NCBI GenBank assembly: GCA_030688025.1
Contig: JAUYJL010000034.1
Span: 1-48,602, forward strand
Source of the DNA: Candidatus Peregrinibacteria bacterium
GTDB taxonomy: Bacteria > Patescibacteriota > Gracilibacteria > UBA1369 > LOWO2-01-FULL-3
DNA: 48,602 bases
Direction: 5' to 3'
A program made the position numbers and the translations under genes. Below, in pieces: positions 1 through 48,602 of this stretch (position 1 is the first letter of the stretch; the number at the start of each line of letters is the position of its first letter). The notes under the pieces are model-generated. The model was not told where the DNA came from, did not search any database, and worked only from the letters and a program-made list of their open reading frames with translations.

Positions 1-266
1 AGTTTTCTAATGACATATTGTTTTAGCGAAGATTTTGAGCACAATTTCTTGAATTTTTGATTCGCTTTTGTTCTCCGTTTTTTTAGTTTTTTCTTTGCTG
101 TTTTTACTGAATATTTTCCATTTCCATCCTTGTTTCTTGCCAGTTCTTTCGAGATTGTTGATGAAGGTCTTCCCAATATTCGTGCAATCTCTTTTTGCCT
201 TAACTTAGAGCTAAATAGCTTCTCTAGAACTATCCGCTCCTTTGCGCTAAGCTGTTTGTGGGACAT
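1..266 (-). CDS. IS30-family transposase, N-terminal part (cut by window edge)
   Basis: The minus strand opens with ATG at 266 and reads without a stop to the window edge (88 codons). It begins SHKQLSAKERIVLEKL and continues through a helix-turn-helix containing RQKEIARILGRPSSTISKEL, then a Lys/Arg-rich stretch. This is the usual N-terminal DNA-binding region of IS30-family transposases, which move by a DDE mechanism; the catalytic part lies outside the window. The IS end is probably in the AT-rich 300-360 stretch, but I could not confirm a terminal repeat or target duplication. The assignment rests on the HTH and lysine-rich pattern. Confidence 0.8.
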   Translation of the reverse strand, partial: MSHKQLSAKERIVLEKLFSSKLRQKEIARILGRPSSTISKELARNKDGNGKYSVKTAKKKLKKRRTKANQKFKKLCSKSSLKQYVIRK

Positions 267-449
267 TTTTTTTGGGTTAATGATTATGATTCAGCATCAC
301 TATCATATCCCAACTAGATGTCCTCTTTTAGTTGCGATTCGAATTAGAATTCACCAACAAACAGTTTACTTTTGAAGTAGATTGTTCTATTTTGTATAAG
401 CGTTTAGAGGTGTCGGCAATCAGAAATGATTGGCCGTAAAGAACGGCGG

Positions 450-623
450 CTACCTAGGTAGAGCATCGTTCGTACCTCGAGGCGTTTTTGTTTTACAGAT
501 TAGTGAGTACAGGCTGAGCAGGTCGTTTCCCATCTCTTCTGCTTCTTCTTTTGTTATTTCTTTGCCCAACTCTTTCTTGTAGATCTCTTGGAATTCTTTG
601 ATGGATTCAGGGGAGAGATTCAT
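450..623 (-). CDS. Small conserved-type hypothetical protein (57 aa)
   Basis: The ORF starts at ATG 623 and ends at TAG 452-450. The protein begins MNLSPESIKEFQEIYKKELG and is a charged, probably helical miniprotein followed by LLSLYSLICKTK. I recall short proteins of this LSPE-x-I-x-EF-x-x-IY-K type as frequent in CPR genomes, often near mobile genes, with no known function. That is memory, not a search. The stop codon lies in the perfect palindrome CTACCTAGGTAG (450-461), so the last dozen residues are probably not conserved. Confidence 0.6.
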   Translation of the reverse strand: MNLSPESIKEFQEIYKKELGKEITKEEAEEMGNDLLSLYSLICKTKTPRGTNDALPR

Positions 624-714
624 AAAACAATAAATTCAATGTATATGCGGTAATTGTAGTATGGATGTTTATTATTGAGAATGTTAAAAAAAATGAATAA
701 ACTTTTCAAGGGTG

Positions 715-743
715 TTGAATATATGGGCAATATGTGTTATAAT
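715..743 (+). promoter_or_regulatory. Sigma70-type promoter for the 806-1630 gene pair
   Basis: TTGAAT (715-720) is followed after 17 nt by a perfect TATAAT (738-743). A TG at 735-736 adds an extended -10 element. It lies about 60 nt upstream of the preferred start at 806 and is one of the best promoter matches in the window. Confidence 0.75.
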
Positions 744-805
744 GTAGTGTTGGTATTTACATCTAAATGTTTATTATGTATAAGGAAGGAGCTAACAAAT
801 CAAAC

Positions 806-1012
806 ATGGCTACTCTTCAACTCAATATTAAAGATTATGGCAAGTATGCTCTCTTTGAAGTATCTAATGATAATAAGGCTGTAAAGCCGATATTTTCGTC
901 TTTCGATTTAGATGAAGTTGTCGAAAAGGCTAAACAATTAGAGAAGGCTGGAGAAATAACTAATCCTGCAATTGAGCAGGTTAAAGATCCCCATGTTTGT
1001 TGGAACTATTAG
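806..1012 (+). CDS. Small hypothetical protein upstream of a retropepsin-like protease
   Basis: I chose ATG 806, giving 68 aa beginning MATLQLNIKDYGKYALF. The in-frame ATG at 767 would add 13 residues, but it lies before the purine-rich AAGGAAGGAG (782-791), which can serve as a somewhat distant ribosome binding site for 806. The protein is short and charged, with a predicted helix around DLDEVVEKAKQLEKAG and the C-terminus VCWNY. No known domain is recognised. It ends 9 nt before the protease gene and shares its promoter, so the two are probably co-expressed; a partner or inhibitor role is only inference. Confidence 0.6.
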   Translation: MATLQLNIKDYGKYALFEVSNDNKAVKPIFSSFDLDEVVEKAKQLEKAGEITNPAIEQVKDPHVCWNY

Positions 1013-1021
1013 TTTTACACA

Positions 1022-1630
1022 ATGGGAGATTTAGTCAAAATTCCGTTTAAAATAGAGAATAGAGGTGGTAATGAATGTGGTTACCCTTGCTTGAACTGGT
1101 TTTACGATGGTTTGCGTTATGAGGCCATTCTGGATACTGGGGCAGATAATAATCTTTTTCCTTTCCAGTTTCTTAAGTTGTTGTCTCAGTCTGGGGTTGT
1201 TGATCTCGATGAGATTTATACTCAGAATAAATTTTTTACTTCCAGTGGGGTTGGAGGTTCTATGTCGACTACGCATCCAATCCTTCTTAAAATAGAATTA
1301 AGACTTAATTCAAGTGTATTTCTGAATTTAATGATTAATTTTTGCATACCACCTGATAAAATGGCTTATGATTGTTATATGAATGATCAGCTTAGATTGC
1401 CAAAACTTGAGAATGATTTGATGATAGTAAGAGATACGAAGTTAAAACAAAAGTTTATGGATGATTATAATAGAATAAAGAAAAATATTCAAAAATTTAA
1501 TCCTCCATTCTTGTTTGGAAAACCATTCATTTCTAAATTGGAGCATGTGAAGTTTGTTATTAACAATGAAATGGCTAATAAGGATTCTTATTTTGAATTT
1601 ATAGTGAAGGACTCTTGCATTGTGGCATAA
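1022..1630 (+). CDS. Retropepsin-like aspartic protease domain protein
   Basis: This 202-aa protein has ILDTGADNNLFP at residues 36-47. DTGA is the hallmark catalytic aspartate motif of retropepsin-like single-domain proteases, which act as homodimers. A glycine-rich flap-like segment (SSGVGGSM) and a later hydrophobic LFGKPFI, comparable to the ILGRDFL strand-helix of retropepsins, fit the fold. No signal peptide or membrane segment is seen, so it is probably cytosolic. It follows the 68-aa protein by 9 nt. The AT-rich codon use and the neighbouring R-M and transposase genes suggest acquired DNA. Its substrate is unknown; the fold is well supported, the activity inferred. Confidence 0.7.
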   Translation: MGDLVKIPFKIENRGGNECGYPCLNWFYDGLRYEAILDTGADNNLFPFQFLKLLSQSGVVDLDEIYTQNKFFTSSGVGGSMSTTHPILLKIELRLNSSVFLNLMINFCIPPDKMAYDCYMNDQLRLPKLENDLMIVRDTKLKQKFMDDYNRIKKNIQKFNPPFLFGKPFISKLEHVKFVINNEMANKDSYFEFIVKDSCIVA

Positions 1631-1634
1631 TGTC

Positions 1635-4199
1635 TTAAGCTAGAATTTCGTTCATCGCGTTATCCAAATTTGCTTCTTCGACGAAGCTACATTCTGCTGG
1701 TTTTGGCTCTTTTTTAAACATTTGGTTATCAGTCCAGCTGTTTTGAATTGGTCTTTGGTAAAGTTTTGTGAGGTTTTGTTTATAGTTTGTGTCTGTGTTT
1801 CCAAGTAGATGACCACCTTTTGTTTCGACAAGATATATCTTTTCAAATGTATCCTTGTCTTTGCCGATTGTAAGGATGAAATCTGGATAGAAGCGGTTTC
1901 TTTTCCATGCAATCAAGTAAAAGTCCTTCTTTGCCTTGTTGCGATACCACCAGAATGTCTTTCCGCTCTCTTCCATTCGCCATAAGGCTTTTTCTTCAAG
2001 GTTGTTTAAGTCTTCTCCAATAACTGGCTCGAATAGACTTTTATCGACTGTTAAGCGTTTACGGACTTCTTTTTCAAAGAATTCATCTGGTTGTAAGACA
2101 GCTAATCCAAATTTTGGTACAAACCTGATGGAATCGTTTGCAAGTTTCTTCATGAAAAGTTCTTTTGCCAATCTGTTGATTTCTCCTTCATTTTGTCCAG
2201 TTCCGCCTAGTATCTTAATCAGTTCATCCAGTAGGAATATTTGGTTTCGTTCGATCTCTTCGTCAGAGAATTGGCTTTTTAGTATTTTCAATGCGTTAGA
2301 TACTACCTCTTCAGCTACCCAAGGGTTTGGGACATGTTCTAGGATGTTTCTTACCCAGAAGCTCTTTTTTAGTTGTGTATGAATTATGCTTCGTAGTCGT
2401 TTTTCTTGGATTTCTAGGTACTCTTCCGTGTCTTCTGCAAACTCACGTGTAAAACCGATTGCAACATTCTTTTCGATTGATTCATTCTCGGGATTTATGT
2501 GTATTCCTTTTAACTTATCGAGATTGATTTGTTCGTAGTCGATTTCAGGGAATATATCTAATGCTGGATCTAGTATTCGTGTGCCATCTTTGGAGCGATT
2601 ATCTTTGACAACAAATGTTGGTAGTGCAAAGTCTTCAAGGCTCTTTGCAAAATGCTTTCTTAAGGTTTGTTTTTTTCTTTCTCCAAGTTCTGGATCTGTT
2701 TTTCCTGATAATGATGAAATGCGTTGTGCTAGGTCTCCCATGCCGTCATATTCAAATCCTGTTCGTATAGCTTTAACGAGGTCTTTTGAAGAATCTCTTA
2801 GGCAGAATACATAACTTTCATCGAGTTCTTTGATCTTTGTCTTTCTGGCATATGGTTGACGAAGTACACGTCCAACTAGTTGTGTAAGTGCTGTTTTAGA
2901 TTTTGAGCCTCCTAGAACTGTTAAAGAGTAGGCGAATGGGCAGTCCCAACCTTCTTGTAATGCTTGTTTTGTAATAATGAAACGGATAGCACATTGAGGC
3001 GAAAGAAGATCTTGTCCTTCAATATCATTTTTTGAACTTGTTTTCATGGCTATTTCATCCTCTTTTACTAAGCCAGTAGCTATGAGATGTTCTTTTACAT
3101 CGTCTGCATGTATGTTTCCTTCTTTTCTTTGGTCTTTGCCCGTGGCCTCTACCTGAATGAGGTTGATTGGTCTTATATATATTCCAGTCTTATTTTTATG
3201 TTTTTCTGCTTGTTCTTGTAGTTGATTTAAGTGGTCTATTGAATAGTTTACCAAGTTTTTCCATTCTACTGTGTCTTTCTCAATCAGGTTTAAATCTAAT
3301 TTTATCATTTCTTCTTTCTCAAGTTCTCTGCCTGCTACAGAGAAGAGAACATTAGCTTGGTCTGTTGGAGTAGCTGTTAGCTCGCATACGCATGAAGGGT
3401 TACATTCTGTTATGGCACTTAAGGCTAATTCGCTCTTTGCTTTATGTCCTTCATCAAGGATTATCAATGGTTCTAGTATTTTTACTACATTGCCGAATGA
3501 GGTTTTGATCTTTACTCCGAATAGTGAATCTTCGGAAGATTCTTTGTCTAGGTTTGTGAATTCTTTCAGTAAGGCTGATTGTTTTACTTGATCGCTTTCT
3601 AATGGGAAAAACTCGTCGAATTTGCCGTTGTCTTGAAAGAATTTTAGATCGTCTTTCTTTATTTTATCTCTTGAAAATGATTGTAGCATCATTACCAATA
3701 TGACGAGGTTTTCTTCGATGTCGTTTGGACTAAAGCGCTCTTGTTTTGTTATTATTTTGACTCTGTTGTCAGAGATTGCATCTAGTTTTTCGCGATATGG
3801 ATGAGCTCGGTCTTTTAGTGCTGATAATGTCTGTGAATAGATTTGTTCGCTTGGAACAACCCAAAGCACAAAACCTGTCTTGGATTGCTTGATGTATTCC
3901 AAATAATGCTCAATTGCATATGTCGCTAGTAGTGTTTTTCCTCCTCCTGTTGGAATCTTTAGGCAAAAGTTTGGGCATGGCTTGCCGTGTCCTGTTCGCT
4001 TTGATTTATAATCGTGGTTTTTATCACTTTCTGGGAATAGTGTGTGCCAAGTTTTCTCTGCGAAATTGATTTCATTTTGCCATTCTTGTAATACCTCTTT
4101 TGGTATCTTTTTAACTTTTTCCTGTTCTTCCTCTAATACTTGGAAGTAGCGATCCATGGCATTCTTTGCGTTTGCCTGATATTCTTTGAGAATAAGCAT
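1635..4199 (-). CDS. res: Type III restriction enzyme, Res (helicase-nuclease) subunit
   Basis: The 854-aa protein carries a superfamily 2 helicase core. Walker A PTGGGKT is at residues 83-89 and Walker B/motif II DEGH at 249-252, a variant of DEAH. Later motifs include TKQALQEGWDCP and QLVGRVLRQP. The C-terminus has YPDFIL (PD at 772-773) and VETKGG (ExK at 792-794), the PD-(D/E)xK nuclease typical of type III Res. The subunit acts with Mod to translocate and cut DNA lacking the cognate methylation. The gene starts 13 nt after mod ends. It is somewhat short for the family, but all key motifs are present, so it looks intact. Confidence 0.92.
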   Translation of the reverse strand: MLILKEYQANAKNAMDRYFQVLEEEQEKVKKIPKEVLQEWQNEINFAEKTWHTLFPESDKNHDYKSKRTGHGKPCPNFCLKIPTGGGKTLLATYAIEHYLEYIKQSKTGFVLWVVPSEQIYSQTLSALKDRAHPYREKLDAISDNRVKIITKQERFSPNDIEENLVILVMMLQSFSRDKIKKDDLKFFQDNGKFDEFFPLESDQVKQSALLKEFTNLDKESSEDSLFGVKIKTSFGNVVKILEPLIILDEGHKAKSELALSAITECNPSCVCELTATPTDQANVLFSVAGRELEKEEMIKLDLNLIEKDTVEWKNLVNYSIDHLNQLQEQAEKHKNKTGIYIRPINLIQVEATGKDQRKEGNIHADDVKEHLIATGLVKEDEIAMKTSSKNDIEGQDLLSPQCAIRFIITKQALQEGWDCPFAYSLTVLGGSKSKTALTQLVGRVLRQPYARKTKIKELDESYVFCLRDSSKDLVKAIRTGFEYDGMGDLAQRISSLSGKTDPELGERKKQTLRKHFAKSLEDFALPTFVVKDNRSKDGTRILDPALDIFPEIDYEQINLDKLKGIHINPENESIEKNVAIGFTREFAEDTEEYLEIQEKRLRSIIHTQLKKSFWVRNILEHVPNPWVAEEVVSNALKILKSQFSDEEIERNQIFLLDELIKILGGTGQNEGEINRLAKELFMKKLANDSIRFVPKFGLAVLQPDEFFEKEVRKRLTVDKSLFEPVIGEDLNNLEEKALWRMEESGKTFWWYRNKAKKDFYLIAWKRNRFYPDFILTIGKDKDTFEKIYLVETKGGHLLGNTDTNYKQNLTKLYQRPIQNSWTDNQMFKKEPKPAECSFVEEANLDNAMNEILA

Positions 4200-4211
4200 A
4201 TTTTTGTTTGT

Positions 4212-5891
4212 TTATTCAGCCATTCTGTAAATCTCGAATGGTAATTGAGCAAAGCGGATATTTAATTCTTTGAGGTTATAATCTTCCATGAAACAAGCTG
4301 GTGCGAATACAAGCTTTTGTCGAGTAGGGAATTTACTGTTAATCTTTTCTGCGAAGTCTATGTTGAGTGCCATGTCTTTTAGTTTCTTTTTGTCTGGTGC
4401 GTAAATAAGGAAAACTTCAAATGTATTTGAAGTGCCTATATGGAATGTTTTCTCGTCTATCTTCTTGGTGTTGAATTGTTCTCCTGTTGCCATAAAGAAT
4501 GCATATTTGGCCAAATCTTCATATTCTGGGAGTGACTTTCCTTCTAAAAGATTGTCTATCTCAACAGGTTCACCAAGTTCATAGTAAGAGAATGCGCCTC
4601 CTAATCCTTTTTTAAGGTCTTTGTCTTTGGCGGTTGGTATTCCTTTGATTACTTTTCTCATTCTTTCTGCTGTTATTTTGTCTGCATAGTCTTCGCATTC
4701 TACCAAGATAAACTTTCGGTTGCCTCCGTCTTTTTTGTTTAAGCTTAAAGTTGCGTGGGCGGTTGTGCCCGAACCAGCGAAAGAATCTAGGATAATCGAG
4801 TCTTTGCTTGATCCAAGTTTTACGCATTTCTCTATAAGAGCTACTGATTTTGGAAAATCAAAGATAGGTTTTCCAAAGACTTCATTCATCATTTCTTTCC
4901 CCTTTTCATTGTTTATTTCCTTTTCTAGCCATATAGCTTTTGCTTTAGTTTGTGCTAATTGTCCGTCTTTACTATAGAGGTAGTCTTTTCTAAAGACTCT
5001 CCATTTTCCTTCTTTTGTTGGCTTTGCAACCAATTTCCCTAGATTTTCTTTAGATTTATCTTTTCCCCATGTCCAGCAACCATCTTCTCCTTTTAGATTT
5101 ACTGGAAGGATTGTGATGGTAAACTCATTTGTTTTGGCTAAAGATACACTTTTAGTTAATGGGTTTGCATAGAATGGATAGTAAAGATTTGGTCTATTTT
5201 CTCTGTTAAAAACGGGATTTCTATTTCTAAGCTCTAATTCGCGAAATTTTCCGTTTGTGTCTGAGTTTCGGTATTGATCAATTTCTTTGCCTTCTTTATC
5301 TAGGAAATTGATACTATTACTTTTAAGTGCGTTTTTGCCATAACATAATATGTATTCGTGAGTTTTTGCGAAAAATTTGTCTAAAGTTCGTCCTCTTGGA
5401 TTTAATTGTGTGCAAATGTCTGCAATAAAGTTTTCTTCTCCAAAAATATCGTCCATTAGCATTCTTAAGTGGTGAGCTTCGTTATCATCAATGCTTATAA
5501 AAATTACTCCTTCCTCGTTGAGAAGCTCTCTTAATAGAGTAAGCCTTGGATACATCATGCAACACCATCTGTCGTGACGTGTTAAATTGTCTTTGGCAAC
5601 TACTTCGCCTAACCATTTTTGGATCATTGGAGATGCTACTTTGTCGTTGTAAACCCAGTTTTCATTGCCAGTGTTATAAGGAGGATCGATATAAATACAT
5701 TTAATCTTTCCTGCGTGTGTTGGTAGTAGTGCTTTTAAGGCTTTGAGGTTGTCTCCATGGATTATTAGATTGTCGTCTAAAGAAGGGGATTTGCTCAATC
5801 CTTTGTCTTTTTTGGCGACTAGGTTATGGAATTTAACTGAATGATGGTAGTTCTGAAGAAATGTTTTTCCTTTGAAGTGAATGGTTGGCAT
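4212..5891 (-). CDS. mod: Type III DNA-methyltransferase, Mod subunit (adenine-specific)
   Basis: The 559-aa protein has the N6-adenine methyltransferase motif DPPYNTG at residues 69-75 and the SAM-binding FAGSGTT at 371-377. This motif IV-before-motif I order defines beta-class enzymes, including type III Mod subunits. The stretch between them holds the target-recognition region. It methylates the recognition site and gives specificity to the complex with Res, whose gene follows directly on the same strand. The last 130 residues match the usual C-terminal extension of Mod. The start at 5891 places the long nested palindrome (5951-6073) just upstream. Confidence 0.92.
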   Translation of the reverse strand: MPTIHFKGKTFLQNYHHSVKFHNLVAKKDKGLSKSPSLDDNLIIHGDNLKALKALLPTHAGKIKCIYIDPPYNTGNENWVYNDKVASPMIQKWLGEVVAKDNLTRHDRWCCMMYPRLTLLRELLNEEGVIFISIDDNEAHHLRMLMDDIFGEENFIADICTQLNPRGRTLDKFFAKTHEYILCYGKNALKSNSINFLDKEGKEIDQYRNSDTNGKFRELELRNRNPVFNRENRPNLYYPFYANPLTKSVSLAKTNEFTITILPVNLKGEDGCWTWGKDKSKENLGKLVAKPTKEGKWRVFRKDYLYSKDGQLAQTKAKAIWLEKEINNEKGKEMMNEVFGKPIFDFPKSVALIEKCVKLGSSKDSIILDSFAGSGTTAHATLSLNKKDGGNRKFILVECEDYADKITAERMRKVIKGIPTAKDKDLKKGLGGAFSYYELGEPVEIDNLLEGKSLPEYEDLAKYAFFMATGEQFNTKKIDEKTFHIGTSNTFEVFLIYAPDKKKLKDMALNIDFAEKINSKFPTRQKLVFAPACFMEDYNLKELNIRFAQLPFEIYRMAE

Positions 5892-5950
5892 AGGGGTTTC
5901 ATTACATTTTTATGCCGAACTTTCTGAATATGCGCAAAAAGGACGGCGTG

Positions 5951-6073
5951 GTTGACCCAATCCACTTGCTCTTACGAGTAGCCCTATTGGCACGCCGCCC
6001 ACCGTTACGCCAATAGGCGTGGATGAGCGGAAACTCGTAAAAGCTTTAAGCAATTTGGATTTTTTGGGTCAAC
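5951..6073. repeat. Nested long inverted repeat, about 123 bp
   Basis: Four arm pairs are stacked in order. GTTGACCC (5951-5958) pairs with GGGTCAAC (6066-6073). AATCCA (5959-5964) pairs with TGGA at 6056-6059 and TT next to the outer arm, across a T bulge. TTGC (5966-5969) pairs with GCAA (6050-6053), and TTACGAGT (5972-5979) with ACTCGTAA (6033-6040). CCTATTGGC (5983-5991) pairs with GCCAATAGG (6009-6017). GGCGTG at 5945-5950 could alternatively pair with CACGCC at 5991-5996. It lies between divergent mod and the 6183 gene. It could be a structured RNA, a cruciform recombination site or a small non-autonomous element. The ends do not match the attC core consensus. Confidence 0.7.
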
Positions 6074-6117
6074 GGGCGAATTCTAACACGGGTTGTATAA
6101 AAGTTGAAGATTATTGT

Positions 6118-6145
6118 TTGACGAGTTTGATTGAGGTATTATAGT
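6118..6145 (+). promoter_or_regulatory. Sigma70-type promoter for the 366-aa gene
   Basis: TTGACG (6118-6123), a 16-nt spacer and TATAGT (6140-6145) lie 38 nt upstream of the ATG at 6183. The match to the consensus is good, and no other promoter-like sequence is evident between the nested repeat and the gene. Confidence 0.6.
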
Positions 6146-6182
6146 TCTGTGCTTGGTTTTATATCTAAAAATGTAATGAAAT

Positions 6183-7283
6183 ATGTTTGAAGAGCATATG
6201 TTTACTGGTGGTAGTAGAGAGCTTCTTGTTGCGTGGAAGCTGTTGCGAATCTTTGAATCTCGGCGAAAGTATTGTAATAGTTCTAAGCCTCTTATTGCTT
6301 TCATAGATTATGATTTTGTTGTAAGTGGCATTATGAATCGTCGCGATGTTGCTTTTATTCTTCAGTCATTTCTTAGCAGAGGCATTATTCATAAGTTGTG
6401 CATAGCTAAAGAAGAGTTTATGGATGGTGTTACTAGTCCTCGTTTGATTGAAAATGTTTGTTTTACCGCTGAAGAGATCGTTAAAAAAGAAGACGAAGAA
6501 TTATTTTTTGATATGATGCCTGAGTATTCAGTAATTAAAGAGTATGTTCTTTGGGAGTTTGAGGTTGAACTTGATAAGAGTAAATGCAATAAATTTATTA
6601 GTGGCTATTTTAGTAATTGGAAAGATAATATAGTGAACTTTAGCAAGAGAAATCTTTTACAATCTAGAAAACAAGTTGGTAAGCTTGTTTATAACATAAT
6701 GAAGCTTTTGGAAGACTATTCTCCGTCTAACTTACTTTTGGAATATAGCTATCGTATGTATGAAGAAATGGATTTTTTTGCTACGCTGTTTTTCCTTGAG
6801 GATATTCAAGATATTGAAATTGTTAATTTATTGCTGGATGATCAAGGTATGGTAATTAGGGTCAACGTGAAGGATAAGTTCTATAAGGATTTTCCTTATG
6901 ATCGTCAATTCCCTTTACTTGAATCTATGGTAGTTAATGGAATAGATTTGGATAAAATAACAGGGAATGAATCTTGTAAAGCAATAGCTGAAAAGATTTT
7001 TTTGAAAGCTCCAAAGTTGCTTGCTTATAAGGGTTTTGAATATGGGATAAAGGAAAACAAAATTCCTTACCATTTGCTCTATCTAGCCAGAGAGAAAAAA
7101 GGCATTGTCGATCAGTCCGAATTGAGGAAGGTTACAGGAGAAACTCAAGCAAGGATTAAGAAGGCTCTTGATAATCTTAGGAAGGGATTGAGGAAGAAGT
7201 TTGAATTTCCTGCTTCTGAAATATTCTTTGAGCCGAAAGGTGGGCTTATCCAGTTTAAGGAAGAACTCTTCGATTTTTCGTAA
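6183..7283 (+). CDS. Hypothetical protein with a possible C-terminal winged helix (366 aa)
   Basis: I do not recognise the family. The N-terminal 80 residues mix aromatic and basic residues (GGSRELLVAWKLLRIFESRR) and include IDYDFVVSGIMNRRDV, which could be the wing-helix part of a DNA-binding domain. The middle third is acidic and helical. The C-terminal segment IVDQSELRKVTGETQARIKK followed by a short basic run looks like a winged helix that reads out DNA. No membrane segment is seen. It sits between the R-M pair and the replication/recombination module on the module's strand, so an island regulator or accessory replication factor is possible. That is inference. Confidence 0.5.
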   Translation: MFEEHMFTGGSRELLVAWKLLRIFESRRKYCNSSKPLIAFIDYDFVVSGIMNRRDVAFILQSFLSRGIIHKLCIAKEEFMDGVTSPRLIENVCFTAEEIVKKEDEELFFDMMPEYSVIKEYVLWEFEVELDKSKCNKFISGYFSNWKDNIVNFSKRNLLQSRKQVGKLVYNIMKLLEDYSPSNLLLEYSYRMYEEMDFFATLFFLEDIQDIEIVNLLLDDQGMVIRVNVKDKFYKDFPYDRQFPLLESMVVNGIDLDKITGNESCKAIAEKIFLKAPKLLAYKGFEYGIKENKIPYHLLYLAREKKGIVDQSELRKVTGETQARIKKALDNLRKGLRKKFEFPASEIFFEPKGGLIQFKEELFDFS

Positions 7284-7366
7284 AAGCCAAAAAAATCCAA
7301 TTAAAGCCATAAAAAAGTACTATTAAAAGGTCTATTTAAAGCCTTCTTTTCGTTTATCCTGTTGGC

Positions 7367-7549
7367 ATGGATAAGCAAGTGTCAAACAAGGTTTCGGAAA
7401 ATGAAGTTGCCGATAAATGTTTCTCTATGGCATCGACCATGAAACTCGTCGGTCTCTTTGAATTGCTTATAGAAATAGATCGTCAACAAAAATCTAATAA
7501 ACAAAGTTATGAAACACAAAATAACGGAAATACAGATCTTGCCGATTAA
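7367..7549 (+). CDS. Small hypothetical protein, first gene of the mobile module (60 aa)
   Basis: The short acidic protein has a central hydrophobic helix (STMKLVGLFELLIEI) and a Gln/Asn-rich tail. I recognise no family. It overlaps the next ORF by 41 nt, as expected of a compact phage- or plasmid-like operon. The 80 nt upstream are very AT-rich and contain three related words with the core ATTAAAGCC/ATTAAAAGG between about 7297 and 7342, which could be iteron-like binding sites or simply an AT-rich promoter region. Function is unknown. Confidence 0.5.
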   Translation: MDKQVSNKVSENEVADKCFSMASTMKLVGLFELLIEIDRQQKSNKQSYETQNNGNTDLAD

Positions 7550-7811
7550 ACCTAGGGATGGGTTAGTCGCTTTTGCAAGTTTTGTCTTGGATGGATGTAT
7601 ATATTTAACATCTGTAGGTATATATCAGAAGCTTGATGGTAGTGGCTATCGGCTTACGTATCCTACAAAGCTGATTGGAGTGAAAAACATAAACTTTTTC
7701 CATCCAATCATTAGAGGTCTTTCAAAGGCTATCGAAGATGCTGTTTTTAGTAAGTTTAAAGATGTAATGAACAAAAATAATGATAGATACAGTGGTTCTA
7801 ACAATACCTAA
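7509..7811 (+). CDS. SpoVG-like protein
   Basis: This 100-aa protein resembles the SpoVG family in layout: an opening strand (TEIQILPIKPRDGLVAFASF), a short strand pair (YLTSVGIYQKLDGSGYRLTYP), a lysine-containing loop, then FFHPI and a C-terminal helix ending in AIEDAVFSKF, like the HPI and DAVLNEY parts of SpoVG. Family members bind DNA or RNA as small regulators, and SpoVG-like genes are common on integrative elements. It overlaps the 60-aa ORF by 41 nt and the replication gene by 32 nt, which suggests translational coupling. The match is from memory of the family pattern, without an alignment. Confidence 0.65.
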   Translation: MKHKITEIQILPIKPRDGLVAFASFVLDGCIYLTSVGIYQKLDGSGYRLTYPTKLIGVKNINFFHPIIRGLSKAIEDAVFSKFKDVMNKNNDRYSGSNNT

Positions 7812-8928
7812 GGATATGTTCAGAGTACTAAGGCCAGAGTTGTTTACTCCAAATTGTGGGTCGATTCTTAATCCTTATGTGTTTCAAGGTAGTCGCTTTG
7901 TTAAATCTGTGCAAAATCCAACGAAGGAAGATACCTTGAATGGCAATTATAAGCCACGATTGACGGCCGTTAATCGTTTGACCGAAGGTGGCAGACAAAT
8001 CGAACTCAGAATAGAATTCTCTGCTCCTAAACTTCTTTTTGGGAATAACTTTGATGAACTTGCTCAGCAGGATTTTCAGAAAGTTGTGCAGACTTTGAAT
8101 TGTAAGTTGAAAGAGATGGGTGTTGTTGTGGGATTGGATAATCTTGCTAGAGCTCCTGTTAGCGCTGTTCATTACTCTAAGAATGTTGCCTTGGATGATT
8201 TTACTTCTGTTTCAATGATTATTAGTGAGCTTGCAAAAGTTGATGTAAATCAAAGGATGGATATATCTGAAAGCAAATATCGAAACTCTGGGCATTGCTT
8301 ACATTATCATGCAGATTCGTTTGAAGTCGTTTTCTACGACAAGCTTAAGGATTTAGAACAAGCCAATAAAAGCCCCAAGAGGGCTATAGAAAATGACAAT
8401 TATTGTCAGATGAATATTTATGACGAAATTAGCAAAATTAAACCTTTTGAGGTTTTCAGGATGGAAGTAAGGCTTGGAAATGCTACAAAGATTAGGCAGT
8501 TATTTAAGAAGGTTGGTTCGGATACGAAGCTTGTTTTTAATGAGGTTTTCAACAGAGATGTGTCTCAAAAGGTCTTACTGCATTTTTGGGAGCAAGTAGA
8601 TGCTGGGTTGAGTGTTTTCAAGATGGATGCAACGAGTCCTTGTGATCTTTTACGTGGGATTAAGAAGAATAATCCTACTATGAGGCCAAGTAAGTTGTTG
8701 AAACTTATTGGGGCTATTGTTTTGATTAAGGAAGTAGGCTATCGACCTTTGAGAGAGGCTCTTGGTATTAAAAGTAGGGATGCCAATGTTTGGTATTCCT
8801 TAAAGAAGGAATTGAAAAGCGTTGATCAGTTGAAAATAACTGATAAATACAAAAGTATCTTGAAAGTTAAGGATGCTTTAAAGGCTTTTATCCCTTTAAG
8901 ATTAGCTGATTATGATATACAATTTTAA
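7780..8928 (+). CDS. Phage/plasmid replication protein, gene II/X (CRI)-like
   Basis: The 382-aa protein opens MIDTVVLTIP, typical of filamentous-phage gene II/X (Phage_CRI) replication proteins. It continues with SKYRNSGHCLHYHADSFEVV, then FYDKLKDL and FRMEVRLGN, matching the FYDK-x-x-E/DL and R-x-E-x-R-L signatures I associate with this family. Relatives initiate rolling-circle replication of ssDNA phages and small plasmids. Its position between the SpoVG-like gene and the serine recombinase suggests that the element replicates after excision. The C-terminal 120 residues look like a helical DNA-binding domain. The catalytic tyrosine cannot be assigned without an alignment. Confidence 0.65.
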   Translation: MIDTVVLTIPKDMFRVLRPELFTPNCGSILNPYVFQGSRFVKSVQNPTKEDTLNGNYKPRLTAVNRLTEGGRQIELRIEFSAPKLLFGNNFDELAQQDFQKVVQTLNCKLKEMGVVVGLDNLARAPVSAVHYSKNVALDDFTSVSMIISELAKVDVNQRMDISESKYRNSGHCLHYHADSFEVVFYDKLKDLEQANKSPKRAIENDNYCQMNIYDEISKIKPFEVFRMEVRLGNATKIRQLFKKVGSDTKLVFNEVFNRDVSQKVLLHFWEQVDAGLSVFKMDATSPCDLLRGIKKNNPTMRPSKLLKLIGAIVLIKEVGYRPLREALGIKSRDANVWYSLKKELKSVDQLKITDKYKSILKVKDALKAFIPLRLADYDIQF

Positions 8929-8946
8929 TGTTTAATCCATCAAATT

Positions 8947-10461
8947 ATGAAAGCTGTAATTTTGGCTAGGGTATCAACAAAGGAGCAGGAAGAAGAGGGG
9001 AAGTCTATCTTGGCTCAAATTGATCGTTTGAAGGGATATTGCCATAAGAATGATTTGGAGGTCGTTAAGCAGTTTGAAATCATTGAGTCTTCAACAAGGG
9101 GTGTTAGAAAGGATTTCAATCTAATGATTGATTTCATTGTTGCCCAGAAAGAAAAGGTTGCGCTTGTTGCTGATGCCGTAGATAGAGTTCAGAGAAGTTT
9201 TAAAGAATCTGTCTTGTTGGATGAATTACGTAAGAAAGGAAAGGTTGTTTTGTATTTCGTAAGGGAAGGGTTGATCCTTAGTGAAGATTCTAAGGGATTT
9301 GAAATCATGATGTGGAATTTTGCTGTAATGTCTGCAAGTAGTTATGTTTTGAGTCTAAGTGATAACGTAAAACGCAGTGTTGATTATAAGTTGAAAAATG
9401 GCGAATGGATTGGTAGAGCGCCTGTTGGGTATTTAAATTCTAGGGATCAAGTTTCTGGTCATAGCAAAATCGTGATAGATCCTCAAAGGTCTTATCTAAT
9501 CCAAAGGGCTTTTGAATTGTATTCAACTGGTACTTATTCTGTTGGTGCTATTGCAAAGTTGCTAAGAGATGAAGGATTGACGAATAGTTTGCCTCCTCAT
9601 AGGTCAATGGTTTCGAGTCAGATAAATGAAATGCTAAAAAATCCTTTCTATTATGGCTATATGGAATGTAAAGGAACTTTGTATTTTAATCAGGGTAAGT
9701 ATGAGCCGATCATAGACAAGGAATTGTTTGATAGATGCCAAGTGGTTAGAGAAGGTTGGCACAAGAAACCATTTAAGTATGCGTCAAAACCTTATGTCCT
9801 TAGAGGCTTTGTTAAATGTGCGCATTGTGGCTGTGCTATTTCTTTTGATACCAAGAAGGGAAAGTATGTTTATGGTTCTTGCAGTGGATATAAGGGTAAG
9901 TGTGGTGCTGTAAGAGTTAATGAAAATGATTTGCTGTCTCAGGTTGCTGATTTGTTTGGTAAATTGTCTATTCCTCAAGATAGGTTGATTGAGTTGAAAG
10001 ATAGAGTACAAACTAGTCATGAAGCGAAAGAGAAAGTTCATACAGTCGAGATTGCTGGCTTGAGATGTGAGTATGATAGTTTGCAAAAACAATTGAGTGT
10101 TCTTTTCGATATGAGGTTACAAGAGAGTATTACTCAGGATATGTATGACAAAAAGGCAACAGAATTGAAGGAAAGACAGTATAATATAGATGCCAAGTTG
10201 AAACAGTATACCGAGGCAGATGGCAACTTCTTGATAACTGTTTCTTATCTGCTAGATATAGCTTCCAGAGCTCGTGACTTATTTGTAAGTTCTAAAGTTG
10301 ACCAAAAACGCAGACTTATCGCTTTTGTACTTTCGAACTTAAGTTTGGACGGCAAAAAGCTCGTCTATAAGCTACACGAACCGTTTGATGCCATACTTCA
10401 GGCCAATGAATCTTCAAAATGGCTCCCAGGGTCGGATTCGAACCGACGACCAACTCGTTAA
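8947..10461 (+). CDS. Large serine recombinase (site-specific integrase)
   Basis: The 504-aa protein has the resolvase-type catalytic core: ARVST with nucleophile Ser10, Arg8, and DAVDRVQRSF around residues 76-85. A recombinase domain follows (about 155-275), then a zinc ribbon with C291, C294, C312 and C319, and a coiled coil (about 335-430). This is the large serine integrase architecture that integrates and excises mobile DNA. The final residues KWLPGSDSNRRPTR are encoded antisense to the 3' part of tRNA-Asn, so the natural end was probably fixed by integration at the tRNA. It follows the replication gene by 18 nt. All key residues are present. Confidence 0.93.
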   Translation: MKAVILARVSTKEQEEEGKSILAQIDRLKGYCHKNDLEVVKQFEIIESSTRGVRKDFNLMIDFIVAQKEKVALVADAVDRVQRSFKESVLLDELRKKGKVVLYFVREGLILSEDSKGFEIMMWNFAVMSASSYVLSLSDNVKRSVDYKLKNGEWIGRAPVGYLNSRDQVSGHSKIVIDPQRSYLIQRAFELYSTGTYSVGAIAKLLRDEGLTNSLPPHRSMVSSQINEMLKNPFYYGYMECKGTLYFNQGKYEPIIDKELFDRCQVVREGWHKKPFKYASKPYVLRGFVKCAHCGCAISFDTKKGKYVYGSCSGYKGKCGAVRVNENDLLSQVADLFGKLSIPQDRLIELKDRVQTSHEAKEKVHTVEIAGLRCEYDSLQKQLSVLFDMRLQESITQDMYDKKATELKERQYNIDAKLKQYTEADGNFLITVSYLLDIASRARDLFVSSKVDQKRRLIAFVLSNLSLDGKKLVYKLHEPFDAILQANESSKWLPGSDSNRRPTR

Positions 10462-10494
10462 CAGCGAGCTGCGCTACCGCTGCGCCACCCGGGA
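10420..10494 (-). tRNA. tRNA-Asn (anticodon GUU)
   Basis: Read on the minus strand, this folds as a complete cloverleaf. The acceptor pairs TCCCGGG with CCTGGGA, the D-stem is GCGC/GCGC, the anticodon stem is GCTCG/CGAGT around loop CTGTTAA (anticodon GTT), and the T arm contains GTTCGAAT. Discriminator G followed by an encoded CCA fits bacterial tRNA-Asn. The 3' half (10420-10461) is overlapped by the antisense end of the serine recombinase, as expected if the island integrated at this tRNA and restored its 3' end. Confidence 0.95.
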
Positions 10495-10529
10495 ACGGTA
10501 TGTTCGGCAAACTTGATCCGAACAGGGCT

Positions 10530-10558
10530 AATATACGCAAGTGTCGATGGATTTTCAA
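10530..10558 (-). promoter_or_regulatory. Promoter of tRNA-Asn with a leader inverted repeat
   Basis: On the minus strand TTGAAA (10558-10553), a 17-nt spacer and TATATT (10535-10530) precede the tRNA by about 35 nt. Between promoter and tRNA lies a perfect 7-bp inverted repeat, TGTTCGG (10501-10507) and CCGAACA (10518-10524), which could form a 5' leader hairpin in the precursor. Confidence 0.6.
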
Positions 10559-10585
10559 CATAATTTTTGGTAACCTGCATTTATT

Positions 10586-11182
10586 ATGGAATCTTTGCCA
10601 CAATTTGCTACATACATTCTCGAAGCTTCATATCAGTTGAAGTATTTTTTGCTGTTTTTAGGAATAATTATAGAAGGTCCGGTTCTGATGGTGGTATGTG
10701 GATTTTTGCTAAGACTTGAGGTTTTTGCCTTCTGGCCTATGTATGTGGTGATAATGTTAGGAGACCTTACCGGAGACGTTATTTGGTATTATGTCGGACA
10801 TTTTTTTGCAGAACCATTTCTTAGGAAATTTGGAAAATACTTTGGGGTAAATAAAGAAAATCTGGAATTGGCAAAAGATTTATTCCAGAAACATCATTTT
10901 AGAATTTTGTTTATATCAAAAATAACACTCGGACTTGGTGCACCGCTCGCTACTCTTATTTCCGCAGGGGCAAGCCATGTTCCTTTCCGGAAGTACATGA
11001 AAATAAATTTGTTTGGGGAAATGTTTTTAGTGTTGGGACTTGTTGGAATCGGATATTTTTTCGGACATATTTATTCTTCAATATCAGGAGATTTAAAAAC
11101 AATTTTCTTGATAGCATTGGCAATTCTTGTTCCAGTTGGGGTATTCTTTTTAAGGAAGCATTTTAAACAAAATAAAGTATGA
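10586..11182 (+). CDS. DedA-family (SNARE-associated/VTT domain) membrane protein
   Basis: The 198-aa integral membrane protein has 4-5 hydrophobic segments. The DedA pattern is visible: IIEGPVLMVVCGFLL near the start, then GDLTGDVIWYYVGHFF, and ISKITLGLGAPLATLISAG, comparable to the R/K-x-x-P-x-x-R-x-x-x-x-x-x-G region of DedA. The family is linked to lipid scrambling, envelope maintenance and the proton motive force. It overlaps the next gene by 4 nt (ATGA at 11179-11182), so the two are translationally coupled and probably share a role at the membrane. Confidence 0.85.
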   Translation: MESLPQFATYILEASYQLKYFLLFLGIIIEGPVLMVVCGFLLRLEVFAFWPMYVVIMLGDLTGDVIWYYVGHFFAEPFLRKFGKYFGVNKENLELAKDLFQKHHFRILFISKITLGLGAPLATLISAGASHVPFRKYMKINLFGEMFLVLGLVGIGYFFGHIYSSISGDLKTIFLIALAILVPVGVFFLRKHFKQNKV

Positions 11183-11895
11183 TTTCATTTATAATTCCTG
11201 TTTTGAACGAAGAAAAAATTATTGAAAAAACATTAAAATGGATTTCCGAATATGATGGAGCAAAGGAAATAATAATTTCTGATGGCAGAAGTACTGACAA
11301 AACGATAGAAATTGCAAAAAAATATACTGATAAAATCGTCGTTTATAGTGGGACAATAAGGCAAACAATCAGTGATGCAAGGAATCTTGGTGCAAGTGTT
11401 GCAACAGGTGATTATTTGGTATTTATTGATGCGGATGTTTCGATAAAAAATCCAAACGAATTTTTCAAAACAGCGCTAAATTATTTTAAAGAAAATTCTA
11501 AAATGGTGGCGGTGACAGGTTATATAAAAGTTTTGCCGGAATATGAGACGTTAGCCGATAAAGTCATATTCACATGTTTTAATTACATGTGGATTTTTGT
11601 CAGCAATGTTCTACATATTGGCGCAGCATTCGGCGAATTTCAGCTGATAAAAACTGATGTATTCAGGAAACTTACCGGCTATGACAAAAAACACATAGGA
11701 GGCGAAGATCATGAAATGTTTAGACGCTTGGCCAGAGTAGGAAGAACATTTTATTCAACAGAATTAATGGTCTATCATACCGGTCGTAGAGCCCATAAAA
11801 CAGGTTGGCCAAAACTTCTTTTTAACTGGGCACTTGCCGCACTTCCGCCATGTTTGCAGAAGATTTTTTTGGGGGAGTGGAAGGTGATCAGGTAA
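11179..11895 (+). CDS. Family 2 glycosyltransferase
   Basis: This 238-aa GT-A fold enzyme starts ISFIIPVLNEEKIIEKTL, typical of GT2. It has DGRSTDKT in the nucleotide-sugar pocket, FIDADVSI as the metal-binding DXD region, and GGEDHEMFRRL, corresponding to the ED base region. It transfers a sugar from a nucleotide or lipid-linked donor, probably to an envelope lipid or polymer. No long C-terminal membrane domain is present, although the segment after residue 125 is hydrophobic. It is coupled to the DedA gene and convergent with the GT4 gene; the two stop codons are only 3 nt apart. Confidence 0.88.
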   Translation: MISFIIPVLNEEKIIEKTLKWISEYDGAKEIIISDGRSTDKTIEIAKKYTDKIVVYSGTIRQTISDARNLGASVATGDYLVFIDADVSIKNPNEFFKTALNYFKENSKMVAVTGYIKVLPEYETLADKVIFTCFNYMWIFVSNVLHIGAAFGEFQLIKTDVFRKLTGYDKKHIGGEDHEMFRRLARVGRTFYSTELMVYHTGRRAHKTGWPKLLFNWALAALPPCLQKIFLGEWKVIR

Positions 11896-11898
11896 GGT

Positions 11899-12924
11899 TT
11901 ATTTTTCGGAAGGTTGTGCAGGGACAAGATTTTTGATGAATTCTTTTGTGAAAGTGTTCCAAGAATATTTTTCGGCTTCTTTTCTGCAATTTATTTTGTC
12001 TATTGTTAGGCATTTTAGTGCGTTTTCTTTCAGGTTGCTTCCGATGTATCCTGTTTTTCCATTTTCTATAATATCTTTTGGGCCTTGCACGTTATATGCT
12101 GCAATAGGTAATCCGCAGGCTAGTGATTCCAGCAGTACCAAGCCGAAAGTGTCTGTTTTTGAAGGGAAGACAAAGACATCTGAAATAGAGAGTAAATCGA
12201 CGATATCTTGGCCTTTTTTGTAGCCAACAAAGACTGTGTTTTTTGTGAATTTTTTTTCTAAGGCTTTTTTTGACGGGCCGTCTCCAATTATTAGTTTTGT
12301 GCCCGGTAAATTTAATTTCAAGAATGCTTCGACGTTTTTTTCCGGGGCAACTCTTCCTAAAAATGTAAAAATAGGTTTGTGTAATTTTGGGAGTGCCGGC
12401 GTTTTTTTATTTTTTTTGAATAATTTTAAATCTATTCCGAGTGGTACAATTACGCCTTTTTTGATTTTGTGTTTTTCCAATTCTTTTTTTAATGATTCAG
12501 TGCTGACCATGACTTTTTCGCTTGTTTCATGAAACCATTCAATGTATTTCCAAATCATTGGTTCCATTACGCCGATTTTCATTCTTATTGCGATGTATTC
12601 CGGTAATTTTGTGTGATATGAAGTCGTGAATTTTAAATGATTTTTTGTGCAAAATATTCTTGCCGCGAGGCCGAGAGGGCCTTCTGTAGCGATGTGTATG
12701 AAGTCGGGTTTTGTTTTTTTGAAAATTTCTTTCAGTTTACTGCCTGTCATTATTGCCAGTTTTATTTCTGAATTAGTTGGAAGGGGAAGATTACTGAAAA
12801 GTTCCGGATGGACTATTTTCACTTTTAGATTTTTTTTCTCTAGTCCTTTTTTTGCTTCAACTATTGAAGTTACGACGCCATTTATATTGCCCCAAACGTC
12901 TGTGACTATGATTACTTTTTTCAT
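11899..12924 (-). CDS. Family 4 glycosyltransferase (GT-B fold)
   Basis: The 341-aa protein begins KKVIIVTDVWGNINGVVTSI, a GT4 N-terminus with the acceptor-side glycine loop. The C-terminal Rossmann half has FLGRVAPEKNVEAF, LIIGDGPSKKALE and the donor-binding FPSKTDTFGLVLLESLACGL (the E-x7-E region). This arrangement resembles mannosyl/glucosyl transferases acting on lipids such as MgtA or PimB-like enzymes, but the acceptor cannot be read from sequence. It overlaps the upstream methyltransferase gene by 4 nt, so the two are coupled. Confidence 0.88.
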   Translation of the reverse strand: MKKVIIVTDVWGNINGVVTSIVEAKKGLEKKNLKVKIVHPELFSNLPLPTNSEIKLAIMTGSKLKEIFKKTKPDFIHIATEGPLGLAARIFCTKNHLKFTTSYHTKLPEYIAIRMKIGVMEPMIWKYIEWFHETSEKVMVSTESLKKELEKHKIKKGVIVPLGIDLKLFKKNKKTPALPKLHKPIFTFLGRVAPEKNVEAFLKLNLPGTKLIIGDGPSKKALEKKFTKNTVFVGYKKGQDIVDLLSISDVFVFPSKTDTFGLVLLESLACGLPIAAYNVQGPKDIIENGKTGYIGSNLKENALKCLTIDKINCRKEAEKYSWNTFTKEFIKNLVPAQPSEK

Positions 12925-14087
12925 GTTTTTGTTAAAATCACTATGTCACGAATGACGATTTGGTCTTCACGATCATACGAATAAGTGTTTTCGATTTTGT
13001 AGCCGGCAAGGTTTGCTAGTTCTTTGAATCGCGGGAAGTGTGTGATAGATGCGTTTTTCTTGAATCCTGTTAGGCACATTACGATTCTCAAATCTTTTGA
13101 CGTTAGTGCATGGACTTGTTTTAGCCAGTTTAAATGCAGATTTGAAAGTTCACGGAATGTTTTTTCTTGTTCTCCTTCACTTGGGAATTTCGTGAGCGCT
13201 GGGCCAAGATATCCTTCTGTCACTATTGCTGTTATTTTTTCAGGAAGTTCGGTTTTTGTTAAATGTCTCGCATCATTTTTGAATGTTCGGAAAGAAGGAT
13301 TATTTTCTGGTTTGAAAGTTTTGATTAACCAGTCGCAGTTTTCTTGCGTGTACTCGACCATTCTTTGCTCTATGTCTGAACCGATTACGTCGTGTCCCAT
13401 CAAAAGTCCTTCCATTGGAATTACTCCTGTGCCGCAAAATGGATCGTAGATCGTTCCTTTAGTTTTGCCTTCCGTAAGCGCTAAATTTATCATTACTTGT
13501 GCGAGTTTTGGGGGAAGCATCCCGACTAAAGCGTCGCGTTTTGGGCGATTAAAATCGCGAAGGGAATAACTGTCGATGTCTTGAATTGCTACTGTGTTTC
13601 CGATGTATATATTCTTGTCGCCGTAGATTATGTTTATGTCGACGCCTTTTTCAAGAACACGTGCTTTGTAGATTGTTGATGGCTTTGTGTTGCCGAAATT
13701 TTGATTTACGAATCTACTGTTTAGTCCTAGTTCTTTTAGGATTTTCTTCGAAGAAGTTAGTAGATTTTTTATCAGGATTTTGTTCGGAAATTTTTGATTT
13801 AATATTGTTAATGAGAAATTTATTTTTCCTGTGCGGTCTTTAAAATTTTCGTCTAAATATTCTTTTACGCTGTCTTTTATTTGTGTTTCTTGTGCGATTT
13901 TGAAGATTTCCACAATTTTTATTGTGCCGCCAAGTGAATTTTGTAAATCTTGAAAGTTCTTTTCTTTAGATTTAAAAATAGCTGTGTCCATGTTTTTCTC
14001 AACGAGATTTTCTTCGCCGAGTACTGCCAAAAGTTCTGCAAGACAAAGCTCTTTTTTTCTGCCGAGTTCAAATGCGTATAAGTTCAT
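12921..14087 (-). CDS. THUMP/UPF0020-type RNA methyltransferase (Trm11/TrmG10-like)
   Basis: This 388-aa protein combines an N-terminal THUMP-like region with a C-terminal Rossmann methyltransferase. The SAM motif YDPFCGTGVIPMEGLLMG is clear, followed by HDVIGSDIEQRMVEYTQENC. The substrate motif IV, often DPPYG in tRNA guanine-N2 methyltransferases, is here TEGYLGP, a variant. The likely role is N2-guanine methylation of tRNA or another RNA. It overlaps the downstream GT4 gene by 4 nt. The start at 14087 gives the family-typical opening MNLYAFELGRKKELCLAELL. Confidence 0.82.
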   Translation of the reverse strand: MNLYAFELGRKKELCLAELLAVLGEENLVEKNMDTAIFKSKEKNFQDLQNSLGGTIKIVEIFKIAQETQIKDSVKEYLDENFKDRTGKINFSLTILNQKFPNKILIKNLLTSSKKILKELGLNSRFVNQNFGNTKPSTIYKARVLEKGVDINIIYGDKNIYIGNTVAIQDIDSYSLRDFNRPKRDALVGMLPPKLAQVMINLALTEGKTKGTIYDPFCGTGVIPMEGLLMGHDVIGSDIEQRMVEYTQENCDWLIKTFKPENNPSFRTFKNDARHLTKTELPEKITAIVTEGYLGPALTKFPSEGEQEKTFRELSNLHLNWLKQVHALTSKDLRIVMCLTGFKKNASITHFPRFKELANLAGYKIENTYSYDREDQIVIRDIVILTKT

Positions 14088-14135
14088 GACGGAAAAATAC
14101 CAGATTTCTCCTTTTTAGGCTATAGGACATGGATT

Positions 14136-15053
14136 TTACTTGGAAAACTCCCCGAAGAGGTGACTTGTGTTGTCGAGTGGGTTTGGAAGGGCGAGAAGTG
14201 AGGCTGACGAGGTGCGTTTGAAAAAAGTGAACACGAGGGCGTTTTCTTTTTGTATGAGTTTTAATGCCGCATAGAGGGACTCAGGTGAGTCGTCCGCAAC
14301 TGCATCTGGAGAATCTATCTTTGAACTTTGTGCCAGCTTTTTTATTTCATCGAAATTTATTTCTTTTGTTTCATTTAAATTTTCGAAATATTTTATGAAT
14401 TTTTGATCGTTTTCCAGTGCGATTTTTTCATTTGTATAGTGTGTAAAATCTGTGCTGATTATTATGAGTGTGTTTGGCGTTATGATTTTTGATAGTTCGT
14501 TTGTTAGCTTATCTAAGTGGTTTTTTGTTGTTCCATTTTTTATTCTTATTGGGATTATTTCTGCATTCGGGAAATATTTGTTTGTAAAAATAAGTTCGTT
14601 CATTATGCCATGTTCTTTTTCAAAATATATTGGTTCAATGGAAAATGCTTCGGTTTGTGAAAGTTTTGCGATTTCATTTTTATCTATATTTATTCTTGTT
14701 CCGTCTTTGTCTGTGAGTGAGGTTGTGCTCTGTATGTAGCGGTTCCCGTAATCGAAGTGATTTGGGCTTATGAGGATTATTTTTTCTACATTTGGATTTT
14801 TTTCGGAAATTTGTTTGTAAAAATCATCGATATAATTTTCAACAAGAAGATGGTGGGGGACGATGATGGCTTTTATTGTGATCGGGTTTTGTGGCTCTGG
14901 GATTGCTTTTGTCGTGCATCCGATGAAGATAAGCGTGATCAATGAAATCGCTAAAAATTTCTTTCCAGAAAAGAACCCCACTTCATGGGGCTCTTTTGAG
15001 ATGTTGATTTCTGTGCTTATTCTAGCCATGGTACTGATGATGTTCCGCCCCAT
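14136..15053 (-). CDS. MEMO-family (AmmeMemoRadiSam system B-like) lipoprotein
   Basis: The 305-aa protein carries the MEMO pattern: VPHHLLVE, ILISPNHFDYGNRY, FEKEHGIMNELIF and STDFTHY, with the His and Asp residues that form the metal-binding site in MEMO1 relatives. An N-terminal hydrophobic stretch ending in LIFIGC looks like a lipobox, so the protein is probably secreted and lipid-anchored, unlike cytosolic MEMO proteins. The start is uncertain: ATG 15053 overlaps the upstream gene end by 37 nt, and ATG at 15029 is an alternative. No AMMECR1 or radical-SAM partner is seen next to it. The reaction is unknown. Confidence 0.75.
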   Translation of the reverse strand: MGRNIISTMARISTEINISKEPHEVGFFSGKKFLAISLITLIFIGCTTKAIPEPQNPITIKAIIVPHHLLVENYIDDFYKQISEKNPNVEKIILISPNHFDYGNRYIQSTTSLTDKDGTRINIDKNEIAKLSQTEAFSIEPIYFEKEHGIMNELIFTNKYFPNAEIIPIRIKNGTTKNHLDKLTNELSKIITPNTLIIISTDFTHYTNEKIALENDQKFIKYFENLNETKEINFDEIKKLAQSSKIDSPDAVADDSPESLYAALKLIQKENALVFTFFKRTSSASLLALPNPLDNTSHLFGEFSK

Positions 15054-16702
15054 TCTACAACAGTAAATCCATTTCTTTCGATTGACTTAAGGTCTTGTTT
15101 CTCTGTCCTCATAGGCTTGTCTAGTGGCATGTAATACATGAAAACTCGGATCAATGTGTCTGGCGCTGGAGAAATCTTCAACGGTGCAACTTTGTTGAAA
15201 TCGCGTGTTCCGACGAATGAAACGAAGAAGTATTCTTCTTTGTTGTCCAGCATTCTTGATAGCCAGAAATCCATAAAATCTTGTTTTTCTGTGCTGTTTA
15301 ATCCCAAAGAATTTAGGCTGTCGTTTAGGAATTTTTTAAGGTCTGTGCGTTTTACTGAAGAGCCTTTTGTTGCGTTCAGGACGCCTTTATTCTGACCTTC
15401 CCAAAATAAGTATGGATATGTTTTTGTGTCGTCGTAATTGTAAAGAGTTCCGTTTGGTTCTGCTGAAACTCTCCATCCGTTTTTGTATTCCGGAATTGTC
15501 TTTGTTAATTTTTCGATTCCTACTTGTACTGATACGTCTGTGGTTTTTTCAGGGCATAAATAGATCACTGGTTTTCCGCATTCTGCGGCCGGTTTTACTT
15601 CTTTATTTATTATTGATGACCATCTTCCTGCTGGATCTTGCCAGTAAAGAAGTGGTTCCATTGCGATGAATTCGTCTAGTGATAGCGTTTTTAGTGTTGG
15701 ATCTTGTTCGACTTTCCATGCTTGTTGAACTTTAAATCTTTCATAATTGTCTAAGGTTGTTTTGTCTTTTGTTGGATCTTTCGGAGCGTAGAAATTTATG
15801 TCACCTGATGATTTTGTGGTTTTTGTTAAAGCTGAATCCGTCAGGTCTGATATCATATAGCATGTTCCTGTTATTCCACATCCTCCTGCGGTAAAGTCGT
15901 ATTTGTTTGTGATTGCTTTTTCGAAATTTGGCTGGAATGAATATACTGAAATTGTTCCGTCAGGAAGTAAAACTCTGAAGCATCCGTCGAATGTTGATTC
16001 TGTCGTTGATTTTGAGTGTGAATAAATTGTTATTCCGAGGGTTTCGTCTATGTTTTTTGTGTCGTATCCTTCAAGAGGATTATATGTCATGGTCACAAAG
16101 GTGTTTGTCGCATCTTTTACCTCTAGTTGTGCATATTTATCTGTTCCTGGGATTAGAATTTTGTCAGGGGCATCAAGTCCTGCTAGAGTCGCGACTGAAT
16201 CTGTGGTTGGTGCGATTTCTTGTATTAATGGAAGGCTGTATTCATTGGATGAAGAGTGTTTTTTTAGGAGTGTTAGGGCTTTTGTTGTTTCGTTATATGC
16301 AAATCTATATGTGTCGTTTGAGAAGCACATGCCGTCACATGGCACGATTAGGATCAAAAGTTTTTCGTCTTTGTATTTTTTGGTGTTGATTGTTCCGACT
16401 TCGAAAAATGAATATTTGCCGTAGCCATCTTGAATCTCTTCAAATGTTTTTGGATCCGGATATGTTTCGTTGTAATTGTTTATAATCGCTGTTTTCATCT
16501 CAGCCGTCCAAATGTCTTTTTCTGTAGGAGTTGAGTAGGTGATATTTCCTATAGTTTGAGGTTCTTCTGTTTTTTGCTCTTCTGTCTTAGGTTCTTCTTT
16601 TTTTTCGGCTGGGGTGTTGTTTTTCGCAATACATCCTGTAAAAATGGCTGAGAATAGAAGAAAAGAGGTTAGGGCGACGAGCGACTTTCTTGAAATTTTC
16701 AT
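15017..16702 (-). CDS. Large secreted lipoprotein, function unknown
   Basis: This 561-aa protein has a lipoprotein signal (SFLLFSAIFTGC), then a Lys/Glu-rich linker (about residues 30-50) and a large soluble region. The C-terminal third contains CGKPVIYLCPEKTTDVSVQV and YPYLFWEG, a pattern I recall from uncharacterised CPR envelope proteins. Paired cysteines (VPCDGMC, AGGCGITGTC) suggest disulfides or metal binding. It precedes the MEMO-like lipoprotein on the same strand and overlaps it, so both probably act at the cell surface. No enzymatic motif is recognised. Confidence 0.7.
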   Translation of the reverse strand: MKISRKSLVALTSFLLFSAIFTGCIAKNNTPAEKKEEPKTEEQKTEEPQTIGNITYSTPTEKDIWTAEMKTAIINNYNETYPDPKTFEEIQDGYGKYSFFEVGTINTKKYKDEKLLILIVPCDGMCFSNDTYRFAYNETTKALTLLKKHSSSNEYSLPLIQEIAPTTDSVATLAGLDAPDKILIPGTDKYAQLEVKDATNTFVTMTYNPLEGYDTKNIDETLGITIYSHSKSTTESTFDGCFRVLLPDGTISVYSFQPNFEKAITNKYDFTAGGCGITGTCYMISDLTDSALTKTTKSSGDINFYAPKDPTKDKTTLDNYERFKVQQAWKVEQDPTLKTLSLDEFIAMEPLLYWQDPAGRWSSIINKEVKPAAECGKPVIYLCPEKTTDVSVQVGIEKLTKTIPEYKNGWRVSAEPNGTLYNYDDTKTYPYLFWEGQNKGVLNATKGSSVKRTDLKKFLNDSLNSLGLNSTEKQDFMDFWLSRMLDNKEEYFFVSFVGTRDFNKVAPLKISPAPDTLIRVFMYYMPLDKPMRTEKQDLKSIERNGFTVVEWGGTSSVPWLE

Positions 16703-16843
16703 AAAGTTTTGTTAAAATTATTATTAAATTATTTCTATTGTCCACTCCTTTGTAGTTATGCGCAAGTCGTTTGGCTTTAAAGTCATTGAGTTTGAAGCCT
16801 TGCGGATGTATTTTGTTTGCGAATTAAAATTAACTTTATAAAT

Positions 16844-17329
16844 ATGGCAATGTCATTGAATAGAGTCCAGCTTATCGGAAATCTTACACGTGATCCTGAC
16901 GTGAAACAGATTCCCGGTGGCCAGACTGTAGCCACTTTTAGTGTTGCTACGAGTTTTTCTTGGAATGATTCTAGTGGAGCTCGTCAGAGCAAAACAGAAT
17001 TTCACAATATCGTGGCTTGGAGAAAGCTTGCGGAAATTTGTGGACAATATTTGAAAAAAGGAGCGAAGGTTTTTGTTGAAGGAAAGCTTCAAACTCGTGA
17101 TTGGCAAGGAGAGGATGGAGTAAAGAGATATAGGACTGAAATAGTTGCGGATAATATGATTATGTTGGGCGGAAAAGGTGACGGTAGTTCAGCTTATGGT
17201 GCTGACAGAGAAGCTGCCGGAATTTCCGGAGGTGCGAGTTCTGATTCCGAAAATGATAATTCTGATGATTCCGCTTCTGCGCCAGTTGGAGCTGATGAAG
17301 AGGTGAAGATTGATGATTTGCCGTTCTAG
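16844..17329 (+). CDS. ssb: Single-stranded DNA-binding protein
   Basis: The OB-fold protein begins MAMSLNRVQLIGNLTRDPDV, continues with TVATFSVATSF and the EFHNIVAWRKLAEICGQYLK strand-helix, and ends with a Ser/Asp-rich linker and the acidic tip EEVKIDDLPF that recruits SSB partners. SSB coats ssDNA during replication, repair and recombination. I chose ATG 16844 because it gives the family-typical MSLNRVQLIGNL opening; ATG 16850 is equally possible, and the ATG at 16817 would add an untypical leader. No clear Shine-Dalgarno is seen. A strong terminator follows. Confidence 0.96.
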   Translation: MAMSLNRVQLIGNLTRDPDVKQIPGGQTVATFSVATSFSWNDSSGARQSKTEFHNIVAWRKLAEICGQYLKKGAKVFVEGKLQTRDWQGEDGVKRYRTEIVADNMIMLGGKGDGSSAYGADREAAGISGGASSDSENDNSDDSASAPVGADEEVKIDDLPF

Positions 17330-17363
17330 TAGTTCTGGATCGGTTTTCTCGCTACTTATTAAA

Positions 17364-17400
17364 AAAGAGGAACCTTTTGATATAAATGGTTCCTCTTTCT
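17364..17400 (+). terminator. Rho-independent terminator after ssb
   Basis: AAAGAGGAACC (17364-17374) pairs with GGTTCCTCTTT (17388-17398) as an 11-bp stem with a 13-nt loop, then CTT. It can work in either direction, since the opposite side is flanked by an A-rich run. Confidence 0.8.
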
Positions 17401-17775
17401 TAATGTCCCTACTTTTAGTTTTATTTTATTTTTGTTTTGGTGTTCTTTAGCTTTTATTTTGGAGCTATTGAACGGGTTTTTTATTTTTGTTCAGTTTGTT
17501 TTTGTTTTTGTTCCATGCTTGCCAATATATTTTTTTGGCTTAGTATGGAGGAAAGTAGGGAAATGCAGAGAAGAAGGACCGGCTGTTAATTTTTTAGCCA
17601 GGATGGAAGCTTCTGCTCTGCATTCCCCCGCTTTTCGGGTGTGCAAGTAGCGACAATTTTTTAAAGGACACTTTAACTAACTGGTATAAATTGATTAATT
17701 ATACCAAATTTTCAATTGTTTTTCAAGGGGTAGGCATATATATTTCCTTTGCATAGAAATGCATATAAAAACCAT
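17401..17775 (+). ncRNA. Noncoding stretch with a structured element, candidate small RNA
   Basis: No convincing gene is found here. A strong imperfect stem pairs GGGAAATGCAGAG (17558-17570) with CTCTGCATTCCC (17616-17627), with an inner GGCT (17581-17584)/AGCC (17596-17599). A small CCCG/CGGG hairpin (about 17627-17639) follows, then ACAATTTTTTA at 17653-17663. The bulged long stem, the following hairpin and the T run fit a small structured RNA; a 6S-like RNA or a leader of gmk are options. It lacks the conserved GGAAGCAGCC core of SRP RNA. A putative short frame at 17432-17650 looks like noise. Confidence 0.35.
17682..17706. promoter_or_regulatory. Inverted repeat upstream of gmk, possible operator
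   Basis: TGGTATAA (17682-17689) and TTATACCA (17699-17706) form perfect 8-bp arms separated by 9 nt. It lies 70 nt upstream of the gmk start. The AT-rich palindrome resembles a repressor site more than a terminator; no cognate regulator is identifiable. Confidence 0.4.
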
Positions 17776-18384
17776 ATGGAAAAAGAAGAACAAAAATCAG
17801 AGTATACCGGGAAGCTTTTTCTTATCGTAGGGCCATCGGGTTCGGGGAAGGGGACGGTAATTGAAAGGATAAAAGGTAAATATTCGGGGTTTGCTTATCC
17901 TGTCTCTTATACGACGCGTGAGATGCGGAATGGGGAAGAGGAGGGTGGAAGTTATCATTATGTTTCGAAGGAGGAATTTGAAAAGATGATAAAAGCGGGG
18001 GATTTTTTGGAATATGCTGTCGTGCATTCCGACAACTATTATGGAGCGTCAAAAAAGGACATAGTGGAGCCGTTAAAGCGTGGTGCTGTTGTTGTTAGGG
18101 AGGTTGATATTCAGGGATTTAATTCGATTCGAAATCTTGTGCCAAAGAAAAATTTGGTTTCGATTTTCATGAAAGTTAGTGATATGGAGGATCTTAAGGG
18201 TAGAATTTTGAGACGTGGAAAAATCTCCGATGAAGAACTCGAAAAACGCCTTGATAGTGCGAAAAAAGAAATGGCGCAAGCTGGTGAATGTAATTATCAG
18301 GTTGAAAATAAATGGGGTGAGATTGGGGATAGTGTTTATCATGTTGAGAAGATTATTCTTGCTGAGATAAAAAGTTTGTATTAA
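17776..18384 (+). CDS. gmk: Guanylate kinase
   Basis: This protein of about 200 aa has the P-loop IVGPSGSGKGTVIER, the GMP-binding region VSYTTREMRNGEEEGGSYHY, and the following strand-helix FEKMIKAGDFLEYAVVHSDN with YYGASKK, all typical of Gmk. It phosphorylates GMP to GDP in purine nucleotide synthesis. I chose ATG 17776 (MEKEEQKSEYTGK); the in-frame ATG at 17749 would add nine residues. The lid region ILRRGKISDEELEKRL is present, so it looks intact. The LKGRILRR part and downstream helices are family-typical. Confidence 0.95.
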   Translation: MEKEEQKSEYTGKLFLIVGPSGSGKGTVIERIKGKYSGFAYPVSYTTREMRNGEEEGGSYHYVSKEEFEKMIKAGDFLEYAVVHSDNYYGASKKDIVEPLKRGAVVVREVDIQGFNSIRNLVPKKNLVSIFMKVSDMEDLKGRILRRGKISDEELEKRLDSAKKEMAQAGECNYQVENKWGEIGDSVYHVEKIILAEIKSLY

Positions 18385-18414
18385 AGTTGTGGTATATCTT
18401 TTAATTTTTCTTTT

Positions 18415-19488
18415 ATGTCTAAACTTAAGTTTTTTGCTTTGGCGGCGATTGTTCCGGTTTTGTTTAGTGCTTGTAGTTTTTCGTTTTCTTTAGGGGATTC
18501 AGAGGAAAAGCAGGGTGAGGAGAAGAGGCAGGTTCCTGAAAAAAATGATTCAAAGACTGAAGTTCCTGAGCGTGTGGCCGTGAAAGAGGAGGCTCCGAAG
18601 CCAATTTCTGAAGTTAAAAATTATCAAGTGGAGGTGAATTCCGTTTTGGTGGATAACACTGGAATCGGTTTTAATTATGAGGGGGAGATGGTTTCTGATC
18701 GTGATTTTTCGACGGCATGGTGTTCTGAAAAAGGACTTGGTGGAAAAATTAGTTACGTTTTTAGTACTCCTGTGAAAGCTTCAGGTTTTGGGATTGTGCC
18801 TGGTTTTGCGCGTGATGAAGCGATTTTTAAACAAAATAATAGAGTTCATGGTATGCAGATGTATTTTGATGACGTGAAAGGAAATGTTGTGACTTTGGAA
18901 GATAAATACGGAATGCAATTTGTGGATTTTGATGGAGAAAAAACTTTCAAAAAAATTACTTTGGAAGTTGAGGAGCTTTATTCCGGCAGTAAATATCAGG
19001 ATACTTGTATTTCTGAATGGGATTTTGTGAGTGATTATGTTCAAAATAAAGATGCGGCGGCGGCGAAAGGGTATTATGACAATTACAAGAAAAAGGATGC
19101 GCTAAAGCCTTATGATGTTGTTGGTGAAATTTCTGTTTCTGATGTGACGACAAGTGCATGTAAGAATCCGGAGAAGGCTTCTGGCCTTGTTCTTGAGGAA
19201 AATGGGGTTAAGAAATATCCTGGTTGGAAGAGATTATATGTTGCGGCGAATGTAAATGAATTTGGTTCTATTTCGGATGTTGTTGATTTGGAACTGTATT
19301 ATAAAGGTTGGGATGGTCAATGGTATATTTCTGATTCTGCTTTGAGCTCTCCTGTTGTGAAGGCTTGTAATGGAGGACTTTATTCTAATTTTGAAGTTTA
19401 TACTGGATATTACGATAGTGAATATCTCATGAAATTTTACAGCAAAGGAAAACTTGTTGGATCGAAGGAGATCGCTGTTTACTACTAA
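18415..19488 (+). CDS. Lipoprotein with an NADase-type glycan-binding-like (discoidin-like) domain
   Basis: The 357-aa protein has a signal peptide with lipobox LFSAC (Cys at residue 20), then a charged Lys/Glu linker. From about residue 75 it shows a discoidin-like pattern: DRDFSTAWCSEKGLGGKISY, then VKASGFGIVPGFARDE and NNRVHGMQMYFDD. This matches the NADase-type glycan-binding region I recall from bacterial surface proteins. The C-terminal 120 residues (about 240-357) form a second beta-rich domain. The protein is probably surface-anchored and binds a glycan; no catalytic residue is recognised. It lies 30 nt after gmk but is functionally unrelated. Confidence 0.6.
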   Translation: MSKLKFFALAAIVPVLFSACSFSFSLGDSEEKQGEEKRQVPEKNDSKTEVPERVAVKEEAPKPISEVKNYQVEVNSVLVDNTGIGFNYEGEMVSDRDFSTAWCSEKGLGGKISYVFSTPVKASGFGIVPGFARDEAIFKQNNRVHGMQMYFDDVKGNVVTLEDKYGMQFVDFDGEKTFKKITLEVEELYSGSKYQDTCISEWDFVSDYVQNKDAAAAKGYYDNYKKKDALKPYDVVGEISVSDVTTSACKNPEKASGLVLEENGVKKYPGWKRLYVAANVNEFGSISDVVDLELYYKGWDGQWYISDSALSSPVVKACNGGLYSNFEVYTGYYDSEYLMKFYSKGKLVGSKEIAVYY

Positions 19489-19518
19489 AGTTTTTGACAT
19501 AGATCGCTTGTGCTGGCT

Positions 19519-19546
19519 AATCCCTGTTGATATCTCAATAGGGATT
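19519..19546. repeat. 12-bp hairpin and nearby palindrome between lipoprotein gene and tRNA-Gln
   Basis: AATCCCTGTTGA (19519-19530) pairs with TCAATAGGGATT (19535-19546), leaving a 4-nt loop, with one G-T pair. It lacks a following T run. The palindrome AAATTTGCCAGCAAATTT (19563-19580) follows. A promoter-like TTGACA lies at 19494-19499, so the hairpin may be in the leader of the tRNA transcript or may end the lipoprotein transcript. Confidence 0.45.
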
Positions 19547-19590
19547 TGCTAAACTTCCGTCGAAATTTGCCAGCAAATTTCTTTGCTCGT

Positions 19591-19664
19591 TGGGGATTGG
19601 CCAAGTGGTAAGGCAGTGGGTTCTGGTCCCACCATCGGGGGTTCGAATCCCTCATCCCCAGCCA
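19591..19664 (+). tRNA. tRNA-Gln (anticodon CUG)
   Basis: The acceptor TGGGGAT pairs with ATCCCCA, the anticodon stem GTGGG/CCCAC carries loop TTCTGGT (anticodon CTG), and the T arm contains GTTCGAAT. Discriminator G and an encoded CCA close it. The D arm GGCCAAGTGGTAAGGC is like E. coli tRNA-Gln. A tRNA at the left border of the repeat-bearing gene series is notable, although no duplicated tRNA end is visible. Confidence 0.95.
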
Positions 19665-19695
19665 GAAAACTTTATTAATTCATTACCTCTGAAAT

Positions 19696-19776
19696 ATGTC
19701 TAAAAAAATTGAAGAAGTTTCCTCTGCGGAGAGCATGCTCCGAAAGTTCGGTCAAGGTATTTTAAATTCTATTTAA
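19696..19776 (+). CDS. Short possible ORF (26 aa)
   Basis: An ATG at 19696 opens MSKKIEEVSSAESMLRKFGQ and ends at TAA 19774-19776. It is hydrophilic and helical. No ribosome binding site is visible and no family is recognised. It could be a real leader peptide for the next membrane protein, which begins 7 nt after the stop in another frame, or a chance ORF. Confidence 0.3.
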   Translation: MSKKIEEVSSAESMLRKFGQGILNSI

Positions 19777-19783
19777 GTTTATA

Positions 19784-20026
19784 TTGAATCTGGTGAAATT
19801 GTTGCCACGGCTTTTGATGGCGGTTATGTGGTTCCTTTTAGTTTTGGTGTTGATAGCTTTTGTAGGAATGATTTTAGTTTATCTTACTTTTTCAGCAATT
19901 GGAATCAAGGACAGTCCAAATTTCCAATCTTACCGTGAAACTATTATCAACAAGCTTTTGAATGACAATGATTGTACGTCTGTGATTGAAGTCCCGCCTG
20001 AGACTAAGGCAGGATTAACAAAGTAA
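19784..20026 (+). CDS. Small single-pass membrane protein (80 aa)
   Basis: The frame starts at TTG 19784; GTG 19793 is an alternative and no Shine-Dalgarno separates them. The protein has one long hydrophobic segment (LLMAVMWFLLVLVLIAFVGM) and a soluble C-terminus with NNDNDCTSVIEVPPE-like character. No family is recognised. It is the first gene before the series of repeat-flanked single genes; the first repeat copy begins 28 nt after its stop. Confidence 0.5.
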   Translation: MNLVKLLPRLLMAVMWFLLVLVLIAFVGMILVYLTFSAIGIKDSPNFQSYRETIINKLLNDNDCTSVIEVPPETKAGLTK

Positions 20027-20053
20027 TTTTGCAATCTAACATTTGCCCCAAGA

Positions 20054-20080
20054 GGGGACTAGGCTTGAGGAGCTAGCTAA
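20054..20080 (+). repeat. 27-bp gene-end repeat, copy A
   Basis: This copy matches the consensus GGGGACTAGACCCGAG + TAGTCAGCTAA at 21 of 27 positions by hand alignment. It starts 28 nt after the stop of the small membrane protein. GGGG is preceded by CCCCAAGA, so this copy can form an extra CCCC/GGGG hairpin, and it is followed by an eight-T run (20087-20094). Confidence 0.7.
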
Positions 20081-20137
20081 AAGGCTTTTTTTTAACGAGA
20101 GTTTTTGTTATAGTGATGTCTTATTATTTTTTGTGAG

Positions 20138-20839
20138 ATGATTGATATCCCAAATATATTTCCTGATTTAAAGCATGTTGTCCAAGAATTACAGGGTGGA
20201 AGATTAAGGCTTGCTCAAGATGTACAAAATCAATTGCATAAATTTGGACTGGATCCATCTGTTATTGTTGATTTGGGGTGTGGGCCTATGACGACAACTG
20301 AGTTGCTTGCAGGAGGTTATCCGAATGCAAGGGTCATTGGTTGTGATATTAAAGACCATAAGTCATCAGTAATTGACAGGATGTTTCCGAATTTGGATTT
20401 TAGTTTGGTTGAGCCTTTTTCTCTTTTTAAAAAGATTTCTAAGGCTGATCTTATTTTACTTGTGGGCGTGATACATCATGTTAAACCTGAAGAGGAAGAT
20501 TTATTGCTTCGGGATGTGTATTCCTCTTTGTCCGATGATGGTATTTTAGTTGTACATGAGCATATATTGTCGACCAACCTGATAAGGCGAAAGTTAGAGC
20601 GTTTTTTGTTATCCTGTGTGGAATTTGGAATTAATAGGGCTACTGAAGATATGAGTTGTAGTTATAATTTTTTCATGAAAGATATTTTGATCGACGCTTT
20701 AGAAAGAAATGGATTCAAAATTGTCGAAGCAGTTGATGTCGGAGGAAGATACACGACTTTGCCTTTCTTGAACGATCATACCTTGTTTTACTGTAAAAAG
20801 GGGACTAGACTCGAGGAGCCAGCTATTGAAAAAGTATAA
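20138..20839 (+). CDS. Class I SAM-dependent methyltransferase
   Basis: This 233-aa protein has the Rossmann motif I VIVDLGCGPMTTTELLAGGY, the acidic end of strand 2 (VIGCDIKDHKSS), and LILLVGVIHHVKPEEEDLLL, the motif IV region of small-molecule class I methyltransferases. It probably methylates a metabolite or lipid; the substrate is unknown. The final residues KKGTRLEEPAIEKV are encoded by repeat copy B, so they are probably not native. The gene is flanked on both sides by repeat copies and starts 57 nt after copy A. Confidence 0.8.
   Translation: MIDIPNIFPDLKHVVQELQGGRLRLAQDVQNQLHKFGLDPSVIVDLGCGPMTTTELLAGGYPNARVIGCDIKDHKSSVIDRMFPNLDFSLVEPFSLFKKISKADLILLVGVIHHVKPEEEDLLLRDVYSSLSDDGILVVHEHILSTNLIRRKLERFLLSCVEFGINRATEDMSCSYNFFMKDILIDALERNGFKIVEAVDVGGRYTTLPFLNDHTLFYCKKGTRLEEPAIEKV
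20800..20826 (+). repeat. 27-bp gene-end repeat, copy B
   Basis: It matches the consensus at 23 of 27 positions. It overlaps the last codons of the methyltransferase gene and encodes the tail KGTRLEEPA, so the ORF reads through the repeat before stopping at 20837-20839. An AAATCTT/AAGATTT hairpin (20842-20869) follows, ending in TTTTTC. Confidence 0.75.
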
Positions 20840-20872
20840 AGAAATCTTAAAATTTTTATAAAAAGATTTTTC

Positions 20873-20901
20873 TTGACGGTGAGTGTGCGCTCACCTATAG
20901 T
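20873..20901 (+). promoter_or_regulatory. Promoter with operator-like inverted repeat inside the spacer
   Basis: TTGACG (20873-20878), a 17-nt spacer and TATAGT (20896-20901) precede the BRO-type gene by 25 nt. Spanning the spacer is GGTGAG (20878-20883) and CTCACC (20890-20895), an inverted repeat with 6-nt arms and a 6-nt gap. A protein bound there would block RNA polymerase. The spacing looks like a repressor site; LexA- or phage-repressor-type control is inference. Confidence 0.65.
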
Positions 20902-20925
20902 GTTGGTGTTTATAATTTTTGTGAT

Positions 20926-21765
20926 ATGAAAAATGCGGAGCTAACAATTTTTGAGGATTACAATATTCGTCGTCAATATGATGAAAAGAATGAGGTTTGG
21001 TATTTTTCGGTGATTGATATTGTTCAAGTTTTGATTGAGCAAAAGGATTATCAGGTAGCTAGAAATTATTGGAAAGTCTTGAAAAATCGCTTGGTTAATG
21101 AAGGAAGTCAGTCGGTTACAAAATGTAACCAACTGAAATTAGAGGCTGCTGATGGCAAAAAATATCTTACTGATGTGGCTGATACTGAAACGTTACTTCG
21201 TCTTATTCAGTCGGTTCCAAGTCCAAAGGCTGAGCCTGTGAAACTCTGGCTCGCGAAAGTTGGATACGAAAGAATTCAAGAATTGGCTGATCCTGAAAGA
21301 TCATTGAATAGGGCGCGAGAAAATTGGAAAAAACACGGTAGAAGTGGAAAATGGATTCAGCAAAGGATGATGGGACAGGAGACTCGCAATAAACTTACGG
21401 ATTACTGGAGTGAACATGAGATAAAACATGCCAAGGAATTTGCTATTTTGACTAATATAATTCATCAGGAATGGGCGGAGGTAAGCGTAAAATCTCATAA
21501 GGAGCTAAAGGGTTTGAAGACTCAAAATTTACGTGATCATATGACGGAATCGGAGTTGATTTTTACTGCTCTTGCTGAGCTTTCAACAAGAGAGATTGCT
21601 GAAAGTGTTGAGGCTACGGGAATGGAGGAAAATAAAACTGCAGGTAAAGAAGGAGGAGGCATTGCTAAAAGGGCACGAATAGATCTTGAGGAAAAGACTG
21701 GGAAAAAGGTTGTTAGTGAAAAGAATTATCTTGAAGTGGAAAAAGATGTTAGAAAGTTGAGATAA
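20926..21765 (+). CDS. BRO-N/DinD-like protein
   Basis: The 279-aa protein has a BRO-N type N-terminus: TIFEDYNIRRQYDEKNEVWY followed by FSVIDIVQVLI and YWKVLKNRLVNEG, then TDVADTETLLRLIQSVPSPK. The later KWIQQRMMGQETRNKLTDYW segment is like E. coli DinD and other DNA-damage-inducible proteins. DinD is reported to inhibit RecA filaments; phage BRO proteins bind DNA. The operator-like promoter (20873-20901) suggests regulated, possibly damage- or phage-linked, expression. The repeat copy C begins directly after its TAA. Confidence 0.75.
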   Translation: MKNAELTIFEDYNIRRQYDEKNEVWYFSVIDIVQVLIEQKDYQVARNYWKVLKNRLVNEGSQSVTKCNQLKLEAADGKKYLTDVADTETLLRLIQSVPSPKAEPVKLWLAKVGYERIQELADPERSLNRARENWKKHGRSGKWIQQRMMGQETRNKLTDYWSEHEIKHAKEFAILTNIIHQEWAEVSVKSHKELKGLKTQNLRDHMTESELIFTALAELSTREIAESVEATGMEENKTAGKEGGGIAKRARIDLEEKTGKKVVSEKNYLEVEKDVRKLR

Positions 21766-21792
21766 GGGGACTAGACCCGAGTAGTCAGCCAA
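21766..21792 (+). repeat. 27-bp gene-end repeat, copy C
   Basis: It matches the consensus at 26 of 27 positions and begins at the base following the TAA stop of the BRO-type gene. GACTA and TAGTC (21769-21773 and 21782-21786) can pair as a 5-bp stem. Confidence 0.8.
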
Positions 21793-21833
21793 GATGAAAT
21801 GGTTGTCGTGCAGTTTGATTAATAAAATTCTAA

Positions 21834-23099
21834 ATGAATTATGATGTCGTGATTGTAGGAGCTAGTTTTTCTGGGTTGACGCTTGCGCATCATTTGCCAA
21901 AAAATTTGAAGGTTTTGGTTTTGGATATGAAGAAAAATCTGGATGCATATATTGAGTCTACAGGTTTAATTACTCAGGCTACATATGATTTATTGGCTGA
22001 ATTTGTGAATGTTGGGGCGTATATTCCGAATAAAATTGTGGCTATTGGTGTCATAGGGACTGATTTTAATCGTAATTTTTTCTCGTATTCTGATGCTCCT
22101 TGGATTTATTCAACGGATACTCCTCAATTGGTAAAGCATATGTCTGATACTTTGCCAGAAAATGTGACCTTGAGCGTCAATTCGAAATTTACGGATTATA
22201 AAATTGATAAAAATAATGATTATTCTTTGGAGGTGTTTTTTTCTAAAAATGGACAGGAGCAGATTGTTAGATCTAGGTTTATTGTTGGAGCTGATGGGGC
22301 GAAATCCTCAGTGGCTAAGAGCAATAAATCATTATCCCAAAATAAAAAGTTTTTGATTGGTTTGGAAAAAGTTTTTTATGGGAATATTTTGTTGGGGCCT
22401 AATCCGGATAAAACAGTTTATCATTATTGGTTCGGTGAATTTTCTTTGGGTTATGGAGGTTGGCTTTCTCCTACTGTAATCAAGGGCAAAAAGGCTTTTC
22501 GTTTGGGGCTTGCGAAATTAAGTGAAAATGCAAATGAATTTGGCGAAATTAAAGATTTTGTTGAAATGTTGAAAAATAAAAAGATGATAAGGATTGAAGA
22601 TTCAACTGAAGAAATTTTAACTTTTGCCAGCATGATTCCGATTGGCGGTCCGTTAAAAAATGTTTGTGACGATTATTCTTTACTTATAGGTGATGCGGCT
22701 GGATTGTGCGGTGCGTTTGCGGCTGACGGAATAAAGGGATCTGTTGTTTCAGGAAAAGTGGCGGCAAAGCTTATTACTGCGTATTTAAATGGGGAGAAAA
22801 ATGCATTGAAAAAATATCACGTAGAGATTCAGAAATATAATAAATTGATGACCTATTATAAAAAACAAATGTTATATAGATGGCTGTGGGATCGTATGAA
22901 AAGTAATAGGACTTTTGACACCATGTTCGATATTATTTCGAGGTCAAAAGAAGATTTTTTGAATCAATTTTGTGATAGCAAAGATAGGCACAAGAGTTTG
23001 TTGAGTATTGTTTTAAAAATATCTAATGTGCCGTTACTTTTGAAGTACAGTTGGTATTTGTTTTTGGATTTGTTTAAAATGTCTGAAAAGGGTATTTGA
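21834..23099 (+). CDS. FAD-dependent oxidoreductase, geranylgeranyl reductase-like
   Basis: This 421-aa flavoprotein has the dinucleotide fold YDVVIVGASFSGLTLAHHL and the second FAD motif IVGADGAKSSVAK, followed by DDYSLLIGDAAGLCGAFAAD. That order fits the geranylgeranyl reductase/halogenase-like group 1 flavoproteins. The reaction and substrate are unknown; saturation of isoprenoid chains is one option. The C-terminal 40 residues are hydrophobic and may touch the membrane. Its last residues, KGI, lie in the degenerate repeat copy D. It starts 41 nt after copy C. Confidence 0.78.
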   Translation: MNYDVVIVGASFSGLTLAHHLPKNLKVLVLDMKKNLDAYIESTGLITQATYDLLAEFVNVGAYIPNKIVAIGVIGTDFNRNFFSYSDAPWIYSTDTPQLVKHMSDTLPENVTLSVNSKFTDYKIDKNNDYSLEVFFSKNGQEQIVRSRFIVGADGAKSSVAKSNKSLSQNKKFLIGLEKVFYGNILLGPNPDKTVYHYWFGEFSLGYGGWLSPTVIKGKKAFRLGLAKLSENANEFGEIKDFVEMLKNKKMIRIEDSTEEILTFASMIPIGGPLKNVCDDYSLLIGDAAGLCGAFAADGIKGSVVSGKVAAKLITAYLNGEKNALKKYHVEIQKYNKLMTYYKKQMLYRWLWDRMKSNRTFDTMFDIISRSKEDFLNQFCDSKDRHKSLLSIVLKISNVPLLLKYSWYLFLDLFKMSEKGI

Positions 23100-23111
23100 C
23101 CTGAGTACTTA
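23090..23111 (+). repeat. 27-bp gene-end repeat, degenerate copy D
   Basis: GGGTATTTGACCTGAGTACTTA aligns with the consensus from its GGG through the GACC-GAGTA core, with several differences and a truncated 3' end. It spans the end of the flavoprotein gene and the start of the GNAT gene (ATG at 23111). The match is weak alone, but its position follows the same pattern. Confidence 0.45.
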
Positions 23112-23587
23112 TGAAAATACGTTTAGTTCAAGATAAGGATTGTGCGGGGATGGCTCGATTACAGCGTGCTACTATTCGTCATGTAAATTCTAAAGATTAT
23201 TCTGAGGATCTTATTAAGGTTTGGGCTGGACGAACTAATGCTAAAAGATTTAGAGATAGTGCGTATAAATGTAAGAGATGGATTGCTGTAGAAAAAGATA
23301 GAATTATTGGATTTGTGGAGCATGGTGATGATGATGAATTGTGGGGTTTGTATGTGCATAAAAATTATGTTGGTAAGGGAATTGGAAGTCGTTTGCTTAA
23401 CATCGCTGAAAAATCTCTTAAATCTCAAGGAGTTAAAATTATCAAGATTAAATCGACCATTACGGCAAGAAAATTTTACGAAAAACATGGATACAAAGTA
23501 GTCAGAAAAACTTTACATCCAGTTGAAAATAAGAAACTTAGAATTTTTATAATGGCAAAGTTTACAAAGGGGATTGGACCCGAGTAG
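23111..23587 (+). CDS. GNAT-family N-acetyltransferase
   Basis: The 158-aa protein shows the GNAT core: an N-terminal KIRLVQDKDCAGMARLQR region, IIGFVEHGDDDELWGLYVHK, and the acetyl-CoA loop YVGKGIGSRLLNIAEKSL with the V-x-x-x-x-x-G-x-G/A pattern. The later KIKSTITARKFYEKHGYKVV is family-typical. Substrate unknown. It is immediately preceded by repeat copy D, and its own C-terminal KGIGPE is encoded by copy E, whose TAG is the stop. The family call is firm; the exact C-terminus is influenced by the repeat. Confidence 0.85.
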   Translation: MKIRLVQDKDCAGMARLQRATIRHVNSKDYSEDLIKVWAGRTNAKRFRDSAYKCKRWIAVEKDRIIGFVEHGDDDELWGLYVHKNYVGKGIGSRLLNIAEKSLKSQGVKIIKIKSTITARKFYEKHGYKVVRKTLHPVENKKLRIFIMAKFTKGIGPE

Positions 23588-23595
23588 TCAGCTAA
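23569..23595 (+). repeat. 27-bp gene-end repeat, copy E
   Basis: It matches the consensus at 25 of 27 positions. It provides the GNAT stop codon (TAG 23585-23587). The two changes in the 5' half still allow pairing with TAGTC through G-T pairs, which hints at conserved structure. Confidence 0.75.
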
Positions 23596-23658
23596 TGCCT
23601 TGGTAAGAATTTCTTTAAAGGAGTATATTAGGTATGTTAATTTGTTAATTTTATATAT

Positions 23659-23904
23659 ATGAATAAATTTGCAGGATTTCCTGGAGGAGAAGCGGCTGGA
23701 TTTTTCCGTTTCTTTTTTCCGATGATGATTCTTTTAGTTGTATGGAGTTTATTGTGGAAGGGATTGGCTCTTTGGCATGCTGGAAGAAAAGGACAACCAT
23801 GGTGGTTTGTGATTTTGTTGGTAGTAAACACTATGGGTATTCTTGAAATTATTTATCTTTTTGCTGTGCTTAAGATGAAGTTTTCAAAATTGTTTAAAAA
23901 ATAA
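23659..23904 (+). CDS. Small two-pass membrane protein, DUF5652-like
   Basis: The 81-aa protein has two hydrophobic helices separated by LALWHAGRKGQPWW, followed by ILLVVNTMGILEIIYLF. This W-x-G-x-A-L-W-H-A-G-R-x-x-Q-P-W-W pattern is what I remember as DUF5652, common in CPR bacteria and thought to be membrane-embedded. Function unknown. It starts 63 nt after repeat copy E, and no repeat copy follows it. Confidence 0.65.
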   Translation: MNKFAGFPGGEAAGFFRFFFPMMILLVVWSLLWKGLALWHAGRKGQPWWFVILLVVNTMGILEIIYLFAVLKMKFSKLFKK

Positions 23905-23931
23905 TTTGTTAATTCTTTTACCTATTTTCGT

Positions 23932-24732
23932 ATGAAAAAAATAAATGAAATGTTAGCTCTTTCGTCTAAAACTGCTGTTGTTACTGGTGGATCTAGAGGA
24001 ATTGGTTTTGGGATTGCTTCAAGGCTCGCTGAGGCTGGAGCAAATGTCGTGATTGCATCGATTAATGAAGAAGAAGTGTCGAAAGCTGTGAAGACTCTTT
24101 CTGATAATGGTTGGAGTGCAAAAGGATTGGTCGCAGATGTTTCAAAGGAAGAAGATGTTTTGAATATGCGAAAATTTGCTATCGATAATTTTGGTGGTGT
24201 TGATATTTTGGTTAATAATGCGGGAATTTTTCCTTCTATGCCGATTGCCAATATGACGATTGAGGATTTTAAAAAAGTTATTTCTGTAAATTTGGAAGGT
24301 GTTTTTCTTTGTACAAAATATTTCAGTGAAGAAATGATCAAGAAGGGGAATGGAGGAAAAATTATTAATGTGACTTCTATTGATGCGATTCATCCATCGT
24401 CTATCGGATTAGCTCATTATGATGCGTCAAAACATGGTGTTTGGGGGTTCACAAAAAATAGTGCACTAGAATTAGCTCCTCATAAAATTTGGGTTAATGC
24501 CGTCGCTCCCGGTGGAATCGCGACTCCCGGAGTTGCAGAAATGCAGGGAGGTGGTGCTGATAAGACTATTGATATGTCGAAATTCTTGGAAGCATTTTTG
24601 AATAAAATTCCAATGCACAGAATGGGAGAACCCGATGATATTGCTAAGGTTGCACTTTTTCTAGCCTCAGATATGTCTTCTTATATGACTGGTTCACAAA
24701 TCGTTGTTGATGGAGGATTTTTGTTGAGTTGA
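23932..24732 (+). CDS. Short-chain dehydrogenase/reductase (SDR)
   Basis: The 266-aa classical SDR has the cofactor motif TGGSRGIGFGIASRLAEAG, VNNAGIF, and the catalytic YDASKHGVWGF (Y-x3-K) with the serine in VTSIDAIH. The C-terminal QIVVDGGFLLS is typical of FabG-like SDRs. It oxidises or reduces an alcohol/ketone with NAD(P)H; the substrate is not evident. It is 27 nt from the DUF5652-like gene. The terminator at 24755 separates it from the convergent tubulin-like gene. Confidence 0.9.
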   Translation: MKKINEMLALSSKTAVVTGGSRGIGFGIASRLAEAGANVVIASINEEEVSKAVKTLSDNGWSAKGLVADVSKEEDVLNMRKFAIDNFGGVDILVNNAGIFPSMPIANMTIEDFKKVISVNLEGVFLCTKYFSEEMIKKGNGGKIINVTSIDAIHPSSIGLAHYDASKHGVWGFTKNSALELAPHKIWVNAVAPGGIATPGVAEMQGGGADKTIDMSKFLEAFLNKIPMHRMGEPDDIAKVALFLASDMSSYMTGSQIVVDGGFLLS

Positions 24733-24754
24733 GGATAAAGTGTATAGCCAAAAG

Positions 24755-24786
24755 AAAACGGCTCTGCTTTTGGCAGAACCGTTTTT
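24755..24786. terminator. Bidirectional terminator between SDR and the tubulin-like gene
   Basis: AAAACGGCTCTGC (24755-24767) pairs with GCAGAACCGTTTT (24773-24785) with one mismatch, then TTTT. It lies 23 nt after the SDR stop and 19 nt before the end of the minus-strand gene, so it can serve both. Confidence 0.8.
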
Positions 24787-24804
24787 AATGTATTTGTGTT
24801 TACT

Positions 24805-27474
24805 TTATGCTTGTTGTTGTCCTCCTGCTTTTACGTGTTTTCTGTATTTTTCACATCCAGGACAACAAGTGGCTTGACCTCTTTTGATTGAAAATTCGTC
24901 TCTGTAGTATTTTACTCCACATTCTGTTGTAGGACATGTTGTTATTTCACCTTTTTCTCCATTATTTTCGAATTCTCTTCTTGCGATAGCTTCGAATATT
25001 GGATTTAACATATCTGCCTGCATGTCTTTCCAAGGGAATGAATCTTCTCTTGCTGCTTCCTCGCCGGATCCACCATTTGCTCCCATTCTTTCAGCCATTT
25101 CTCTTGTTGGAACTACTTCCAACATCGCTTGGAAACATGCTCTCGCATATGCATCGTTAACAATTAAATTCCATCTGTTTACCTGTTTAATAGCTGAGAA
25201 TGATCCGTGTGCATCAACTGCGACTACATTATCTCTCCATTTAGGTAGATAAGCGCCGGTAGCTAAGGCGGCTTGCCTGCTTGCTTCCGGAGTGTCATGT
25301 CTACGGAGAGGAATAGTTACTGCCATGGTTGTTTCTTCCATTAATTCTCGAGAGGCTCTAGCATCTACAGGAACTGTTAGAGGTTCTGAATTTCTGTCCA
25401 TTACCGATAAAATTCTTTGGTTTGCGGCGGCTCTTAAAATATCTACATCGCCTGTAGGCGTCATTAATCCTTCGGCTGGGACGCTTACGTCAAGGGCTGT
25501 AGTTAGGTCTTTTCCGACTATTGCTCCTTCCATCCTTGTGAACTCTTCTTCTGCCGTTTGTTTCTCTCTGAGAATGTTGCTTTCGATTCCTGTTAGATGA
25601 GTTCTCAATGTTCCAAGTATTTGATCATCAAATACATTTTCTTGTAGTATTAACTGTTTTTTCTTCATTTCCGCGTATTGTGTAAGCAATGTTGCAAGTT
25701 TTACTAATTCTCCTTGCATCGCATCCATGCTTCTTTTTCTTTTACCTTTTCCTAAAAGTCCACCGAGTTTAAGCTCTGAAATTTCCATTTTTGAAATCTC
25801 AGTTGTAAGTGCTTCGATAGCCTTGCTTCTTGCTTCAAGAGCTTCTGGAGAACAATCTTCTCTTTCTGTTTGTGCTATAGTTTTTAACTCATCAATTCTT
25901 CTAAGCAATGTTTGGACGTATTCCAATGCTGTTGCAAGTCCGGCTCGTGATTTTACTTCTTCGACTTTGGAACTTATGTCATTAACAATTCCTCTTCTGG
26001 ATTGCATCAATTCTTTGCGAACATTTTCTTTTAGAGTTACGGCGACTGAATCTCTTAGGAATTCAGAAACTGTACCTTTTATTGTTCCCGGTATTTCGCC
26101 ATAGTCTTCAGTGTCTCCGAAATCTTCAATTCCTTTCGTTGGAGCACTTACTCCTGCTAAAATATCTTGGATTTTTCTTCGAGGAAGTGTTGCTTCTGTT
26201 TCAGCGGCGACGATGTCCATTTTTGGAGCGAAAAGACCTGAGTCTTCACCAAAACGTTTTGCTTCATTTTGAGCATTTACAACTCTTGCACTTGGGTTTG
26301 TTGTTAATGTACTTGCTCCTGCTGAGATAAAAATGCTTAATGGAGCGTTCGGAGTGTTTGGGCCTTTTGCTTGATTTCTGCTAGGGCGTGCGTTGTTTCT
26401 TAGGTTCTGTAAATCATTACCTGTTTTGATTCTTGCGGCTAAAATTGCGGCGGCTGTTGCCATAGGTTCATAATGTCCACCGACATCTCTATGAGGGTTA
26501 GATCCTCCAAGGATCATTGTGTATTCAGGGCAACACTCTGCTTCGTGTCTGTGTTCTGGAGTTATTTGCATTCCTCTCCTTGCGAAAGCGGCGTTGGCCA
26601 AGGCCAATCCTGCGGCTGTATTTCTTCTTCTTTTTTGTGTAAGTCTTGAACCTTTAAGATTTCCATCCAAAGATTTTTCTCCAGATTGTGAAGTCATAGC
26701 GATTCTTTCGCCTATGATTTGTACTGAATTATTTGTTTCTTGAGGGAACATTTCTCTGGCTAGTCTCATCGCGTCTGCTTCTATAAGCAATGCTGACGGA
26801 CCTGTACCTCCATGAAGTCCTCCTACTGAAGTAACGATAATTTCTCCAACGAATGGTCTGTGCTGGCCCTGTGGTCCCGGTTCTCTGAATTCCCTTAAAA
26901 TGCTTCTTACTTCTATCAATGGATCTGTACCTTCAATATTGCTTTCTCTTACTCCGGCGTATTGATACATTCCAAGTCTTGGGTCTGATTCTGCACCTGC
27001 GTTGTTTGGATTTTCAATCAATACTTGTCCTGTGGCATGGTCCTTTACTCCTGAACTTATTAAAGTGCTGTTCAAATTACTTCTAAACATGTTTACAACC
27101 CTTACTCCCATGTCTGTCAGTTCAGATAATTGAGCGGTTTTGTTTCTTGAGTCAGCCTTGTCTACATCTCCTTTGTTTGTGTCTATGAATATTGCATGCG
27201 GAATAACAGCAAGACCTTTTTGGAATTCATTTCCAAATCTATGGCCGGAAGCTTTTAATTCTACTGCGAGCCTTGTTAAGGCTTCAAGTCCAGTACCTCC
27301 GACAAATATCAATATCTGTCGTGGAACGGGTCTTTCATCGATTTCAATGCCTGCATCTATGTTGTCTGCATGGCTTAAGTCAACGTGTCCGTTTGTTGGT
27401 GGATTTCTTCTTGGATCCTGTGCTGGATCTTGTGTTGGATCTGCTCCTGGATCTCGTCTTGGTGATGTAGTCAT
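24805..27474 (-). CDS. Divergent tubulin/FtsZ-like protein with C-terminal cysteine cluster
   Basis: This 889-aa protein has QILIFVGGTGLEALTRLAVE (glycine motif at 59-62) and, at 215-229, the tubulin/FtsZ-like T4 region TSVGGLHGGTGPSAL. That is the double-G pattern of nucleotide-binding loops in bacterial tubulin-like proteins. A 50-residue N-terminal leader is Asp/Pro/Arg-rich. Around 490-680 is a long charged helical region, probably coiled coil. The C-terminus has C847, C852, C870, C871 and C874, a possible zinc ribbon. I read the protein as an assembly-forming GTPase with an attachment module. It is much longer than FtsZ, so polymerisation is inference. It is followed by a divergent promoter pair and the vWA gene upstream. 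Confidence 0.65.
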   Translation of the reverse strand: MTTSPRRDPGADPTQDPAQDPRRNPPTNGHVDLSHADNIDAGIEIDERPVPRQILIFVGGTGLEALTRLAVELKASGHRFGNEFQKGLAVIPHAIFIDTNKGDVDKADSRNKTAQLSELTDMGVRVVNMFRSNLNSTLISSGVKDHATGQVLIENPNNAGAESDPRLGMYQYAGVRESNIEGTDPLIEVRSILREFREPGPQGQHRPFVGEIIVTSVGGLHGGTGPSALLIEADAMRLAREMFPQETNNSVQIIGERIAMTSQSGEKSLDGNLKGSRLTQKRRRNTAAGLALANAAFARRGMQITPEHRHEAECCPEYTMILGGSNPHRDVGGHYEPMATAAAILAARIKTGNDLQNLRNNARPSRNQAKGPNTPNAPLSIFISAGASTLTTNPSARVVNAQNEAKRFGEDSGLFAPKMDIVAAETEATLPRRKIQDILAGVSAPTKGIEDFGDTEDYGEIPGTIKGTVSEFLRDSVAVTLKENVRKELMQSRRGIVNDISSKVEEVKSRAGLATALEYVQTLLRRIDELKTIAQTEREDCSPEALEARSKAIEALTTEISKMEISELKLGGLLGKGKRKRSMDAMQGELVKLATLLTQYAEMKKKQLILQENVFDDQILGTLRTHLTGIESNILREKQTAEEEFTRMEGAIVGKDLTTALDVSVPAEGLMTPTGDVDILRAAANQRILSVMDRNSEPLTVPVDARASRELMEETTMAVTIPLRRHDTPEASRQAALATGAYLPKWRDNVVAVDAHGSFSAIKQVNRWNLIVNDAYARACFQAMLEVVPTREMAERMGANGGSGEEAAREDSFPWKDMQADMLNPIFEAIARREFENNGEKGEITTCPTTECGVKYYRDEFSIKRGQATCCPGCEKYRKHVKAGGQQQA

Positions 27475-27495
27475 AGTGGTTATTTTTAAGGTGTT

Positions 27496-27523
27496 ATTAT
27501 ATCTTATATTTTAATTTTGTCAA
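27496..27523 (-). promoter_or_regulatory. Promoter of the tubulin-like gene
   Basis: On the minus strand TTGACA (27523-27518), a 16-nt spacer and TATAAT (27501-27496) precede the gene by about 22 nt. Both hexamers match the consensus exactly, so this should be a strong constitutive promoter. Confidence 0.7.
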
Positions 27524-27545
27524 GTGTTGTTTTCAAGGGGTAGAT

Positions 27546-28688
27546 TTAAGGTGTAAATTCGATATCTGTGCCAATCATTGTGGGCTTTGTAAGGACTTGT
27601 CCGTTGTGTTTTACTCCACCTCTTGTTGGTGTGAATTCATACGATTGTCCATTGACTCTTGCCTTGAATGGGCCTTGTCTTTTTGGCAGTTTGATTATTT
27701 TTGGGTATCCATTTCCGTCTTTATATCTAATTTGACCTTTTAGTTTTGGTTTATTTTCTTTGTATATAAGTGTTCCCATACCTGTCGCTGTAATTAACAT
27801 CAAGATTAGAAGAGTCATTCTTACTTTGAATTTGATGGACTCTATTCTTTCTTCTATTCCTTTGATTTTTCCATCATATTCTGCTAATTCTTGAGAGTGT
27901 TTCCTGTGAAGTTCTGCGACTTTTTTTGCATAATCTTCCATGGCTTTTTGGTGAGCTGTATTTGCTTTTCCGTCTGCTTCCGCTTGAGCTTTTTGACCAA
28001 GTAGGCCGGTGAATTCTTTTAAAATGCCTGCTAATTCGTCACCTGTTGAGGCAGTGGTTGTTGTGATTTCTTTATTGTCAGGATCGGTTAGGGAATCTTT
28101 TACTTTTTCTGCGTTTGGTAAGTAAGATTTTTTAGGTACGATAATCTTTAATGGACTGTGTACTTCCGGATTTGGGTTTTCTCCTTCCTCTATACCGTCT
28201 GTCCATAATGCAATAATTCCGTTTGTGGATCCTTTTGTTCTACTAAGAATGTCTTCTATGGAAACTGCGAGGTGAGTGTTTACGCCTCTTTGTTGAACTA
28301 CATCGATTTGATCAACTGCTTGTATTAAAGCCGCTTGGTCTTGTGGTAATTCGTGGCTTGTACAAGATGCATGTTCGTCTACCTGACATATGTTAACAGT
28401 ATCTCCCGCTTGCAAAATTCCTCCTTTTTGCAAAAAATCTTTTGTTGCTTGTCTTACTCCCGGTAATTCTTTTGCAATTGCACTTCTTGTATGATCGACT
28501 GCTATCGTTAAGACGATAGGTGCTCTTTTTGCGACCGTTTTTTTCGGTTTTGGTGGTTCTGCTATTGGTTGCACTGCTGCAGGTTCATCTATAAAGCTTT
28601 TTGCAACTGGCTCTGCCCCATAGTATGCCCCGAGTCCTAATGCTGTTGTGACAGCTAGGCCCGCTCCGATTTTATTTAAACTTTCCAT
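27546..28688 (-). CDS. Membrane-anchored vWA-domain protein
   Basis: The 380-aa protein has a likely N-terminal membrane segment (LAVTTALGLGAYYG), then a vWA domain: VDHTRSA at residues 64-70 gives the MIDAS D-x-T-x-S, and LWTDGIEE (161-168) supplies the later aspartate. A coiled coil (about 232-285) follows, then a second membrane segment (291-309) and a 70-residue beta-rich C-terminal domain beginning KGQIRYKDGNGY. The vWA probably faces outside or a partner protein. It lies upstream of the tubulin-like gene on the same strand. Each has its own promoter, so functional partnership is inferred from proximity. Confidence 0.65.
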   Translation of the reverse strand: MESLNKIGAGLAVTTALGLGAYYGAEPVAKSFIDEPAAVQPIAEPPKPKKTVAKRAPIVLTIAVDHTRSAIAKELPGVRQATKDFLQKGGILQAGDTVNICQVDEHASCTSHELPQDQAALIQAVDQIDVVQQRGVNTHLAVSIEDILSRTKGSTNGIIALWTDGIEEGENPNPEVHSPLKIIVPKKSYLPNAEKVKDSLTDPDNKEITTTTASTGDELAGILKEFTGLLGQKAQAEADGKANTAHQKAMEDYAKKVAELHRKHSQELAEYDGKIKGIEERIESIKFKVRMTLLILMLITATGMGTLIYKENKPKLKGQIRYKDGNGYPKIIKLPKRQGPFKARVNGQSYEFTPTRGGVKHNGQVLTKPTMIGTDIEFTP

Positions 28689-28712
28689 AGCTAATATTTA
28701 AAGAAGTATACA

Positions 28713-28741
28713 TTTATATAGTATATATCTATTCTTGTCAA
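28713..28741 (-). promoter_or_regulatory. Promoter of the vWA gene
   Basis: On the minus strand TTGACA (28741-28736), 17 nt and TATAAA (28718-28713) precede the ATG by about 25 nt. The -35 is identical to that of the tubulin-like gene, and both lie within an AT-rich run. Confidence 0.65.
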
Positions 28742-28832
28742 GTCTTTGTTTGATTTTTCTTAAAATGCTTTAGCACTGGATTGAAAGACTTTTTCGATGT
28801 AGAATGGGTTTAAATTAAAAATTAATAGATAG

Positions 28833-30110
28833 ATGAAAATCATTGTTATAATAATACTAACTCTGTTTAACGGGCTTTTTTCGTTATCCGAGATTGCAAT
28901 TTTGTCGGTGAAGAGGCATAGGCTGGAGCAAATGGCGTTGAAGGGAAATAAAAGGGCACAGATGGTTTTGGATTTATTGAAATATCCTGAAAGTTTTTTG
29001 TCTTCTGTTCAGGTTGGAATAACTTTGGTTGGAATAATCGCCGGTGCTTATGGTGGAGCGACTTTGACCCATGATCTTGTTCCTTATGTTGAAAAAATTG
29101 AGTTTTTTGCTCCGTATGCCTATGGCGTATCTTTTGCGATAATTGTCACATTGATAACATATTTTTCGATTGTTTTTGGGGAATTGATCCCAAAGACTAT
29201 TGCGTTGAATTATTCGGAACAAATTGCACTTTTGATGGCGCCGTTTGTAAAATCTTTTTCAAGTTTGAGTTATCCTTTCGTGAAAGTTCTTTCATTTTCG
29301 ACTACATTGATTCTAAAAGTTTTAAGTATTAGAAGTAAAAAATTGGATGATCTTACGGAGGAGGAACTCAAATATTTGCTTAAGACAGCCGGAAAACAAG
29401 GTATTTTGGAAAAAGACGAAACGCAGATGCATCAAAATATATTTTTCTTTTCGGATCAAAAAGCAAAAAATTTACAAACAAATGCGAGTGATATTGAATG
29501 GATTGATGTTCATGAAAAACTTGAAAGTATTGAGAAGAAAATCAAAGACAGTCCTTATTCCAAATTTCCGGTATGTGATGGAGATTTGGATAAAATAAAG
29601 GGAATAATTACTTCCGAGGATTTTTTTGAAAGAAGAAATCAGAAGAAGTTTTCTTTAAAAAGAATTTTAAGTGAGCCGATTTTTGTACCTGAAAATATGA
29701 ACGCTTTTGATATTTTAAAACTGTTTAAAAAACACAAACAATATATCGGGATTGTGATGGATGAATTTGGGGAAGTGGAGGGGATTATTACTCTTCACGA
29801 TTTGACGGAGGCTATTGTTGGAGAGCTTCCTGAGGTCCAAAATGAGATTGATCCGGATATTGTTGTGCGGGATGATTATTCATTTTTTGTGGATGGAGGA
29901 ATACAGATTTATCATCTAAATAAATCTCTTGGCGCTAAAGTTATTAGCGAGAGTTCTCGGGATTACATAACATTGGCGGGATTTATTTTGCATTATTTGA
30001 AAAGAGTTCCGAAAGAAGGGGAGAAGTTTGTTCACAATGGATTTGAGTTGGAGGTGATTGATTTGGACGGAAGAAGAATTGATAAAGTTTTGGTTAAAAA
30101 GATTTTATGA
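28833..30110 (+). CDS. CNNM/CorC-family membrane protein with CBS and CorC_HlyC domains
   Basis: The 425-aa protein begins with a DUF21/CNNM membrane domain (FNGLFSLSEIAILSVKRHRL, VGITLVGIIAGAYGG, FGELIPKTIALNYSE). A CBS pair follows (about 190-320), including SKFPVCDGDLDKIKGIITSE and YIGIVMDEFGEVEGIITLHD, then a C-terminal CorC_HlyC region (about 335-425, RDDYSFFVDGG and LEVIDLDGRRIDKV). The family is linked to magnesium/cobalt efflux or Na+-coupled transport, often labelled hemolysin. All expected parts are present. The next gene starts about 40 nt downstream. Confidence 0.92.
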   Translation: MKIIVIIILTLFNGLFSLSEIAILSVKRHRLEQMALKGNKRAQMVLDLLKYPESFLSSVQVGITLVGIIAGAYGGATLTHDLVPYVEKIEFFAPYAYGVSFAIIVTLITYFSIVFGELIPKTIALNYSEQIALLMAPFVKSFSSLSYPFVKVLSFSTTLILKVLSIRSKKLDDLTEEELKYLLKTAGKQGILEKDETQMHQNIFFFSDQKAKNLQTNASDIEWIDVHEKLESIEKKIKDSPYSKFPVCDGDLDKIKGIITSEDFFERRNQKKFSLKRILSEPIFVPENMNAFDILKLFKKHKQYIGIVMDEFGEVEGIITLHDLTEAIVGELPEVQNEIDPDIVVRDDYSFFVDGGIQIYHLNKSLGAKVISESSRDYITLAGFILHYLKRVPKEGEKFVHNGFELEVIDLDGRRIDKVLVKKIL

Positions 30111-30150
30111 ATGTATTATAATTGCGGTGGTAAAAAATAAAAATTTAGCA

Positions 30151-31581
30151 ATGACTAAGTTTGAAAATCCAAAAAAAGGCGAAGTGGCGGGAGTAGTTCC
30201 TCAGGAGGGAGAGGGGTTTAAAAAAAAGAAATTTGATATTAATAAAGGGACAGGTTTTGACTTAAAAGGGCTTGAGGCTGAGCCTGGGAATAAGTTGATT
30301 ACTGGCGTGGATCCTGAGGAATATAATCGAGTTTTTGTTGGTGATTTGGTAGAGTTGAAAGCGGATCCAAAGCGTTGGGCGAAAATGTCTTCGCGTTTTG
30401 TTGAGCATCTTGCTCGGGCTATGAAAGAGGATGCGGGAAAAAAGGCAAAAGAAGTTAAATCTCCTGCTAGTTATGAGGCTGAATTTGTTAATATGGAGTT
30501 GAATAACAGTGCGGGTCTTTTTGCTAGAATTACTCTTAAAAAGTTTTCTTCTGATGATGCAGAGTTTAAGGCTTTTGAAAAAGAAATTCAGAAAATATCT
30601 GCAAAATATATTTTATTGAGTCCAAAGGCTCAGCTTGAGATTGCAATTAAATTAAAGGAGAAATGGAATTTTAGTGGTGATGCCGAGCTTTTGCGAAAAA
30701 TGATACTTATTAATATAAAAAGGTTTGGTGATCTTAAGTATATGAAAATGGCAGTGAAAGATCCGAAATTTATGGCGGAATATCAGAAACTTATTGAAAG
30801 TGGTGTGGATCCTGAAGAGGCTTTTGAGAAAGCTATGAAAAAAAGTTCGCTGAAATTACAGAAAAGTTTCGAAAAATATTCTAAACAATGGCAAAGTTCC
30901 AATGTTTCCGATGTTTTTTCTGAGAATGTGGTAACTGTGGCGGGGGTAAAGGTTGAAGTGCCCGCTGGTGATGATGTGAAGGCGGCTGTCGCGGCATATC
31001 AGCAGGAAGGTGTGCGTATAGATATTCCGGCTGATAGTCATGTTGGGATGGTCCATATTGGGTCTGGAATTGTAAGAGAGGTTGCGATGTATTACGTGAA
31101 TGGTTCTCCAAAACTTTTTGTTTATGATGGGAATGCTGACAAAGGAGTTCGTGGGCCAATTGATTCGGCAAAAGCGAAAGAGGCATTTTTTGAGATGAGT
31201 ATTGATGATTATTTTAGTAAAAAATTCCGTGAATTTGCTACTTTTGATTCTGAAAAAGATCCGACAAAAGTGGCAGACAATAAATTGTTGAAGGTGGCTC
31301 ATGCGTTTTTTCCTGATTCAGCATTAAATAAAATTGCGCTTGATGCTGGGACTCGACAGCTTTTGGATAATTTTGCATATCTTTGTGTGACTCCTGATGA
31401 GAGGTATTTGTCGATGAATAAAAAAATCGACCTTTTTGATCTTATTGCAAATGATCCATTGACGTCTTATGACGCGAAAAAGATTTTGTCTGAGAGGAAT
31501 TTTGTAAAGACAAAGGGAACTTTGAGTGTTTTTGAAGAAGAATTAAAAGTAAAGAGGCCTCAGTTCTTAGGTTCTAATTAA
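30151..31581 (+). CDS. Hypothetical protein, 476 aa
   Basis: I recognise no family. From ATG 30151 the protein begins MTKFENPKKGEVAGVVPQEG; a frame extending back to 30058 overlaps the CNNM gene and is unlikely. The first 100 residues are basic and probably disordered. A helical middle (about 100-260) precedes a segment with alternating strands (VAGVKVEVPAGDD, VGMVHIGSGIVREVAMYYVN), then helices to the end. No membrane segment or signal peptide is seen, so it is likely cytosolic. It is followed 24 nt later by the deacylase gene. Confidence 0.6.
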   Translation: MTKFENPKKGEVAGVVPQEGEGFKKKKFDINKGTGFDLKGLEAEPGNKLITGVDPEEYNRVFVGDLVELKADPKRWAKMSSRFVEHLARAMKEDAGKKAKEVKSPASYEAEFVNMELNNSAGLFARITLKKFSSDDAEFKAFEKEIQKISAKYILLSPKAQLEIAIKLKEKWNFSGDAELLRKMILINIKRFGDLKYMKMAVKDPKFMAEYQKLIESGVDPEEAFEKAMKKSSLKLQKSFEKYSKQWQSSNVSDVFSENVVTVAGVKVEVPAGDDVKAAVAAYQQEGVRIDIPADSHVGMVHIGSGIVREVAMYYVNGSPKLFVYDGNADKGVRGPIDSAKAKEAFFEMSIDDYFSKKFREFATFDSEKDPTKVADNKLLKVAHAFFPDSALNKIALDAGTRQLLDNFAYLCVTPDERYLSMNKKIDLFDLIANDPLTSYDAKKILSERNFVKTKGTLSVFEEELKVKRPQFLGSN

Positions 31582-31605
31582 TAATTATTTTCTGTAATTC
31601 TTAAA

Positions 31606-32103
31606 ATGTCTGATATTTATAAATTTCTTGAAGAGAATGGAATTGAATATGAAAGGTTTGACCATCCTGCTGTTTTTACTTGTGAGGAAGCGGATTTGTT
31701 AAATATTGAAATGCCTGGAGTGAGCACGAAAAATCTTTTTTTGCGAGATAAAAATGGTAAACGTCATTTTCTTGTAACTGTTGATAAAGATAAACAGGTT
31801 GATTTGGGTAAACTTAAAGAAATTCTTGAGGTTTCTAAATTGAGTTTTGCTTCAGAGGAGCGGTTACAAAAACATCTTGGATTAACGCCTGGATCTGTCA
31901 CTTTACTTGGGGTTATGAATGATTCTGATTGTGCAGTTGAAGTTATTGTTGATGAAGAGATTTGGGGCAAGGCTTTACAATGTCATCCTTTGATAAATAC
32001 CGCTTCGCTTGTTCTTGAGGTTGAAGGGCTCAAGAGTTTTTTGGAAAAAACTAAACATATCCCAAGGATTATTAAAATTCCTCAAAAGACTGATTCGGAT
32101 TAA
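31606..32103 (+). CDS. YbaK/ProX-type aminoacyl-tRNA deacylase
   Basis: This 165-aa protein fits the YbaK/EbsC editing-domain family: an N-terminal helix (IYKFLEENGIEYERFDHPAV), KNLFLRDKNGKRHFLVTVDK, FASEERLQKHLGLTPGSVTL, and the C-terminal LQCHPLINTASLVLEV. The lysine of KNLF and the GxxxPG-like loop are features of proline-tRNA trans-editing proteins that hydrolyse mischarged Ala- or Cys-tRNA. The exact specificity (ProXp-ala is my best guess) is not certain. Its stop overlaps the convergent ligase-fusion gene by 4 nt. Confidence 0.85.
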   Translation: MSDIYKFLEENGIEYERFDHPAVFTCEEADLLNIEMPGVSTKNLFLRDKNGKRHFLVTVDKDKQVDLGKLKEILEVSKLSFASEERLQKHLGLTPGSVTLLGVMNDSDCAVEVIVDEEIWGKALQCHPLINTASLVLEVEGLKSFLEKTKHIPRIIKIPQKTDSD

Positions 32104-34472
32104 TCTTCTTTTTCTTGCAGATAAAATGGCAAGAGCCATGGTGGTTTTAATTCGGGGATTTTTTTGACGAGATATAAATCATTTAAATTTATTTTTCCGT
32201 GATATAAATCTCGTAAATCTCCGCCTTTTTCTATGAAAGCTAAAATCATTTTATGTCCCTTGAAGTAAACAAGTTCGCGAGTGAATCCTCCGGGTTTTGA
32301 GGTGTCCGTAAGTCCACGTTTTGTTTTTAGTGCGACACGCTGAGCTCTGGCTCTGTCAAAACCAAGGTTTATTAATGCGTTGACGGTTTCAACAAAACTT
32401 CCTTTTAGGGCTTGAGCGACGCCTATTGTTGATGATGCCGGCCAATAAGTTTTTGGAATTGGATGTGACTGAACATTGTTTTGGTTGTATATGGCGAGAC
32501 CTTCTTCGGTAAATAAATAATCAGCCAGTCCTCTTTGGAAAATTTTATAAGGTTGAGTTTTTCCGTTTACAGAGGTCAAAACGTGAGTTTCAATTTCATG
32601 AGCTATTGTGCCCTTGAGTCTTTGGGATGAAAAAGTTGCATCTTCGCGAATTGATATGGTTTTTTCTTTTCCTGCAATTACGTCAGAAATTAATTCTTTT
32701 TGAATAACAACATTCCATTGTTTTAGGCCATATTTAGTGAGGATTTCTTCAAATTTTGCTTTTGCTTGAAGTGCATTTATCATAGGGCCTTCTTCCGGAA
32801 AAGTAGTTGGCATTGTTCTTACAAATGCTTCGGCTTCTTCTACCAATAGGGGATCAGGGGCGCCATAAAGTTCTATGGATTTTTCAACAAATTGATCTGT
32901 TCCTCTGGCTTGTAATAAATTTATTTTGCGCATGATTTCGTCGGCTTTCTTTTTCCAAAGTATTCCGATAATCGAATCAGGAAATGCCATTTTTTCAATT
33001 GTAGTAAGGAATTCTTCCGCATTGAAATTTAACGGTTTGTAAATAAATTGAGGATTGTAATTTGTGTCGGCAAGAATTTGTTTTTCTTCTTCTTCTAAAT
33101 TTATCGGTTTCAAATAATGTAATAAATGTATTTGTTTGTCGATATCCATTAGACTTGATTCAAGCGCAAGGCTTTTGGTATTTTTTGATGGTTTTTCAGC
33201 GAAGATGGAAGGCCATGAAACTTTTGGAATTTTGACTGCGTTGCGGAGTGTGGTTTTTTTGTTTGGATCAATTAATATGTCTTTTAAATCACGCATGCCA
33301 AGTTGGACGGGAGTGTCTTCTCCCAAGTCTCCGATATCGACGACTGTGACAATTCTTTGGGTTTTGATGTTAAGTTTACATTTTGTATCTGGTTCTATTC
33401 CTAATAATCGCGCCAAATGTTGATCTACCATTGTTTTTTCTTTTGAGAAATCTACACGTGCATTTACCTTTTGTTTGCCTTTTTCTCCAATGATTTCAAT
33501 AGTGTCGTTTAGTCCAATAATTGGTTTTTCTTTTTGTTCGGTAGGTCTTTCGGCACGTTGTCCGAAAAGATCGAGGGCGATTCGTACGCCTTTTTCTGGG
33601 GTTTGGACTTTGATTCCTTCAATACGTTCGAGTCGTCGATGCAGAGGTGCCATGTTTGCGATTTGTACTGAAAGGCCGGCGCGTGCGTTGATTTCCAAGA
33701 GTACTGGACCTGATGTTTTGTCCAGACTGATGTCGATTGCCGCAAACCCAAGATTACTTATTTGTTGAACGCGAGAGGCGATTAACAGGATTTTTTCCCA
33801 ATGAGGAATTTTTAAACCTGTGATATCTCCATATCCGGGGACTTCGGAAATGCGTTTGCCGTATTGAGTTGTGTATGTGATTTCTCCTTTGGAAATGTCG
33901 ATTCCGGCGGCGATTCCGCCTAAATGTACATTGGCTTTTCCGTCGGATTCTTGTGTTGGTAGTCGCAACATTGCCATTACCGGGATGAGGTTGTGAACGA
34001 TTACACGGATGTCTGGAAGGCCTTTGTAGGCGATTGAAGCAAAGGGTTCCGGTGCTGAAAGTATTTGTTCGAAGAGTGCAATGTCTGAAAGTTCATTCAT
34101 GGAATAACGACCGTCCAGTATGTCTTCAATATGATCTTTTAAAGTTTCTTGGGAAATGATTTCATCGTTTGATTTTATGAATTTTTTTCCTTTTCTATCT
34201 TTGATAATTATTATTCCTTCTCCGCCGTATCCGGAATCCGGTTTCACTACAAATGATTGAGGAAGGGAGTTCCAATTAAAATTTTTTAATTCTTTTTTAC
34301 CGGAAATAGATGCGTATAATTTTGCTGTCGGAATGCCGCGGGCGGCGAGAAAGTGTTTTGTTTTTAGCTTACTGTCCGCCATTAATACGGCCTTTTTTTG
34401 ATTGTAGGCTTTTATGTAAAGTAGATTTCTAGCGTTGATGCCGAGAAGGCCTGGATTGTGAAAAAACCACAT
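32100..34472 (-). CDS. Fusion: glutamate-ligase-like ATP-grasp, degenerate RimB-like domain, QEGLA/DUF1704 metallopeptidase
   Basis: The 790-aa protein opens like the RimK-related alpha-L-glutamate-ligase-like family (GLLGINARNLLYIKAYN). The ATP-grasp domain has KPDSGYGGEG at 77-86 and VLLEINARAG at 257-266. A retropepsin-like RimB/Zn_protease segment follows (about 315-410), but the expected DTG is DFS (341-343), so it is probably inactive. The C-terminus has HEIETH at 625-630 and TEEGLA at 655-660, the zinc and QEGLA signature of DUF1704, a family that includes the eukaryotic tubulin carboxypeptidases of the MATCAP type. The protein may add and remove amino acids from a peptide or protein. 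It lies 15 nt after the 7TM gene, as one operon. Confidence 0.8.
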   Translation of the reverse strand: MWFFHNPGLLGINARNLLYIKAYNQKKAVLMADSKLKTKHFLAARGIPTAKLYASISGKKELKNFNWNSLPQSFVVKPDSGYGGEGIIIIKDRKGKKFIKSNDEIISQETLKDHIEDILDGRYSMNELSDIALFEQILSAPEPFASIAYKGLPDIRVIVHNLIPVMAMLRLPTQESDGKANVHLGGIAAGIDISKGEITYTTQYGKRISEVPGYGDITGLKIPHWEKILLIASRVQQISNLGFAAIDISLDKTSGPVLLEINARAGLSVQIANMAPLHRRLERIEGIKVQTPEKGVRIALDLFGQRAERPTEQKEKPIIGLNDTIEIIGEKGKQKVNARVDFSKEKTMVDQHLARLLGIEPDTKCKLNIKTQRIVTVVDIGDLGEDTPVQLGMRDLKDILIDPNKKTTLRNAVKIPKVSWPSIFAEKPSKNTKSLALESSLMDIDKQIHLLHYLKPINLEEEEKQILADTNYNPQFIYKPLNFNAEEFLTTIEKMAFPDSIIGILWKKKADEIMRKINLLQARGTDQFVEKSIELYGAPDPLLVEEAEAFVRTMPTTFPEEGPMINALQAKAKFEEILTKYGLKQWNVVIQKELISDVIAGKEKTISIREDATFSSQRLKGTIAHEIETHVLTSVNGKTQPYKIFQRGLADYLFTEEGLAIYNQNNVQSHPIPKTYWPASSTIGVAQALKGSFVETVNALINLGFDRARAQRVALKTKRGLTDTSKPGGFTRELVYFKGHKMILAFIEKGGDLRDLYHGKINLNDLYLVKKIPELKPPWLLPFYLQEKED

Positions 34473-34487
34473 GATACAAGAGTTAGT

Positions 34488-36002
34488 TTATTCTTCTTCT
34501 TCAGCATGTTTCATAACTTCTCGGAAACGGAATATTTCGGTCAGTCTTAGTCCTGTCCAACGGCCGAGGAGGACATTGATGAGAAGTAAAAGGAGAATTA
34601 GTTCTGGATAAGCCAACATTAATGTTTGCATGTATTCCCATTCTACCAATTCATAACATAATATTGAGACGGCCATCGTTTCTGTCATGAGAAATATTGT
34701 TGATTTGTATCCACGACCACTCAATGCGTTTGCGAATTTTTCGGCCATTGTTGTCATAACTAAGATCGGGAAAACTGCAATTGACGCGAGTTGGCTCACA
34801 TTTAGCCATGCTCCAAAAGCCAATAAACCTAAAATTACTAAAGTGGAAGAACATAAAATAATCGCCAAACGTGGATGATGTAATAGATGGAATCGATCAA
34901 GAAATTTTCTGAATAGTGCTCCTGTGATGATGATTACTGCTAGGATAGCCAAACCGGCATTTATGCCTAAGGCAAGGAAAGATAAGGTGATGATTGATGT
35001 TGAATACAGTCCAAATGTGCCGAATCCGATGACTTGTTTTATGAATGTAATTAGTGTGACAATGAGTGGCAACATTAGAAGTAGGACGATTGTATTTGAG
35101 GGGATTCCTTTTGTGATCATGTAATTTACTAAAGAAGAAATCGCGTTCCATAAGCCAATATGACTTGATTCTGCATTGATGATGCTGTACTGAGCTCCGC
35201 CTTTTGATAAGGATATTATGAAGTCTTTGGTCGATTCTGAGGCGATTAGATTTCTTAATTGATGCTGTCTTGTTAGAATGATTTGCTGAGGTTCAATAAT
35301 GTTGAAATTGCTCTGCATTATTCTTCCAAGTGTCGTGAGATTTTTGTCGCTAATTACGATAAGGCTTTTCCCTTTTAAAATTTCTTTGATTTCAGGGCGT
35401 TCTTGGACAAGTCTTGTGAGGGAATTGATTCCGCTACCACGGCTGGTCCATAGGATTATGTTTTCTGCACTACCAAGAATGTTTTTTTCTTCGACTGTTT
35501 TTTTTGCCAAGGCTTCTTCGGAAATGAAAGCGGTAGTGCTGTCATAACTGTCTATAACTTTGATGAAAATGCCATTGTCTTTTGCTTCTTCAACCAGGCT
35601 TTGAATGGTTTCCTTTTGATCTAAAATGTCTGTTAGGAGAGCCATTAATTTGCCGTAAACGAAAACGTTATGAATCACTATTGTGTCCTTATCTCTTTGT
35701 TTCATTGTTAATGTGACTTGGTAAGAGCCTGTGTTTTCAAAGCTGTGGACGACTTCTTCACCTTTTTCTTGGTGGGATTTGTCTCCAAAGTCCCATGAAT
35801 ATGTGACCGGTTCGTCCGGATAGAGAAGTTGTGGAGAGGATATGTCAAAAATGATATTTTTGCCTGCTTCCACTATGTCGTTTGAGGCTATAGTTACGGT
35901 AAATTGTGGATCGGATAAACTAACTCCTTGCGCAAGTTGTGCCGTCATTACTATGGATAAAATAAATCCAATCAGTAGTGTTGTAATTATTTGCTTAATC
36001 AT
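34488..36002 (-). CDS. PKD-domain, 7TM-transglutaminase-like membrane protein
   Basis: From ATG 36002 the protein starts with a signal peptide (MIKQIITTLLIGFILSIVMT). A PKD domain follows (VTYSWDFGDKSHQEKGEE), then an extracytoplasmic domain (about residues 125-300) and seven hydrophobic segments ending in GRWTGLRLTEIFRFREVMKH. This C-terminus matches the 7TM domain of UUP1/inactive-transglutaminase membrane proteins, which are encoded beside alpha-L-glutamate-ligase-like genes in many bacteria. Here the transglutaminase part is replaced by PKD and an unassigned domain. ATG 36038 is a possible earlier start. It precedes the ligase fusion by 15 nt, so the two probably work together at the membrane. 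Confidence 0.75.
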   Translation of the reverse strand: MIKQIITTLLIGFILSIVMTAQLAQGVSLSDPQFTVTIASNDIVEAGKNIIFDISSPQLLYPDEPVTYSWDFGDKSHQEKGEEVVHSFENTGSYQVTLTMKQRDKDTIVIHNVFVYGKLMALLTDILDQKETIQSLVEEAKDNGIFIKVIDSYDSTTAFISEEALAKKTVEEKNILGSAENIILWTSRGSGINSLTRLVQERPEIKEILKGKSLIVISDKNLTTLGRIMQSNFNIIEPQQIILTRQHQLRNLIASESTKDFIISLSKGGAQYSIINAESSHIGLWNAISSLVNYMITKGIPSNTIVLLLMLPLIVTLITFIKQVIGFGTFGLYSTSIITLSFLALGINAGLAILAVIIITGALFRKFLDRFHLLHHPRLAIILCSSTLVILGLLAFGAWLNVSQLASIAVFPILVMTTMAEKFANALSGRGYKSTIFLMTETMAVSILCYELVEWEYMQTLMLAYPELILLLLLINVLLGRWTGLRLTEIFRFREVMKHAEEEE

Positions 36003-36176
36003 GTTTGGAATTGTATCATTTTTTGTTTGTGGTATCAAGAATGATGTTGGTTTTGGTTTGAGTGGTTGGCTTGTTGAACAAGAATTTTGAGATAGGTCAA
36101 TTAAAAATTTGGAATATTTTTTTTAAAAAAGCTGTAATGGTTTGTATAAAGCCGGATTGTCTAATTCACCGGAAAT

Positions 36177-36205
36177 TTGACCGATTATCAAGAAATTGAT
36201 AGAAT
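36177..36205 (+). promoter_or_regulatory. Promoter of the 60-aa peptide gene
   Basis: TTGACC (36177-36182), a 17-nt spacer and TAGAAT (36200-36205) lie 46 nt upstream of ATG 36252. Confidence 0.5.
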
Positions 36206-36251
36206 TTACAAGTTGTATAAATTCTTTTTTTATTTTTTAAATACTTTTTAT

Positions 36252-36434
36252 ATGTCAGATGACAATACACAGACAGGTGAAACTCCAGTTGTTCCAGAGG
36301 TTGCTCCAGAAGCTACTCCAGAGGTAACTCCAGAAGCAACTCCAGAAGTAACTCCAGAAGCACCAGTTGCTCCGGAAGCTACTCCAGAGGTAACTCCAGA
36401 AGCACCAGTTGCTCCAGAGGCACCAGCAATGTAA
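36252..36434 (+). CDS. Small Pro/Glu/Thr-rich repeat peptide (60 aa)
   Basis: ATG 36252 gives a 60-aa peptide: SDDNTQTGETPVVPE, then repeats of PEATPEVTPE and PEAPVAPE, ending APAM. The composition is low-complexity and unstructured, with no signal peptide. The DNA carries tandem imperfect repeats (about 36310-36425), so the copy number may vary between strains. The gene has its own promoter and a strong terminator, so it is probably expressed. It lies between the ligase-fusion operon and the ABC-F gene. It might be a peptide substrate of the nearby ligases, but nothing in sequence proves that. Confidence 0.55.
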   Translation: MSDDNTQTGETPVVPEVAPEATPEVTPEATPEVTPEAPVAPEATPEVTPEAPVAPEAPAM

Positions 36435-36445
36435 TTTGCAAAATC

Positions 36446-36471
36446 AAAGCCTGCGAAAGCAGGCTTTTTTT
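36446..36471. terminator. Strong bidirectional terminator
   Basis: AAAGCCTGC (36446-36454), loop GAAA, and GCAGGCTTT (36459-36467) form a perfect 9-bp stem with a GNRA tetraloop, followed by TTTT on the plus strand. It ends the peptide gene and, on the other strand, the ABC-F gene. Confidence 0.92.
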
Positions 36472-36482
36472 GTTGTGTTTTT

Positions 36483-37973
36483 TTATTTCAATTCTTCTAA
36501 ATCCAGCAATTCATTTAAAGTGACTTGTTCTACAAATTCTGGCATATGGGAGACCAAAATGATCGCGCCTTCATAGTTGTCGATTGCTTTTGCGATGATT
36601 GGTAAGTGACGGAAATTGATGTGATTTGTCGGTTCATCCAAAATTAGTAAACCAGGTTCTTGCAAAACGAAACGAGCATAACAGAGCAAACCTTTTTGTC
36701 CTTCAGAAAGTGATCCGACTTTGTTTTTCATTAATTCTGAGGTTAATAAAAAGTGTGCGCCTGTTGCGTAAATTTTTTCATTTGAGGGGTCGGCTGCGAT
36801 TTCCATTAGTGAATCGTAAACTGTTTTTTCAAAATCCAAACCCGCAAAATCTTGCTGATAGTAGCCAACTTTCACTTCTTCGGTTATTTTAGTGCCTGCT
36901 GATTTTCCTTCCGCTAATTCTCTAAGGAGCGTGCTTTTTCCGATTCCGTTTGGTCCTACAATTCGAAGTTTACTTCGATTGAAAAGTTTCATTTCTACTT
37001 TTTTTGGAATTTTTTCGTTGTTTTTTATTACTCCGACTGAAGAAATTCTTACGACAACATCAGACCATTTTTGTGACGGAATAATAAAATTTCTGATGGT
37101 TTTATCGTCGCGTTTTACGTCGACCATATTCTCTTCGTCTTCAGCTACTTCATCTCGAAGTTTGCTCGCCAGTTTGCGCATTTTTCCTCCTTTGTGTGAG
37201 AAGAAATTTACTTTATCTTTTCTGTCTTGAATGTTTTTTTCCAGTTGAGCATTTTTTCTTTGTTCACGTTCAATTTGTCCTGCGATTTGCTCTATTACGT
37301 CAAAATAATCTCCAACATATTGTTCAACTTTTTTTGAATAAACGTCTAAATTTAAAACTCCGTCAGTGAAACAATTTAAAAAATTTGCATCATGCGAAAT
37401 CACAATAACTGTTTTTTCATATCCCATCAAAAATCCAGTAAGGTGATTTATGCCTTCTGTATCAAGATTATTTGTTGGCTCGTCGAGAAGTAAAATGTCC
37501 GGTTCTTGAATTAGTGCGTAAGCGAGTAGAAGTCTTGCAAGTTGTCCTCCTGAAAAATCTTTGATTTTTTTATCCAATGGAGTTGAAAATTGAACTACTT
37601 CAAATACGTCTTTGATTAATTTTTCGATGTTATATTTTTTTTCTGAGAATGCAGTTTTGAAATATTCTAAAACTGTGTGTTCAAAAAATCTTTTTGGCAT
37701 AACTTGAAGTCCGATGCCGACAGATGCTCCGTTTAGGATGTGCACTTTGCCTGATATTGGCTTTAGAGTCATGTCTGCGGTGATGTCTTCTTTTACACCT
37801 GCGGCGCCTAGAATCAATTTAAAAATTGTACTTTTCCCCGCACCGTTTTGTCCCATGATTGTAATTTTTGCATTTTCACGAACAGAAAAACTTGCCTCAT
37901 TTAAAATGGGTTTATTTTGGTCGTAATGAAAACATACATTATCAAATCTTAATACAACATTTCCTTGATTCAT
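36483..37973 (-). CDS. ABC-F family ATPase (translation-associated)
   Basis: The 496-aa protein has two ABC ATPase domains without membrane segments. The first has MGQNGAGKST, FSGGQLARLLLAYALIQEPD and LLLDEPTNNLDTEG. A charged coiled linker follows (about 230-300), then the second domain with GPNGIGKST, LSEGQKGLLCYARFVLQEPG and LILDEPTNHINF. This matches ABC-F proteins such as EttA or Uup, which act on ribosomes or in resistance. The second signature LSEGQ is slightly unusual. The start ATG 37973 (MNQGNVVLRFDNV) is family-typical; an ATG at 38033 is less likely. Confidence 0.92.
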   Translation of the reverse strand: MNQGNVVLRFDNVCFHYDQNKPILNEASFSVRENAKITIMGQNGAGKSTIFKLILGAAGVKEDITADMTLKPISGKVHILNGASVGIGLQVMPKRFFEHTVLEYFKTAFSEKKYNIEKLIKDVFEVVQFSTPLDKKIKDFSGGQLARLLLAYALIQEPDILLLDEPTNNLDTEGINHLTGFLMGYEKTVIVISHDANFLNCFTDGVLNLDVYSKKVEQYVGDYFDVIEQIAGQIEREQRKNAQLEKNIQDRKDKVNFFSHKGGKMRKLASKLRDEVAEDEENMVDVKRDDKTIRNFIIPSQKWSDVVVRISSVGVIKNNEKIPKKVEMKLFNRSKLRIVGPNGIGKSTLLRELAEGKSAGTKITEEVKVGYYQQDFAGLDFEKTVYDSLMEIAADPSNEKIYATGAHFLLTSELMKNKVGSLSEGQKGLLCYARFVLQEPGLLILDEPTNHINFRHLPIIAKAIDNYEGAIILVSHMPEFVEQVTLNELLDLEELK

Positions 37974-38119
37974 ATTCTTATGCAAATTTAAATATTTAGT
38001 GCTTACACTAGCGATTTTTTTGAGGAAATGCAAGGGGTTAATATGTCACATCCAGTCGTCCCGTGTTTGTGTCTCCAAGATAAAAATGGAAATTTAATGT
38101 CATTCCGACTTTTGTTGCG

Positions 38120-38239
38120 GTGTTTATTATTGATAAGATTGAAAAAGCATCTAGTCCGAAAGGAATTGCGGCTATTCGACAGGAAATAAGCGATAGACTT
38201 AATGCTAAAGCTTTTGTTGTTGGTGTTAGGTGTTGCTAG
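38120..38239 (+). pseudogene. Possible small ORF or gene remnant (39 codons)
   Basis: A GTG at 38120 opens VFIIDKIEKASSPKGIAAIR and runs to TAG 38237-38239. The amino-acid pattern is protein-like, but no ATG or ribosome binding site fits, and the frame upstream is stopped by TAA. It could be the 3' remnant of a displaced gene. It ends 16 nt before a terminator. Confidence 0.3.
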
Positions 38240-38255
38240 AAGTTTTTGAAAAATT

Positions 38256-38283
38256 GGCTCTCGCTTTGCGGGGGCCTTTTTTT
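38256..38283. terminator. Terminator between the remnant and the decarboxylase gene
   Basis: GGCTCTCGC (38256-38264) pairs with GCGGGGGCC (38268-38276) through two G-T pairs around a TTT loop, then a seven-T run on plus. On minus, AATTTTTC follows, so it can also end the decarboxylase gene. Confidence 0.8.
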
Positions 38284-38295
38284 ATGAATTTTCTA

Positions 38296-39567
38296 TCATA
38301 AATCGTAAACAGGTGGAATTTCTTTGATGAAGTTTTGTGCGAAGGTATAGGTATATGCGCCTTGGAATGGCATTACTATGATGTCTCCTTCTTTTGGTGT
38401 GTTTTTTGTATAGAGGTAATATCCCCAAACGTCGTCGGGTGTGCAGAGTGAGCCATAAGTTATGAATGGAATTTCGTTTTTTTGATCGAATTGCGAGAGA
38501 TTGAAGAGGGGAACATAATGAAAAAATTGATATCTTTCCCATCCGATCATGTTGTTACTGCCGTCCGTTATGCCGAGGCGTGGGTTTTTGATGTCGATGA
38601 TTTTGAAAATCATGTGCATTGCGCTGTGACAAATATATCGACCGGGTTCTGCGTAAAGTGAAATGTTTGGTAGAAGTGGAAGAATTTCTTTTTTATAAAT
38701 CTTAACAATTTCTTTTGCAAATTTTTCTATTGGATTGACTTTTATTGGGACATATCTTTTGTTTGGTTTGGTTGCGAATATATCTTTTTCGGTTGGTACT
38801 TCCATGCTGTCTTCTTCAGGATTCCATGGGTGAATTCCCTCAAATGGTTGCGGGTAAAAGCCTCCTCCCATGTCTATGTATTCAAATTGTTTTCGTTCGT
38901 TTTCTGTAAAATTCTTTTTTAAATATGTTGCTAATATTTTGAAAGTTTTTATGTATTTCTCTGGTGTTTTATTGTAACTAATGTGGAAGTGAATTCCACA
39001 AAAATTTATTGATTTGTATTTTTTTGCTTCATCAAAAAATGGTTTCAAATTTTCTATTGGAGTTCCGAATTTGGTCCATCCATACTGCATTTTCGTGTAT
39101 ATTCTTACTCCGCATCTCATTGTTATTTTTTTTGCTTCTGTCATTTTTGCGAGTAATTTTAGTTCGCGAATGCTTTCTAAATTTACTGTGATTTTTTTGT
39201 GATGTTTTAAAATTAATTCGAAATCTTTTTCTGTTTTTGCGGGGCCTGTGTAAATTATTTTTTTGGCGTTTGCGTCGACGGCGAGCTTAAGTTCTCGCTG
39301 ACTGGAGACGTCTAAGCCTTCTTTCTCTTGTACTACAGTTTTTAAAAGTCCTGGATAATAATTACTTTTTGTTGCGAAAAAAATATTTATATTTAGTCCT
39401 TCTTTTTTAAATGCGTTCTTGAAAGTTTGTACGTTTTTTTTGACTTCTTCTTTGTCGTAAATATAAAGAGGTGTGCCGATTTTGTTTGCTATATCAAGAA
39501 ATCGTGGTCGTAAAGTTTTAACTTTTTGGAATCGAGGTTTGAATGAAGGATTACCAGATGTTTTCAT
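38296..39567 (-). CDS. Fold-III PLP-dependent decarboxylase, LysA-like
   Basis: This 423-aa protein follows the diaminopimelate/ornithine decarboxylase group IV pattern. The PLP lysine is K67 in FFATKSNYYPG. A glycine-rich phosphate loop (DMGGGFYPQP), LYAEPGRYIC (EPGR), and the active-site SLCTPDDVWG and PFQGAYTYTF follow. It decarboxylates a basic or branched amino acid, or a conjugate. DAP for lysine synthesis would be expected next to a lysine operon, which is absent here; the ATP-grasp neighbours suggest a specialised substrate. It is divergent from the acyltransferase gene. Confidence 0.85.
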   Translation of the reverse strand: MKTSGNPSFKPRFQKVKTLRPRFLDIANKIGTPLYIYDKEEVKKNVQTFKNAFKKEGLNINIFFATKSNYYPGLLKTVVQEKEGLDVSSQRELKLAVDANAKKIIYTGPAKTEKDFELILKHHKKITVNLESIRELKLLAKMTEAKKITMRCGVRIYTKMQYGWTKFGTPIENLKPFFDEAKKYKSINFCGIHFHISYNKTPEKYIKTFKILATYLKKNFTENERKQFEYIDMGGGFYPQPFEGIHPWNPEEDSMEVPTEKDIFATKPNKRYVPIKVNPIEKFAKEIVKIYKKEILPLLPNISLYAEPGRYICHSAMHMIFKIIDIKNPRLGITDGSNNMIGWERYQFFHYVPLFNLSQFDQKNEIPFITYGSLCTPDDVWGYYLYTKNTPKEGDIIVMPFQGAYTYTFAQNFIKEIPPVYDL

Positions 39568-39637
39568 TTTTGATTTCTATTGAGGTATATGAATACTATA
39601 ATGTATGTGTCTTTATATTAAAAGATTATTTGAATCT

Positions 39638-40549
39638 ATGAATGTACGTTTTGTTGAAGAAATAGGTGAGTGTGAAAAATTGTGGGAGGAATTTTCTCCG
39701 CATTTGTCTATTTTTGATGAATGGGATTTTCGTTTTTCGTTTTTGGAATTTTATAAGTACAATATTTATTTTGTCCTTCTAGAAGAGGAGAATCAGAATG
39801 TTGGGTTACTTCCTCTTTGGTATATTCCTGAAAAAAATAAGTATTTCTGGATGGGAGATATTGGTGATGGGTTTGACTGGCAGGAGGAAAATTCTTTTTG
39901 GGTGAAAGATGAAAAATATTTAAAAACTTTGATTGATTCTTGTCCGAAATCTACAGTTTTAACTAGCTTGAAAGAAAGTGTGTGTGGTTTTTTGGGGGAA
40001 GATGGCAGGCTTTCGAAGGCCAATCCTAAACAAATTTTGAGTCTTGATGGTATTTCTTCTGTTGAGGATTTCTTGATGACTGTAAATAAAAAACTTCGAC
40101 AAAATTTACGTAGAGATAAGAAAAGAGTTGATGAAGTAAACCCAGAAATTGTGTTTGATCATTTCGAAGATTTTGGGGCGCTTGTGAAATTTAATTCAGA
40201 TAAGTTTTTAGATTCTCCATTTAAAGATGAGCGCATGGTTAAGACCTTTAACCTTATAATAGAAAATGGGAAAAATGGCGTGAAATATAAAAGTAGAATG
40301 ATTTCCGTGAAGGTTGATGGAGAAATTGTTGGAGTTGATTTGAATTTTATTTGTGGAGATGTTTACTATACGATGTTATGCGGGAATGATACTGAAAAAT
40401 GTCCTGGAATAGGGCATTATCTTACCATGCTTGATATAGAGGATGCTCTTTCTTTAGGGGTAAAGCTTATTGATTTTGCTGAAAGCGATGAAGGGTCATA
40501 CAAAGAGAAATTGTTTAAAACAATTTCTCAATTTGCTTTAGCTACTTAA
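39638..40549 (+). CDS. BioF2/FemAB-like GNAT acyltransferase
   Basis: This protein of about 300 aa (from ATG 39638, MNVRFVEEIGECEKLWEEF) resembles the Acetyltransf_6/BioF2-like GNAT group: an N-terminal aromatic-rich half, then VNKKLRQNLRRDKKRVDEV, ISVKVDGEIVGVDLNFICGD and YYTMLCGNDTEKCPGIGHYL, the core acyl-donor strand and loop. FemAB relatives use aminoacyl-tRNA, while BioF2-like enzymes use acyl-CoA. The pair with ATP-grasp ligases suggests transfer onto an amino acid or peptide. Its stop overlaps the convergent ATP-grasp gene by 8 nt. Confidence 0.72.
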   Translation: MNVRFVEEIGECEKLWEEFSPHLSIFDEWDFRFSFLEFYKYNIYFVLLEEENQNVGLLPLWYIPEKNKYFWMGDIGDGFDWQEENSFWVKDEKYLKTLIDSCPKSTVLTSLKESVCGFLGEDGRLSKANPKQILSLDGISSVEDFLMTVNKKLRQNLRRDKKRVDEVNPEIVFDHFEDFGALVKFNSDKFLDSPFKDERMVKTFNLIIENGKNGVKYKSRMISVKVDGEIVGVDLNFICGDVYYTMLCGNDTEKCPGIGHYLTMLDIEDALSLGVKLIDFAESDEGSYKEKLFKTISQFALAT

Positions 40550-41840
40550 TGTTTGAAAGTAGTAGTTTTTCTATTCCTGAAAGAATCTTGTTTTTATCTT
40601 TTATCGAAAAAGTTCCATGTTCTATTTTTACGACTGGTTGGTGGGCGATTGCCATCCCATAGTCATCTTCTTGGTTTAGGACAGTGTTTTCTTTAAGTTT
40701 ATGGTCTATGAAAACAATATTCTTATTTTTGAATTCTTTTGTTTTGTTAGATAAATACTTTAAAGTTCCATTTTTTATTTCGTACATTCCGACTTTGTGG
40801 ATTCTTTTAGTTTTTTTTCCGCTTAATTTGTTCTCGAAAAAATCTAAATCTAAAGTACAACCTTCGTAAGTTGTATTTGGAACGAAAGGTTTGTTTGCAG
40901 AAAGTTTTTTTCCAGTAAGGCCTTTTATGAATTCTTCATTAAAATCATATCCATGTAAAAGCTCTTTTCTCTGCGATATTTGTATGCTTGATAGTGAGAG
41001 TCTTGGGTTACACTCGATAACGAAAACATCATTATCTCTGATAATAAGGTCAATACTTGCTGTGCCATAAAGTTTCATTTTTTGTAAAACTTTCCCCATT
41101 GATACAAGAGTTTTGTTTAGATTTTTTATTCCTTCTTTTTTGAATTCTGAAGTTTTCATCCATTGAATTCCGAGATATTTGTTCGTGTTTTTGCTGTCTA
41201 GCATGATTGCTTGTCCTCTGATGCTAGAGAAAATCATTTCTTTTTTGCTTAGCAATAAAGTTACTCCGATTGGAATTCCTTTTATGAATTCACGATATAA
41301 AAATGGAAATTTTATTTTTTTATCTTTGAGTAGTTCTAGTATTCCTTTTTTATCTTTTACTAAAAATGTTCCTTGAGATCCATGGCTGTATGGGGCTTGA
41401 ACTACTCCCGGAAATTTTGTGATTAATACTATGTCTTTTTCTTTTTTTGGAATGATGCTGAATGGAGATGAAATTTTATTTTTTTTCAGAAGTTTGTCGA
41501 AAAATATTTTATCTTCAAGTGTTCTTTGAAGTGTCCACGAAGGGGATAACAGCTTGATTTTGTTTTTCTTTGCCCATTTTTCTATTGGGGGTAAAGATAA
41601 TGTATTTATATAATATGTGTCGATTTTTTTCTCTTTTAATTTATCTAAAAAATTTGGTATTTTTATTAATTCTTCGTCTGATGTTTCTGTTTTTTTATAA
41701 TCTATTGTTATTAGTTTGTCTTTTCTAATATTTGCATGAAAAAAATCTTGTTCTGGATGATTATTAATGACTATATGAAAAAAATTATTGCTGTTTTTTG
41801 AAAATAATATTTCGTAACTTTGCAGTGCTGCGATTTTCAT
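40542..41840 (-). CDS. ATP-grasp ligase (third gene of the operon)
   Basis: The 432-aa protein has the ATP-grasp signature: FPGVVQAPYSHGSQGTFLVK (glycine loop), FLYREFIKGIPIGVTLLL, and the metal-binding strand YGTASIDLIIRDNDVFVIEC followed by NPRLS. A 140-residue C-terminal extension is of unknown function. ATP-grasp enzymes form carboxylate-amine bonds via an acyl phosphate. It is the last of three such genes, starting 2 nt after the stop of the middle one. Substrates cannot be read from sequence. Confidence 0.75.
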   Translation of the reverse strand: MKIAALQSYEILFSKNSNNFFHIVINNHPEQDFFHANIRKDKLITIDYKKTETSDEELIKIPNFLDKLKEKKIDTYYINTLSLPPIEKWAKKNKIKLLSPSWTLQRTLEDKIFFDKLLKKNKISSPFSIIPKKEKDIVLITKFPGVVQAPYSHGSQGTFLVKDKKGILELLKDKKIKFPFLYREFIKGIPIGVTLLLSKKEMIFSSIRGQAIMLDSKNTNKYLGIQWMKTSEFKKEGIKNLNKTLVSMGKVLQKMKLYGTASIDLIIRDNDVFVIECNPRLSLSSIQISQRKELLHGYDFNEEFIKGLTGKKLSANKPFVPNTTYEGCTLDLDFFENKLSGKKTKRIHKVGMYEIKNGTLKYLSNKTKEFKNKNIVFIDHKLKENTVLNQEDDYGMAIAHQPVVKIEHGTFSIKDKNKILSGIEKLLLSNIK

Positions 41841-41842
41841 TT

Positions 41843-43132
41843 TTATTCAATTATTATTTTAATTTTGGCTATTGCTTTGTTTACGTTTTCTTCTGCTTCT
41901 TGCGGCGTTTTCCCTTTTCCTGAAATGTAGCCTATGTAGTCGAATCTTTCTGGTGGTGTACCAACTTTATCTCCTATAGTCATAATCGTGTCGATATTGA
42001 AAATATTTTTGTTATTTTTCAATTCTTCAGGAATTTGTATTGATTTTATTGTGCCGTTTTTTTCAGGCATGATGTATTTTAACATTGCATGACAGTTGTT
42101 TTTTACGTCGTATTCTCGATGAATTCCTAATGCTATCATTATTGATTCGTACATTAGGTTGTAACCTGTTACTTCGAGAATTGTTTCATGTAGGTCGTCT
42201 CCGCCTATTCTACAGCCTATCTCTACGATTTTTGGGCCTTTCGATGTAAACATTATTTCAGTGTGTGTCGCTGAATTTTTGATGTTCATGGCCTTCATTG
42301 TGTCTTCCAAAAGTTTTTGTATTACTTCTTTTTCTCCTTCTTTGTAGATGTATGGTAATCTTGCGGCTAATTGCATGAAATATGGATAAGTCATCCTTAT
42401 TTGATCTTCAACTCCCATCATTGTAATTTTTCCGTCTTGAACGAATGAATCTATGCTTATTTCGTGTCCATCCATGTATTCTTCAACTAAATAATCTGTG
42501 ATCATATTGACGTGATCATTTACTCCAATGAGGTCCATTTCCTCTTTGTTAAAGGCAAAAACATCACCGTCGATTGCTTTTTCTTTTAGAAATTTTATTG
42601 AATTTTCGTAGTTTTCTTTTAGATTTTTTATATCTTCGTCATTTCTAATCATGAATGTTCCATAACTTGCATTTCCTCCGACAGGTTTTGCAACACATGG
42701 AGTTTTTATCTCCCTTATGCCATTAATCAATTCTTCATAATTTTTACAAAGTTTGAATTTTGGGATTGGAACTCCTCCTTTCTCTAATATTTGTCGCATG
42801 TGGTATTTACTGCGACAGTTGAAGGCGACGATTGGTTCATTGCCGATACATCCGTATTGTTTTCCTAAAAGTGCAACTAGGGGAGTAAGCCATTCTGATG
42901 TTTTTATTGTGACTGCATCAAATTTTTCTTTTTGATTTTTCATGTATTCAAGCGTTTCTTTCGTTTTCCTAAGGTCATATCGGAAATGTTTTTCAAAAAC
43001 TTCAGGTTTTGGTTCAAAAGATCCATCACTCAAAAGGTATACTTTGTGTCCGAGTTTTTTTACATCATAAAAAGCTTGATATACGGCATCTGAATAATCT
43101 GAACCCGTTACGATTAAAATATTTTTGCTCAT
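41843..43132 (-). CDS. ATP-grasp L-amino-acid ligase-like enzyme
   Basis: From ATG 43132 this 429-aa enzyme begins MSKNILIVTGSDYSDAVYQ. The ATP-grasp core has PVGGNASYGTFMIR and YLVEEYMDGHEISIDSFVQD, followed by KIVEIGCRIGGDDLHETILE. The last motif, with R-x-G-G, is typical of L-amino acid ligases of the BacD/YwfE group and their relatives. Its start overlaps the stop of the two-module gene as TAATG, so translation is coupled. A longer frame from 43189 exists but is not preferred. Confidence 0.82.
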   Translation of the reverse strand: MSKNILIVTGSDYSDAVYQAFYDVKKLGHKVYLLSDGSFEPKPEVFEKHFRYDLRKTKETLEYMKNQKEKFDAVTIKTSEWLTPLVALLGKQYGCIGNEPIVAFNCRSKYHMRQILEKGGVPIPKFKLCKNYEELINGIREIKTPCVAKPVGGNASYGTFMIRNDEDIKNLKENYENSIKFLKEKAIDGDVFAFNKEEMDLIGVNDHVNMITDYLVEEYMDGHEISIDSFVQDGKITMMGVEDQIRMTYPYFMQLAARLPYIYKEGEKEVIQKLLEDTMKAMNIKNSATHTEIMFTSKGPKIVEIGCRIGGDDLHETILEVTGYNLMYESIMIALGIHREYDVKNNCHAMLKYIMPEKNGTIKSIQIPEELKNNKNIFNIDTIMTIGDKVGTPPERFDYIGYISGKGKTPQEAEENVNKAIAKIKIIIE

Positions 43133-45534
43133 TAGAATTGTAGGTGATAGAACGGTGGTTTGTCTTTGTACCTTTGTATTGCCATCCAAAGTATTTTTTC
43201 TATCAAATCTTCATAGCTGTATCCTGCGAGTTTTGCGGATATGGCTATGAAATTATCTGTTTCAAGTGGTGGATTTGGATTCAATTCAATCACATATGGG
43301 TTTCCTTCTTTGTCGACTCTAAATTCTATTTTGCCATAATCGTGACAATCAAAAATATTGTAAACATCGAGAGCCATTTCGCTTATTAATGTTTCGAGTT
43401 TTTTGTTTATTTTTGCAGGTTTTTCAACTTTGATTGTATCTAAAATATATTTGTTTTTTTCATCCCAAAGATCTGATGAATAGATGTGCCAGTGATTTTT
43501 TTGTACTTTATCAAAAGTAGAGCGAATCAATGGAAGAACTTCGACATCTTCTTCATTTCCGATGAGGGATACGTCAATTTCTGTTCCTTCGATGTATTCT
43601 TCGATAAGTGCTGGTCTTTTGAAATCTTCAATGATGATTCGTAATTGTTTTTTTAATTCTTTTTCGTTTGTAACGACAGATTGATTGTCGATTCCAAAGA
43701 AATTATCAGAATTTGCAGGTTTTACTATCAATGGATATTCGAGTTCATCGCTTATTTTATCGTCCATGCTTTCTACATAATCCCAATCTGGAGTTGGAAT
43801 ATCGTGATATTCAAGAATTTTTTTGACTTTTATCTTGTCCAAAGAAAGAGATAATGTTCCTGGATTTGAGCCTGTGTAAGGCAATTGTAGCATGTCGAAT
43901 AATGCGGCTGAGTGTGATTTTAATAGTGGAGAATTATAGATCGCTTCACATAAATTCATCACGAAATCCAGATTTGCTCGTTGAATTTTTTCGATAGGTA
44001 ATGCTGATTCTCCTATGTCGAATAGGCTTACATTATAGCCTTTTGATTCAAGTATGTTTTTTATAGTTTCTCCTGTGAAAAACTTTTTTGCGTTTTCGCT
44101 GTAGATTGTAATTGTTGAATTTGCGACGATTCCAATATGTAATTTTTTTATTTTGTTTTTATCTACGATTCTAAGTTTTTCTATTTTTGAGGCCTTGATG
44201 ATTTGTTCACGAAGAATTGAAGCGGAGGATAGGGAAGACTGTCTTGTTGTTTTTCCGAGTGATGAATCTTTATGGAAGCGTGTTACGTTTATTTCTATTT
44301 TACTAATTACTCTGTTCATTAAAGTTTCTGCTTCTTGATATGTGCGTCCTTTTACAACTGCCCATCCTGCGTTCTCAAATCCTTCTGGTGGTACCAAGAT
44401 CGCATCTCCTACATTTTTTGTTATTATTAATTGAAGAACGTTTTTCGTTTGTTGTGCTTCTTTTACTCCTTCAATATTTGTGATAATTCCTGAATGATTC
44501 GGGATGAAATAGCGGCAAATTACGCATCCTTTTGCCTGGGTGTTTTTGTAATTTGTGGTTACGCCGCATGCGATTCTTATTCCTATTTCAACCATATCTG
44601 TGTCCCAAACATTTTTAACGTTTGTGTAAATATCATCTCCTCCCATTCTGGATCCGACCTCGACTATTTTTGTGCCTGTGGAGGTCATTTTTATTTCTAT
44701 GTGAGCAAGACTGTTTTGTACGCCTAGTGCAATTAAGGCTGATTCTGCTAGTTTTATTGCTTCAGCTTCTATTGAGTCTTCTAGTCTTGCCGGAGCGATA
44801 TCTCCGTATTCTATGAAGTATGGTGGTTTTATAGGTTGTTTTTCATTTATTCCTATGACGTGTGGAATTCCATATTGAGAAAAACATTCTAAACTGATTT
44901 CCATTCCGTCCATGTATTCTTCGTACAAAAAAGTTCCGTTGTTGTATTTAAAAATTGGATTGAATTTTTCGTTACAGTTTTTTTGTAAATAATCTAAAGT
45001 GCTTTTTGCTTCTTCTTCGTTGTTTACTAATATTACGAATTCACTGTCCGCTCCCCATGCAGGCTTCATTACTGCAGGGAAACCTATTTCTTCCATTCCC
45101 TTTTTTAAATCGTTTCTGGTTTTTACCATTTGGAAAAGTGGATTGCCGAGATTTGTTTCAGCAAGTCTTTTTCTCATCTCGTGTTTGTTTCTTGTTCTGA
45201 TTGCAGTTTCGTAGCTATTTCCAGGGAGTTTAAATTCTTCGCATACTTTAGCCAAAAGAGGAACGTCGTCTTCCCAAAAAGTTATTGCTCCGTCGAATTT
45301 TATTTCAGGATTGTTTTTTTGAAAAAGTTTTAATTTATCAATTACTTCCTTGTGATTGTATGTGTCAGCCTCTATGAAATATGTAATTATTTTTTTGTTT
45401 GTATCTAATTTTTGATTAACCAAAATGATGTTTAGGCCTAAGCTTTTTGCTTTTTCAAGTGTGAATTTTTTTTTCTTACCACCTGAATTTATGAAGATTA
45501 TATTTTTGCCAAGTAAGTCTTTATTTGGGGGCAT
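43132..45534 (-). CDS. Two-module ATP-grasp protein: L-amino-acid ligase-like plus D-Ala-D-Ala-ligase-like
   Basis: The 800-aa protein holds two complete ATP-grasp enzymes. The N-terminal half (about 1-420) contains PAVMKPAWGADSEFVILV, YEEYMDGMEISLECFSQYG and IVEVGSRMGGDDIYTN, like the next gene. The C-terminal half (about 465-800) contains LFDMLQLPYTGSNPGTLSLS, IVKPANSDNFFG and KIEFRVDKEGNPYVIELNP (ELNPNPPL at 750-757), the D-Ala-D-Ala ligase pattern. This fusion would make two amide bonds in one protein. It is the first gene of the three-gene operon, and its stop TAA is shared with the next ATG. Confidence 0.85.
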   Translation of the reverse strand: MPPNKDLLGKNIIFINSGGKKKKFTLEKAKSLGLNIILVNQKLDTNKKIITYFIEADTYNHKEVIDKLKLFQKNNPEIKFDGAITFWEDDVPLLAKVCEEFKLPGNSYETAIRTRNKHEMRKRLAETNLGNPLFQMVKTRNDLKKGMEEIGFPAVMKPAWGADSEFVILVNNEEEAKSTLDYLQKNCNEKFNPIFKYNNGTFLYEEYMDGMEISLECFSQYGIPHVIGINEKQPIKPPYFIEYGDIAPARLEDSIEAEAIKLAESALIALGVQNSLAHIEIKMTSTGTKIVEVGSRMGGDDIYTNVKNVWDTDMVEIGIRIACGVTTNYKNTQAKGCVICRYFIPNHSGIITNIEGVKEAQQTKNVLQLIITKNVGDAILVPPEGFENAGWAVVKGRTYQEAETLMNRVISKIEINVTRFHKDSSLGKTTRQSSLSSASILREQIIKASKIEKLRIVDKNKIKKLHIGIVANSTITIYSENAKKFFTGETIKNILESKGYNVSLFDIGESALPIEKIQRANLDFVMNLCEAIYNSPLLKSHSAALFDMLQLPYTGSNPGTLSLSLDKIKVKKILEYHDIPTPDWDYVESMDDKISDELEYPLIVKPANSDNFFGIDNQSVVTNEKELKKQLRIIIEDFKRPALIEEYIEGTEIDVSLIGNEEDVEVLPLIRSTFDKVQKNHWHIYSSDLWDEKNKYILDTIKVEKPAKINKKLETLISEMALDVYNIFDCHDYGKIEFRVDKEGNPYVIELNPNPPLETDNFIAISAKLAGYSYEDLIEKILWMAIQRYKDKPPFYHLQF

Positions 45535-45680
45535 TTGTGGTTTTTATATATATGTGAAAAACATAGGTCTTATCTTAAAAAAATACAAGAGGTTTTTGTA
45601 GATAAATGCGACTTGTTTTCTTGTTGTTTTATTTGCGGTTTTATTTGCGGAAAAGTTTTTTTTGGACTAAAGTTGGCGGC

Positions 45681-46601
45681 ATGACTGCACAGAATTATTT
45701 ATGGATTCTTTTTGCCGCTATAATGGTGGGATTTTTGGTTGTAGATCTTGGCTATTTTAACAGAAATCCGCATAAGATAGGGCCTAAATCTGCGCTTATT
45801 CAAACTGTTTTTTGGATTTTACTTTCTCTAATTTTTGGAGTTTTGATTCTTGTTTTTTTGGGCAAAGATATGTTTGCCCAATTTATGAGTGCGTATTTGA
45901 CTGAAAAAATGCTATCTGTCGATAATCTTTTTGTGATAATGCTTATTTTTAGTTTTTTTAGTCTTGATGAAAAATATCATCATAAAGTTTTGTTTTGGGG
46001 AATTTTGGGGGCAGTTGTTTTTAGGGGAGTTTTTATAACTGTTGGTGCTGTCGTAATACATCAATTTTACTGGGTGTTATATATCTTTGGAGTTTTGCTT
46101 ATTTATACCGGAATTAAACTTTTTGTTGACAAAAAAGAAGAACATGCGGATTTTGAGCATAGTAAGATTGTTCGTTTGGCTAGAAAATTTTTGAGATTTA
46201 CGCCGAGTCCGCATAACGGAAAATTTATCGCGAAGGAAAATGGTAAGTGGTATTTCACTCTTCTTTTTATGGTTATGATCCTTGTTGAGACTACTGATGT
46301 AATTTTTGCAGTTGATTCTATCCCTGCCGCTTTTTCGATTTCACAGAATCCTTTTATAGTTTTTACTTCAAATATCTTTGCGGTAATGGGGCTTAGGGCA
46401 ATGTTTTTTTTGATCGAAAATGTTTTGCATAAATTTCATCATTTGCAGAAGGGTTTGTCTTTTATTCTTGTTTTTATAGGGCTAAAAATGCTTGCAGGGA
46501 TTATTGATGTGCATATTTCTTCGGTTATGTCCCTTGTTGTTATCTTGTGTGCTTTGTCGCTTTCGCTTATTCTATCAGTGATATTTCCTAAGAAAATATA
46601 A
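45681..46601 (+). CDS. TerC/Alx-family membrane protein
   Basis: From ATG 45681 the protein begins MTAQNYLWILFAAIMVGFLV, a TerC family membrane opening. FVDKKEEH, RLARKFLRFTPSPHNGKFI and the conserved VETTDVIFAVDSIPAAFSIS (DVIFAVDSIPA) identify TerC/Alx proteins, with the acidic residues proposed for metal binding. Relatives export manganese or give tellurite resistance. At least seven hydrophobic segments are visible. An earlier ATG at 45606 would add an untypical hydrophobic leader. Confidence 0.9.
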   Translation: MTAQNYLWILFAAIMVGFLVVDLGYFNRNPHKIGPKSALIQTVFWILLSLIFGVLILVFLGKDMFAQFMSAYLTEKMLSVDNLFVIMLIFSFFSLDEKYHHKVLFWGILGAVVFRGVFITVGAVVIHQFYWVLYIFGVLLIYTGIKLFVDKKEEHADFEHSKIVRLARKFLRFTPSPHNGKFIAKENGKWYFTLLFMVMILVETTDVIFAVDSIPAAFSISQNPFIVFTSNIFAVMGLRAMFFLIENVLHKFHHLQKGLSFILVFIGLKMLAGIIDVHISSVMSLVVILCALSLSLILSVIFPKKI

Positions 46602-46616
46602 TTTAATTCTAAAAAT

Positions 46617-47015
46617 ATGAAAGGATATCAAGGAGCAATAGAAAAACTTACGCTTGAGAATGAGAATTTCAGAAAAGTTCTTTATACCGGTAAACATAGC
46701 CAGCTTGTGGTGATGAGTCTTAAGCCAAATGAAGAGATTGGAATGGAGATTCATGAAGAGAATGATCAGTTTTTTCGTTTTGAGAAGGGAACTGGGAAAG
46801 TGTTTATTGATGGGAATGAATATGAGGTTGCAGATGGAGATGCAATAGTTGTGCCTTCAGGCGCTCAGCATAATGTTGTAAATACGTCTGGTACGGATGC
46901 ATTGAAACTTTATACTATATATTCTCCGGCTCATCATCGTGATGGGGTTGTGCATGTTACGAAAGAAGAGGCGGAAAAAGATGATGAACATTTTGAAGGG
47001 GTTACGACTGAGTAG
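46617..47015 (+). CDS. Cupin-domain protein
   Basis: The 132-aa single cupin has GMEIHEENDQFFRFEKGTGK with the metal-ligand His/Glu cluster and, later, VPSGAQHNVVNTSGTDALKL with the second histidine. YSPAHHRDGVVH follows. It is a small beta-barrel, possibly a metal-dependent isomerase, dioxygenase or sensor. It follows the TerC gene by 15 nt, so the two may share a transcript. Confidence 0.85.
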   Translation: MKGYQGAIEKLTLENENFRKVLYTGKHSQLVVMSLKPNEEIGMEIHEENDQFFRFEKGTGKVFIDGNEYEVADGDAIVVPSGAQHNVVNTSGTDALKLYTIYSPAHHRDGVVHVTKEEAEKDDEHFEGVTTE

Positions 47016-47021
47016 TAGTTT

Positions 47022-47070
47022 TGTTCCAACATGGATTGTTTGGGGTTAAATTAAACAATAGGTTGGGACA
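47022..47070. repeat. Long imperfect hairpin after the cupin gene
   Basis: TGTTCCAAC (47022-47030) and GTTGGGACA (47062-47070) pair through one G-T, and ATTGTTT (47035-47041) pairs with AAACAAT (47053-47059) around an 11-nt loop. No T run follows, so it is not a typical terminator. It lies between the cupin gene and the start of a nuclease-like gene, and might affect either transcript. Confidence 0.55.
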
Positions 47071-47154
47071 CTAGTGCATCATCGCGGCTACGTTACGTTG
47101 GACAATTTGTTAAACATATGATATTATACTTAAAGCTAAGTTTAAATAATTTCT

Positions 47155-48450
47155 ATGTCTTCTGATTCAGAGCATGATAAAAGTATGGCTGATGATTCTC
47201 AAATACCAGCAGGGAGTAAGTTAAAGTTGATATTTGAGGAAATTGTTGAATACAAAAAAGCTGGAGTACCGTCACCAACTACGCGACAGGAGTACGATAG
47301 ACTCATGGCTGCCAGAACTGAATTTAATAGGGGTTTAAACGAATTAAAGCTTGATCCAGACCTTGCTAAAGGCTTGAGAGCCCAATTTAATGAAGCTTTT
47401 GGAGTGGTAATGGCAGACGGAGCCTTCCAACCTTTTGCTATGGAAGATGAAACGAAAACCGCGGAGACCAAAAGGGTTGCGACATTGGCTCAAAGAGCAA
47501 ATAAAAAAGAAGAAGTGAACGGTTTATTGGAGAAAAACAGAGAAGTTTTAAGTCAAAATGAAATAGATACTTTTGTTAAACACTACGAAGTGTTGCCTGA
47601 TTTTTTGAAGGATACTTACCTTAATATGGCTAGGGCTGCTTTAAGTAAAAGCTCCCTGACTAAACGGGTTACCGCCTTTAGAGGAATGTTGTTTGAGTTG
47701 GGGTCCAGAGCAAGAATTGCCTCCTGTCCAGATGCCAAACTGTCGGAATTCAATCAGGATTTTTCTTTAGAATTTGTTGGATACAAGCCTAACACTCCCT
47801 TTGCAGATTTATCTGATGTTCCAACCGATGTTCAGAAACCACGGGAGTCAAAAGGAAAGCCGATTCCAAATGTGCAGATTGATGTCGGCATTGATCGTGG
47901 TGGTAAGCCCTATATCGTGGAGACAAAATCTTACACCCGTAGAGTTTTGGGAAGAGAGCATGAGGTCGGTTCAGCAACAAGCATAAGAAATCAAGTTTTA
48001 AAGTACCAAAAGGCTTATGAAGGAGGGATAATTGCCGGAGCAACTATTGAATTTACCGGAAGAATTGATAAGGCGTTTTATAATTGGTTTATTGGCGAAC
48101 ATGGAACACGCCCAGCACCTGCGGTGGAAATTGTTTGTAGGATGCCATTGCCGAGTGGAGGTAGTTATGGATTTGTTTTAGTTTCCCCGAGCGAGGCAAT
48201 TCAGGGTTTAAATTTAGTGCAGGATACTGATTATACGCAGGAGGATCAGACAGTGATTGAAGGTATTCAAAGAGCTTTTGAAACTGGGAAAATCGTAGAT
48301 ATTCTAGAAAAAGTTAACTTAAATGCTGAAGCGGTGGGTATCCCACAGGATGCTATTGATAATCCAGATAAGATTGAAGATCTTAGAGTACTAAGAATTT
48401 ACCTTGAGGAAAGGAACAAATCTATTTGGAGAGATTTAGGTGAATTATAG
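47155..48450 (+). CDS. Hypothetical protein with a possible PD-(D/E)xK-like core
   Basis: This 431-aa protein begins with an acidic, charged leader and helical regions. Around residues 240-265, VQIDVGIDRGGKPYIVETKS fits the D-x(n)-E-x-K core of PD-(D/E)xK nucleases, followed by TRRVLGREHEVGSA and helices. No membrane segment or signal peptide is found. It could be a nuclease of a defence or DNA-repair system, but no partner gene is nearby and the catalytic residues are a suggestion only. A weak promoter-like TTGGAC precedes it (about 47098). Confidence 0.55.
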   Translation: MSSDSEHDKSMADDSQIPAGSKLKLIFEEIVEYKKAGVPSPTTRQEYDRLMAARTEFNRGLNELKLDPDLAKGLRAQFNEAFGVVMADGAFQPFAMEDETKTAETKRVATLAQRANKKEEVNGLLEKNREVLSQNEIDTFVKHYEVLPDFLKDTYLNMARAALSKSSLTKRVTAFRGMLFELGSRARIASCPDAKLSEFNQDFSLEFVGYKPNTPFADLSDVPTDVQKPRESKGKPIPNVQIDVGIDRGGKPYIVETKSYTRRVLGREHEVGSATSIRNQVLKYQKAYEGGIIAGATIEFTGRIDKAFYNWFIGEHGTRPAPAVEIVCRMPLPSGGSYGFVLVSPSEAIQGLNLVQDTDYTQEDQTVIEGIQRAFETGKIVDILEKVNLNAEAVGIPQDAIDNPDKIEDLRVLRIYLEERNKSIWRDLGEL

Positions 48451-48478
48451 GGTAAACGTGGAACTTATTGTAGTAGTT

Positions 48479-48602
48479 TCAAACATTTAGGACAGTGTAG
48501 TTGAGTTTTTGTTTATGCAACTGGTATTTCAGGATTCCAAATTTCAATGGTGACATAAAATGTTTGGTTTTTTGTGGACGGTTTTCGTTGAAATATTTAA
48601 GT
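48479..48602 (-). CDS. DDE transposase/integrase C-terminus (cut by window edge)
   Basis: On the minus strand the frame runs from the window edge to TGA 48481-48479: YFNENRPQKTKHFMSPLKFG is followed by a basic tail. The N-x-x-R-P-x-x-x-x-x-x-M-S-P pattern is typical of the C-terminus of integrase-core (rve) transposases of IS3/IS481-like elements. Only 40 codons are in view, so the family is tentative. The window is therefore flanked by mobile-element pieces at both ends. Confidence 0.6.
   Translation of the reverse strand, partial: LKYFNENRPQKTKHFMSPLKFGILKYQLHKQKLNYTVLNV

Follow-up and report, generated by a model that had tools for sequence, protein, structure and literature searches.

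The window analyzed here is a stretch of 48,602 nucleotides from a Candidatus Peregrinibacteria genome (1.18 Mb, 98% complete). Two neighboring genes on its minus strand are the subject of this report: a gene for a membrane vWA protein of 380 amino acids (27546..28688, minus strand) and, downstream of it after 71 nucleotides, a gene for a tubulin/FtsZ-like protein of 889 amino acids (24805..27474, minus strand). Both open reading frames had been picked out in an earlier, sequence-only reading, and both are real at these coordinates. A promoter-like TTGACA-16-TATAAT (27496..27523, minus strand), matching the consensus at 12 of 12 positions, lies 5' of the tubulin-like gene, and TTGACA-17-TATAAA (28713..28741, minus strand), read straight from the sequence, lies 5' of the vWA gene. 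The two, both sigma-70-like, had been described as strong and near-identical; the first word is right and the second only roughly so, since the sites share an identical -35 box and differ at one base of the -10 box. A terminator-like hairpin of 13 pairs (24755..24785, minus strand) lies 3' of the tubulin-like gene, and the order of the module looks like vWA, tubulin-like, terminator. With a promoter-like site in front of both genes, it is not certain that they are co-transcribed.

A second such pair is found on contig JACRIA010000010.1 of another Candidatus Peregrinibacteria genome, G072, which belongs to the same order as the window genome and to another family. There, a 400-residue vWA protein is followed after 66 nucleotides by an 864-residue tubulin-like protein on the same strand. 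The tubulin-like proteins of the two genomes are 23% identical and the vWA proteins 31%. Besides the loops and cysteines described below, the tubulin-like proteins share the motifs AMTSxS and GGxxxxxRDxGGHY, and the vWA proteins share a DxTRS MIDAS, an N-terminal hydrophobic segment, a coiled stalk, and a second membrane segment. The two genes had been proposed to work as a pair, and in this second family they recur in the same order. Among 353 genomes of the class, two carry the pair, and neither gene was found without the other. No further relative came from a phylum-wide sample of 380 genomes or from samples of 230 and 55 genomes in two other groups; the samples partly overlap, and they were searched with a single HMM built from two sequences, which diverged relatives may escape. 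Searches of 72,556 plasmids, 50,697 phages, IMG/VR, and PHROGs likewise gave no relatives; the vWA proteins had weak coiled-coil-type PHROG matches only.

The vWA domain of the window protein (28161..28508, minus strand; residues 61-176) was delimited by a Pfam VWA match and by alignment with the relative. The Pfam match (E 4e-4) falls slightly below the curated cut-off, at 21 of 23.8 bits, and the relative's copy has no Pfam VWA match. The MIDAS reads DHTRS (28482..28496, minus strand; residues 65-69) in the window protein and DITRS in the relative, so that the form DxTxS, as opposed to DxSxS, is conserved between them. Hydropathy marks an N-terminal signal-anchor-like segment (28614..28670, minus strand; residues 7-25) and a second membrane segment (27762..27818, minus strand; residues 291-309; hydropathy 1.85), in keeping with the earlier description of a two-segment membrane protein bearing a vWA MIDAS. 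A basic, putatively cytoplasmic tail of about 70 residues follows the second segment. The relative's protein has a Tat/lipoprotein-like start, DRRNFLI...AFISC. Given this start, together with hydropathy and charge, the vWA/MIDAS domain and the coiled stalk probably lie outside and the short basic tail inside, a topology that comes from hydropathy and charge and not from a trained predictor.

In the 889-residue protein, a tubulin-like GTPase domain (26239..27333, minus strand; residues ~48-412) was assigned from the alignment of an AlphaFold (AF2) model and from a sub-threshold match to the Pfam family Tubulin_2 (PF13809). It contains a T1-type loop, GGTG (27289..27300, minus strand; residues 59-62), and a T4-type loop, GGLHGGTGPS (26794..26823, minus strand; residues 218-227). 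Both loops had been singled out beforehand, and the relative keeps them both, with GGTG for T1 and GTHGGTGAP for T4. The GGTGP of T4 starts at residue 222, and the usual [ST]G after GGTG is absent. The NxDxxD motif of the T7 catalytic loop is found in neither the window protein nor the relative. Makarova and Koonin (2010; PMC2875224) could not place T6-H7 in FtsZ-like 1 (FtsZl1), the family covered by Tubulin_2, either.

The full-length protein gives no tubulin match by hmmscan against Pfam and NCBIfam. The isolated N-terminal domain matches Tubulin_2 with E values of 0.0016-0.005 (16.5-18.2 bits), and that of the relative does so with 0.0013-0.0017 (18.1-18.5 bits), both colinear from profile position 1; neither protein passes the curated cut-off (16-18 of 27 bits). 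The relative also matches Tubulin (PF00091) in the T4 region (E 3e-5 to 9e-5), and 28 columns of its T4 segment can be aligned with T4 in the genome's canonical FtsZ, at 50% identity (P 0.003). Searches of PDB sequences with profiles returned chance matches only (methionyl-tRNA synthetase, a designed PPR, and annexin). PF13809 found nothing above cut-off in the window genome and 287 genomes of the phylum; a single 31-residue match in one of them, G388, is probably a T4 loop.

The full-length model of the window protein, built on an alignment of two sequences, is poor, with a mean pLDDT of 39.7 and about 65-77 in the core around T1 and T4. For this low-confidence model, Foldseek alone ranks SDR-type Rossmann proteins first, as would be expected if the N-terminal domain were an ordinary nucleotide/NAD-binding domain of SDR-like type and not a tubulin. 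Structural realignment of the Foldseek candidates with VIA-align places tubulin, FtsZ, CetZ, or PhuZ in all of the best 50 rows (Z 10.1-12.3, covering residues 48-412). The relative's domain, modeled alone, gives a better model (pTM 0.65, core pLDDT 75-91); its best Foldseek match is phage c-st TubZ, with beta-tubulin also at the top (E 3-4e-4), and VIA-align puts CetZ first (Z 12-14), with tubulin/FtsZ-type proteins in all listed rows. These results, the independent Tubulin and Tubulin_2 profile signals, and the T4 alignment with FtsZ make the SDR-like alternative highly improbable. The structure predictions thus give a tubulin/FtsZ-like fold for both the window protein and the relative's domain. 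Taking models and sequence together, there is good evidence that the 889-residue protein belongs to the FtsZ/tubulin superfamily, and weak evidence as to which branch.

Beyond this domain lies a long helical, partly heptad-like region (25510..26043, minus strand; residues ~478-655), recognized from low-confidence predicted long helices and from heptad scores, with heptad-like stretches at residues ~484-650. Near the C-terminus is a four-cysteine cluster, C847-x4-C852-x18-C871-x2-C874 (24853..24936, minus strand), putatively of the zinc-ribbon/treble-clef type. This cluster had been noticed earlier, and all four residues are kept in the relative, with Cys847, 852, 871, and 874 aligning with Cys828, 833, 851, and 854. 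Profile matches of the tail are weak, to zf_CopZ/FdhE_C in the window protein and to IBR in the relative.

The pair lies within an inserted or deleted module of 4,043 bp (24733..28775), which has an SDR gene on one side and a CNNM/CBS gene on the other. In a genome of the same genus, G002, tblastn and blastn matches stop at 24732 and resume at 28776, and 101 nucleotides replace the module; the flanks are contiguous there and ~88-93% identical to those of the window, so the site is empty of the pair. The pair of G072 sits between PHP-domain and glycosyltransferase genes (named by inspection of their sequences and not by profile matches), which are unrelated to the window flanks. Directly behind it, 75 nucleotides from the end of the PHP gene occur again as a 92% copy, as if the pair had been inserted with homologous flanks. 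Because of the empty site in G002, and of the unrelated flanks and the repeat in G072, gain of the module is likelier than its loss from G002. The G+C content of the pair differs from that of its neighbors in both genomes; its third-position G+C in the window is inside the neighbors' range, and composition is therefore weak evidence of transfer there.

A module that moves, and that encodes a domain whose closest Foldseek match in the relative is a phage TubZ, could be a relic of a TubZ-like tubulin that once segregated a plasmid or other element and became stranded on the chromosome. We give this explanation little chance, as no replication, integrase, or centromere-binding gene lies beside the pair, the 72,556 plasmids and 50,697 phages hold no match, the pairing is constantly with a membrane vWA protein and not with a DNA-binding adaptor, and tubulin and FtsZ match about equally well as TubZ.

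An ATP-grasp/MATCAP gene about 4 kb from the pair (32100-34472) was considered as a further partner, one that would encode a tubulin-modifying enzyme (MATCAP stands for a microtubule-associated tyrosine carboxypeptidase-like protein). It was rejected because the gene is widespread without the pair (MATCAP in 53 of 79 relatives, G002 among the genomes that have it without the pair) and is not found in G072, which bears the pair. The canonical ftsZ-ftsA genes of the window genome are on another contig, which places the pair outside the division FtsZ, as the sequence-only reading had suggested; the cytoskeletal or membrane-remodeling role that it also suggested is a putative one. Neither of the outcomes named beforehand as refuting that reading, a predicted structure lacking a tubulin-like GTPase fold or a pair lacking conservation, was obtained.

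We lean slightly toward the reading that the two genes form a laterally mobile module, a minimal FtsZ-like-1 (Tubulin_2-type)/vWA system that joins a membrane-tethered, GTP-dependent assembly to a vWA sensor outside. The 889-residue protein would bind GTP through its tubulin-like N-terminal domain, as the T1 and T4 loops and the predicted fold suggest, and would assemble with the aid of the long helical region, with the zinc-type cluster as a putative docking site. The vWA protein would be held by its two membrane segments, with the vWA/MIDAS domain and stalk outside and the basic tail inside, and would make a metal-dependent contact with the envelope or with a foreign ligand. The signal of this contact would cross the membrane and nucleate or release the tubulin-like assembly there. 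The role would be an accessory one, in envelope remodeling, attachment, or defense, and not part of the division machinery.

The predicted tubulin fold, and Tubulin_2 and PF00091 signals that are independent of it, speak for this minimal module, as do the constant pairing at a spacing of 66-71 nucleotides and the retention of MIDAS, T1, T4, and the four cysteines at 23-31% identity. The rarity of the pair in the class, the empty site in G002, the unrelated flanks and the repeat in G072, and the position of ftsZ-ftsA on another contig speak for an accessory, mobile unit; published FtsZl1-vWA operons (PMC2875224) and tubulin/coiled-coil proteins beside a membrane protein whose vWA domain is outside (PMC7159879) are precedents. 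Against it stand the poor two-sequence model, the Tubulin_2 scores below cut-off, the T7 loop that could not be located, the separate promoter-like site of each gene, and the usual partners (GTPase/GAP1, kinase, and OmpA) that do not adjoin the pair. A bolder proposal, which we offer tentatively and think doubtful, is that the two proteins form a self-sufficient transmembrane switch, in which the extracellular vWA domain, as an adhesion sensor, directly controls assembly of the tubulin-family GTPase, the zinc tail provides the docking, and the whole is passed among ultrasmall CPR bacteria without the further GTPases usual in such systems.

No experimental papers on FtsZ-like-1/vWA systems were found in the literature searched. 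A system of two genes, lacking the additional components that are usually present, would be simple to reconstitute, and the membrane-remodeling prediction would thereby become directly testable. The pair would likewise give the CPR bacteria, in which the biology of envelope and attachment is poorly understood, a tubulin-family system that is not part of cell division.

Among known systems, the closest comparison is with FtsZl1, for which Makarova and Koonin found that most operons include a vWA gene and predicted in 2010 that the operons remodel membranes (PMC2875224). As in FtsZl1, the N-terminal domain is tubulin-like and carries T1 and T4, and a coiled-coil middle and a helical C-terminus, predicted at low confidence for the window protein, would follow; a vWA gene, in FtsZl1 often with a membrane-bound product and an intact MIDAS, lies in the same operon, a putative one for the window pair; and the genes stand alongside a canonical FtsZ in the genome and are patchily distributed. 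The window pair differs in scoring below the Tubulin_2 cut-off, in its host, a member of the Peregrinibacteria (Patescibacteria/CPR), and in its conserved four-cysteine tail, which the available part of that paper does not mention for FtsZl1. Further, no GTPase, kinase, or OmpA-family gene adjoins the pair in the window or at the G072 locus, although such partners are described as frequent and not obligatory for FtsZl1.

The GAP1-N2 GTPase systems of Kaur et al. (2020; PMC7159879) also combine tubulin and vWA proteins, one vWA being extracellular, and resemble the pair in having a tubulin domain fused to a coiled-coil/helical C-terminus beside a membrane protein whose vWA domain is extracellular, as it probably is in the pair; in the actinobacterial ones, the membrane vWA protein also has a beta-rich domain. 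They were described from firmicutes and actinobacteria, and their defining component, GAP1-N2 (PF20013), was not found in the window genome or G072 by a search that finds the C. glutamicum control. Since tubulin, coiled coil, and extracellular vWA occur together in these predicted conflict systems, the pair might itself serve in defense, its vWA protein working at the surface to sense or bind an invader or a competitor, its tubulin-like protein acting as a self-assembling effector or scaffold, a role likened to that which Kaur et al. proposed for GAP1-N2 neighborhoods and with which the patchy, mobile distribution and the empty site in G002 would agree. We consider this possible yet rather unlikely, there being no PADLOC match, no defense genes adjoining the pair in the window or at the G072 locus, no GAP1-N2 in either genome, and no recognizable toxic effector domain.

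With FtsZ, tubulin, CetZ, and TubZ/PhuZ, the tubulin-like protein shares the predicted fold of the GTPase domain and differs in its ~10-19% structural identity, large inserts, coiled coil, and cysteine-rich tail; the window genome encodes its canonical FtsZ separately, together with FtsA. Tubulin_2 proteins were left out as too diverged in a survey of FtsZ/tubulin proteins from 2023 (PMC9871819). The tubulin-like protein scores below the Tubulin_2 cut-off and GAP1 was not found in either genome, and the pair is therefore a formal member of neither the FtsZl1 nor the GAP1-N2 systems, although it would work in a similar way; we treat the window protein as a diverged relative of FtsZl1/Tubulin_2. 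The idea of membrane remodeling by tubulin and vWA proteins was already known, having been predicted in 2010 (PMC2875224), and what is new is a two-gene form that dispenses with GTPase/GAP1, kinase, and OmpA, its sub-threshold relation to Tubulin_2, its zinc-type tail, and its CPR host.

In L005, the locus on JACRIA010000010.1 that carries a relative's vWA/tubulin-like pair between a PHP-domain gene and a glycosyltransferase gene, a 75-nt direct repeat (92% identity) lies on either side of the pair, with copies at 674-748 and 4790-4864. The copy behind the pair partly duplicates the terminal stretch of the PHP-domain gene that lies upstream, which suggests a route by which the module was inserted. 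Directly downstream of the pair and ahead of the glycosyltransferase-like gene is a 109-aa ORF (4922-5251, plus strand) that has no Pfam match; its G+C content is on the low side, as in the pair, and it could be part of the insert.

In the window, two neighboring minus-strand ORFs of equal length, 516 aa each (34488-36038 and 36483-38033), may be tandem paralogues. In genome G001 the homologue of the 36483-38033 ORF adjoins the CNNM/CBS gene, and thus the region has been rearranged within the genus. A minus-strand gene at 32100-34472 fuses an ATP-grasp ligase (TIGR02291-like) to a MATCAP/DUF1704 (QEGLA) peptidase domain. We ruled out this fusion as a companion of the tubulin-like gene, to which it is not tied, since MATCAP is common across the class (53 of 79 relatives). 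The product of the plus-strand gene at 20926-21765 carries a BRO-N domain (E = 1.2e-6), which is frequent in phages and mobile elements.
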